A stretch of 64,000 nt of DNA, taken from NCBI GenBank assembly GCA_038049695.1, contig CP142451.1:125523501-125587500 (forward strand). The letters are read 5' to 3'. The notes under the pieces were generated by a model that saw nothing but the letters and a program-made list of their open reading frames with translations, was not told where the DNA came from and ran no database searches. Source of the DNA: Cinnamomum chago (lineage: Eukaryota > Streptophyta > Magnoliopsida > Laurales > Lauraceae). The translations under genes and the position numbers were made by a program. This document shows positions 1 to 64,000 of the stretch, one piece after another. Within the stretch, counting starts at the first letter, position 1; every line of letters starts with the position of its first letter.

Positions 1-140
1 CTAAGAATAATGCGATTGACGGATTTTTCTTTTTTCTTTTTATTTTGCAATCTTGGATGCCTTTGCTTTGTGTGCACTAGCACAAACTAAATATTATGAA
101 GTTGGAATTTATAACTTTTGTCCTGTTTCTTTATTAACAG

Positions 141-1121
141 AGTCCCGCAGGTTTTCTCCACTTCAGATAAGAGCTTCTTCCTCTGAAGAGACATCCAGTG
201 CTTTTGAAGTTGAAGAGATCTTCTCAGATTTGAAGGGGAAGGTTGAAGTTCTCCAATTCTCTCAGTCTAGAAGCTGCATTGATTTGTGTCCAACACTTAA
301 TTCTAAAGCTGCTTGCTATCTATATTTGTGACAGTGGGATGCACTTGAAAACAAGTCCACCGTAATTCTCTATGGAGGAGGTGCGATAGTTGCTGTTTGG
401 CTATCATCTATTGTCGTCAGTGCGGTCAACTCGGTCCCTCTGGTTTGTAGTCTAATTGGTTCTGGCTTGTCTTGCCTTAGTTTGTCAAGAAGTAAATGGA
501 TATTCTTCAGTTGCAGCTGGTTAGAATATTTCATTAGCTTTGATGTCTCTGCCCTGCTAGGCTGGAGGGCAATCTGATGTTGCATCACAGAATGTGGGAT
601 GCCATTTATCTAACTTCTCTGCTGCTAATCAACATTGTCAATTGATGTTACTGTTTATTTGGTTGGAAAGGGGAAAGAATGCACCCACCTAGCACAATTT
701 CTGTTTTGCATGCTAAAAAAAGTTCAACCCAATTTGCAACTTGGGACACATCCAGATGCTTATTTGGTTCTTACTTATGATGACATGACATAGAGTTCAA
801 TTTTATGCTGAGGTCTATTACCCATATCAACGTATTCTTTCCGTTTTGTTTGTTTGTTTGTTTGTTTTTCTTTCCCATCAGCTTCCAAAGATTATGGAGT
901 TGGTTGGGCTTGGGTACACTGGATGGTTTGTCTACCGATACCTTCTCTTCAAGGTTAAGCAACTGACATAAATTGCTACTGTTGTTGTGATTGGATGTTG
1001 ATTTCCAAAAAAAAACCATATGTTCATAACAAACAGCTATTGCTTTCTGCAGTCTAGCAGAAAAGAGTTGGTCACAGATATTGAAGTGTTGAAGAAAAAG
1101 ATCGCTGGAACAAGTGAGTAG
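141..1121 (+). CDS. CURT1A: CURT1A-type thylakoid curvature protein, C-terminal part (5' end outside window)
   Basis: Four exons are visible: 141-241, 335-442, 882-953 and 1053-1121 (stop TAG). All have GT-AG borders and keep frame. They encode an acidic linker, the motif WDALENKS, a first membrane helix containing YGGGAIVAVWLSS, the turn NSVPLLPK, a second helix with ELVGLGYTGWFVYRYLLFK and a lysine-rich amphipathic tail ending KKKIAGTSE. This is the CURT1A signature. In Arabidopsis, CURT1 proteins oligomerise at grana margins and bend thylakoid membranes. The transit peptide and first exon(s) lie before base 1, so the gene is partial only because of the window edge. The first visible intron ends at 140. 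I see no lesion. CURT1B, C and D differ in the helix sequences, so A is the best paralogue call. Confidence 0.9.
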
Positions 1122-1362
1122 CTAGAGACAGGAGGTCTATGAAGCTTATGTATTAAAGGAACTTTTATCCTGTAATTTAATTGCGGTTTGTCATCCTCTC
1201 TTTCCTTGTATGATTTGCTCTTCTGAATGTAAGTCATGAATTGGCAATTCAGCAAATGTCGTTTTGAGGATCTTTTCCCTTTTACAATGCTCTTTCCACT
1301 CGGTTGTTTTTGTCTTACGAATGAATCTACATGCCGACATTTTTTTGTGAAGGGTCTGTTTG

Positions 1363-1462
1363 CTTGCATAGAATACATGGGAATTGAATACATAAAAATC
1401 CATGGTCAAATGAGATCAACCGAAGAATTATTAAAGAGGCGAGGGGTGAAGGATATAAGGTA

Positions 1463-1498
<36 letters not shown>

Positions 1499-1600
1499 CA
1501 ACGCTCACTTTCCTGTGATTTAAATTACTGGGGTGAGTATTTATTTCCCGACTTCCTTCAATTCATTTTTCATTAGAGGGGAGTTAATTGATGGTCGTTT
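1363..1600. repeat. Dispersed repeat, family also at 56.8-57.5 kb
   Basis: Starts with GCTTGCATAGAATACATGGG and contains GGTCAAATGAG and GAGGGGTGAAGGATATAAGG, followed by the (TA)n run. The same word order recurs at 56780-57040 and 57160-57400. The reverse complement of its start, CAATTCCCATGTATTCTATG, occurs at about 57460-57481, which suggests an element with inverted ends. No coding potential. Confidence 0.5.
1466..1493. repeat. (TA)n microsatellite
   Basis: Uninterrupted alternating TA of about 14 units, embedded in the dispersed repeat. Confidence 0.9.
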
Positions 1601-2879
1601 TTGGAAATTCACATTTGTTTCTTCTATTTTAACCATTTTTGCTATGACTCCTGTGTATTCATTTACATGAGAGATGAGACAAGCAGGGCATGGACGTTTT
1701 AGTACTAGTTGCAGAGGAATGTGGGTTCCTTTTTTCCTTTCTTTTGCTTGGGAATCAGATGTGGTGCACAAATCACAATGGCATATTTGGTAAATGGTAT
1801 ACCAAAGAGCTCATGGAATTGACACATTTGTTGATACATTGAGACCAAAAGATTGATAAGCCACCTCAATGATGGATTAATGCTAAAACATTCTACTAAC
1901 AAGGCATTTCAGACCATCCTGTATCTTGATTTTGTGAATTTTGGCAGCTCTGAAAGACTGAAGCTCATTTTACTGTTTCAGATTGTTGTGAAGTGCAGAT
2001 CAGCAACACTTCGAACTATGGTTCATGCAAGAGTTTGGTCACTGATGGTGACATGGATTAACTTTGAAACTTTTGATTGAACCTCATTAAAAATTGCATA
2101 TTGGGACACTGCTGACAAAATTGTTGTCATTGTTATCTTAACCTTGTCCCATTAAACAAGGGTTGGTGGCTTAGAAGTTGTACTGTCTGGCTGGAAAAGA
2201 ATATACCATCGACTCTAGTTGACAGTTGAAACAAAAGAATTGAAGAAAAAGAAGGGGGAACTCTTGTCAACAGGCATGGTTTTAGAAAAAATTCAGAAGA
2301 GAAATGTTCCATTCTTTTTGGAGAAGATTGACCCAGCCATTCCAATTTAGTTCCAGTATGGGGACCAGGCCGGGTCCTGGCAAACAAAGTGATTCCTTTT
2401 CAAATATTGAGAAGAATGCTAGAATATGATGCAGAATTCCTTTACATTTAGCAATAATGGCAGCTGCTGGGAAGAGTTTTTAGGTATCCATTCTTAATGA
2501 TCATTTGATTGTTAAGATAATGCTTCTTCCTTACAGTCCCAAATTATTTCTGGCACAAAAATCCATAGTCATTTGGGAAGGACAGTTTCTCACCTAATTT
2601 GATATATAATTTCCACCCCACTTAATATATACAGAAATAAAATAAATGCTCATCTCAACACTTCTTTATATGAAGGTCCAATACAAATGAATGGCACTAT
2701 ATATTTCCTATTTAATTCTTCAAATTATTATCATTTGATTTTTCAGCGGCCGTCACCGTAAATATAGATCAAAGTAATATTTCGTTTCTTATGGGCGAAC
2801 TAACCTTTGTCACCAGCATAGAGTGGTTTTTAGTGTTGCTATCACACACAATTAGACTTTTTTTTTTCCTCTTTTTTGC

Positions 2880-2990
2880 TACGTTGGCCTATTAGCCAAG
2901 AGTGATACTATCAATATCAACCTGAAGGCCCAGGGTGTGTGATACTAAGGTGCCAACACCACTCGACCATGAATGTGTTGGCAATTAGAC
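2880..2990 (-). mobile_element. SINE-like fragment
   Basis: On the minus strand there is a pol III A-box-like stretch (GGTCGAGTGGTGTTGGCACC) and further along a weak B-box-like GGTTGATATTG. A related unit lies at about 40187-40270 on the same strand, sharing the phrase for GAGTGGTG(T/C)TGG. A recurring tRNA-derived unit fits a SINE. Ends and target duplications are not resolved. Confidence 0.4.
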
Positions 2991-4803
2991 ACAAAATTTG
3001 GTAGTGAGTTATTACGGTCGTGTAAGACCATGGGCCAGACACAATATATGGAAGAATTAAGAGTCACTTTACATGCTGTGGATATAAATCCAACCAATAC
3101 TTTTCTTCATCAGCTCAAACCTTGACATTAAAGTTTTCAGGATGCACTTGCTTGATAGTAAAGCAGATCTCATCAGAATAAGAAGGAAAAGCTCCTTTGG
3201 AAATGGCAGGGAAGAATCATGTCTATAAGCCATTGTCCCCATGAGATGCGTACCCTCAATGTCATTGGAGGAAAAAGGATGGCTGTCAGCTTGGCAAGCC
3301 AAAGGCACTGAGTCCACCTGATTCAAGGGTGAGGTCTATTTTTCATCCAATGGGAAGACTTATACTTTGGACCCCTACAAGAACCACAGAGACCATGTTG
3401 TGCCACACTTTGAAAACTTAGATATGGTTGAGTGGACTCAGGTTGACCATAAAAACAAGTTCTCAGCTACAAGCTTATGCGTGTTCATGGGCCTGTCTGG
3501 CCATGTTGGACCATAAACCTTATCCAAACCCAGCCCTTCGAGCCCAATATTCAGCTCCAGGATTAGGCACATGGGCCATGAAACAAGGCCTGGGCCCAGC
3601 CCATTTATGCAAAATATATACACCCTTTGTGTTAAATTTGTCTGGTTGGCAGGGCCTTTTAAGTGTATGCAGGCCTGGGTCCTCCCATTTAATTACTGAA
3701 CCAGACAGTTTTCCATTATTCTCTTTATATTTGATATACTTTGCATGTGTTCAACTCAATTTGCTTGGTCAATCTTCTATCTACAGTAAGTCTTGAATTT
3801 TTTGCTGGTTTACATTACAATGTTGATAAATGTGGCACCTAGTGTTTGTGTCCTTGATGGCAACCACCCATTCCAATAGATAGTATAGATGAACAAAGTC
3901 AGAATAACAAGATAAGTGAACCAAAAAAAAAAAAAAGAGAACTAGGAGCACATGAAAGGTATCTAAAGAGTCATGAATCTAAAGAGTGATCATGACTTCT
4001 TTCATACAAAAGTCAGAGATACATAAAACACATGAGGAAATGTCCTAGTTGTGCAGGTTATATTCACAATGAGTCAATGACTGATATGCAGGGTCTGCTT
4101 CATAAATTCATTAGGAATGGTTAAACAAATCTAGTTACACTTCAATAGAAGTTGATTCCACCAGCTAGTTAGACAGTAATGTATATACCACATTATTTTA
4201 CATTCTTTTCTTTTTGTATTTTGATCGTATAATATTTTACACGTGATTAATAACGAGTGAGGATTAAAAACCCCGGGGTGCCACTAGCTAATTATAAAGG
4301 GCTGGCCTCTAGAAGATGAGGACCCAATAACAAGTGATGGATTAAAAACGATCAAAGAGATAAAATAAAAGCCCACTGTGCACTTACGTGGGGCCATTTT
4401 AAATGTTAGATAATGAAAAAGAGAGCCTATGAATTAGCTATTTATAAAAAGTAGACGGAGAAAAACAGCTTGTGAAGTTAAATCTTAAAAAAAAAAAAAA
4501 GGAATAAATGTAGCAAACATGCACCCCAATTTAATTAGACCAAAAGACATCAAATGTGCAATTGAAATAAAAGAAAATTAGAAACCTTTATGATGATGGC
4601 TTTTGATTGGGCGTAAAGACAATCAATTACTTGACACCCACTAAGCTTATTCTCCTCTCAATTGATAAGGGTTAGTGGGCCCCACAAGCACTCTTCATGT
4701 TTAAAAATATTTTCATAGGGATCCGTATTCATTGTTTGTTTCATATGATCACACCAATTCCCTCATTCATTCTGCCCTGTGACTCTCTGTCTTTCCACTT
4801 ACT

Positions 4804-4812
4804 CTACATATA
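4804..4812 (+). promoter_or_regulatory. TATA-like box of RCC1-repeat gene
   Basis: ACATATAAC lies about 100 bases before the ATG at 4909, in a CT-rich leader-like stretch. Position and sequence fit a plant TATA box; inferred only. Confidence 0.35.
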
Positions 4813-4908
4813 ACAAACAAATAAGAAGACACAGCTCCAAACTCCCGAGTATATCTTCAGCTTGTTTCCTCTCTCATCTTCCCAACTCAGCTTCACAGCT
4901 CCTCTCTC

Positions 4909-7900
4909 ATGGCTTCTGAATCAATAAACCCCATCATCTTAGCATGGTCTGAGCTCTCATATCTCTCTCTCTCTCTCTTTTTGTATATGTTTATCTTCTT
5001 CTTCTGCTTCTTCTCTCTGAATATATACATGTGGGTTTTGTGACAGGGGCTCAGGAGAGGATGGGCAGCTGGGGATTGGAAACACAGAAGAGAAGGACTG
5101 GGTCTGCAGCCTCAAGGCTCTAGAGAACCAGAGAGTCTCTGCAGTGGTTGCAGGAAGCAGAAACTCCCTTGCTATCTGTGAAGATGGAAAGGTCTCTTTT
5201 TTCTTTTTTTTTCTTTTTTTTTTTTTTCCTATTCTATTCTACGATTCTATCTTCTTTCACTAATACGGTTTCTGGGGTTGTTGTGATTATCGATTTATCA
5301 GCTCTTTACTTGGGGTTGGAACCAAAGGGGTACTCTGGGTCACCCCCAAGGGTCAAAGATTGAGAGCATTCCCTCCCAAGTTAAAGCCCTTGCCAATGTC
5401 AAGATTGTTCAGGTTAGTTCCTATATCTTTATAATCATCATCCCATCTATCTGGGGTTGTTTTTGGGTGTCTGTAAGTACTTCAGGCTTGTTTACAGAAT
5501 GCTAGAGAAGGCTGTTTAGTTAATGGTAATGAATCTTATGGTGTTAGGATTCATGACCTGATGGTAGAATTTTATGACAGTTGGGTGGTTATAAGCTGTT
5601 TGATCTATGGTTTATATCGATAAAAGTTGTGATAGTTCAGATAATTATGAATTTTTTACTGGTGAAATTTTGTGAATGTTGTTCATCAAATTATTCTTTG
5701 ATTTAGGATTTACTGATTTGTTTTCCCTTTTGCAATTATAGGCAGCTATTGGTGGTTGGCATTGTCTGGCTGTAGATGATGAAGGCAGAGCCTATGCATG
5801 GGGTATCATACTTGTCATTTCACTTGCTAGTAGCCTGCCTTCTTGTGAAATTGCAAGTCCCGAATTTCCGTTTTCACTGGATAATTAAGTGGTTACATTT
5901 TGCACAGGTGGGAATGAGTATGGGCAGTGTGGCGAAGAACCCGAGCGAAAAGATGACAGTGGCAAGCCTTTGAAAAGGGATATTGTAATTCCTCAACGCT
6001 GTGCCCCAAGGTTTTCTGTTCGCCAGGTGATCAAATTCAATGGATTGTTCTCTATGATGGGATGGTTTGGATTAATGTATTTGAGGCTGAGTAGTTATTG
6101 TCTTTGCTAATAATTCTTAGCTTAGATGAATTACAATGTTGATATTATCATCCTGCCAATTGGATGTGGCCAATGTGTACCAAGGGTACACATTCTTGAA
6201 AAGAGGGGTAAATAGGCCCGTATGACCTTTGATGTGTGATTATTGCACCTTTTTTCTTATAGCCTGGCTTTTTAAGGCCTGTCTTTAGTTTACTTGCTAT
6301 CAGTAACATAGAAGGAAAAAAAACATTTCCATGTGACTTTGACTAAAACAGAGGCCATGTTTATGGGCTCTGCAATGATAAATTAAGACAGGAAAATGGT
6401 GCATTCCATTCATCAAATATATTTGCTACCCAAGTTGTTATGTCTGGCATGCAAATAAGACAATCTAAAAGAATCAAGAAGGTTTTCTTTACATACTAGT
6501 TCGACTAGTTTCTTTTCTTGGGATATCATTCTAAGCCACTTTCTTATTTTGCTTTAATTTGAAGCAATTCTTTGTAATGGGCAATGGTTACATGGTTTAT
6601 AATGGGATAGTTTCTATTTGCTACAGAATATTCCTTCTGCATGTTGTTTGTTTGTGGAATTCAGCTAGTGGATCGTAGATTTCAATCAACTAATCATCAC
6701 ACTTGTGCTCATATTTCTTGTCAAACAGAGGGATATCCACCGTTAAACGCTTGTCTGTTTTACATACTTTTGTTGATTGCATATCAGGTAGCTGCTGGGG
6801 GTACACACTCTGTGGTGCTCACACGGGATGGGCATGTATGGACATGGGGCCAACCATGGCCCCCTGGAGATATGTATGTCTCTTGCCTTTGTTTATTTGT
6901 TGAACCTCCTGGTGTGACCTGACCTTTTATCTGAGCTTGACCTTCCTATCTTACGATATGATTAGGTTTTCCTTATACATGATATTGTTTTTTGTCTTAG
7001 AAAACAGATATCTACTCCTGTACGTGTACATGGTCTTGAAAAGGTCAGGCTTATTGCTGTTGGTGCATTTCATAATTTGGCTCTCCTTGAGGATGGAATG
7101 CTATGGGCATGGGGCAATAATGAATATGGACAACTTGGAACTGGAGATACTCAACCAAGAACGCATCCTATCCCTGTTCAGGGGTTGTCTGGTGTTACTT
7201 TGGTTTGTTTCATCAACTCATTCCTCCTTTTTTTAATCTCTTGAATTGCTGTTCCACTCTCCACCTTCTGTATGTCAATTTCCAAATGGAAGTAACAGCT
7301 ATGGTTAAACTAATAAGACATTTCTTGCTGTAAAATTCATTTGAATTTCGATGGCCAAAATGCAAGATTTTACTGCGAAAAATATTCACAACAAAATCTG
7401 GTTGTCTGGATAGTTTCCAGACTAAAATAGACATGGTAAACTATGGTAAACTTGCAACTTGCGAGAAACTTATGGAAGAATCATTTCATTTTGAATAAAT
7501 TATTTAGAAGAATGGGACAAGCTTGGATATGGGGAAGAGATTAAACTTAGTTATCTCTAAAAGAAAATAGTCTACTGGTCTCTGATTATCAAAAATTGCA
7601 TCTCGTTTGTGACTCTTTTCCCTTGTGTAATCAATGCCTCTTAAAAGAGTGGGAACTGCTCTGCAAGGTTGGTAGGTCAGGGAGAAAAAAGAACAATGTC
7701 TTGAGTAAATAAGGTTTATTTATAAGTGGATTTGTCACCCTGAAGATGCAAAGAGAGGGATTGTGAATTATTCAAAATCCTGATAATATCGTCTCTTTAA
7801 TAAAATTTAACCCTTGTCTGATTAAAAAAAAAAAAAGATGGAGACACACAAGGGGACCCTTCTCCTTTGGTATGGCATGATTAAATATGTGAAAATGTGA

Positions 7901-10900
7901 TATTTGTATGAAAAAATGTGAGAGTTTGCTTTTATGCCTAATTCACTATGTTACATAGGATAAACATTGTTAGCTGAGCATATGTACGCCTACTTCTGAA
8001 TGTATTATGGGTTCTGAATCATTAGAGTCTCAAATGAAGCCAATATCAATCATCTGGTTCTTTTGTATACCAGGTTTATGTCAAAGATGATGAATTTATG
8101 TTTGTAGCCTTCTTCTAGTTCAAATTTACAAAGTGAAGTGGTGAAAAGATTCTTGGGATTTTTTGTTGCTTAGTAAATATGACCGACAGTGAACAATCCA
8201 GTGATGTAATTAGGATTCTTTGCCTGCAATGAGAATGAAGTAGTTGGGACACAACTTCCTGTAGGCCAGCAGTTACAAGAATGGCAGTGGTAAGATTTAG
8301 TCTATCTTAGAAATATGGAGAAGCTTTGATATTGCTCTACTTTTTTCCATTGCTCCTTTGTAGATATGAAGAGAGACAGAACTTGATATTGGTTGATTTA
8401 GCTTGGAGAGGGATAACAGTTCAAAACAGTGGCAGACAGGACGCAACTGTCAGCACTTGCTATAATGGGCTGGCTAAAATGTTACAGTAGTGCTCCTGGA
8501 AAAGTTGCACAGAATCTTGGTATGTAGGATTGTAGGTTAAAGTGAAATTGGTGTAAAAGTTTAGTCAAGACCACTGAGATTTATTGTTGACCAACAATTC
8601 TCAAAGGAATGCACAAGAGTGCAAGCAATAGAAATGGTTTGACATTGATTTTATACTGAAAGTTGCTTTGACGATTCAAAGATACATCGCTACTGGAAAG
8701 CCATGGTTGATCAACAAAATTAGCAACATCCTTTTATTCTGTAGGCTCTTCATTTCTTTTCATTGTGTTCGGTAACTTAATTATCTCCTTCTCTTTTTAT
8801 TGTAGCTTCTAATTTATATCTTTTTATGTGATATATGCAATACTTTCTGTTTAACTACGAGAAAATGTTTTGGACTTCTTCATTTTCTGTTTTAATAGAT
8901 TTTCTCTAGTCTAATATTTTGTTTAAAAGGAAATCATTATTTGCATTTCTCCAGGTTGATATTGCTGCTGGAGGATGGCATTCCACTGCATTGACAGATG
9001 ACGGAGAGGTTTGTTGGCCCCCTTTTTTTTTTTTGGTTCAAGTGTTTTTATTAGGAAGCACCATTGATGTAAAGTATAAAACATCTTTACAGTTTTGTAT
9101 TTTTAGGTTTGGATATGGGGTTCGTGCCCATCACCCTGCACCTAAAAGGTGTCCTTTGAGATGTCTTTAATATATCTCTATGAGCATGTAGAAATGCATC
9201 AAGGCACTGATGCTTCACCACTTTGCCTCCCTCTGCTGTCACTAGCCGTTGCTGGAATGAACAAACTATGTGTCAGCTCTCTTTTATTGCCAGAATTTCT
9301 TCTTTGAGTCCCCAAAACCAGCTGCCCAGAAAAGGATTACACTTGTCACCATTCTTATTTGGTACAACTCTCCCATCCCCAGTTACCTCAGGCTGCCTTC
9401 GGAGCTACCATGCACTATAAGTTTATTTCCCTTCACTGGAGGGGTCTCAAGTCTCATCTCTGAAAGATTGTCCAATGTGATCTTCCAGTCTGATGCAAAG
9501 CTGACGAGTCGTTGCAAGGAGGCCCATGGCCCACATGTGGGATCCAAGAGAGTTTAGGAATATCTTGTTTCTTAGTTTATTTCTCTAATTATTTGTCATT
9601 CGTTATCTAATTTTATTTAATAAGTTGCAATTAGGATGTTTCTAATTTCCTTTATTTCCTAGTTTGATTAGGAGTCTTAGCCCTTAAGTTTTCTTTTCTT
9701 ATTTATTATGATATCACCAGATAACATACTAGCTAGTGCAGCCTTGGATCCGTGAATGGAAAACAGACCAAAATTCCTTAAAAGGTTTGACCGAATCCAG
9801 AATAATTCAATGATAGGGACCAAGCTCAAAGAAGCTTGGCTGAATCCTGGAGGATTCAATAACTGAGCATTCTCAAACTAGAGAGAAACTCACAACCAGC
9901 GGAAAATCCATAACAATTTTATTTAATAATTGAAATCTGTCTCTCTTAATGGAGGGATTACATATTTTGTTAGTAGGGTTGAACATCCCTTTTTCTAATG
10001 GGACTCTACTTTCCTAAGCAATAAAGGAAACTAAATCATTAAACCTCCTAAACTGACCAAATCATATTGTGCAGATTTCCTAGTTGTATCATACAAAGAG
10101 CTTAATGTGGACGTGCTGGTTTTTCTCACTCCTGATTCGGGAATAATGTACTGGAAAATTGTTTCGTGGGAAACAAAATGTACATATTTATGCAGACAAT
10201 TGAATAATTTAGCATGAGCTGATCTTTTATTGCAGGTGTATGCTTGGGGAAGGGGTGAGCATGGGAGGCTTGGATTCGGAGATGATAAGAGCAGTAAAAT
10301 GTTTCCCCAAAGGGTTCAACTTCTCGTGGGAGAGGAGATAGTTCAGGTAAGACTAACAAACCTGCAACTCCATTTTAACACACTAACGTAATTGAATTAC
10401 TATTTGACTCTTATGAGTTCTTCCATACATGTCGTCGTCATCATCAAAGCCTTGCCCCAACTATGTTGGGGTCGAATACATGAATTTTGTTTCTCCGTTC
10501 TGATCCATCCAGAGCCAAATTTTTGGATAGGTTGCACTTCTTGTAAATCAACTGATTAATTATATTATTTTTTGAATTTACGCATACACTTGTGCCAGTA
10601 CCGCTGATCAAATTCTGCTGTTCCTGTATCCTGATTGGACCTGTTTTAACAGAGTACATAGTTTCTATTTGATGCAATGAGAATGAGATTATTTTATGGT
10701 CGCTATTCCAGCTGCAATCATACACCACTTTGTGGTTGATCCATTCCCACATCCTTTTTCTTTCAGGTGTCTTGTGGAGGCACGCACTCAGTTGCATGCA
10801 CACGTGATGGACGCATGTTTTCAGTAAGTACTCCTAGTGTTTTAACGTGCTTTTAATGGTGGGTGCTACTGAAAAGAAAGAAAAAAAAACACAATAGAGG

Positions 10901-11810
10901 GACTCAGATCAAGTCACGATGCTGATACGGACATAATAGAGAGTTAAACCTGCCCCCAGGTATTGTCGGCTGTATTGTGTAAAGTGATTTTAATAATACA
11001 ATTGTATGGATGTCGTCCAAGCAGCAGAACCCTTACGAATTTCAGTCTTATTTTAATGAAATTCAGGAGTTATCTTCTAGCATTAATTTAGCTTTCTGTC
11101 ATAAGGTTGGATTGGCCAAATCTATGATGAATGCTTTAGCCAAACAGGGAGTCGAGAGGGTGCCTCCTCCATTAGGTGTTATTATGTAATTGCGGGTTAG
11201 GTGGGAGTATAATGCTCTTGTACCCTCTTGTTTTTTGTGCTTTCTATCCTTGTAATTTCTTCTCCTTCTAATGAGAGCTTATGTTACCAAGTTAATAAAA
11301 TAAAAATAAAAAAATAAAAACTGCCCCCAAGGAAACCACTTAGGACGTAGGTAAATGAAATTACGTCAGCATACAATAGCGAGGGCCTCAAAAGTAAAAA
11401 AAATTATATGTTGAGCATTTGTGCCTTCTCATTGAAAGGAAATTCTTACCTATGAGCAGACAGCATATAGCTTTATATGCAATAATAGTTCTTTGATCAT
11501 CATTTTAAGTCATTGAGTCCCCTTGGCAAAAGAGTTGGGTTTGTCCCCATATTCTTTCTTTTCAAGAACTAAATCTTTAGAGTGTTGCATCTGCTGACTG
11601 GTTTATTATATGCAGTTTGGACGTGGAGACCATGGGCGGCTAGGATATGGGAGGAAAGTCACAACTGGTCTTCCAATGGAAGTGCCAATAAACCTACCAC
11701 CACCAATGACTCTCAATGGCGCCACTGATGGACATTGGTGTGCTAAACTCGTTGCCTGTGGAGGACGCCATACTTTGGCAATTGCCTCGTGGGTAGATGA
11801 ATCAGAGTAA
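4909..11810 (+). CDS. RCC1-repeat (regulator of chromosome condensation family) protein
   Basis: Eleven exons: 4909-4946, 5047-5191, 5302-5412, 5742-5802, 5908-6026, 6788-6873, 7001-7202, 8955-9008, 10236-10346, 10767-10823, 11616-11810 (stop TAA). All have GT-AG borders and the frame is kept, giving 392 aa. The protein is a seven-blade beta-propeller made of RCC1 repeats: repeated AAGGxHS and W(A/T)WGxNxxGQLG motifs such as WGNNEYGQLGTGD and WGRGEHGRLGFGD. It is almost only propeller; there is no extra domain. Length and start MASESINP fit the Arabidopsis At5g16040/At3g02510 group, whose biochemical role is not settled. UVR8 is a more distant relative with a longer C-tail, which is absent here. 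Introns 7 (1.75 kb) and 8 (1.2 kb) are long. Confidence 0.9.
10431..10535 (-). mobile_element. LINE (RTE/L1-type) 3' end in RCC1 intron 9
   Basis: On the minus strand the intron encodes LSKNLALDGSERRNKIHVFD followed by PNIVGARL and a (GAT)n tail. The pattern RxxIHVADP-x-IVGTRL plus a GAT/GATGAT tail is the C-terminus and 3' end of a plant non-LTR retrotransposon. Related ends lie at 15662-15835 (minus) and 28220-28425 (plus). It is 5'-truncated, as usual for LINEs. Confidence 0.65.
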
Positions 11811-14250
11811 TCAATATTCATTTTCCGGTATTCTCAGCTTCTCCAAATGGTAGGTGCTTTCTGCCATGGATTACCTCCCATCTCTTTACTTATCCATTAA
11901 GTGTTAATTAAACTGAGAAACATAGCATATGACTTCTCTTTTGCGTCGGAGTACTTATAACAAAAAAAGTTAATTTGTTAAGCAAGTTAGGCATGGAATT
12001 ATATACCTTGAACTATCTTTTCCATAGTAAGGATAAGGATTTGTTATTTTAATAAAGCATCAGGCCTACTGGTGCCTATTAATCACCTCTCTCTGGTCCA
12101 TGCACTCGTTTTTGTGGGGGTGCCACCAGTTCCTTCTGATAAGACCGCTTGGAGTGCTTCTCATTGCAGAAGCACAGTTACAAATGAACTGTGACACCAC
12201 ATTAGTGGAGGTGCCGGTACATCTCTCTGGCATTTTTTCTTTTCAATTAAGCTAGGTTGGACTACTGATCAAGAGTGGTACACTAAAACTTGACGAACCA
12301 GGACACAAGTGTGTGAGTAGCGTGCCTGAGTTCAATCCTGTTGTTGCAGGAATAAAAATGTCTTGCAAGAAATTCGATGAATTGTTCTTAAACTCACGAG
12401 GACTTTTATTTAGAATGTCGATTCTGGATTCTTTGAACAGGATATTTTAAGATTACAAGAGAAGGTGGTTTCTTTCTTCAGAACTTACTCTCACGACGTA
12501 ATCATGACTGTCGAACCCACTCCTCTAGTGGTTTAGACTACAGTTGGGTCTTGCATGTAATCCAGACTCGGTAATTACTACGGCTGATGGGCCCCATGAC
12601 AAATAAAGCAACCACGGGGGGCCCACCATAAACAACAAAATTACAGTAGAGTTGATCATCTAATAATGGAATGACGCTAAGACCACCAACATTCATTGAC
12701 CTAGTTGAGGTGGTCCATCTGCCAAAATGATCTAATCAAGGGGCGCTCATTCCATCTAATTATGTCCGCAAAGTAAGCCTTTATCTGCCAGAGTGATCAT
12801 AAACAAGGTCGGCCCACCTTTTAAATGAAGGGATTTTGCTGGGTCCTACCCTGCTGTAATCACATTGGGCCACTGCATTTTCATCTCAAGGTAAAATTGA
12901 CTCTCTGAGGAAGCCATTTCCGATTCTTATGATGTTTTGCCAGAAGTTTTTACCATAAAAGATCTTGAATAAAGAAGCACTTATAGTTGAATGCAATCGA
13001 GAGTTCCTGATAATTGAATATATTAAGATTTTATCCTGAAACCAATTTTAAAGAAACGGGAAAATGCCCAAGCCTGTGGGCCACTGTTTCTTGCAACCAA
13101 CATCAAAAATCATTTTTCACATGGATGGTATGATGTTTTGATGATTCTTTATTGACTGCAAGTTTGTATTTATAATTGCCTTCGTTGCTAGCAGTATTAA
13201 AGAAACGTATTTAGAGTCTTTGATTTATTAACATTTAACTATAAATAAAAACTTGGATATATGGATTTCCATGGTAATGTGCCTTCTTGTTACCTAAAAT
13301 CAAGAGAGTAAGGGCCTATTTGGCATCATTATGAGAATGTTTCATTCGGGTGGGTGGCATTTATAAATGTGCAGAAAGAGAAAATGCTTATCAAATAAGT
13401 TTTTCTTCATTGATACTAATACATTTCTAAAAAGAATACAAAAGTCAACTTCCTCAAACACATTTTACCCGGTCCTTCTCTTTGAAGAAAGTAAGATTGG
13501 AAATGCATTTGAATGAAAATGAGCATCTAGATTCTAGATATCATCAGCTTTATTTATCATCTGAAACATGTGCATCTCCATGGAAATGGAAATAACCAAA
13601 TGTAACCTTCATTACTTCCAGTGCCATGATTATAGGTTTACATTTTTTTATTCTCTAGGAAGTAAAATATGATGATGAATGCTTATAAAAAGTGGTCCTT
13701 ATACACTAACTTTATACATTTTTACTTAGTAAAACTAACTTCATACATTTTTACTTAGTAAAACATGTTACATGTCATGAAGATGAACTTACATTTCATA
13801 TGAATATGGGCCCTTGGATTGTACTTGCATATTTAGCTCATGTATCATCACAAGCACCGTTTTCTTGATCTACAAATATTTGATACTTTAAATTTTATGA
13901 TTATAGGGTGGAGGGAAAACATTTGCAAATCAACCAAGATTAGACATCTCAAAGCATCAAAACCATAAGTCCCAACATAAAAGCATCTGGCTCAAATAAC
14001 TTAACAATAAATCGCTAGGCCATGTGCTTCATATGATATTAATATATATGCTTAAAGCCTTCAAAAATAAAATGTAAGTTCGACCCATACACATTATCGT
14101 GCAGATGTCCCAACTAGTAGTAGTAGTTCATGAAATCTTGGTACAACCCAAATGAAAATTCTATCCTAAGAAGACAAAACACAGTTACAAACATCATCTG
14201 CATGGCAAGCCCAAGATTTAATACCATTGTCCATGTCACGAACTATTTCA
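11811..14250. other. Intergenic region between converging RCC1 and 14-3-3 genes
   Basis: Holds the 3' UTRs of both genes and AT-rich sequence. I see no gene. A short tandem duplication is at 13706-13765. GAGTTCAATCCTG at about 12330 resembles a pol III B box, but no clear A box was found. Confidence 0.45.
13706..13765. repeat. 30-bp tandem duplication
   Basis: Two adjacent copies of a unit running CTAACTT(T/C)ATACATTTTTAC then TTAGTAAAA; they differ at one base. Confidence 0.8.
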
Positions 14251-17831
<3,581 letters not shown>

Positions 17832-17849
17832 TATTGTACTGTTTCTTTT

Positions 17850-18098
17850 CTGCAGATCAGAGAAGACGAAAAAGGTAAATCGCTAGAATGAAACATCAAG
17901 ATCTAAACAGATCGCGATTTCAACAAACGAAACAAAAAATAGGCGATTTCAAGACCTAGATCCAGAAGAGATTGAGAAAGAAAACCTAATCGATTTCTTC
18001 GAATTCGTCGTGATGGATATGAATTCAAGCAGATACACTAGATTTCTGTGTAAATCAAGAAGAAGAAGAAGAAGAAGAAGAAGATATTATTTGCATAC
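17850..18098 (-). other. Probable 5' UTR intron of the 14-3-3 gene
   Basis: Reading the minus strand, GAAAG|GTATGC at 18099/18098 is a good donor and CTGCAG|AAAAG ending at 17850 a good acceptor, 18 bases before the ATG. Leader introns are common in plant 14-3-3 genes. The intron contains a (CTT/AAG)n run at 18059-18083. Inferred; transcript data would decide. Confidence 0.5.
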
Positions 18099-18492
18099 CT
18101 TTCGCTCTCTGTAGTTGGTGTGAAAGAGAAATGCTCTCAAAAGACAAACCCTTCTCTTTCTCTCTCTTTCTCTCTTTTTCAGGAGGCGGAGATGAAAAAC
18201 GGAAAGAGAACGGAAATGAGGTGTCGAACGGACCCTTCAAATTCTGGACCACATTCAGTCAAGCTTCCAATTGGAGAAGGACGCGTGTATGAAGATTGGA
18301 GCTTTTTGCGGAATCATAGCGATGACCTGCCACGTGGAAGTTTGACCGTGGAAGGACGACCTAGGGATTTAACTGTTCTGGTTAGAGACGAATGTAATGT
18401 TTCCTTGAACGGATATCGGACCAACGGGTTTGATTGGCTCATCTTAGTGGGCCCGTTTGCTTGGGACCATTATATGATTCCTCCTTGCATGG

Positions 18493-19004
18493 AATGAGAA
18501 TAGGGTTGTACATAGATCGGATTGGTGCGGATTAGGTCAAATTCGTCACCAATCCATTAGCTATAGATTGATGAATTTGGAATCCGTTATCAATCCATGA
18601 TTGTTAAAAATCAATCTGATCGGACCGGATCGATTTAATCCGTTGAATCTAATATTAAAGAAAATTTGAAAAGCATCCTCTCAAGAGGATTTGTATAGGG
18701 TCTCATTTGTTATACTTATATATAAAAGTGAATTACATTTTGTCCCTTGAAGCCTTTTCTTCTTTTATATTTAGACCTCTTAACTTTTAACTTATATTTA
18801 GACCCTTTAACTTTTATTTATTTATATTTAATGTCAACGAATTGGATCCGCTGATTGAGGGTGAAATCCGTCACCGATCTGTTACTAACGGATTCCAAGA
18901 TTTTCAATCCATCACCAACCCGTTTACCTTCGGTTCAATTAAAAATCCACTGATTGGATCGATTTTTTGGATCAGCATATTTTTTGTGCAACCCTAAATG
19001 CGAA
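18493..19004. mobile_element. hAT-type MITE with 8-bp target duplication
   Basis: The element runs 18501-18996. It starts TAGGGTTGTAC and ends GTGCAACCCTA, near-perfect inverted termini. Flanking 8-mers are AATGAGAA (18493-18500) and AATGCGAA (18997-19004), one mismatch. 8-bp duplications and TAGGG-type ends are hAT superfamily features. The interior is filled with degenerate GATCGGAT-type words and has no transposase, so it is non-autonomous. Confidence 0.75.
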
Positions 19005-21201
19005 GGTGACATCTTCACAATAATCTTTTTTGGAGAAATTACCATATGGAGATTCTTATTAATTTTTTAATTGGCTTAGAGCTCCAGCCCTCGCAGATGA
19101 GGTGAGGGAAGGAGGCATGTCCCGGTTCGGGTTCAAACCTAGGCAAGTAGGTAAGAACCGACACCTCCTGCCACTAAAGGAGAAGACTTGTTCTTAAAAA
19201 TAATGTTATGTTATTTTCATATTTGGTGGTGCTCTAGAGATATTATTTGGAAAATCTGGCAAAAGAAGATAAATTGGTTTTTTTAAGTGACTAAAAATAA
19301 CATGTAGATACAAAATACTGTTAATTCTTTTCTTCTTTTTTTTTCACTTTTTGTTAGAATATTATCATGATTTTCTTATAATTTATAGTTTTGACTATAG
19401 TTTGAAAGGTTGTAATTGTAATATTAACCACTTGTCTTATTAATTTTAAATAATAATGCTGAAATTGTGACTCGAACGTAATTGTTTTACTTCTTTTTCT
19501 TATTATTGTTATTAACTTCTTTATTCTTATTCTTATTGTTATTACTTCTTGCATTATCTTGTAGGTTAAGTTGCACCTCAAAATATATTATTTTAAAATG
19601 TTGTTTCCGTTGACTGTGGATTAATTTTTGGCTCACATTTGAAAGGGTCCTGAATTCGATAACTTGTAGAGTGCATACGAATCGAAGGATATAAATCTGG
19701 ATTTGAATTCGATTGTCTTCCCCATAAAGAAATAGGTTAGGCACCAATTGTATAGACAACGAGATGAGTAGCTTAATCTACATACTTGAGAGTTAGTGGG
19801 GTGGCATAAGACATGAATTTGTTCCCCATATCTCGTGTTCGAAATCTGCCCTAAATATGCTTCATTTTCGGTTGTATGGATTTAGCAGGTGCTATAGGAG
19901 GAATTAATCCAATTGGGTCAAAGTATCGGAGATATCCACATCATTAAAAGAAATTCTATATACACCCAATTTTCTGTAATATTGCACGATTACAATATCG
20001 GGCAAACTCATCAACCTAAGACATTTATGCAACTGAATTCAATCTCTATCGAAGATCATGAGCTTTTTGACACAGTTTGGTCGTCTTAAGGTTGAGCCCT
20101 GATCCACTGTCGTTGCCACTACATGAGAACCGTGTTAGTGTAACACATGTTGGAAACTCTTATTGCGGGATCCGCATTGAGATAATATGGACCGTTCAAG
20201 ATGTGTTTCATCCCCTCTAGTGATATACCCTTATATTTCACTTTAATAAGAAGATGCCCCGCCATAAGATTAAACACAAAATTGAAAACATAACAAGAAT
20301 CACATTTTTATCATGTGTTCAATTAGACGAAAGGATCCACTCCTATTACACTGAAATTTAAAGATACAAACCGATATGTGATGGGATTTAATACAAACGC
20401 GGTTCGTATTATCATTAGTAAGCCCCACGGTGGAATACCCAGCATGTGTTATTCTGTGTCATATTATCATCAGTGAGCCCCATGGTGGAGTAGCCAGCAT
20501 GTGTTATTCTGCCATAGGTCCAGTGGGGGATCCGGACTCTCCCTAAAAGTCCATATTTATGAAAAACTTAAAAAAAAAAAAAAAAAAAAAAAGAAGGTCG
20601 GCCTTCTGAAAAAAAAAATCACTAATATGAACACTAATACGGACATCATAAAGCTGCTATCAGAATCCGAATTGTTTTACATGAGGCTGAATTTGAAAGC
20701 CTGTGTAAGTACTTTTCTGCTTAAATGATTTATTTAAAAAAAAGGTAAAAAATAACAGAATTTTTTTTTTTTTTGTTATTTTCCAAACATTTGTCCCAAT
20801 GAGTACTTGATCGAAGAAATATGAAAATTTTATTAGTTTTTTAAAATACTCAAAATTCTCTTATACTTTTTTTTAAAATAAAACAATTTCTGTACCTTCT
20901 TTGAAAATTTCCCAGATTTTAATGGCCACATACTTCTCCCTAGATTTTCATGTCTGCTCCCTTCATAAGCAAAAGACACAAGGCCCTTTCCTTGTAGTGC
21001 TAACCATCACACTCGTTTACCAACTGACCACAATTACACACCACCTTTGAGTGTGACCCAGTTTCAAACCATGCATAACCACGGAGACCCACCTCTTGAC
21101 ATGAGTAACAATCCCATTCTAACACATTACACACAGACACATCTCCCTTGATAGTTGATATCATCACAATCCCATCAATTCATCCAAACCAACCTCACAC
21201 A
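19005..21201. other. Intergenic region between 14-3-3 and AWPM-19 loci
   Basis: AT-rich and without a supported gene. A possible tRNA-like phrase GGGTTCAAACCTAGG is at about 19129, and a 55-bp tandem duplication is at 20407-20511. Homopolymer A and T runs lie near 20571-20592 and 20761-20774. The AWPM-19 promoter should be in the last few hundred bases. Confidence 0.4.
20407..20511. repeat. 55-bp tandem duplication
   Basis: Two copies of a unit with TATTATCAT, AGCCCCA(C/T)GGTGGA and CCAGCATGTGTTATTCTG, diverged at several bases. Confidence 0.75.
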
Positions 21202-22787
21202 ATGGCCTTTGGAACAGCTGGCAAGCGGGCTGACCGCTGACTTCGTCATGTACGTGATTGTCCTTGGACTTGCTGGATGGTCCCTTGACAAGTACATCAA
21301 CGTCCAAAATCACCCACGTAAGTTCATCTCAGCCGCTCGTTTTGGTGGGCCTATAATGTCTTCATGTGGTTCTCACTGCTTAGCTGTTTCATTCGCTCAG
21401 GTGCAGATCAGTCCAGTCCTCTTCTCCGCGTTGGTAGCTGGGATACAGCTTTCAAAATATCACACCACCGGATAACACGACACGAATCCACACAACATTA
21501 ACGGGTTCAGATGAGCTCTTAATAGATTCAGATTGTGAATGATTCAAATTCATTTACATGTTAAGTTAATAGGTCGTATACAAATTAAACCAATAACCCG
21601 TTAAAAATTTTCTGGTCCCTAAGTGTAGCTAGAATTAATTTATATTCGTAAAGAAGAAATTGAAATTTATTATTTTATAATAGAATTTTAGGTGGGATCC
21701 ACTCAAGATCCTCACTTACAGTTTCGCATGACTTAGAAATTTTTCTCCTTAGATATTTTTGTATGGTTTTTTTTTTAATGATTTAATTACTTAATGGATT
21801 AATTGGTTGGCTCATGTAATCCATTAAATTAACAAGTCATGTTCGGATTAGATTTTTTGACCCGTTAAGTTAACGAATCGTATACGAGATGAAGTGAATG
21901 TAACACAAATTCGTGAACCCATAACTCAAATTCGTGACTCGACACGATTAATAGCCCTAGCCAGGACGACCATCGCATGTTCTGTGATTATTGGGCTCCT
22001 TCATCTACGTGCATGGAGAAGCAGTGGCTTGGCTGGTGCAGCTTCTATTGCATTGGTGTCCTGGGCTGTGACAGCTCTTACATTCGGGTATGTTTCTGGA
22101 GCCCGTTTGGACGTACTAAATTGCAATCAATTGTAATCTGAAACTGGGGAAGTGGAGAATTTGGAAATTAAACAATGCAGTGGGGATGTTTGTTAGTTGA
22201 TCATCCCATTTGACATTTGTTTCATTGAAGGGGTTTGTTTCTTCCTATAAGAAAAGGGAAAATAGGATCACTAGTCTGTCTTAGAAGATTGATTCTCTTC
22301 TCCATTAAAGAGATCATGATCTGAAGTTCAACCAAACACTCATTCTTTTTGTTTGTTCTTTTAATATTTGGTCGTGGTTTTTGATGTGGTTTTTGCAGGG
22401 TTGCCTGCAAGCAGATCCGGATAGGAAACAGAGGAAGACGTTTGGTACGTACAAACTCATATTGCCTTCAAATCTGATTGTGATTTGGGGTCCTCTGATC
22501 AGATCATTGTTTAGATAAATGAAATGAGATCCACAAGGAAATTCTGGGAATTCTCTCTCTCTGAAGTGAAAATGGTTTTTTTTTTTTTTTTTTTTTTTAA
22601 TGTATTGTGGTTTTGGATGCAGAGAACGTTGGAGGCATTTATCATAATATTGGCAATCACAGAGCTAATCTATCTGGTGGTGTTACATGCTGGCTTTGTG
22701 AATAGCAGATATGGCCCTAGCTACAGGAGCCACAAATATGTGGGGTTGGCTCATCCACCTCAGAAAACGACTACTCCAGCAGCCTGA
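21202..22787 (+). pseudogene. AWPM-19-like (PM19L) plasma-membrane protein locus, probably broken
   Basis: Recognisable exons: 21202-21317, a second exon beginning at 21401 and ending at 22087, 22399-22444, 22623-22787 (TGA). Family hallmarks are FVMYVIVLGLAGWSLDKYIN (helix 1), LHLRAWRSS, WAVTALTFG, ACKQIRIGNRG, LEAFIIILAITELIYLVVLH and SRYGPSYR. AWPM-19/PM19L proteins are four-helix membrane proteins linked to ABA, dormancy and freezing tolerance. Problems: the ATG at 21202 reads only MAFGTAGKRADR before a stop, while helix 1 is in another frame. The exon 1 donor phase also does not match the exon 2 frame that encodes VLFSALVAG. About 500 bases unlike the family sit in exon 2 between that segment and ACSVIIGLLH. 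The downstream half is intact. An altered but expressed allele, or splicing out of the insert, cannot be excluded. Confidence 0.7.
21443..21968. mobile_element. Insertion inside AWPM-19 exon 2
   Basis: Sequence with GACACGA(A/T) words, AACGGGTTCAGAT and an end reading GACACGATTAATAGCCCTA splits the conserved protein segment. CGACACGATTAATAGCCCTA-type ends are common in small plant DNA elements, but I cannot find the matching opposite terminus or a target duplication, so borders are approximate. Confidence 0.5.
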
Positions 22788-22872
22788 ATCTTCAATCTTC
22801 CTTGGTGATGCATTAAAACTACAGTGTCCCAAATCCTATACCCACTAAGAAAGAGAGATGAAACTTTGTTTT

Positions 22873-25800
22873 CTACTTTGCTTCCTCTTCTTCTGATGCA
22901 GTGTTGACTGCAATTTCAATGCATGTGTATTGTTGTTGCTCTTCGTCTCTTGAGCTTTGTACAAATGCAAATTCAGAAACCAAGGCCAGATGGTCGCTTC
23001 CACATTTCTGGTAGAGTTACGAAAGACAAAACAGGTTAAACATCAGATATAGGTAGAGTAGATAAGGCCTAGCCAAGTTCATTCCCTCCATTAAACCATG
23101 AAAGTTCTGAAATTGGGTTTCAAATCATGGTTTTTTATGAACTTAAAAAGGCTTTTCAGAGTGCTTGAGGTCACCTTTGGTAAAAGGTGAGGAATCCATA
23201 AATTTGAGGATTTCTAGCCGCCCTTGAAACCGGGGGTCTCCTCAATGAGGATTTGTATAGCTGAGGAATCTACCAAGTCTCTTCACATTTGAAGATTTTA
23301 TATCCTCTCCCTTTCGGCTGAGGATTTGCACCTCCTATGGTAGGATTTATAATTGCCAAACCAAGGGATTGTGAATTTTTTTCATATAGGGTCCTAGTGC
23401 AGTCTCTGATTATTCCCCCCTTTTTCTTTATTTATTTATTTTGAAGCATTTGGAATTATAACTTGTTTATACCTTGCTTGGGAGGCCACCAGTGCCCCTT
23501 AAAATGCCAACAGGGAGTGTGTCAAGAACCTTTGTTGGGGTAAGGCCATCAGTACACCTAAAAGTGAAAAATGGCTCAAATGCCACACAGACGCAGCAAA
23601 ATTATTTCCCAAAGAAGGGATGCTTACCAAAGGTAGTCAACAGTTCCTAGGAATTTTGAGTGGTAGGTTGTGGCTAGTGGTTCGCCACGGCTATCCCTAG
23701 TCCTTGAATTACCCTGGCCAGAGGAAGAAAAGCCAATTCCTTATACAGCACCCCACAACTCATTTAAGTTTCTTACCTCACATGAGAGAATGAGGGCAAA
23801 AAAAAAAGGCAAATTCAGTAACCTTCAAAGTGGGATAGGAACTTTTCAGCTTAAGAGGATGCTTGAGCTTGGTGTATTTTGAATTGCCAGTTGCATTGAT
23901 CAGCTCTTCATCAGTCCAGCAGTACCTAACAAATCTGGAAGAGGCCTAAAATTATAAGAGAAATGGAGATGCCATTGAGTTGATTAAAAAATTTTGAAGT
24001 AACAAAGCAAGCACTAGCAGAAAGAGCATACTTGTCCTTAAAAGGAAATGGCTTCCTCATCAGCCTTGTCATGCCAAGAAATTGAGCAGGCTGGCAACGA
24101 TTTTGTCCAGATAACTGTCTTTTGTCGTGCATTGTGAGATTAAGCTGCACATGACAATATTATCAAGGAGGGAGAGAGAGAGAGACTCTTATGATAGTGC
24201 TATCATGAGCTAAATGCCCAAGAAATGATTAGCTTGTAATTTTTATTCAGAAGGAAGTTAAGTGAAATAAGATCCTCCTAGTTGTTTATATGGAGGGGAG
24301 GTGCTCACCACTGAGCTAGTAGTGGATTGGTGTATAACTGTATAAAAATTAACATACATTTAACAACTAAATAAACCATTTACCTCTGAAGATGACAGAA
24401 ACTTGTAAATTGCACTCTGTAGAGTAGGAAAAGAAAGCCAACCTATTAAGTTAAAAATGGGTGAAATAGCATTGCTCCAAGCAATTATATAATATTAATG
24501 GTTGGATTACCTGAGGAGTGCTATTAAAATCACCAGCTAAAACAACAGGGATGCTGCCCCATTTCTCTGAAAGAGCATGTGCCTTTTGTAATAGCAGACG
24601 TATCTGAGAACAGAAAAATGTTATTCAACATTAGAGAATATCAAATTTTAGTTTGATTATCACAAGGAAACAGGTCACACTAACTAAAATTCAAAAGTTC
24701 CTCTAGCTTGACTAGTATTTAGAGGCTGACGATAATGGGAGATCAGTTGGCAGTCCATATTACAGGAAGAAATGTTTTGGGATGAATTGGGATCCAAGAG
24801 GAAAAAATGTTTCTGCCCCTTTAGTTAAGGATTTGTTTTGATCTTTGTTGAATCTTCTTTGGGATTTGAGAGTTCAGAATACAGTTAACTAACATGTTAA
24901 TTAATCAATTGCAATAAACAGGATCACTAGGTTCACCTCTATCCAAGAGGAAGAATGTCTTTGCCCGTTAAGATAAAGATTTGTTTTTATCTTCGTTGAA
25001 TCTTCTTTGGGATTTTTTATACTATCAGAATACGGTTAACCAATTGCAATAAACAGGATCACTAGGTTCACCTCTATCCAAGAGGAAAAAATGTTTTTGC
25101 CCGTTTAGACAAAGATTTGTTTTTATCTTTGTTGAATCTTCTTTGGGATTTTTTATACTGTCATAATACGGTTAACCAATTGCAATAAACAGGATCACTA
25201 GGTTCAACTCTGTACAATGATTGTAATACAATATTTGTTTCTCCAAGAACAAGGCCCTAGACCGGTCTTTTGAGTTCGAAAACCATAGAGAATATTTTCA
25301 ATAATTCCACCTCTGCAAGAGTGTGGGGAATGGTCCTCTGTTGCCTAAAAGGTTGGGGACCATGATCCTTTCCCATGAACCAACATCCATTTGGCTGACA
25401 TCTAATGGTCATAAGACCACAAACGGGTGTGAATCAATGCAATAGAAAGAAACATTGTTCCACCAGAACTCCATTCCAATTTGTATGACCTCAGCAAAGA
25501 ACACGATTGTAAGCATATATTGTACACTAACATCAAAATCAAGGACTGCAAGGTACTTCATACATGGAGATATATAAAACAACATCAAGGACTCCAAGAT
25601 AATATCTATGAAAAAATGGGATAATAGCTTCACAGTCACACTTCTCTAGAACACATCAGTACATGCACCAAATGAGATGTTCAGACACCTAAAATTCACA
25701 ACTGCAGGTTGTCAATATGTTCAGATTAGTGTGCCCGTGTGCAGGTTTTTCAGATTTTTGAATCATCAAAATCTGACAGCATGCACCATCATTAATGTAC

Positions 25801-28800
25801 AACAGGAATGAAAAATTCACCATGACCTCCATTTAAAAACAAAAAGAAAAGGAGTATAGCTTGACCCACCAATTGCAAAATCAAATAATTCTATGATGGA
25901 AATTCGATGACATCAAAGTGAAGTCAAGTTTATCAAGCGTAGTGATTGAACAGCCTGGGCATACAAGACATGATGACAAAGTTGTTTAATTTCCTACTAA
26001 ATTTGCACACAGAATGCTAGTTGGTCAGTTGGTCTGCATTTGTCAACTTGTTCCAAATGCAATTTACATCAGGTGACATGATTCCGTAACTCCAAGTACC
26101 ACATCATCGAATTTGCCTTTGATAGAGCTTTATTGGATAAAATGGAAGTACAGAAAAGGGACAACATTAAAGGTCCACCCAAAAGAAACAGTATTGACTC
26201 TGAAGTAAATCGAAAGCTAATGTATAAAATCATGTCAATAAGATCAAGAAAACCTGCATCGTGAAGATTAAAGTAATGTTTTATCTTCATATGATAACCT
26301 TTACATAGAGCACAAAACCATTCTTAAACACAATATATGCAACATAAAGAAAAAAGTGAGAGATAAACGGGAACTGCTGCCTCTTAATGTGTTAAATGTT
26401 GGAAACATGTGGCATTTCAGACAGAGAGATCTCCCATTTTAAAAGAGCTCATGCAGAAAAGTACAGAGTAAAGATGACTTAAACCGCCCCATTGGACCTC
26501 TAGATGGACTGGCATGAGATAGGAAGCTAAACTGAATTTCATGCATTAAAAAACAGGAAAGAATTTGGAAACAATGTTGAGGGCTGATATGTTGATACGA
26601 ACAAAATGGGCAATGTCGAGGAACTTACTTGACCTAACTTAATATCGCCACGATTTGGGTTAAAAAGCACATGGATATTCCCAACTAGAAGTCTCCTTGA
26701 ATCATCTTTACGCATCTGCCTGTAACAAAACAAATACATTGCAGAAAAAGCATAGACTATGGTTTTCTACCATTTAAGTAGCATTACTGATTACAAGAAG
26801 AAATAATAAAAAAAAATTTGAATGGAACAAAGAAAAAGGTATTAGTGGGTTAAACTAAAGAGCTGTTAAAATTACAGATTCTAACCACAATTTATCTGTT
26901 GGATATGACATTAATAATAAGCACCCTTTTCTGGTTTGTCTGACATTTTTTTTTATCAGTAACCGGTAATTTTATTTTATTTTAAAGAAGAGAAACAGAA
27001 CATTACACAAAAAGCAACAGAAGTGCTAATACAGAATGATATAAGAGGACTATATGTAACACTGCCATCCCAACAAACACATAAAAAAAAGGACCAACTA
27101 CATCCAGATATTGCTACAAAATATATATATATATATTATTGGTAGCTGCTACAATATATCTAGCAGCAAAGATATCGAACATTCGTTAAGTGCAGAGCAG
27201 TAGAAATGGAGGCACATCATCAGAGTGTTGTGACTTCGTTGAATGATACTTGAATTAAAGGGACCTCTAATAAGAAGAAAGTTATATTATGAAGTTGAAT
27301 GTTAAGCATTTAGGGGGAAAATGTCAGTACATGTGGCTGAGCGTGTGCTAAGATGGAAATGTGGAGTAACAGGGTTAAACTTGAAGATGAGTATGTAAGA
27401 GGAAATCTATGAGGGCATCCAAAATAGACAGCCAACTAATGCCGTTTGGGATGTTTGTACATATAAGAACAGAAGGAAAAAAAAAACCATGTAAGAAAAT
27501 TTGAATTGTAACAAGTACAAGAACTAGGAGGGAATCTCTATTTCTCATTTCCTCCACATCCAAAAATAAGGAAACACAAAAAGGCAAGACCAAAAACTAC
27601 ATGCAATTAGCAGGGGTCAATTTGTACATTGCTACCTCAAATACAAAGAGTTGAGCAACATTATCGCGAAGACCAAACTCCCTGAACTCAATGCTCTCTC
27701 CCTCCAATAGCCGAACCCTAAGACAGTGAAGTCACAAATCAAAAGTGCTACCAAATCTACTTTAATGTGCTCAAGAAAAATAGACTGCAAGGGGATAACA
27801 AAATAAAATAAAAATAAAAAGCGTTCCCTCACAGGTTCTCTTTCCACAACATGGCACAACCATCCACAGCCTCTCCAGTGCGCCTCTATATAAGAGAAAG
27901 AGATATTTAATGCTTCCTCAAGACAATGAAACTCATTTTAAGTAAAATGGTTAAAGTGGAATATAGAGAGATGGTAAAAGTGGAAAACAGAGAGGTGAAA
28001 GATGTTACCCAGACACTACAAAATGGGTGGCAAATCCATTTCCAGCCTGTGTTTTGAACCTGGGCTAGACCTAGACCTGTTTAGGTTGGCGGTTAGGTCT
28101 GCTGGTTTGAACTGCGAGAACCTACGTTTTCCCTAATATTATTTCTTATATTCTAGTTTAATTAGAATTTTTAAATAGAAAAGTTCTTTGACCATTTAAT
28201 TACATATCCTTATTTTCACAGCCCGTAAAGAAAAGTTTGGCTAAGCAGGTTGATGGTCTACCAAGGGGAAGGGGTAGGCCGTGGATGGAGGTAGTAATAT
28301 TGGATCTGAAAACGTGCAACTTTTTTGAGAATTTGACTCAGGATAGATCGGAATGAAGGAACAGAATTCATGTAGCCGACCCCAATATAGTTGGGACAAG
28401 GCTTTGATGATGATTCATGGTTCACCGCCCTTGTGCCTCACATGAAAAGACACTACCGGATACCCATACCCTCACCTCACATCACATGAATCAATATGAT
28501 ACCCAAATATGGGATGGTATGACGGGCAGACTATAGATACCACAAGGACACAGATTTTACACACACAAAATTAAGCATCGCATATGATACAATACATTAC
28601 CCATTTTGGAATATCCAGGTATCATACATTCATAAGTTTAAGTTGCCCAATCCTTATCCCACTCTCCCTTGGTATCTCTACCTTCATTGCCCAATTTTCC
28701 ATCCCTGAGGAAGGTTTGCTTTCCTTCAACTCTTCATAATCAACCTCACCCTGATATGGAGATTGCATGCAGCAAGTTTACTAGTACTTTACTTTTTCTA

Positions 28801-30477
28801 TATGATCTTTGGAGACAGTTACGAGGAGTGCCCTGATTTGACTGCTTTATGTTCCAAGTTGGTTAGATTTCTTGATTAGGATAGAATTTTCTTGTAATTG
28901 TAAACCATCAAACCTTCCCCTCAACCCCCCATGTTGGATTTATTTTTCCGTTCTTTTTTAAAAGGTAAAACTTCATTTTGATTGTCTTGGCATTGACTTT
29001 TGGAGTTCGAGAACCATGGATTTCTTTTTGTGAGAGAGTGAGTTGTTACTGCTTTTAGTTCTTGATGGAAGTGCCTGCCTTCATTTTGCTTCTCTATCGC
29101 CGTGATACGTGATACGTCCTTTATTCTTTTTGTGTCCTCCAGTAGAAAGGGTCATTCTTAGATCCTGCAAGCCACTTCTTTGCTTGTCTTCCTTGAATTG
29201 GATGTCCACATCCCTTCAATGAGAATTCTCCCTTAAAGCTCTTTTCAGCCTTTCAATTAGCATAAAAAGAAACCCAAATATGATAATAATGTATACTGCC
29301 GAGATTTTTAGAGCAACCCCCCCCCCCACCCCGGCGGGGACCTTCCTAATGCTTATTTATATTGACCTTCCTAATGCTTATTTATATTTACCTCTTCCAT
29401 CTAGGACCATCATACACATTTTTACCAAGTAAGCACATTACGCCTACTTTTATTAAAAAGGGGTCATCTGCAATCCAAACCAAAAACCAAATGAACCCCA
29501 GTTCTTTTTCTTTCAGTCAGATAAGCCAGTTCAGTCCAGGTTCAATCCAAGACTTCAAATTTAAACATACATGATGTGCACAGCACATATCCAATGCCAT
29601 GGCCAGGTAAAACAGAATCAGTCTCAAAATCAAACCCATGCCCACATTGAACCTATGGACAATAAGAGATGGAGAGGACCAAAGATATTCATTCACCTTA
29701 TAATTACCAATATAGCCTTCTTTCTTCATATCACTCAAAATGTCATCATACCTGTCAACCTCCTGAAAACTAGAGCAGGGATAAGGCCCATATTTTTATG
29801 CAAGAATTTCATCATAGATATATATATAAAGCTCAGAAGACACTATTTTCAACCTGCAATACAACAAGCAGAGGAAAAGTCGGCTACAAACCAGCTCCAA
29901 CGCTATAACTTGCCAATCATTAGGGTAGAGGGATAGGAAGGTCTGGTTATGGATTGGAGGTGGGGGCACAATCTGTTGATTGTAACAATCAGTTCAATAG
30001 CCCCAAAGGCCACAAAACCATTAAACCCAGGGGCCTTAGAAAAAAATCATCAACATTGGGTCACTCACTCACACCCCATGTGGGGTGACCCAATTCTTAT
30101 CTATTACCAGACCTTTCAATCCCTCTCCAACCCCAACAATTGAAACGGATTTATGTGGGCTCCTACAAACAGGTTCTCAACCAAATCTACATCTTAACAA
30201 GCTCAAAGAAACTGAAGAAGATTGCCTTGTAAACTTGCCTGTAGGCAGACTATATCAGCATCCCATCCTCTAAGATCCTGGCATATGAGCCTCTTCCGTC
30301 TATCCCATGTCCTTAAATGAGATGGGATGTGTGCATACAGATCGCGGTGGTATGAAGCATTTTGATCACCCAATATGTTATATGAAACAACCAAAATTCT
30401 ACCTGGGGTGGAAAAAATAATCATGTTGCACAATCCAAATCAACATTTCAACAGTTTGAAATAAGTAGACTGGATAT

Positions 30478-30528
<51 letters not shown>

Positions 30529-30772
30529 ATATACTTGGGGAAAGGGAAGGAGAGAGAGAAGGGGTGATGGGTTGGATCCAATGACGAGTTAATTCGGGAT
30601 GATGGAAGCTTCTCTTTGGGAAATCGGTGGGAGGGATAGTAGCGGTGCAGCAAGAGTGGCGCTTGAACTTGCAGGACAGAGAGGAAGCCGTGGGAAAGGG
30701 CGCCCAGCAGCTGGAGAGCCACGAAGAAGCAGCACTCCATCCCATCTCCACTCTCCCCTCTACTCTCCTCAA
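22873..30772 (-). CDS. CCR4-like EEP-domain nuclease (carbon catabolite repressor 4 homolog)
   Basis: Thirteen minus-strand exons: 30772-30535, 30402-30239, 29762-29697, 27885-27833, 27717-27636, 26715-26629, 24603-24511, 24416-24384, 24144-24032, 23925-23823, 23713-23628, 23557-23473, 23007-22873 (TAG). Every phase matches; 445 aa. The endonuclease/exonuclease/phosphatase fold carries its catalytic set: SYNILGD (N88), LQEVDRY (E135), AGDFNSTP (D255, N257) and GSDHLALV (D406, H407). There is no leucine-rich repeat, so it belongs to the short plant CCR4-homolog group, probably acting in mRNA deadenylation. The N-terminal ~75 aa is serine-rich and unconserved; M10 (30745) is an alternative start. 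The second intron uses a GC donor. The stop lies 85 bases from the AWPM-19 stop on the other strand. Confidence 0.92.
24790..25205. repeat. ~135-bp tandem repeat, about three copies, in CCR4-like intron 6
   Basis: CAATTGCAATAAACAGGATC recurs at 24906, 25041 and 25177, a period of 135-136. Each unit also holds CCAAGAGGAA, TTGCCCGTT and GTTGAATCTTCTTTGGGATT. A partial copy precedes the first. Confidence 0.9.
28220..28425 (+). mobile_element. LINE (RTE/L1-type) 3' end in CCR4-like intron 3
   Basis: Plus-strand reading gives LPRGRGRPWMEVVILDLKTC, NFFENLTQDRSE, a stop, RNRIHVADPNIVGTRL and then a GATGATGAT tail. This is the longest of the three copies and shows the family's conserved RGRGRP motif. 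It is inserted antisense to the host gene. Confidence 0.75.
30237..30238 (-). other. Non-canonical GC splice donor (CCR4-like intron 2)
   Basis: Minus strand reads CTACAG|GCAAGT. Conserved CLQ|EVDRY fixes the exon end at 30239, and the next exon starts at 29762 after a normal CAG. The rest of the donor matches the strong consensus that GC-AG introns usually show. Confidence 0.85.
30481..30525. repeat. (AG)n microsatellite in CCR4-like intron 1
   Basis: 45 bases of pure AG (CT on the coding strand) make up a third of this 132-base intron and start 9 bases after the donor. Confidence 0.95.
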
Positions 30773-31615
30773 TTGCCCACTGCTCTCTTTCTATTGCTTC
30801 AACTATCTCTACTCCAAAATTGCTCGATTGGATCAAATCATGTCCACGTATATTCCCAAAAAAAAAAGGCTGGGACCATGATAAATAGGTGAACCAGGAG
30901 GCCCACAAATTTTTTTTTTTTTTTCAAATCTATAAGAGGGTTCAACCATTTGAACTGGATTAATCATTTAGGTCAAGAGACAGTGTAGTTTGGAACTTAC
31001 AACCTCCGAACGTAGTCCTAAATCATCTAAGCTATAAAAAGTTGTTCAACATTACAAAATACTTGTGAAATATATGAATAAAATAGTATTTTACGAAAAA
31101 AGTATAAGTGTTTTGTAATGATTAATTTAACCATGGGCAAATCATGTTAAGAGGAGGCATTCATTTTGATGGCTTGAATTTTATGTAAAAGAAATTATGA
31201 AAAGTGAAAAATGCTTTTTCTAGATAACAAAAAATTGTTTCAAGCTTGATGCAAATTCCTTTTTTCAAGGAAAGCAGAAAAATGGATTTAAGTTTTACAT
31301 AATTCGATGGAAAGTCATTTTTGATAAAGGAATTGATCATTTATTTTTTGTCGAATATAAAAGTAAGTTATTTGAAAATTCGATTTTTACACATCGCAAC
31401 ACAAACCGTGCCCAAAAAAGCGTCATAAATTCCGACAAAAGAAGATTGAAACTCATGGAAAAAAATCGCATTGCAACCCACCCTTATACAAAAAAAAAAA
31501 AAAAAAAACACACAAACACTTTCTTTTCTTGTTAATGGAATTCACTTTCTAGCCGTGCAAAGCCATTGAGCAAATGTGAGCCTAATGTATCTCTCACTTT
31601 ACATTAGACCAAACA

Positions 31616-32411
31616 CTTACCCTCTGTTTGAGAAGGGAGTAAAATGATGGGAAGGAAAAAAAAAGAGGGGAGAATGGAGGGAAAGTGAAAATTTGAGGGT
31701 GTTTGGGAATGGGAGAGGGAGGGAAAATAAGGATAAAATTCATGTGGGGCCCACCTTAAAACTTTCCCTTCAAAAATAAGGGGAAAGTGGAGAGGAAAAG
31801 AGGGGAATCTTTGGACTTTTACTAAAAAGTCCTTTTCACTTTTTCACATTTTCACAAAGTAAGGATAAATTGGTAATTTTCTCTCTACCTCACAAACAAA
31901 TAAAACCCTACTTTTTCACTTTTCTTTCCCCTACTTTTTAACTATCCAAATAAGATGAGGTAAAATTAATTTTCCCTCCCCCCTCCCCCTACCCTATGTT
32001 TGGGAAGGGAGGAGGAGAGGGGAGGGGAGGAAAAATTTGAGGAGGAAGGAAAATGAAGAGAGAGGAGGGAAAATTAATTTTCCCTCCTCTTGTTTGGAAA
32101 GTCAAAAAGTAGGGGAAGAAAAGTAAAAAAAAGTATAATTTTATTTGTTTGTGAGGTACAAAGACAAAGACCATTTTATCCTTGCTTTTGAAAAAAATCA
32201 ATTGGAATAAAAGGGTAATTTAGTTATTTCCAGAACTTTCCCCTCTTTTGCCCTCATTTCCCCCCTGTTTTGAGGGGGAAATTTTTTAGGGGAAACAATG
32301 CCTTTTTCCCTCCATTTCCCCCTCCCCCTTTCCCACACATCCTCCAAAATCATTTTCCCTCCATTTTTTTCCTCCCCCCCCCATTTCCCCCCTTTCCAAA
32401 CAGAGGGTAAG
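31616..32411. mobile_element. Nested MITE with perfect 15-bp inverted ends, purine-rich arms
   Basis: Begins CTTACCCTCTGTTTG (31616-31630) and ends with its exact reverse complement (32397-32411). The interior repeats the theme in both directions: near 31990 CCCTATGTTTGGGAAGGGAG, near 32085 CTCTTGTTTGGAAAGTC. One arm is GGGA/GGAA-rich and the other TCCC/TTCC-rich, so the whole can fold on itself. Possibly two related elements, one inside the other. A 2-3 base TA-type target duplication is possible. Confidence 0.7.
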
Positions 32412-32654
32412 ATAAAAAGTGATTAGCTAAAAATAAATTGATTTTTTTAAAAAGGATCAGTTTGTTTTTTTCTTTAAAAAAAAGGTTGCATGTTTCGTAG
32501 CACATCAAATGCCAGCGGAATGAGTTGTTATAATTTCGAAAGCATGTGGGACCTATTAAAAAAATTGTCACGACTCTAATTATTGTCACACATGCAACAA
32601 TTTTGATTCCATGGGTTAACCCCTTAAAAGGTCATTAAAAAAATCAGTCAAGTT

Positions 32655-32775
32655 AATCCCGAGGGATAGCTTAGTTGGCTTAGGACCACAGTTTACACCC
32701 AAAGATCAAATTAATCTCGAGAGATAGCTTAAGGGATAGCTTAGTTTGCTTAAGACCACAGTTTACACCCAAAAA
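32655..32775 (+). repeat. Duplicated SINE-like head
   Basis: GAGGGATAGCTTAGTTGGCT and GGGATAGCTTAGTTTGCT, each followed by TA(G/A)GACCACAGTTTACACCC(A)AAA. GATAGCTTAGTTGG resembles a tRNA A box; no convincing B box follows. Confidence 0.45.
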
Positions 32776-33028
32776 TTATAGGTTTTCACCGAAATACCAG
32801 AATAAGGGGGGATTTTATCCGACTTTTTCTACGGGCACATTACCACTATTTTGGCTCTAAGGGGCAAGGGCTGGACGCTTCTTTAAAATAAAAAAAGAAA
32901 GTGAATTTTTTGACGCACCAACCTATCAAAGAGTCGGTTAAATCGAGCCAAAAAGCCCACATCAGACCATCTTCAAACAATAAACAGAAGAAGAAGAAGA
33001 AGAAGCGGAGTCAGAGAACTCAGAGAGG

Positions 33029-33670
33029 ATGGCTAGTAACAGCAGAGAGATGCAAGTCGGCGAGAAGTACTTCATCATCTACGACCACGACATCGACGCC
33101 CCGATCGGAGCCGATCTAGTCGGTGCATCTCTCTGGGACTGCGCCATCACCCTCGCCCACTACCTCCCCATCTACGCCCGCTCCCACCCCTTCTCCGGCA
33201 AGCGCGCCATCGAGCTCGGCGCCGGAACCGGCCTCCCCGGCCTCGTCGCCGCCAGCCTCGGCGCTCGAACCACCCTCACCGACCTCCCCCACCTCCTCCC
33301 CGGCCTCCGCCGCAACGTCGAAGCCAACGCCGCCGCCCTCTCCTCCGACGAAGACGTCCGCGTGATGCCGCTCGAGTGGGGAACGGAGGACCTGTCGGCG
33401 GTCGGCGAAGATCGGCCGTTCGATCTGGTTCTGATGTCCGATCTGCTATATAACGTATCGGCCGTTCCGAATATGTGTCGGACGCTGAGGGCAGTGAGCG
33501 ATAGAGGGAGCGAGATACTGATGGCGTACGAGCTTCGGGAAGGGACGACGGAGTGTTTTAGGGTTTTGAGAGAGTGGGGTTTTGGATGGGTGAAGATTGG
33601 GAATGAGGAATTGGATCCCGTTTGGCAGAGCGAAGACATTGGGATTTTTAGGGTTTCGTATCTCAAGTAA
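33029..33670 (+). CDS. METTL21-like class I methyltransferase
   Basis: Single-exon ORF of 213 aa. The SAM-binding motif I is AIELGAGTGLPGLVA (about 60-74), preceded by GASLWDCAITLAHYL and followed by TLTDLP (acidic loop). The motif SDLLYN near 135-140 matches the DxxY motif of the METTL21/FAM86 group, which methylates lysines on chaperones and elongation factors. The plant target is unknown. The length is typical for the family. The start MASNSREMQ is the first ATG of the ORF, in a purine-rich leader. The first half is very GC-rich with C/G at most third positions; the second half is much more AT-rich. It has no intron. Confidence 0.88.
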   Translation: MASNSREMQVGEKYFIIYDHDIDAPIGADLVGASLWDCAITLAHYLPIYARSHPFSGKRAIELGAGTGLPGLVAASLGARTTLTDLPHLLPGLRRNVEANAAALSSDEDVRVMPLEWGTEDLSAVGEDRPFDLVLMSDLLYNVSAVPNMCRTLRAVSDRGSEILMAYELREGTTECFRVLREWGFGWVKIGNEELDPVWQSEDIGIFRVSYLK

Positions 33671-33929
33671 GGAGCAACACCCATTGCCTTTCTCATCTTC
33701 TTATGTATGTAAATTATTGGCAGAATGATGACACTAATTTCGGATTTGTTATTAAAAAATATATATATTCTTTGTCATCTATACATGTTTTGAATGGTAT
33801 ATTGCTAATGGTCACGCACCAATTCTATTTCCGCTGCTATATTTACACCTTAATATTTTGGTAGGAATGGTTATTTAAAGAAATTTAATATGGTATTAGT
33901 TCCAATTCGTCAAGCACGACTGGGCACAG

Positions 33930-33960
<31 letters not shown>

Positions 33961-34542
33961 TGTGTGTTCGGCCAAGTTAGCCTGAGAAGGAATATTTAAA
34001 AATCATTTCCGCTGTATATACTAACGCCCATAGGAATGGTTATATAAAAAAATTTAAATAAATCCTAGTGTTGGATTTTATTATGATAACTAGCTGCAAC
34101 ATTTCCACTACAGAAGCAGGGTAGGGAAAAGCAAAGCAAAGCAAAACATTAAATTACATATGGAATGACTAAGCAGACCAATCCATGGTAGGTCAATGGT
34201 AAGCACCATCCCTCACAAAAACAATACGCGTGGAACTTCTCCAGTGTGTTTCTTGGGAAGGGGGTTGGGGGGGGGGGAGGGGATGATGACCAGTTCAATC
34301 TCAAAGTTATTGGCAATCAGGTGAATTTTCAATTATCTCTGAAGAAGCTCACATAACAAACTGGGCATCTCCAGAACCAGAAGGCTACCAAAATCCAATA
34401 TAGTACAATGTTGACTGTCTTAAGTAATAAAAGGAAAAAACTACATTTCTGTTAGTCTACTCTCTGTCCAACAAAGTCCGCTTCTACCAAGCACAACTCT
34501 GTATTTTTATGATCTAATTGATGTGGCATTGAATGAAGTCAG
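33671..34542. other. Tail-to-tail gap between METTL21-like and ACD11-like genes
   Basis: Holds both 3' UTRs, a poly-A run at about 33930-33951 and a G run at about 34268-34278. TGGTTATATAAAAAAATTTAA-like and TGGTTATTTAAAGAAATTTA phrases at 33868 and 34038 look like a decayed short repeat. No gene is visible. Confidence 0.45.
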
Positions 34543-37500
34543 TCACCAGTCCAAGGTGATATCCTTTGATAAGTAAAGGTTGTCAATGTACTGTATAATT
34601 GGGCTACAAGCAGCAATATACCTTTCCATTCCCTTCCGTACTGTGCCATCTGCAAAAGAAGAACATAATTCCATGATGAGAAACAAGAGACTTCAAGTGG
34701 ATATGTTAATACCCCAAGGCACAGGAGCACGTTTTGTTCAATTGGTATTGAATTCCTAGGATATCAAAGCAAATCATTCTATCAAGATGGGAAATGTTAA
34801 GGAATGAAGATGAAGGTCCAGAAATGCGTATCAAATAATCAACCCTTTTAGTAGGATCACCACCCCCAAGCGCCGCCCCCCCCCCCCCCCCCCCCCCCCA
34901 AAAAAAATCAGGAAATTGATGGTCCCGCTCGCATCTTTACCTTAGACCCTTTGCTCCTTCTGTTTAAAACCCCTTTTTATAAAAACTGCATTACCATAAA
35001 TTTCTAGGGATTTAATACAGACTAGGTAAGTAAGACGGAACAATTTGATTATGGGAGATGAGATAAGAGAGAACAGAAATGCATTCCAACACAAACAAGA
35101 GGTGTCTGACTAGGGTCATGGAGAACAAATGTATTGGGACTTATTACCAATGTTTTCAAATGAACTTTTCCATTTCTTTCACTTCTATTTCAGGATACAA
35201 CACTTTGCATGACCAATCATCAGGCACACTATTAAACTGGATAAAACAGATCTATATCCTTCACGAAATCATACATAAATGACATTAAAAATGACAAAAA
35301 ATTGAACTGTTGACATGCACAAGAGAAGCAGAGATGCATGCACCAAGATAGCCTGTTTTAATTATTCAATTTGTTAAGCATTGAAACATATTTCACTGGT
35401 TTGAGGTCACTGTCCATATGTTTTTTCTACTGCTACTTTTTCCATTAAAACATCCTGATACACACTGGGATGGGCTTTAAAGAGTAATCAGGAAAGCACA
35501 GATAGGCTCAAACCCTCTATCTCCTCAAAGAAGAACATTTAACTAACTTGCTGCAGGCATTGTTGACAGTAAAGAATATCATTTACAGCTTCAAGTTCAC
35601 AGTTTTTTTTTATTGTTTTTTATCAGTAGCGCTCGCAGTTAAGCATGCATGTACTTGATTCTACTTCCAATCTTTGTATTGCTTTTCCATACATTTATTT
35701 ACCAAATTTTAAACTGAATATTTTCCCAAGTTCATTTCAACGTTCAAAATACACCCATAAATTGATGAAAATAATAAATCAAGTTGCTACTCTGAAGTGA
35801 GTAAACTAGAATATATCCTTTTTGAAAGAGATTAATAACTCACTGGTTTCATTTAGCTTCAATATAAGTTGTTCCTTTGTCGGAAGAGCATACATTCCAA
35901 CAGATACTGCTTTCCTGATTGACCATGTGTGATATGGCGCACAAACTTGAGTATAAGCTGTTGAAGCTGCTTCTTTCAAGGAGCATCCACTGAAAGAAGA
36001 ACAGACAGAAACACATTTAGAGATCCATAATCATCATCAGAGCCTTACCTATATCTAGAATTTGCTTTGTGAGTTCTCCCTCACTCAGCCCTTTAAGTCC
36101 TCTTACTAATCACTCCAGACTACTTACTTCCACGATATGTACTAGAGAATGTTTGTAAAGTAGTATCTAAAGGGGAATAAATGAAGGTGAAGCAAGAAAG
36201 TTTTTTTTCCCCGAAACAAGAAAGATGTTTTTGGAGTCAAAAGATATGTCACCAAAATTGACTGTAACAAACATTATACAATAAGGAGCTTACCAAAGAG
36301 ATATGATCATTAACCATAAAGAAAAATGTAACTGAGATATGATCATTAAATGCGAAAAGGGAGAGCTAATAGATAACAAGATGAGAAATGACAAAACATA
36401 CTTCGGTGAAAGAAATTGCTCAAATAATGTTCTGAGAAGGTCAAGACTCTGCCGAACTCTTCGTAGATTACGCGAATGGCTTCCTGGCTTCCTGACAGTG
36501 TCATTGTCTATATCGTGATCAAGTACATTCTCTAAAGTGTTGTAAGTCTTTGATGCCTCCAGTAAGTCATTTACCTAATTAGATTTCACACAACATTAGA
36601 TACATCTGCATTACTTGTCCATATAGCTACATAAAGCAATTCATATAGATAAAAAAGCCCTTCCCTCTCTTAAAATTGGACTAAATAAACATTTAGAAGA
36701 TAAAACTGAAAGAAATAAGCTTCTTCATTTCATAATTGCTACTTCGACATCATATTTCTGATTTCACATTTGTATAATATCACCAATGGCATGATATCAA
36801 TGTGCTTAAAAGTTTATTTTTAATCATGGGCCTAAAAATTAAATAGATCAGAGTGATGTCCAACATTGGACTGAAAAATTGCTAAGTGGCATTCTTAGAG
36901 AGATATTAAATGTTGACATGAATTCAACAGTTAATATCACTTATATCAAGGTGATTTTTGGGCCCGCTATCAATCAATTGACGAGTTCATATCTAATGGT
37001 TTGTTTCCGTCGAAGGTGGGCCTCATTGTCCAAATTGAAATAGATGGTCACTTAGTCTTTAATCCAAGAATTTTAACCCAGAGTGGGACCCCGAATTCAA
37101 AGAAGCATACCTGATCTAATTTCAATCCTAATTTTGTATTTGTAAACCATACACCTAAGAGAGAGAGAGGGGAAAAAATCTCATCGTCTATAGTTTGGCT
37201 GGTTAGGGACATAGGCTTGTGTCTAAGATTGCATGAGTTTGAGTGCCACATTGCGGCTAAAAGCAAAAAAAAATAAAAAAATGACACCAATCTCTCCTCC
37301 ATTTATACTTCATTTCAATAGTGTGATTCTTGAAGAATCCACAAATTGTTCATGAATCCAATCCATGAATAAAAAAATAATAATAACTTTATGAATTATT
37401 CAAAACTTGAGTTCTTTCCTTTAAAAAAATCCCTTCTAAATTCCTTTTTTTTACAAAGGAGAAGATTTTAACTTCAATTAGAAGGTCCTCAACAAAGGAA

Positions 37501-38511
37501 TGATTGACATGGTAAGACAGTAATTCTGATGAGCTGATCATTCAATTTCAATTTAAAAAAAGAAAAAGAAAAAGAAACCATAAAAGATACTCAAAAGGAG
37601 ATAGTTGAAAATTTAAATTAATTAATCATTAAGAAAACTTTGCGAGTTTGTTACAACTGCCAATCCCAAGCTCGAAAAAAGGAGGAGGGATTTGCATCAG
37701 GTAAGTTTATAGCCAGTTTAGAACTGTTGTTACAGCTATAACAAGAATTATAAGACAATATAGCCTGGAATGGCAATACAGAATTCAGTAGCTGACCCCA
37801 ATGTAGTGGATCAATGCTTTGAAGATGGTGATGAACAATCATCAAGAAATCATTCAAGAAGGCAAAGTAGTTCTGAAACTCGGCCAAAACAATCATATTA
37901 CCTGATAAGTGCAGTTTTGAGTGATGACTTGTACCATTTCTCTACAAGTTCTATTCCAAAACCAAGAATCTCTTTTAACTGGTCCATACGATCAATCAAA
38001 CCACTCACTAATCACCCTCTTTGCCCCGAATTAGTACTCACCCAAATTTGACACTCATTGAGCGTCCTTTACCAATTGAGGACCAATCCTAATCCAATGT
38101 CTACCTAAAAGTTCTCATCAGCAAAGATTTACCGCTTGATTGCGCCCGCCCCACCCTTAAACCCCTAATGAATGGTAGCATCCCAAAATTGACTAACACT
38201 CACCGTTGGATAAAACATTGTACAAATAACAACATTAACTATAACCCCATGTCTGAATTTTCAGAGCGACAAAACATCAAACACGTAGAGTGCATATGAT
38301 TATGAAAACAGACCTTAGCGACATACTCCAATTCGGCGAACTTGAAAGCCATGCCAAGGCATCCGAAGAGAACAGAGACGAGCGAACATGCATCCGAGAA
38401 CTGGGCGAGCCGCAGATCTTTCGGTCCCGACTCGATAACCCTCGCCAGCTCTTCGAACGCCTCCACCACCGCCGTGAGCGGCTTCGAATCGATCGACCCG
38501 TCCTCACCCAT
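34543..38511 (-). CDS. ACD11: ACD11-like glycolipid transfer protein (GLTP domain)
   Basis: Four minus-strand exons: 38511-38314, 36574-36402, 35989-35844, 34649-34543 (TGA); 207 aa. The GLTP fold is seen from FSDACSLVSVLFGCLGMAFK through GSHSRNLRRVRQSLDLL and CAPYHTWSIRKAVSVGMYAL to YIDNLYLSKDITLDW. In Arabidopsis, ACD11 moves ceramide-1-phosphate between membranes, and its loss causes lesion-type cell death. The two arginines of SRNLRR and the histidine of YHTW, which bind the lipid head group, are kept. The residue matching the amide-binding aspartate is Glu in AELEYVAK. Length equals the family. The start MGEDGSIDSKPL is preferred over in-frame upstream Mets, which lie across a (GA)n leader repeat. 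Confidence 0.92.
34876..34907. repeat. Poly-C (24) followed by poly-A (8) in ACD11-like intron 3
   Basis: Uninterrupted run of 24 C then 8 A. Could be partly an assembly or sequencing-length artefact. Confidence 0.9.
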
Positions 38512-38569
38512 CGCAAAACCAGACCGCAATCCCTGCGGTGTGGATCGTAGGCGGAGGAAAGGCAGCAAG

Positions 38570-38575
<6 letters not shown>

Positions 38576-38639
<64 letters not shown>
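38576..38639. repeat. (CT)32 microsatellite in the 5' leader of the ACD11-like gene
   Basis: Pure CT run 65 bases upstream of the ATG; on the sense strand it is (GA)n. Plant BPC proteins bind GAGA tracts, so a regulatory role is possible, but only inferred. Confidence 0.9.
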
Positions 38640-38643
<4 letters not shown>

Positions 38644-40925
38644 AATATCGAACGCAAAAGAGGATTGAATCAAACGAGAGATTGAGGAGGAGGCGGTGGT
38701 TTTCGCGCTCTTTTCTTTCTCTCTGTTTTCTTCTTGTTTCGAAGGCAGGGAGAGAAAGATGCAGGGCCATCGATTTTTTCTATTGCTTGTTTTGAGAGAA
38801 GACGGTGAGAGGGAGAGATTGGAAAGTTGGAATGGAATAGAACTCTGCGCGCGGAAACGCGAACATGATCCTAGCCGTTGATTAAATTTGGCGGAAAATT
38901 CTCTCACTCTTCTTGAATACCTTGTAAGTCTTATCAAGACACGATGTTAAAGTGGGGCCCACTTTATTGAAAGTAGCATTCCCACTGACTTTTCTGAAAG
39001 ATTTGAAATTTTCCCGTTCACATTTCACAATCCTAAATCGCTGAGGATTTTGGAAGGGGAAATTCTTGGGGCACTTTTGGTATAACAGGAGGAATTTCCT
39101 ATTCAATGGACTTCTTCATTCTTTTAGAACAATATTATTGTCTCTCATAATCTTTCAAAAGAGAAATTACTGCATTCTAGGTTTGATAAATACTTAGAAT
39201 GAGTCACTTTTGTAGCTTAAATACTTCTTTTTGCCTTCGTAGATTTATAAAATTCGATAAGAGGAGGTGGAGACGGAGAAATCAATGGAAGAGAGGATTT
39301 TTCATTGATTTGGAGGATTTGAAAAATACTCTCACTTTTCCTTTTTGCACCCAAATATAGGTTTTCCTCTTAATCAAGTAAAACCAGCTCCTAGGACATT
39401 ACCCAAACACGTCCGAGGATTTTTAGATCTGACCCTCTTTGATAGGATTTAGAAATTCTATGTTGTGTAGATTTAACCACCGGGACTAATTTTTCTCGTA
39501 TGTGGGCATGGACATCGATTTGAATTGCTGTGCTATAATAATTGTAAATAAAAAATTAAGATTTTAAATCCACCTAAAGAATACTCATTTTAACTTGGTT
39601 GGATAGAGTCATGGAGCAAGGTGAATTTTTTCATCTGGACTCTTTAATCACCTATTCATAATAGATATATATTAAAATTTGAATTCACATAAAGAAGCTT
39701 AACAAAAGTGAATTCTGAATTGATTGATAGAGCTTATCTCTTGAAATTGATTTGAGATCCAATTTTTCAAATCGATTTGAGATTAGAATCTAATTTTGCA
39801 ATCGATTAGCAAATCGGACTCCAATTTCAACATCGATGCCTACGTCTATAATATATATTAATTCTGAAGTTTGTGCAAAGATGTATGTTAAAATTTGCAA
39901 ATTCATCCCATGTTATCAAATAGATACTAAACAAACACCTTCCAAAGGAGAGAGACTCTAAAGTAGGGCCCCACTTATCAAAAGTTTGAGCAAATCAATT
40001 TGAATATTTGTTCTCCTTATGATTATATGATAGCATGACTAATGATTGATCGTATTGTTAATAAATAAATGCACAATCTTCGCATATAGGAGAAGGAGAG
40101 GCAGAGAGGGTGCTCACTTTTTGGGTCTCTCTCTCTCCTCTTTTGGTTATATTGGGCAAATGATCTTGGTGGTGATACTTTTAAGTAGAGGACTCGAGGA
40201 TCAAAACATGTCCATTTATGTAAAACTAAGGTACCAGCACCACTCAACCCTTCGTGTGTTGGCACTTCTTATCTGTTGAATTGACATTGACCAATACTCA
40301 TCTGGCATGTTGCATGAACAAGTTTTTAGATGGAGCTAAGGAATTTCAAATCCAGATTACTCAGAATTTTCATTTACTATATTTTCGACCTTTTTATTTC
40401 GACAAAAACATCATTTCCAGCAGTTCTGAACGTGAAATTTGGAAAAAGAATAAAATTAAAATAAAATGAACTTCAACCATCTCAAAAACAATTGAAGCTC
40501 TGCCAGTCAAGATTCAACAATAAAATTGTTAGCATTAGAGGACTCGCATCTTCATTAGGCCCATTAGGTTTTGTGGACCCATTTCAATGTATTTGCTTTA
40601 TTTAATTAGTTGTTTTAGTCATGATGATAGACAAAAATGCACTGTAAAAAGTCCCTTTACATCAAACATCATAACATGAAAAGGGAGATGAAAATGCCTC
40701 TCACTTCTGGATTCATGAATGAACTTACAACATCAGTCATCATTTGATGTATCAGATGAATTTCAAGGTTTTCCTCACTTCCATAGTTAGAATTCACATG
40801 GTGTTTTGGATATTTGCATGATATTGATGTACATAAAGTATATACAGCTTCTTATATACACATTGGTGTGAAGTATCTCATATGCCACATAGAGTAGTCT
40901 CATTGAGATGAGCCAAGAAGATGCC
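38640..40925. other. Intergenic region upstream of the ACD11-like gene
   Basis: No gene supported. Repeated GAGGATTT words around 39000-39440 resemble those at 23170-23380 and suggest a shared decayed repeat. A SINE-like unit (minus) lies at about 40187-40270. The region near 40860-40925 should be the 3' flank of the HMA gene. Confidence 0.4.
40187..40270 (-). mobile_element. SINE-like fragment
   Basis: Minus strand: GGGTTGAGTGGTGCTGGTAC (A-box-like), then TTTTGATCCTCGAGTCC (B-box-like) about 40 bases on. Related to the unit at 2880-2990. Confidence 0.4.
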
Positions 40926-41283
40926 TCATTGCCTCTGATCATCATCAATGTTCCTGCTGAGCTCTTGGATCTCCATAATCTCCACTCGGCGTCTGACCTT
41001 CTTCCGTATTTTTATTGCTATCTCTGCTGGATCAAACACCCCGTAGACACAAACTCTGTTCTGTTTTTTATCTATCATATGGTTCTCGAGCTCTTCAACA
41101 AGAAAACCCATCAGTGAGTCTCTGATTAAAATCCCATGTAAAGACCAACAAAGTAATGACATCTCTGCTGTCTTTTAAGGCCTCACCTTTCATCTTGAGA
41201 AGGATTCTTCTTATTCTCCTGCAGCAGCCATTGCAGTCGATGTTGATCCGCAGCACCACGTAACAACGCTGCAAAAATCCCAT
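40926..41283 (-). CDS. Small heavy-metal-associated (HMA) domain protein
   Basis: Two minus-strand exons, 41283-41187 and 41092-40926 (TGA), give 87 aa. It is one HMA (ferredoxin-like) domain: VVLRINIDCNGCCRRIRRIL carries the metal-binding CxxC (CNGC). It continues ENHMIDKKQNRVCVYGVFDP and AEIAIKIRKKVRRRVEIMEI. The end, DDDQRQ, has no CaaX box, so it is not an isoprenylated HIPP. Such proteins are probable copper/zinc chaperones; the metal cannot be told. The start is uncertain: GTTTTTGCAG-like sequence sits right before CGTTGTTAC, so a further 5' exon could replace MGFLQ, and an in-frame ATG also exists at 41307. Confidence 0.8.
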
Positions 41284-41441
41284 GAGAAATTCCAAATTAA
41301 CATGCATTGAGTATCTATCTATCTATCATGTGAGTTGTGGTGGTGAAGGTGAAAGTGGGCCTAGAAGAGGATTGGAGGGATGAAAAAGGGGATCAAATGA
41401 ATAGAGGGTGAATCTTTATGCCCAAGGTTGTATGCATATCA

Positions 41442-42277
41442 AAAAAACAAGAGGAATTTACAGCGCAGGTCTCTATAGGACCTCACACCATTCTTGAGGT
41501 CTCAAAAACACCGTATTTATGGATAAGGTCCTCAAGGTGCGGTTTTTTTTTTTTTTTTCCGTCGTTTAGCGATTGGTTGATATCGACCATTCTGCGGAAA
41601 CCCAATTAGAAATTAGGTTTTTTAGGAGGAAGAAGAGGGGAGGAGAGCAGCTAGGCACGTTGAACACATTGGACCTGACCACCTGATCCCGCCATATTCG
41701 ACCCAAACGGGTATACACTATGAGGTTCTAGGGAAAAACCTCATTTCAATCGGAACAAGGTTAAGTAAAAGAAAAGGGAAAGGAGTGGGAGGTTTGAGAA
41801 TGAATGAAATCAGTCAATCAATCAGACTCCTCCTCCTCCTCCTCCTCCTCCCAGGTGCGAGTGCAGGTGCAGGTGGTTTTGGACCTCCAAGATGGCATTG
41901 GCAGAATCTTTGAGCCGCTCTGCTTCCTCTTCCGTGAGGTGCACGTGGGTGACGGCCTAGACCCCCCGCGGTCAAGCTAAGCTGGGAGGTTGAGGAAGAC
42001 CTCTCTGGTGTCCATCCCATAGAATCCCTTGGCGAGGACAGAGACGGGGTGGATGCGAGGACTCCTATGCAACACCACCCCTCCCCTCTTGTCCCTCCTA
42101 GAAAAACCCAATTTCTATTTGGGTTCCCATAGAATGGTCGATATCGACCAATCGCTAAACGACAAAAACGGACCTTGATGACCTTATCTATAAATACGGT
42201 ATGTCTGGGACCTCAAGAGTGGTATGGGTGGTATGGGGTCCTACGAGGACCTGCGCCGTAAATTCCTCAAAAAACAA
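41442..42277. mobile_element. Mutator-like element (Pack-MULE) carrying an LDH gene fragment
   Basis: The element spans 41451-42268. Its ends are inverted repeats of about 190 bp (41451-41642 and 42085-42268), starting GAGGAATTTAC and ending GTAAATTCCTC. They share CGTTTAGCGATTGGT and GATATCGACCATTCT-type blocks in opposite orientation. Both sides are flanked by the identical 9-mer AAAAAACAA (41442-41450; 42269-42277). Long TIRs with 9-bp duplications define MULEs. The interior has no transposase but holds a reverse-oriented piece of L-lactate dehydrogenase, which makes it a Pack-MULE-like element. Confidence 0.88.
41870..42060 (-). pseudogene. Captured L-lactate dehydrogenase C-terminal fragment
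   Basis: Minus strand encodes RIHPVSVLAKGFYGMD and EVFLNLPA, then a stop (41977-41979). In another frame it gives VTHVHLTEEEAERLKDSANA and ILEVQNHL. These are the consecutive C-terminal blocks of plant cytosolic LDH (HPVSVLAKGFYG ... LPA ... VTNVHLT/MTDEEA ... ILEVQ). A frameshift and two stops separate them, so it is not functional. A (GGA)n run at 41826-41850 follows the fragment. Confidence 0.85.
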
Positions 42278-44643
42278 TGTCCAAGGTTGTCACCTATTTG
42301 CGTCAAAAGTTTATACTGCATCTGTAACTGGGAAAAACAAAAGGATGTGATAGGACAAGGCTTAATGATGATAACGACAACAGCAACGATGATGCTAGTA
42401 ATAAGGTTTGGTTACATATCTATATAGGTTCCGACCCAAGGACCCATACCGACCCATGGGTTTTAAAACCTATCCTATTGACTAGAAAGTACTTAACTCA
42501 CACTCTAAAACCATTGGATAGAATGTAGCAAGAATAAAAAATGATTGGATAGAAGTAAAACTTGACATGCCCCTATCCTCAATGTCCCCTTAAAATCTCA
42601 TTACCCCAATAATTACCATAGCCTAGGGACCCCTCACAGAGCCCACCACACAAGATCATGCATGACCCATATATATCAAAGTTGTTGATTTGATTGCATG
42701 AAAAGAGGTCAAATTATGAGCTTGCCTTTTGTGCCATGGAGTGGAGAATTTCTGGGTGACGTTTGCCTGCCAATCAATTGTGTCTGCCAGAAAGGGCGTG
42801 ATAAAGGTATGAAATGTGTTTCAGAAAGAATCATTAGGTGTTTGGGTTTTCTTTGGAATTGTTTTATGTCTTGTGGAATCTTGTTCTATTGAAGCTGATG
42901 GAGAAAGTAAGCGGCTGTTCGGCATTGGTTTTAACTTATTCTCAAATCTCTAGTATTGACAAAGGGAAGAGGAAAGGAATACGTACATGTTACCTTGCCG
43001 GCTTGCCTGGAGCCTGCTGCAAACAAAAAAAAAAACATGGAATATTGGTAATAGTTGCATTTGCTTCTTTATTAACTTGAGTTGCCAACTGAAGAGTTAT
43101 TATCTTCCACTTCCTAAGAACAATGGGGTCCGTCATATCTAGAACTCAGAAATTAACCTGCAAGCATGACTTTGGCCATCTCAACAAACAGCCTTAAAAG
43201 AGAGTTACTGTTGAGAATACTTAGTTTTTGTGCAATCTGAGCATATTACTTAGTGCCTGCAGTGAAAAGGTTTCCACATGATTTAACCCAATGATCCTGG
43301 CAAGTTTTTTTAAGTCTTCCAAGTTCAAGGGTTGTAGATTATGCATAAAATTAATGATGGCAAATATCTGGAATAGTGTGAAATTAGAATCGATACAAAC
43401 TTCATGGAGGTCCGCTTGCGCAAAGAGATTAGATTGATCAAAGGTGGAACCCTTCTATTAAAAAAGTCAAAAAAAAAAAAGATGAAAGTGAGTCATTTTA
43501 ACAATTTACCCATACATTAGGTTCTAGATTAACAAACAGGGCTAAAAAAACCATAATAGCCTGAGCCACCAAATACATATATCAATGCTTCAAAAATCTC
43601 CAATCTCACAGGCTCCTTCACATCTAAATGGGAAGCATAAAATATTGCAGATTAACAGTTACTTTTTATTTTACACATGTCGTTTGTATCAAAGCTTTAT
43701 TCAAGGCAATGGTCGCTATCAAAATAATTTGAATCCTGCAGAACATTTACATAAGGGCACCTTTTTATCTTTCAACCATGTTGAGGGTCTATGAATATTG
43801 AAAAGTCGACGTGCATATGGACATTGCTAGATTATTAAAAAGGTAGTGGGTGATGTCCACCTCACATGTGCACATGCACAGGGGATTGATTGCCCATGCC
43901 CACCGGCCCAGCCAATATCCTCATGGGCCCCCTTTTTTTTTTATCTTTTCAGTGGAAGACAGCAATCAAATAATGCCATGGAAAAAGCACCCACCGACAC
44001 AATTTTGAACCTCTTGCACGGCACTTCTTGGTGTGAGTCTGTAGATTATGAATGAAAATTCAATCCTAGGCACATTAGTCATCCATAAAAGATCAGTTTT
44101 GGATTTATATATTGAAATAATTGCTTGAGGGTCATCATTATAATGAATAATGTGAACAATCAGAGGAGAATGGTTTTTTTTTTAAATGATTAAGAGAAGT
44201 AAAAGAGGAATGCGATCAGATTATGAATGAAAAAGGCTCACCACCATTAGATTAGTCCAGCTGTATGAATGTCTACAAAAAGAGGAAGATCACCATCAAA
44301 AGATACCCAACCTTGGGAAAAGAATAAAGATCTTTCCTATCATTGGCTTGTTCAACAAATTCAGTTAACCTATGCTGCTCTCTCCACAATAAACACACTC
44401 CTCATTCCAGTAGATTGGGGATCTACTCCATCCATGGTGGCTTCTATAAAACATACAAGTACAAAGATTGTTATACACTCATCCCAATTACATGAAGATG
44501 GCATGGCCTAAAAAGGTGGCCCCAATTAAAGCTGAAGGATGACAAAGGTTACAGAACACAGGGTAGAAGGGGGATCTCGCCTACAGCACAATCCTCGCCT
44601 CCGTCTCTAAGATTCTAATGTTAATAGAGAATTACAGCACACA
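42278..44643. other. Intergenic region between the MULE and the BAH-agenet gene
   Basis: No gene supported. CCGACCCAAGGACCCATACC and the words after it at 42428-42470 resemble 50210-50265 and hint at a decayed shared repeat. The last few hundred bases before 44644 should be the 3' UTR of the BAH-agenet gene. Confidence 0.4.
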
Positions 44644-47600
44644 TCACTGGGACATGACCAAACTCGAAAGGGTGGGAAGGGAAGCAGAAAAGAGGTCATT
44701 TCCTTCATACTTGCAGTTGTCGTGATCGACTGTCAACGACTTAGAAATCAAAAATCTCTTGCACGCAGATGATCCATCATCCTCTTGACTGCTGCTACTG
44801 CTACCATCGCACTGCTTTTTACTATCCGAACCAACCCTTCTTGCTGTACTCTCTCTGGAACGCCTTCTCTTTCTCGATGAACTCCACTTCAACTGAGCAA
44901 GTGAATTGTCTTGGGCAAGATTAGGCACTTCAAGGTATGCCTGTCTCTCAATCACAGGCTCAGAACAAGGGTTGGTATCGCACATGGGCATGTCCTTGTG
45001 AGCTATATTTTCCACTCTGGTATGCTTCTCTGAGGCCCCAACTTGGGACGAAAGAGATCCATCAGTGGATTTCAAGAACTGGTCTGTTAGCATTGAATTT
45101 GCAATATCTGGCCTTTCTTTTATTTGATTCCATCTATTGCACACCCAGTCTAGAGACCGTCTCAAGTCGCTGCAACTGAATACTGAAGTCCGCTGTTCAC
45201 CTGCACAACTATAGTTCAGCAATCGGAAAGGATGCTTGCTTTAAGAAATGCAATCAAAATGAATTGCATTGACAAGAAAGATATTCAGTATCGAGAGAGG
45301 GAAGGGAGTAGGGGGGAGCCAAATGATTTAAAAGGCAATCGATGCCATATGGTATAATATAATTTTATGATTTAGTAGCTAGGTACCTATGCAGCTGCAT
45401 TACTGAAAGACATACCTGGGAAGAAGACATGAAATTTATCTCCAGACTCTCTCCTAATAAGAATTCCTTCCCACCAGCCATCATGGCACCAAGCATCAAC
45501 AGCATGACCAACGTCAAAGACCATTGAGAGTCCACCTTTTTGTGGTGGATAGGGTCGAACTGTTGGCCTCCCACACATTCGGACACCCAACTCATCAGGA
45601 GCTGCTACCCTGGATGCAAGGATCCATTCCTGCAGAATAAGACAAACCAGTCACTCATACAGAACCTTACAGCTGTTTATAATCCCAAAAAAAAAAAAGG
45701 AAGAAAAAGAAAAGTAACTACAAGATGATAAGCTTTACCTCCAGATAGCCAGTTCCATCCGCATCTTGAACATCTTGGTAGCGAACCTTCAACTTGTCCC
45801 TGTGTCTTTTGATGATCACACCGCGGAACCAACATCCCCTCATACCACTGTCCTGAGACAGCACTTCAACAGAACAGCCTGCAGACAAGTGTTGTTGAGG
45901 CTTCTGCTTTAAAACCAACTTTCTAGGAGAAGATGTGATAGTACCAGTAGGGCTGCCAGCAGAACTAGAAACAAGTCTTTCAGCCCCACAGCGAATAGCA
46001 GAGCCATTAGAATTACGAACAACTTTTGATGATCCTTTTAGATGAACTTTGTGGTTCGGGTTTGTTTCGGCACTTTTCAGCTCATGCTTCCTTTTACGCC
46101 TTTGTGTGGCATCTGCATGGTCAACTCCTAGATAAGGACCATCAGACGAACTAGACTTCAAACCATTCATACTCGAAGAAGATATGTACATGTATCTGAG
46201 CAATTCCTGCTTCCAGTACCCCTTGAGCTGAGTGATGTCAAAAGGTTTGACATCATCATTATCAAACTGTCTGTTGCACAAATATGGTTCACAGAGTGTG
46301 TGCACCGCCTCATTCAGGAACTTCTCAAAATGCTGGGGATTGAGAACAGTTGCTAATCCATCTATGCATTCAACTCTGAGATCTTGTAGACAAAGAGAAA
46401 AGAAAATCTCTCTGTCATTATGATTGGGAGGCAAAACAATACCAACCTCGTCAATTTTGTGAAACCACCGTACCATAACCATATTGTTGCCTCTAGAGTC
46501 CTCATATAAATCTTCCAAATAGGCTACAAGTCGCTTGTTCTCTTCAACCATAACATGAACAAAGTCATGAACCTGACAACACAATGGAAGAAAAATTAAA
46601 ATAAAAAACTGATGAGGAACTAAAGTATAGGGAACCAGTAACAGTATATTGATGCTGCAGTAGCAATACCATGTCAAAAATAATTTTTTTCAACGACAGG
46701 ACGAATAAAAAATGATACAGGTTTAATAGCAAGCCTCAGACATAGAAATTCCAACTACCACTGCAAGAAAAATTCACTTATGAGAACCCTAAAGTAGAAT
46801 CACTTACTGAGATTGTGATGCCATTCCGGCAAAAAGACTTGTAATGCTTTCTCCTTTTCCGGCAAGTCCATGAAGAACCTATCCATGAAAATTCTTTTGA
46901 TTGGTGCTTTAATTTCCCAGAAGAGAGATCCTGAACAGCCAATAAGCATGAAGAAGTTAAACCAAATATGCTCCATAAAGTGACTTGACAGCTAAAGGAC
47001 TTGAATCTTACAGTTCGACATTCCAGTGTTCTTCCCTACCTTAAAAGCTGAATCATCCATGGGGACGGAATCTTCGTCATCCAACAGTCTATCAACCAAT
47101 GGGGATGATTCTTGAGAATGAGAATCTAAAAAAGTAAAAGAACAACATAAGCATTCAAAACTACAAACTTCAGAGCAGAATAAAAAACAATATAGTATCA
47201 ACTTATTTAGTGAGAGGTAGAATGAATCTTGACGCCCCAACAAAACAAGAGAAGCATCAGCGAAATTTCAAGTGGTGAAAGATTGCTTAAACATCTCTGC
47301 ACAGCAAGAGTTTTAGAACACTAATAAAAAAAAACTACCTCAACTAGAGAAAAGAAATAGTAATAAAATGAATAGCCATACTAAATGTATACAAAATTAT
47401 TGAAATATTTTTAAAAAGGGTTAATGGAAGCACAAAAATACAATAGATGCAAGGTTCAACAACCTGGACTGAACCTAACTGACAGTTATCCACAGTGACA
47501 TTCGACACTGTGAGAGATCATAGTGCAATAACCATTAAGCCAAGTGTGCACAAATAATTTTATAATAGTCAAATAAAAACCAACGATCAATCCCAGACAG

Positions 47601-49708
47601 TATATGCAACTTAAACAAACACAGTCCACTTTCATAAAGAAGGCATATGCCATCGTGTTAGCAAATGGGTAAAGGGAGAATTGGTGCAGTTGAATATCCA
47701 GTTGCAGCATCATAGCACAATAACCATTATAATCTGTTGGCACTCCATATCAGTAAAAACACCCATCTATGCCAAGATTGTATACTCATATCGTATATTA
47801 TATACGCAATTAAAAGTAGTTAACAACACAGACTCATTTGTCATGATATGCAACACTTGCAGGATTAGCCCACAGAGTTTACAGTCCCACAGAATAGAAA
47901 AATTGGCCCACAGAGAGCCACCTCAAAAGTGTCTCGACACCTAGATCAGCACTTAAAGAGTTAACACAGAAGTCCTTTGAATCTCTCAATAATGAAAAAA
48001 AATAACTTGCAACAAACAAGTGAGAACTATGGTAATATATCCCAGAAAATACATGGTAGTAAATCCCAGACCAGGTATCCGACTCTGTGACCCACAAACA
48101 TGACTTAAATTTAACAGAGAATCTAAGTGTTCTGACAGATCTTATATGGTTTCATTCAATTATAGGCTATGCAAATCTATCTCGCCCATTGTATGAAAAA
48201 TAAAAGAGCGAGAAAAAGCAAACCATACAAATTGAACTAAGACTTAATGATAGAAACTCACCACACTAAGAATTAACTGAGAGAGATTAACCTCTTATTA
48301 AAGCATCCCAAGTCCCAACCCATCCAAATTGAAGGTCAAAATGGAAATAAGACAAAACCAAAAAAAAAAAAAAAAACCCAATTCCTCAAAAATTGTTAAA
48401 CAAAGAAAACAGCAGAAATGGTCAAAATAGAAAATTCAGCTGCTTTAAGGAAAAAAAAAACAACGTATATGCTGAACACAATATATGTTTATCAACAGAG
48501 ATTGCTGGAATGCAGAAATCACCACAATATCGAACTTATGCCTTGAACCTTCTCTGTGATGCGTTCCATTTCAAGTACAACCACATATATAACAGGACTG
48601 GGTTTAGAAAGAAATTCAACCCAATACCCAACTTTGCAAGGGAAATCCAGACGTACCCTTATGGTGGTCCTGTGATTATTCCCAAGCAATCATCCGTTCT
48701 GCTGAGAGTTTGGAGCAGCACGGGAATTGGAAACAAGGTAACGTTAATCCGCCTTGTCCAATCCAACCTGAAACGTCAAAAGGGCGTAGATTTAAGCTGA
48801 AAATAATCGCTCCATTCAAACTAACTCGATTCCCCCAAAACCAAATCTAATCCCAATAAATCCCCTCCCAACCGGTAACAACAAGCAAATCTCTGGCCCA
48901 ACAACCCTTATCTATTCGTTTCCTCTAGACAAAAAGGAAAAAAGGAACACCACAAAAGCCATAATAACAAAGACCAAAACCACATAGGAATGAACATATA
49001 CGAAATCACAAATACACTAAAAAAGGCATTTTTTTCTCAGATCCAAACAGAAACCGAGAGAAAACAAATGAAACGATATCCAGACCTCCAACCTGAAACG
49101 TCAAAAGGTCGTAGATTTGAGCTGAAAATCATCCCTACATCGAAACTAAATCAACCACCCAAACCCGTATCCAATCCCAACAAATCCCCTCCTAACTTGT
49201 AACCACTAGCACATCTCCAGATCCTCCGATCAAAGAAAACCCCACCCAAAATAGGAAGAAGAAAAAAACCAAAGAACCGAACATCTACAGAATCACAAAC
49301 ACTCAATAAAAAAGCGGACTTTCTCTGAGATCCAAACAGGATTTGGAGAAAAACAAATCAAACGAACGCCAGATCTCCAAACGCGCCCAAAAAAAGAGGA
49401 TGATATCAAATCGTCAAAAAAAAAAAAAAATCCAAACAACAAAAAAATTATTCATTACCTGTTACGAGAGAAGAAAGCCAATCGACGACTTCTCTTCGAG
49501 AGCGCCATCTGAGAGGAGACAAAGGCCTGAGAGATCGAAGAAAGAGACTGGGAGCGGCATAAGACATGTGCCTAAGGCTCCTCTCTTTTCCGACGACGGC
49601 CAGATCAGATCCGCCGTCGGATCTCTTCAGATAGTAATGCACCTCTCGCCTCCCTCTCTCGTTCGAGACCAGGATCTCTTCCCACGACACGAAAGACCTC
49701 GATTCCAT
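44644..49708 (-). CDS. BAH and tandem-agenet domain chromatin protein
   Basis: Six minus-strand exons: 49708-49459, 47125-47040, 46930-46808, 46572-45739, 45629-45416, 45200-44644 (TGA); 687 aa, phases consistent. The N-terminus [20 protein letters not shown] and REVHYYLKR is the conserved start of this plant family (Arabidopsis At5g55600/At1g68580 type). A BAH domain covers about 155-275 ([29 protein letters not shown]). A basic Ser-rich linker follows. Two agenet (Tudor-like) modules lie at about 380-445 ([20 protein letters not shown]) and 455-505 ([16 protein letters not shown]). The C-tail has a nuclear-localisation-like [14 protein letters not shown] and agenet folds read methylated histones, so a chromatin-reader role is likely; the exact mark is unknown. 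Intron 1 (47126-49458) is long and carries an internal duplication. Confidence 0.9.
48740..49390. repeat. ~300-bp imperfect tandem duplication in BAH-agenet intron 1
   Basis: CAACCTGAAACGTCAAAAGG occurs at 48765 and 49090. The order then repeats: CGTAGATTT(A/G)AGCTGAAAAT, AATCCC(A/C)A(T/C)AAATCCCCTCC, ATCACAAA(T)AC and CAGATCCAAACAG. The copies differ by many substitutions and indels (offset 325 falling to 287). Confidence 0.8.
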
Positions 49709-49735
49709 GACCGATTCCGCTTCTGCAACACCAAC

Positions 49736-49757
49736 AAAACCCTAACCCTAACCCAAA
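49736..49757. promoter_or_regulatory. Telo-box repeats in the 5' leader of the BAH-agenet gene
   Basis: AACCCTAACCCTAACCC lies 28-50 bases upstream of the ATG (plus-strand reading). Telo-boxes near start sites are known plant promoter elements, linked to growth-related expression and, in Arabidopsis, to TRB/Polycomb binding. Confidence 0.6.
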
Positions 49758-51432
49758 AATTAGGCGAGACAGATGAGGAAGAAAGAGGGAGCGGGAGAAG
49801 GAAGAGATTGGGAAATAAAAAAATGAGAACGTTGTGACAGAGAAGAGAGGGAGGAATGGAGGATAAGGCGATTTGAAAGAGGGGATTTTTTTTTTTTAGG
49901 GATAGGGGATTGGGAATTCAACGGCGGGATTTTGTCGATGACGTACGCGCCAGCGAAGCTACCTAGAAATAACGGGGAATTTGAGGGGGAGGTGGCAAAT
50001 ATGGAAATGCCATTGATAGGTTGTATATATTACTGAATGGCTTGGCATTTTTTTTTTTTTTTTTTTTGGTTTTGCAATAGTTGGCAATTGGCGGTGAGAG
50101 GCTAAAGATACCTGTAGTGCCCTGTTTCTGATTTTTCGATTACCAGAAACTCTTGATCTGTGAAAAATCAGGTTTGAAACTTATTTTAGGTTTCGATTCT
50201 TAAACGGATCGAGGTCTGGAACTTAAATTTAGGTTCCGACCCATGGAAATGGACTTGGGACCCTATATATGAGTTTTTGATATTGCAATTTTATACTTTA
50301 AAACCAACTCTTTTTTTACATTCTTATTTTATAATATTGGATGTTGTAGACTTTATACACTATTATAAGTTGAATGATATGCTTATTTTAATAAAAAAAT
50401 GAAAAATAAAAAAAAAATAGAATTGATTTTTGAACTAGATTCGAGTCTTTTAAGTGAATCCGATTCCGAAACCGGATCTGAGTTTTTTTATCGAAACCGA
50501 ATCCGAAACCAACAAAACAGGTTTGATTTAAAACCAAAACCAGAATCGTTATTTAAAAACGGGTTCGAGTCCACTGTGGTTCCGATCCGAAACCGTCCTA
50601 TTTGCAACCTTATATGAGAGTGAGTATGCTTTCCACTGCAACATTATGTGATTTCAAATGGCTTGGCCTTTCCCATGTCTGATTTTCTCATTTTTTATAA
50701 AAGTCATAGCATATATATAATTAGAGGTGATGAAATTCATCTTGAATTGTCCTAATTATCTCTATATAGTCAGCATGATGGAATTCTAAAAGAGAATTGC
50801 ATGATTTCATGTTATATCTGTGACAAAGGATCCAAACTCTTGAAGGTCTCGTATCAAGAACATGAGTGCTTCTAACTTTTTAAATATTATAGTTTTATCT
50901 CTCTCTTCTTTTTTAGCTTAGTGGAGTTTTAATAATTCTTGTAAGAGAGTGATAAACTCTTGTAATGTTGTTAGATAAGTGGTTTTTACCATTTTGAAAG
51001 GTGGATTTAAGAATTACAAAGGACAAAAGTGCCTTTTTATGAGGCCGGTTATTAAAATCTTAACTTGCGAAATTGGTTATTAAAAGTTTGTAATCCGATT
51101 AGATTGGAGTGCAAATCTCCAATAATAATTCAGGCACATGTCCACTATAAAGTTGAGCTAGGCCCAACAAATTTTAATCGCTATCGTCGTTTATGAACGA
51201 TGTGTTGTCAGGTCCCAATTAATAATTTGGGTTGGTTGGGTTCAAGTCCAATCACACAATGGGCTAACCCATTCACATCCTTAAAAGGTGTTGATTAATG
51301 ATGTGGGCATTGTTTCAAAAATCAAACTTCACGGTCAAAGATCAAATCACCAAATTGGTGGTACAACTTGGACCCAACATTATTCATCCGAAATTATGTA
51401 TTAAATTTTTAATATATTTTTTCATTATTAAC

Positions 51433-51597
51433 CTCAAGAGGTAGCTCAATTATTATAGGACCAGACGTTGCACTCAAATGTTGTAGTTTCGAAACTGCAT
51501 TATCACACTGAGGCTATATGGGAGTTTACCCAACTTCCCTCTGAGCCCGAAGAGAATAGTCCAGTTCCCAATAACAAAAATATATATATATATATAT
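51433..51597 (+). mobile_element. SINE-like element
   Basis: A-box-like GAGGTAGCTCAATTATTATA and B-box-like TAGTTTCGAAACTGC about 50 bases apart, a tRNA-unlike body, and a (TA)n 3' end near 51580-51597. Confidence 0.55.
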
Positions 51598-52801
51598 TCC
51601 ATTACCATCATTAACAAGGTCAAAATTCGTTGGACAGAACCCTCAACTTTACCAATTCGCTTGTTAAAAAAAAAAAAAGGAAGGTGTTAAAAAAAAAAGT
51701 TTGTTGGCTTATTTTAAAAACCGTATATGAAGATTTGAAAATGTTTAAAAGTTTTTTATTTTGAAAATTTTCTTCTAAAAAGTCAGACGTATGAGGGTAG
51801 GAACGTAAAATGTTAAGAGATTCAAGGTGGATTTGTAAATTTGAAGATTTGTCGTATAGCAGAGATGAGATGGAGATGGAGATGGAGAGCGTGATGACGT
51901 AAGAGAGATAAATAGGTGGGCAAGAGACAGCTAAGCCGGCTTTCCAAGGTTCGGCACCTTCTAGGCTTCTACGAACAAGTTGTGGGAAAAGGAATCTTTC
52001 CATTTGACTGGCAGCAACCTTTTTCAAACCGATCCTGGCCGTTAATTTGCCGCTAATGATTGACCGATCCGACAACTCGCCCGGCAATCACGTGAGTCTA
52101 GCCCTCCAGTCAAGATTTCAGCCTCACGTGACAGTTTCTAAAATTCATTCAAAATGCCTCCAAAATTTAAGAATAATTTCAAAACAGTTTGTAAAATTTT
52201 GTCCATATTAAAGAAAAATCTAGTAATCAATAATATGAAAAACATTCAATTTTTTAGGCTACTTTCAGACAGGTCTTTATCCTTAACTTTGGATGTCACA
52301 GAGTAGTTAAAAGACCCCATCAACATCCCTAGTTTAAAACAACAAAAACACGCTGTGTTTTTCTGTAATATCCATATTATTATCCAACTCGCACATTAAA
52401 TTTTAATGGAAAAAAACAAACATATCAAACTATTTAAATTTTTTCTATTTTTCCCATTTTGTTTTCTCCAGTGCATATTCACATTACGTGCACAATCATG
52501 CTACACAACTCCAGATCCAACAAAGCTAGGTATTGATCTCTACTACCTTTGAGGATAAGAGGTTGGGTTGCCTTTCTGTTCTTTTTTTTTTTCACTTACT
52601 TTGCAACTATCATAATTTTGCCACATGATTATGTGTATATGATGAAAAGAATTCTATAATTTAAAAGAGTTTTCCTCTCTTTCTTCAAGATGGATCATAT
52701 GATGGTAAACAATTATTAAACAAGTAACAGCACCAATCTTTCATCCTTATTGTTGCTTTTTTTTTTTCATCCTAATTCATAGCTAAGTCCACAATCAATA
52801 A

Positions 52802-53267
52802 GTTGCAACTAGGGGTGCAAAAAGAAAACCCACTAGTTCGAATTGATTTTGTAGTAGATCGGTTTAGTTACGGTTCAGATTTCTTTCAAACCGTTCGATT
52901 CGATTTTCGGTTTGAATATGCGGTTAAACCGCTCAAAACAAACCGAATCAAACTGATTATATAAATATATATTTTTTATAAATAAAATATATAAAAGACT
53001 ATGAAAATTTACTTGGAGAATACTCGAACCCTCACTCCGTTTTATGAAGTCTAATGTCACTCACCAATTGAACTGTCATTTTTTTTGTGAAAAATAAATA
53101 AATAAGAAGAAAAACATAACTGAACCGAACATGTTCCTTTTTGTTCGGTTTGAGCACATGGGTTGTTTGGTTCAATTAGGAAAAATAAAAAACTAATGAA
53201 ATCGGTTTGGTTGATGGTTTCTCCTCTAAATCGATCTGAACCGCCCATGTAAACCCCTAGTTGTAAC
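52802..53267. mobile_element. hAT-type MITE with 8-bp target duplication
   Basis: Element 52810-53259 starts TAGGGGTGCAAA and ends TAAACCCCTA. Flanking 8-mers are GTTGCAAC (52802-52809) and GTTGTAAC (53260-53267), one mismatch. The interior consists of CGGTTT/AACCGAACC words. It is non-autonomous, like the element at 18501, but with a different interior. Confidence 0.75.
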
Positions 53268-54553
53268 TAGAGCGAGCCACCAGTTGTTAGTTGTTACTAG
53301 AGAAAGATGCCTCATCCAATAGCTATGGTGGATTGGAACTATTCAAAAGAATTTAGAAAAAGTAAGGGTTCTAGAACTAGTACACACCTATTCCCCATTA
53401 GAAAAAAATAAAAGAAGTGACATTGCAAAAATTATGAAATCATCACATTAATTTCCATATTCTCACCTTCTCCTTTGTTTGAGAGGTTAAGGATACTACA
53501 TTAGGGTAATGTAGGTGGATATTCATTTTTTATCTCTAAGCAGAGACTATTTGTGTAAGTGCCTAAATATTTACAGGATTGATTATATGGATATAAAACT
53601 TCTTATGAATGATCAAATGCGTGAGACCTGAAAGGGAATGAGAGACAAAAGTAAAGAGACTCTGGCTGCAATCAGCCAAATGCACTCTAATGCCTTAGTT
53701 AGTTCGGTAACTAGACAAGTGATGATTGAGTGGAGAATGAAGAGCTTAGAGTATGGGTGGGTGTAAAAAAGTAAGCGTTGCGTACCTCTTCTGGGTTTGC
53801 TCCTTGTGTATATATAGGCCAAAATTTGACTTTTGGAGATAGGGTCCTATTAGACCTTACCCTGACATCTTGGGAGTAGAGTCTCATTGGACCTTACCCT
53901 GATTGACCTTAGAGGCAGATTCTCATCGAACATCAGCTTGATGTAGACGTAGACGACAAGTAGTGATAACTTCTTATCTCGATTTGAGGCATGTCACCAT
54001 CAATCAACACGTTCTGTAACGTAGTTGAGTTTCTATGAGAGTACAATCACAATTAACTAAGAGTCAGTGCTTGTCTCGATTAACTAAACCGAACTGAAGA
54101 TGATGCCGAGGTCAGGTGTGGCCTCGGTATGGAAGCATTATGGCACTATTGTCGAGATGGATAAGACCTATACCAAAACATGCATAGCTGATACTTCGAC
54201 CGAAATTAGGATAATCTCGATATTAGAAAAATGTCCCACACAATTTACATGGGCAGATGGGCTCAAAAATATTTTAAATCCCCCCACATGTACTTGAAAT
54301 ATATATATATATATATATATTTACTTTTACATTGCCCCCTCCAAAGATAACTTTTAACTCCTGATTACACCCTTGACAGTTTGGTGAACTGTAATTTGTT
54401 CCTTCCATTGGCCACTGTTGGATTTCATTTCAGAAATTTTTAACAAATTCAGTCTCATTTCAACAAATGGTCCCTTATTATTAATGCAGCCTGTAGACAG
54501 TGTCTCGATCATGCACACTGATTACGAAAATGGCATGTGACATTTCGAAATAA

Positions 54554-54670
54554 GAAAAATGAGCACGTGACATAGAAGTTAGTCCTAGTGACACAAAAAC
54601 CCTAGTGGGAAAAATGAGCACGTGACATAGAAGTTAGTCCTAGTGCCAAGTGGCACAAAAACCCTAGTGG
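54554..54670. repeat. 55-bp tandem duplication with G-box
   Basis: Two copies of GAAAAATGAGCACGTGACAT, AGAAGTTAGTCCTAGTG and CACAAAAACCCTAGTGG. The second has an 8-base insert. Each holds one CACGTG. Confidence 0.9.
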
Positions 54671-55176
54671 GATATCATATCATTCCGCTTTTCAAAGGAG
54701 AAAAGAAGATGAGGTTGCAGACAGCTTGTTTGGAGAGATTCTCCAATGGGTCCACCTGAGATCATCTTCTTTTGCTATGGTTATAGCCAGCTAAGAGTAA
54801 GATTTTCAATCTAATAATGGTGAAGTTTATCAGTACAAGGCAAGGTAATAAAAAATTCTTACAATCACACATTGCACCTTTTATGGGCCTGCTCTAACAG
54901 CTTCTTGTTTTGATAGCTAGCTATTGGAGTCATCTAGGCATAAGAGCAATTTATGTACTTAAAAAGCCACTTTTAGCCTTTTGATTTTCGAAATTATAGA
55001 TTATTATTTTTTATTTGAGATACAACATTTAGAGAATTTTAATTTTTCAAGTTCAATAATTATAAGAATTCCTCTAACAAAAAAGATAAGTAGCTTACTG
55101 ACTATTACAGAGTTTTCCTCCCATCCCGCATTTAAGTGATATATACATACAGAGTTTACATCCCATTGTATTTTTG

Positions 55177-55220
55177 AAACAGGAGATACTATTTCGGATG
55201 AAATAATATCTCCATGTTTA
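55177..55220. repeat. Short hairpin related to the 14-3-3 intron inverted repeat
   Basis: AAACAGGAGATACTATTTC pairs with GAAATAATATCTCC-A-TGTTT with only a GGAT loop; shares its arm sequence with 15094-15260. Confidence 0.6.
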
Positions 55221-56139
55221 TTTAAACAGCGGATCCATATTCATACACACTTGGTAGAATGGGTGCTCTGCGAATCAAAAATGCCTCATTGTTTATCCAC
55301 ATTTAAAGCGCAAATCTTATTCCCGATGGTCTAGTATGCTGCAAAGATTGTTAGGAGATTTTGGATTTGCTTGTTATTATCCCATTGATGACAACATTAT
55401 TATGAATAGGGATAGCAATGGATTAGGTTTAGGTCTGGCCAGCTATATGAAGACCAAAAGAACATGTGTCTAGGGGCGGATCCAAATATATTCACTTGGG
55501 TGCAGTTGCACACGTATATGAAGAGTCTGGTTTCACTTTCGAAAATCCAATGAAAATCTTGAATCCACCTTTAAAATTCACATGAAAGTCTTCGATTCAC
55601 CCCAAAAACCAAAATACCTATTAGGATCCATGCCCCTCAAACAAAAATCACGAGCCCGCGACTGCACGTGTCGTAAATCAAGTCCAATTTCAAGTTAGAG
55701 AGAGAGAGAGGACCATGGGCCATGGGAATGATTCCTCACAATCCACCAAGGTGGACTGTACTGACCCGAGTATCCTTTTCTCTATGTTCAAAATTGGAGT
55801 ATATTTGACATTTGTGACAGGTCAACCCGGTTAAGAGAGTCCAAGCGACCCATCATTTTATTCCAGCCCACTTTGTTTGGTCTGCTCTTTCACACTTCAC
55901 TTATATGCCTACATACATTGTAAGGTCAAGAGCATGGAAGCAATTTGCACTGGGATGTAAACGAGTCGAGTCGTGCCCAATTGGTGGACCATGACCTAAG
56001 TTCGATGGACTTGACTGGGCAAGGAGATGACTTTACTTCCAAGCATGTTATATGATATTTTTTATTTTATCATGCACAATAACATGAATTTAACATGATA
56101 AAATAATAACTATCATGCACAAGAACATTAATTTAACAA

Positions 56140-56297
56140 GTTTCGATGGATAACTCAGTTGGCTTATGACCATGGCTGGAGGTTAAGGATTCGAAACTAC
56201 GTTACCATACCAGGGTCATAGGGGATTTATCTGGCTCCTCCTGAGCTCATAGAGATTAGGCCGGCCGAAAGGACTGGGACACCCTCCGTTATATATA
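56140..56297 (+). mobile_element. SINE-like element
   Basis: A box GATGGATAACTCAGTTGGCT and B box AGGATTCGAAACTACG about 40 bases apart, then an unrelated body and a (TA)n-like end. The best pol III match in the window. Confidence 0.65.
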
Positions 56298-56806
56298 TTG
56301 CATGTATTTTACACAGCTTGGCCAAGATGGAGGTACACGTGGTTGGTCACTCTATGTTCTTGGATTGCTAATATCAAGCTTGTCGATCAGGTTTTAACAC
56401 TTCCATTCCCTGATTTTTCTCATAAATCTAGTATCTACTTAGAGGGACCTCATGGGTCAGGCCAGCCCGGGTCCGGCCCTCTTTGGGCTCTGTCCAGGCC
56501 TTGGGTTTTTGTACTCTAGAATCCCTACAGGGCTTGATCTAAAACTTTGGTCCGTTTCATAATTAAGCCAGGCTTGGATTAAGTGATAGAAAGCCCAACC
56601 CTGGTCCCATGTTTACTATATGGGCAGGCTTGGGCCTGATACAGCCATTGTTTTAAAAGTTGAGCGGAGGCTGGATATGCATCAGCCTGGCCTGGCCTGA
56701 CCCATAAACACCCCTGTTTTTACTTTGGTTCATTTTTTCATGAGATCTGTTTCCCACAGTTCTTATGAGCCTCTATTTAGTTGCATAAAATACATAGGAT
56801 TTGTAT

Positions 56807-56962
56807 GTGTAGGAATGGTCAAATGAGCTCCACCAAATCATTATTAACATGTAAGGGGTGAAGGATGTAAGTCAGTGATGCTATGTGTAGGAATCGTCAA
56901 ATGAGCTCCACTAAATCATTATTAACATGTAAGGGGTGAAGGATGTAAGTCAGTGATGCAGA
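56807..56962. repeat. 78-bp tandem duplication inside the dispersed repeat
   Basis: Two near-identical units each holding GTCAAATGAGCTCCAC, CATTATTAACATGTAAGGGG and GAAGGATGTAAGTCAGTGAT. Confidence 0.9.
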
Positions 56963-57907
56963 TTTGACTTTCCAATTATTTTAATCAATAAGATTTCCCA
57001 TCTTCCCTGATTCAATTTCCATTCAAGGGGAGATTATTTATACAAGTGTTGAGATTTCAGTTACAATACAAAACAACCAGTTCCTGAAAACTATTTGTAC
57101 AAGTGTTGGCAGAGACTTTGTGGCAGCCGAAAACGACTACAGAAAGTTTGTGAATGTTTTTTTTATATAAAATACATAAGAACTAAATGCATAGGAATTT
57201 ATGATTACACGAGCTGAATCTTTAAGACTATTAAAAAGGTGAGACCGTGATGGGTGGAAGATATGAGGAAAAGGGTGAAGGATATAAGGTGGATGAGACC
57301 CTAACATTCCTATAATTTGAATTACTAGTTGATTGATGGCTCTTCATTACCCATCCCGAGTCAATTTCCATAAAAGAAAAAGGTTATTAGATGCTACTTT
57401 CTAGATTTTCAACTTTGATTTTTCGTCCTTAACCACTAGTGGCATGAAATCATATGTATGCAATTCCCATGTATTCTATGCAAGCAATATGTCAAAATAT
57501 AGGTTACAAGTAAATATCATTGAACTTGGCTCCCAAACATACCTCCCAAGAACCATTTGCCACTCACAGGAAGGGATCGGTGGGACCATTGTGGTTTCAT
57601 TTTGTGTTTGAACAGATCACAAATGGCTCCTTTCGTCGTTTAGATTAGTTGGATGAACCTTGTGTCACTTTGCTTGTTAAAAATTGCAGAGTTATCTTGA
57701 CGATATGTCAACAGAGACAAATGCCAATAAATAATTCAAAATGCCATTAGCTTGATAGACTTTCTAGATGGGATGGATAGAATTTGTACATAGGCTTGAA
57801 TTGAGGAACAAGAGCATTATGAATCCTGACATTACATTTCAGCACATGAAATGATATATGCACGACTCGAGTTATGGAAAATTTTGCTCCTTTTCACTCT
57901 TTTACAT

Positions 57908-59996
57908 TTGTTACACCCCAACCCAATTTAATCTTCATTAATGTTAATTAATGGGGATTTAGTTTCATTAATTTTGTTTAGTTGTAAATCATTAACTTAG
58001 TCTCATAGACCGAGTTAAATTGAGTCTTGAGTTTTGACTAGTTGAGTGAAGTGGAATTGACTCCTTTGGATTGAGTCAAGGACTTTTCCGTAATTATAGA
58101 TTTTCTCGTTTTTTCATCGTTTTCACATCATTTTGGCGTCATCGCGTGTATCTCGTCGAGCACGTCGCTTTTCATATTTGATTTTACTTCATTTGATTCC
58201 TCGTTGAAGAAGTGGGCCCTCAATTGACTCAAAATGGAAATACATGAACACAATGGGTTTTTATGCAAAATTTCCATCTTTATCACCTACACCAACCCCA
58301 TCTCACTCATTTTCATTCGGTTGTGCATGTGGGTTGTGGAGAAAACTCTCATCTTCCTTGTTCCTTTCAATTCCTCTCTTTCATCAGTCACTTTAGCTTG
58401 TGCAAGTGAAGGCCAAGGTGGAGGTCTTCTTCTTCATCATCTTATTCATCTTCTCCACCTCTTGTTTTCAAGAACCCTCTCTTTTCCAACTCCAAAAATC
58501 GGATTTTTTGTCAAGGTATGACTCAAATTCCATCCTTAATAGTAAGTTTGAGTTATAAATAGAGTCAAGAGACTCTTCGTTAGTTTTACATAGCATTCAT
58601 TTCCTTCTTTGTTGATCTAGGGTTTGAGTCATTTGGGGATTCTAGGGTCTTGAATACCAAGAGAGTATAAAAGAGTTTAGAAAGCATAAATAGAGGCAAG
58701 TATATGCATAATATAGAATTACATTCTTGTTAATTTCATTGACTCAATGATATTGTATTCAATACTCTTAGTTTCTTAATGAATGAATGATTGGAATGAT
58801 TTCAAGTTAATGGAATTGATTGGAAGTATTATTAGTGCTTATATGTTGAATGGGAGCATGAAGGTTCCATTCTATTGCAGGTTAGTAGGGTGAGGGAAGG
58901 ATGTAAGAGAAAGAGAAATGAGAAATGGAAGGGAAAGGAAATCCGGAACAAGGGTTCTGGACAGTTCGCTCGAGCGAACTGGACACATCGCTCGAGCGAA
59001 CCAGCCGTTCGAGCGAACGAATCAGTGCGCTCGAACCTTCAACCCTCTGGAAAGGGTCCGCTCGAGCGAACCTACTGCTGTAACTGGACCTCCTTTTGAC
59101 CCCAAATTTTTGGGTGAATTATCATCCCTAACCTACTTTAACCACCTTAAATGTTTCAACTGGATACTTAAGGTGCCTACCCTATTCCATAGGAACTTGG
59201 TGACTCTTTTGACTCCTAAGACCTTAAAATGGAACCGTTAACCTTATTAATTGGCCTAATGGATATTATTAGTCTAACACTATACCATGGGGTTAGTTTA
59301 GAAACTCAATATACTTCTCATAATAAGTGACACCTGAAAAGGTAGTAATGCATTGATTTTACTAAACTTACCTTGCATTGGACGGTGAAAGACTAAAATA
59401 AATAGTTTAGAAATGGATAGTAAAATTCCTTGATTCCTTGACTTATTGCATTTCATATTTGATTATATCTTCATTTGACAGATCAATCATTATAAATAAA
59501 TAAGTAAGTTTAATTCATTTCCCAGAATCCTGTGAGGTTTAATAACTCTATTTCCTCCGTCATTCGCTATACATGGTACATTGATGCAGTACTTGTAAAC
59601 ATGTGGATTGAGTGAGTATAAGATACGGTGATATATGAATGGAAGTAAATTCTATTTAGATTTGATTTGGAATACAAACTCACTTGAGTCCACTTGTTAT
59701 TTGATTAGTTTGATTCGATTGAGTCGGCACTACATAGCTTCGGCCTTATGATGCCCGACGGGGCCAGCACATGGTTTAGTTTGAGAGACTACTGCAGTAT
59801 GTTGCCTGGAGTACCGGAACTCCAGAACCGGGTAGTCAGTTAGCCTTTAGCCGGGCCGCTGGTGGCATCCCAACAAGATTTTGCTCTCTTTGAAAGGATG
59901 AGCTTTAAGTAGTAGCCACATTTGTATGGTTTCTTAATTATTGATTCATCAGCATTTTTTATTCCAGCACAATTTGCATAGTTGATACTATCATTG
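57908..59996 (+). mobile_element. LTR-like segment 1 (Ty3/gypsy type suspected)
   Basis: Begins TGTTACACCCCAACCC, the usual form of many plant Ty3/gypsy (Tekay-like) LTR starts. TATAAATAG at 58554-58562 would serve as U3/R promoter. A palindrome array is at 58962-59068, and a GC-rich block (CGGCCTTATGATGCCCGACG and following) at 59740-59860. No primer-binding site, coding domain or matching LTR copy is visible, so it may be a solo or interrupted LTR. The 3' border is a guess. Confidence 0.45.
58962..59068. repeat. CTCGAG-centred palindrome array
   Basis: A perfect 20-base palindrome at 58962-58981 (core GTTCGCTCGAGCGAAC). It is followed by TCGCTCGAGCGA (58988-58999), GTTCGAGCGAAC (59007-59018), GCGCTCGAAC (about 59028) and CGCTCGAGCG (59059-59068). 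Confidence 0.9.
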
Positions 59997-60832
59997 CTGT
60001 CACGTCCCCCGAACCCGATTAGAGAATAAACCGGATCCGGGGAGTGAAATTTAGGGCTAATTAAAATTTTTGCCCTTTAGGCCCAAGGATCGTAAGTCCG
60101 CTGTGAGGATATAATATTTCAAGCCTCAAATATAATAAGAATATGCGGAACTCATACAATTCTAGACATATTTGGATATCTACAAGGAACAATGAATCTC
60201 ATTATAGATTAAAGTTGATCAAAGAATAAAATAAACTTAAACAAGGAAATTAATTTATTCAATGGCCATCCCACTAATCAAGGCCATTTAAAACAATAGT
60301 GGAGTCAATAGTGTGAAAGTTCAACGAGAGATAATAAATGAAGAAATAAAATCTAAGAAAGTCCCGATGAATCACTCTCGTGCCGGGAATGATGACGCTA
60401 CTCTACGTCATCTGCACGCCACTCTCGTTCCTCCTCAGCCGGTTGGAGATCCTCTGGGATCTCCTCACCTGATTGCTCCTCGTAGTAGTACTCACCTGAG
60501 GAGTCTGCACACTAAAGGATAGAGTCAACGACATGTTGAGCAATAGATAAGCAATATATAAATAATCATGACATGCATCAAGTATAAGAGTAAGGATAGG
60601 TATAATAATCAAGAGAATACAAGGAACCGAATCTAGGCATAAAGCATGAATAAATAACCATCAGGATCATAAATAGAAATCCTAGCAATACTAACAATCA
60701 CCACTACCAATGTAATGCAATGCACAAGAGGGAGACTCCGTGGATGTCCTAGCCACCTCACGGGGTACCAGTAACAATCTTATCCGGACTACTGATACCA
60801 AAGTCCGGCTCCAGGGGGATTCCTGTGAGGCC
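59997..60832 (+). mobile_element. LTR-like segment 2 (5' part)
   Basis: Starts TGTCACGTCCCCCGAACCCG, another typical gypsy-LTR opening, followed by GAATAAACCGGATCCGGGGA and later GC-rich words (TCTTATCCGGACTACTGATA). It is cut off where segment 3 begins. No coding domain found. Confidence 0.4.
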
Positions 60833-63800
60833 CCACCCTTGGTGGGCCCTCTAATTGCTATTTTATAGGCTAATTAATGTTAATTTATACTAATTATTGG
60901 TTAATTGTACTAATTATTGCTAATTACTATTTAATTGTGCTAATTATGGGTTAATTAGAGAGATTAGTTGGATTTCCTAAGTTTGGTTAGACTAGCTTAG
61001 TTGAGTTAGGGTTTTAGTTAGTTGGGTGCTTTGGATTTAATCCTAGGCTAATTAGTGTGGGGTAGGCCTTAGTTGGGTTTTAATTAATTAGTGTGAGTTT
61101 AGTGTTAAGAAAGTTGCTCTTCTAGAAGATTCCAGCCAAGACCAAACTAACCCTAACCCTAACCCTAATCCCATGGAACCCTAAGGGCTAATCCCGTCAT
61201 TAATCACCCCTCCCAAAGCTATAAAAATGGCTCTTATCCCAAGAACCCTAAAACACTATTCATTCCAATTGCCTCTTTTCTTCCTCTCCCTCATTTCCCT
61301 CATACGAGCAAGTGCTGTGACTGTGCTGGGAGCATCTTGCAGCTGTTGCAAGCCACTGCTGTGCTGAGAAAACCCACTTGGAGCTACTGCTGCAGCTACT
61401 ACTCTTCTTTCCTCTCCATTTCTCTCTTCTTCCTCTCTCTTTTCCCCTCATTCCAGCCCCTGCTGCTGTGCTGAATCAGTGCTGACCTCTCCCCAGTAGC
61501 TACTGCCACTACTTCTCTTTCTTCCTTACTGAGCTGGATTTTTACTCTGCTGGGATTTTTATTTTCCCTAAGAGTCCTGTTGCTGCTACTTCTCCTTCTT
61601 CTCCATAGAGCTGTTATCATTACTGTGCTGGGATTTGCATTTAAGGAGCTGCTGCTACTCTGCTGTTCTTCTTCTTCTTCTCTGCTGGACTGGGATCTCT
61701 CTCTCTCTCTTATATTTCTCTTTCTCTCTACAAACCTTCCTAAAAGGCAAGTGCACATACTCCTAGTTTAGAATGCATATGTATTTCCTTTGATTCTATG
61801 GTTTTCAATTCGTTTTTGTGATTAATTGAGTTATAGTAGTTCTACATGAGCTTTTGTTCTGTTTTGGATGGAAATGGACATTGATGGATGGGGTTTCACC
61901 CCCCATTTGGAAGATCAATGGGCCACAAGGTTGTTGATTGATGGGCTTTGGAGTTGTTTAATGTTTGGTAATGATTTGGTGAAGTTTGGGACTGATTGGA
62001 GGTGATTTGGATGTAAAAAGAGCCAAAACGGAAAATCTGCATAAGTCCGTTTCGTGTTCACAGTCGACCGGCAGTGTTCCCGGTCGACCGGGACCTGCAG
62101 GCCGGTCGACCGGCAACACTGCAACTGCAAATTTCTGCTCCCAGTTGCGAACTTCTGCAGACTGAGTTCCTTAGTATTCTTGGTCGACTGGGACCTATCC
62201 TGGTCGACCGAGAATACTGAAAAATTGGAAATTCTGCTCCCAGTTGGAATTTTTCCTGCAGACTGAGTTTTAGTGTACCTGGTCGACTGGGACCTACCCT
62301 GGTCGACCGGTAACACTGTAATTCATGAAAAACTGACCCTCAGCCATTTTCTTGCAGAAAATTCTATTTCTAATAGCCAGGTTGACCTGGAACACACTAT
62401 CTCTACAAGAATTGACTGAAAGTTGGTTTTTCACCCGAAACTCAGACTCTTTACACCCAAATCAACTTGATACTTATAATTTATATTTAGAAAGTGTTTA
62501 AAGCTGGGACATCAATCTTTCTAAGGTTTTTGGAGTATGCGGTCAATCACCCAGGCCAGGGGTTTGACCGGACACGCTGGAAACCTTTAGAAATGAAACA
62601 AGTTTTCCAGGAAGCCTGATTCAGGTAATTTAGTGCACTCGGTTGATCCACCAGGCCAGGAGGTCAACCGAGCTCACTACACATCAGGTTCACCTGGGAA
62701 ACTCCGATTTTCCAGTTTTCAACATTTTAGAGTTGTGATCAGTTGTGGGGCCCATTGACCATCCAAATGAGCATTTATCGATGTTCAAAGCCCGAGTCAA
62801 CAGTGTGGCTCAACCTTGACTCGCGGGGACCACTGTTTAGTGTTTTGGTTGATAATCTAAGATGATTCGACCTCTAAGAGTTGTCAACGATGCCCTTAAC
62901 CACCTAAGCACTAAACATAGTATTTTATGGCATTAATGACTTCGTTTAGAGATCGAATTACCGGAGATGGACCTGAACCCTATGTGGCCCATTACCTAGG
63001 ATTGGACCATTGTATTTTCCCTATTGATTCCTTCATTGAAGTTCATACTTCACATTTATTATTTATTGTCATTCTTAGATCTTTAGTGTAGCTGTTAACT
63101 ATTAATTTACATAATTGGAGGACCTGGACCTAGGATATCTTAGAGGTGACCCGATAGTGTGATTTGGGAGAACATTGACCCGTGTCTGTGTCTAGGCGGG
63201 CCCTTATTGGGCCTAAGTGTGGGATGTGTACCTTTAGATGGAAGAGGTAGTTTTTATTGGACTGTTAAGTCATAATGGATTAAAATGAACTGTTTATCAG
63301 TAGTAAATGGATTGTTGCCTCGTTTGGACAGATTTAGACCAGGCCATGTGCTGATGGGCCTTAATATGGATCCAACGAGTGGGCTTGGGCCTTGAATGAA
63401 ATCCATAGACTAAGTTGATATGTATGGACCTCATAGAGGTGTGGATATGACCTTGTTCACGCAAGGCAAAGCCTAGACAGACACAGACCCTTAGAGTTAT
63501 TCGTGAGTCGGCATGAACATTCACTCGGTTGATTTAAGCTCAGCTTATGGACTGATCATCCCCGGTAGGAGTTAGTTGAGTGTTGAGAAGCTATCATGAT
63601 GAGCGGTGTGGTTAAGACGGACGGTGTGATACCGTGTCCGGTCTTGAGTGATGACTGATGAGATGATGAGTTGATGAGTGATTTGCGGGATTAGTAATTC
63701 CCAGCACTGGTGAGATTTCCCCGCCGCAACTGTGTTCAGTATGGGAGGGTCGCGGCATAATATCCCGCGGTATTCCAGCTCGTGTGAATGTGCCATTTGG

Positions 63801-64000
63801 TTGTAGTAGTTTAGATGTTTTATATTTATCCTGATTCTCTATGATTATCATGCACAACTGCCTAGTTCTTTACCTTGTCATTCTTTAATTTATTTACCTG
63901 TCTCTATTCCTTTGATATATATGTTCTATGTTAGTAGTATGCTGTAACTTGCCAGATCTTTTAGATCTGACCCTTCATTGGTGCTTAGGCCTTGACCCAG
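60833..64000 (+). mobile_element. LTR-like segment 3 (runs past window end)
   Basis: Starts TGTGAGGCCCCACCC. A telomere-like (ACCCTA)n stretch is at 61146-61166 and TATAAAAA at 61220-61227, followed by a leader-like region. Palindrome arrays are at 62062-62315 and 62540-62670. A GC-richer block at 63480-63790 (CCCGCGGTATTCCAGCTCGT and others) matches in position the late GC block of segment 1. The same architecture as segment 1 suggests a related lineage. No gag-pol sequence is seen before the window ends. Confidence 0.45.
62062..62315. repeat. GTCGAC-centred palindrome array
   Basis: Perfect palindromes TCCCGGTCGACCGGGA (62078-62093) and GCCGGTCGACCGGC (62101-62114). Further copies occur as AGTCGACCGG, TGGTCGACTGGGACCTA, TGGTCGACCGAGA and TGGTCGACCGGTAACA. 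They are separated by repeats of AACACTG and CTGCTCCCAGTTG(C/G). Confidence 0.9.

Follow-up and report, generated by a model that had tools for sequence, protein, structure and literature searches.

We identified an 818-bp element at positions 41451-42268 of a 64-kb window of the Cinnamomum chago genome (the whole stretch of DNA analysed here, contig C1:125523501-125587500), which we assign, with a probability of about 0.95, to the non-autonomous Mutator-like elements of the Pack-MULE kind, with a history of one capture, amplification to at least five sites and subsequent decay. An ancestral element with the same terminal inverted repeats (TIRs) would have taken up a copy of about 395 bp of one lactate dehydrogenase (LDH) gene, from the end of its exon 2 across the stop codon into the first part of the 3′UTR, beside a short stretch still present in other subfamilies of the TIR family. 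The resulting chimaera would then have moved within a short time span, presumably with the help of a MULE transposase supplied in trans; its landing sites number at least five and include intron 1 of a predicted HMA gene. Every copy has decayed since this amplification.

Structure of the element and origin of the captured fragment

A sequence-only reading of the window had placed the feature at 41442-42277. This span located the element correctly and also took in its target-site duplications (TSDs), without which the boundaries are refined to 41451-42268. The identical 9-bp duplication described in that reading is indeed exact (9/9), with AAAAAACAA present at 41442-41450 and 42269-42277, directly outside the termini GAGGAATTTAC at 41451 and GTAAATTCCTC at 42268. 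Inverted termini of ∼190 bp had also been described, and an inverted-repeat search together with TIR-TIR alignment delimited a left TIR of about 185-190 bp (41451-41640, plus strand) and a right TIR (42085-42268, minus strand). The two TIRs, about 185 bp long, were identical at 158 of 186 aligned letters with gaps set aside (76% identity by BLAST), and their local alignment scored 180, as compared with a maximum of 28 for 500 shuffles of the right TIR. When the left TIR was aligned to 500 random segments of the window, scores did not exceed 36 except for a single segment at 190, which most likely overlapped the left TIR itself.

The window TSD alone is weak evidence, because its 9-mer is low-complexity, A-rich and occurs nine times in the 64 kb (five times on the plus and four times on the minus strand). 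It gains credibility from the sister copies described below, which have 9-bp duplications of their own at the same boundary. The flanking 9-mers do not belong to any longer local duplication. An imperfect 14-nt direct repeat (93%) was also observed near the insertion (41418-41431 and 42277-42290), and, as its two units are not equally far from the element's ends, we regard it as belonging to the target site.

The insert between the TIRs (41662-42057, reverse strand) derives from an LDH gene on contig C7 (C7:63918788-63919182), to which it is 85% identical at the DNA level, and extends from the end of exon 2 past the stop codon into the 3′UTR. Counted in the parent, the captured part spans the last 231 coding nucleotides, stop codon included, followed by about 163 nt of 3′UTR. 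In line with the internal reverse-strand LDH fragment reported earlier, the LDH reading is split over frames with stops. When compared with the PDB, a 27-aa piece of it matched L-lactate dehydrogenases, with a best E of 3.6e-4; the 36 distinct sequences at E ≤1 include a ubiquitin-conjugating-enzyme variant. The expected LDH match is thus present at both the protein and the DNA level. Pfam searches with two short LDH pieces of the element returned no LDH family, one piece being without hits and the other giving two irrelevant weak hits.

A genome search using the insert alone yielded six candidates. All were scored and all matched, five being the elements and the sixth the C7 LDH gene. This parent gene shows no TIR match and has two exons, both with open frames (L029:3676-4431 and 4531-5016), which encode the Ldh_1_N and Ldh_1_C domains (Ldh_1_C in exon 2 at 1.3e-23, Pfam). 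Besides the exon-2 end, stop codon and 3′UTR, the elements also have the poly-glycine tail of the C7 gene. Origin from a second LDH gene, on contig C6, was considered and rejected, as this gene has no glycine tail and not one 21-mer of the window element occurs in its 8-kb stretch. In the alignment, both LDH junctions were common to all five elements, which argues for a single capture. Between the captured part and the right TIR lies a short non-LDH stretch (42058-42084), whose sister form is CCCTATGCAACACCACCCC and from which the window copy differs by one base. Of 16 other TIR-family elements tested, six (L043, L045, L048, L049, L051 and L052) have this sequence with 0-3 mismatches and L054 has it with four, and it is probably part of the recipient scaffold.

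Sister copies, the TIR family and transposase candidates

Searching the genome (1.06 Gb in 14 contigs) with the whole element revealed four sister copies, on contigs C12 (82% identity), C7 (82%), C10 (78%) and C1 (75% over element positions 141-827, the left end being matched separately). All four carry the same captured LDH fragment with the same junctions as the window copy. The five copies are spread over four contigs; copy numbers given here are lower bounds. The sisters that the sequence-only reading had proposed to look for thus exist, at least four in number and with shared ends and both junctions. In the order listed above, their TSDs are TTCTTTAAA (9/9), TTTAGAGCT/TTTATGGCT (7/9), TAGTAAAAT (9/9) and TAGAATCAA/TCGAATCAA (8/9). 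Hence, a 9-bp TSD flanks all five copies, three times exactly, once with one mismatch and once with two. Summed over all copies, left and right TSD letters agreed at 42 of 45 positions, as compared with 12-21 of 45 in 12 shifted frames, for which the right flank was moved by 1 to 6 bases either way. With the parent gene found, five copies and 9-bp TSDs, the proposed Pack-MULE with a captured LDH C-terminus is borne out.

Globally, the 23-nt terminus was found 57 + 45 times in the genome with up to three mismatches, and the reversed-pattern control 0 + 0 times. We fetched 20 stretches, chosen from the matches of the whole-element search. Using strict end motifs, a 9-bp TSD with at most one mismatch was present in six of them (L041, L044, L045, L047, L048 and L050). 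The interiors of the family fall into several groups. One contains a second captured host gene, LBD (LOB-domain), including the start of its coding region, with Pfam LOB matches of 3e-31 in L047 and 2e-10 in L050. The LBD fragment was seen in L047:708-1119, with matches at C1:17159959-17160519 and eight other places. A search with the LBD interior gave 19 matches, and nine places (query included) were 85-100% identical over at least 380 nt; TIRs were inspected in four of these nine (L046, L047, L050 and L054). The likely parent of the fragment is at C2:88233547-88233954, an LBD gene that is 82% identical to this interior and has an open frame of 268 aa. Another group (L055-L059 and L072) is characterized by an acidic, serine-rich reading frame, as exemplified by L055:106-1104, where it is open for 333 aa and runs into the TIR. 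Pfam searches with pieces of this frame from L055, L057 and L058 left two without a hit and gave a meaningless CDC45 match (E 0.49) for the third; the frame is reminiscent of NAF1. The L072 element (L072:6798-8149) has an exact 9-bp TSD, TATTATTAT, and L042 includes a zf-RVT stretch (Pfam 1.8e-17). In L041 (C9:68747700-68751000), we observed TIR-family elements in tandem, with units 84-89% identical and repeated partial TIRs that may be compared with the multiple-TIR MULEs of PMC3310237.

The window element is non-autonomous. At 818 bp, its longest overlapping stop-to-stop frame is 132 aa, too short for a MULE transposase. We scored 150 of the 3015 first-look genome candidates for the transposase domain PF10551; none of these 150 lay in the window, and comparing them by eye with the listed termini revealed no autonomous partner with these TIRs. 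A candidate partner at C1:129220160 (PF10551, 508 aa), located a few kb inward of a listed terminus, was rejected after fetching, since its transposase frames (L072:2521-4770) lie outside the L072 element. Another PF10551 transposase (C1:36786796) is 3.8 kb away from a terminus, on its outer side.

Age, decay and the landing site in an HMA gene

We compared the insert of the window copy (W) with those of its four sisters (S2-S5) and with the parent. K2P distances were 0.111-0.169 between elements and 0.108-0.154 between element and parent. Copies and parent form a star, with about 5-11% change per insert branch (W 0.063, S2 0.050, S4 0.091, S3 0.096, S5 0.105 and parent 0.063 substitutions per site) and internal supports of 27-43% for the insert and 51-55% for the whole element in the five copies. 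Whole-element branches measured 0.073 for W and 0.185 for S5, the longest. The insertion had been read as fairly recent, which does not agree with a W branch of 0.063 (insert) to 0.073 (whole element) and with TIRs that differ at 15% of aligned letters. Among 209 gap-free coding sites, only two set all five elements apart from the parent and thus fall on the stem, from which we infer that amplification followed soon after capture; the individual elements have 8 (W), 8 (S2), 17 (S3), 16 (S4) and 19 (S5) coding changes. Two indels common to W, S2, S3 and S5 are absent from S4 and the parent, suggesting that amplification may have occurred in at least two steps.

Changes were counted only at sites where at least four of the six rows agree. 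The parent's own changes comprise 14 in 163 UTR sites, two at codon position 3 and none at positions 1 and 2, whereas element changes occur at all three codon positions (positions 1/2/3: W 2/3/3, S2 4/2/2, S3 4/6/7, S4 6/7/3, S5 6/5/8). The captured copies therefore look like pseudogene fragments that decay without sign of coding constraint and probably have no present function, and the parent is constrained. In S2, the captured coding part is still open in one frame, which we put down to chance or lesser decay. C>T/G>A changes made up 48-71% of all changes in the elements vs 31% in the parent, an excess that would be expected if the element copies were methylated.

Copies of this family could also act on their parent, with the element or its sisters making small RNAs against the LDH mRNA and the family serving as a trans-acting regulator. 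Exact matches to the LDH gene amount to 45 21-mers in W, with runs of up to 33 nt, and to 54 in S2; W has none in common with the C6 LDH locus. A small-RNA effect on LDH is thus possible. A plus-strand transcript of the element would be antisense to LDH, as had been pointed out before. This orientation is right, but the neighbouring HMA model reads the LDH piece in sense, and transcription of the HMA gene would thus yield the sense strand. Moreover, the captured copies show no sign of constraint, the other sisters have only 8 (S3), 17 (S4) and 12 (S5) LDH-matching 21-mers, and an Rfam search of 40800-42900 gave five matches under E 1, none at the cut-off, which we take as chance. We consider a regulatory role of the family very unlikely.

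The element had been described as lying near an HMA gene. Such a gene is predicted here, but this wording understates the relation: on a gene model backed by paralogues, the element lies inside predicted intron 1. The predicted gene, on the reverse strand, has an 86-aa product and consists of exon 1 (42726-42737; ATGGCACAAAAG, 12 nt with a GC donor, from homology and splice consensus), intron 1 (41269-42725; GC-AG, 1457 nt, splice sites kept), exon 2 (41187-41268) and exon 3 with the stop codon (40926-41092). The element and one TSD make up 57% of intron 1. The product matched Pfam HMA with E 6.7e-5 and 23.6 bits, 1.2 below the curated cut-off of 24.8, and has CNGC as the CxxC motif of the domain. 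By itself, so short an exon with a GC donor would be open to doubt. It is backed by the paralogous HMA loci, because four of four (L068-L071) have ATGTCGCGAAAG followed by GCAAG, with the start 455-457 nt before an exon-2 motif; the sequence upstream of ATGTCGCGAAAG in these loci is similar too, at 75-76% for a length of about 150 nt. The motif scan was also passed by a second candidate for exon 1, at 44247, with which the element would still be in intron 1. The four paralogous loci are located on three contigs (C1:119465500, C2:80661700, C2:14832300 and C3:25886200, in the order L068-L071), and the last three match L068 at 97.6-98.9% identity for 1.3 to 5 kb. Our guess is that they represent a duplicate that was dispersed recently, with a transposon as its possible carrier.

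Since the LDH piece is in sense to the predicted HMA gene and includes the LDH stop codon and part of the 3′UTR, the HMA gene might use the intronic element as an alternative exon or polyadenylation site. The frames are broken, however, and the splice sites of intron 1 are kept, which makes this use very unlikely. Also very unlikely is that an old dispersed family with one copy in an HMA intron still feeds small RNAs or a chimeric HMA-LDH transcript into the regulation of the C7 LDH gene; if true, this would link a metal-domain gene to fermentation. Finally, two unrelated TIR halves, or a foldback element or other TIR superfamily, around a processed LDH pseudogene have next to no chance of being correct: the captured part does lack an intron, but this says nothing for one exon and a 3′UTR, no poly-A tract is present at the LDH junction in the alignment, and five copies with shared junctions, both ends in common and 9-bp TSDs show that the halves belong to one element.

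Comparison with known systems

Pack-MULEs are non-autonomous elements with a TSD of 9-11 bp, long TIRs (about 100-500 bp) and a fragment of a host gene. The element described here has a 9-bp TSD, TIRs of about 185 bp, an LDH fragment whose parent is in the genome, and no frame long enough for a MULE transposase. It is well supported that the family is a Pack-MULE of an ordinary, already known kind, and that the LDH-carrying family itself is a new member. Our literature search, which covered few subscription papers, found no paper joining Pack-MULE and lactate dehydrogenase, lactate dehydrogenase with Mutator-like and captured, or Pack-MULEs and magnoliid. The family offers a complete case in one genome, with a parent, a single capture, five copies of readable relative age and an intronic landing site, as well as a contrast between unconstrained captured copies and a constrained parent. 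It further illustrates that an exact target duplication can survive about 6-7% change in a Pack-MULE copy, and that one TIR family can hold the 3′ end of LDH and the start of the LBD coding region.

As compared with a plant L-lactate dehydrogenase gene, the source of the fragment, the captured copy is alike in its C-terminal end, stop codon and 3′UTR, but has a broken frame and includes neither the NAD-binding part nor the bulk of the C-terminal domain. In sacred lotus, 1,447 Pack-MULEs have been reported, likewise many gene-carrying Mutator-like elements in a non-grass plant, although no LDH family is named in the available text of that report (PMC4053705). The tomato Pack-MULE family PM-ZIBP (PMC3310237) resembles the LDH family in having long TIRs, TSDs of similar length (9-10 bp in the copies shown, 9 bp here), one captured and amplified gene fragment, and a parent still in the genome. 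PM-ZIBP comprises 14 copies, as compared with at least five here. In seven copies shown, outer TIR identity is 87-95%, vs 85% here with gaps set aside, which makes the LDH family older-looking, and unlike PM-ZIBP its captured fragment is the 3′ end of a gene.
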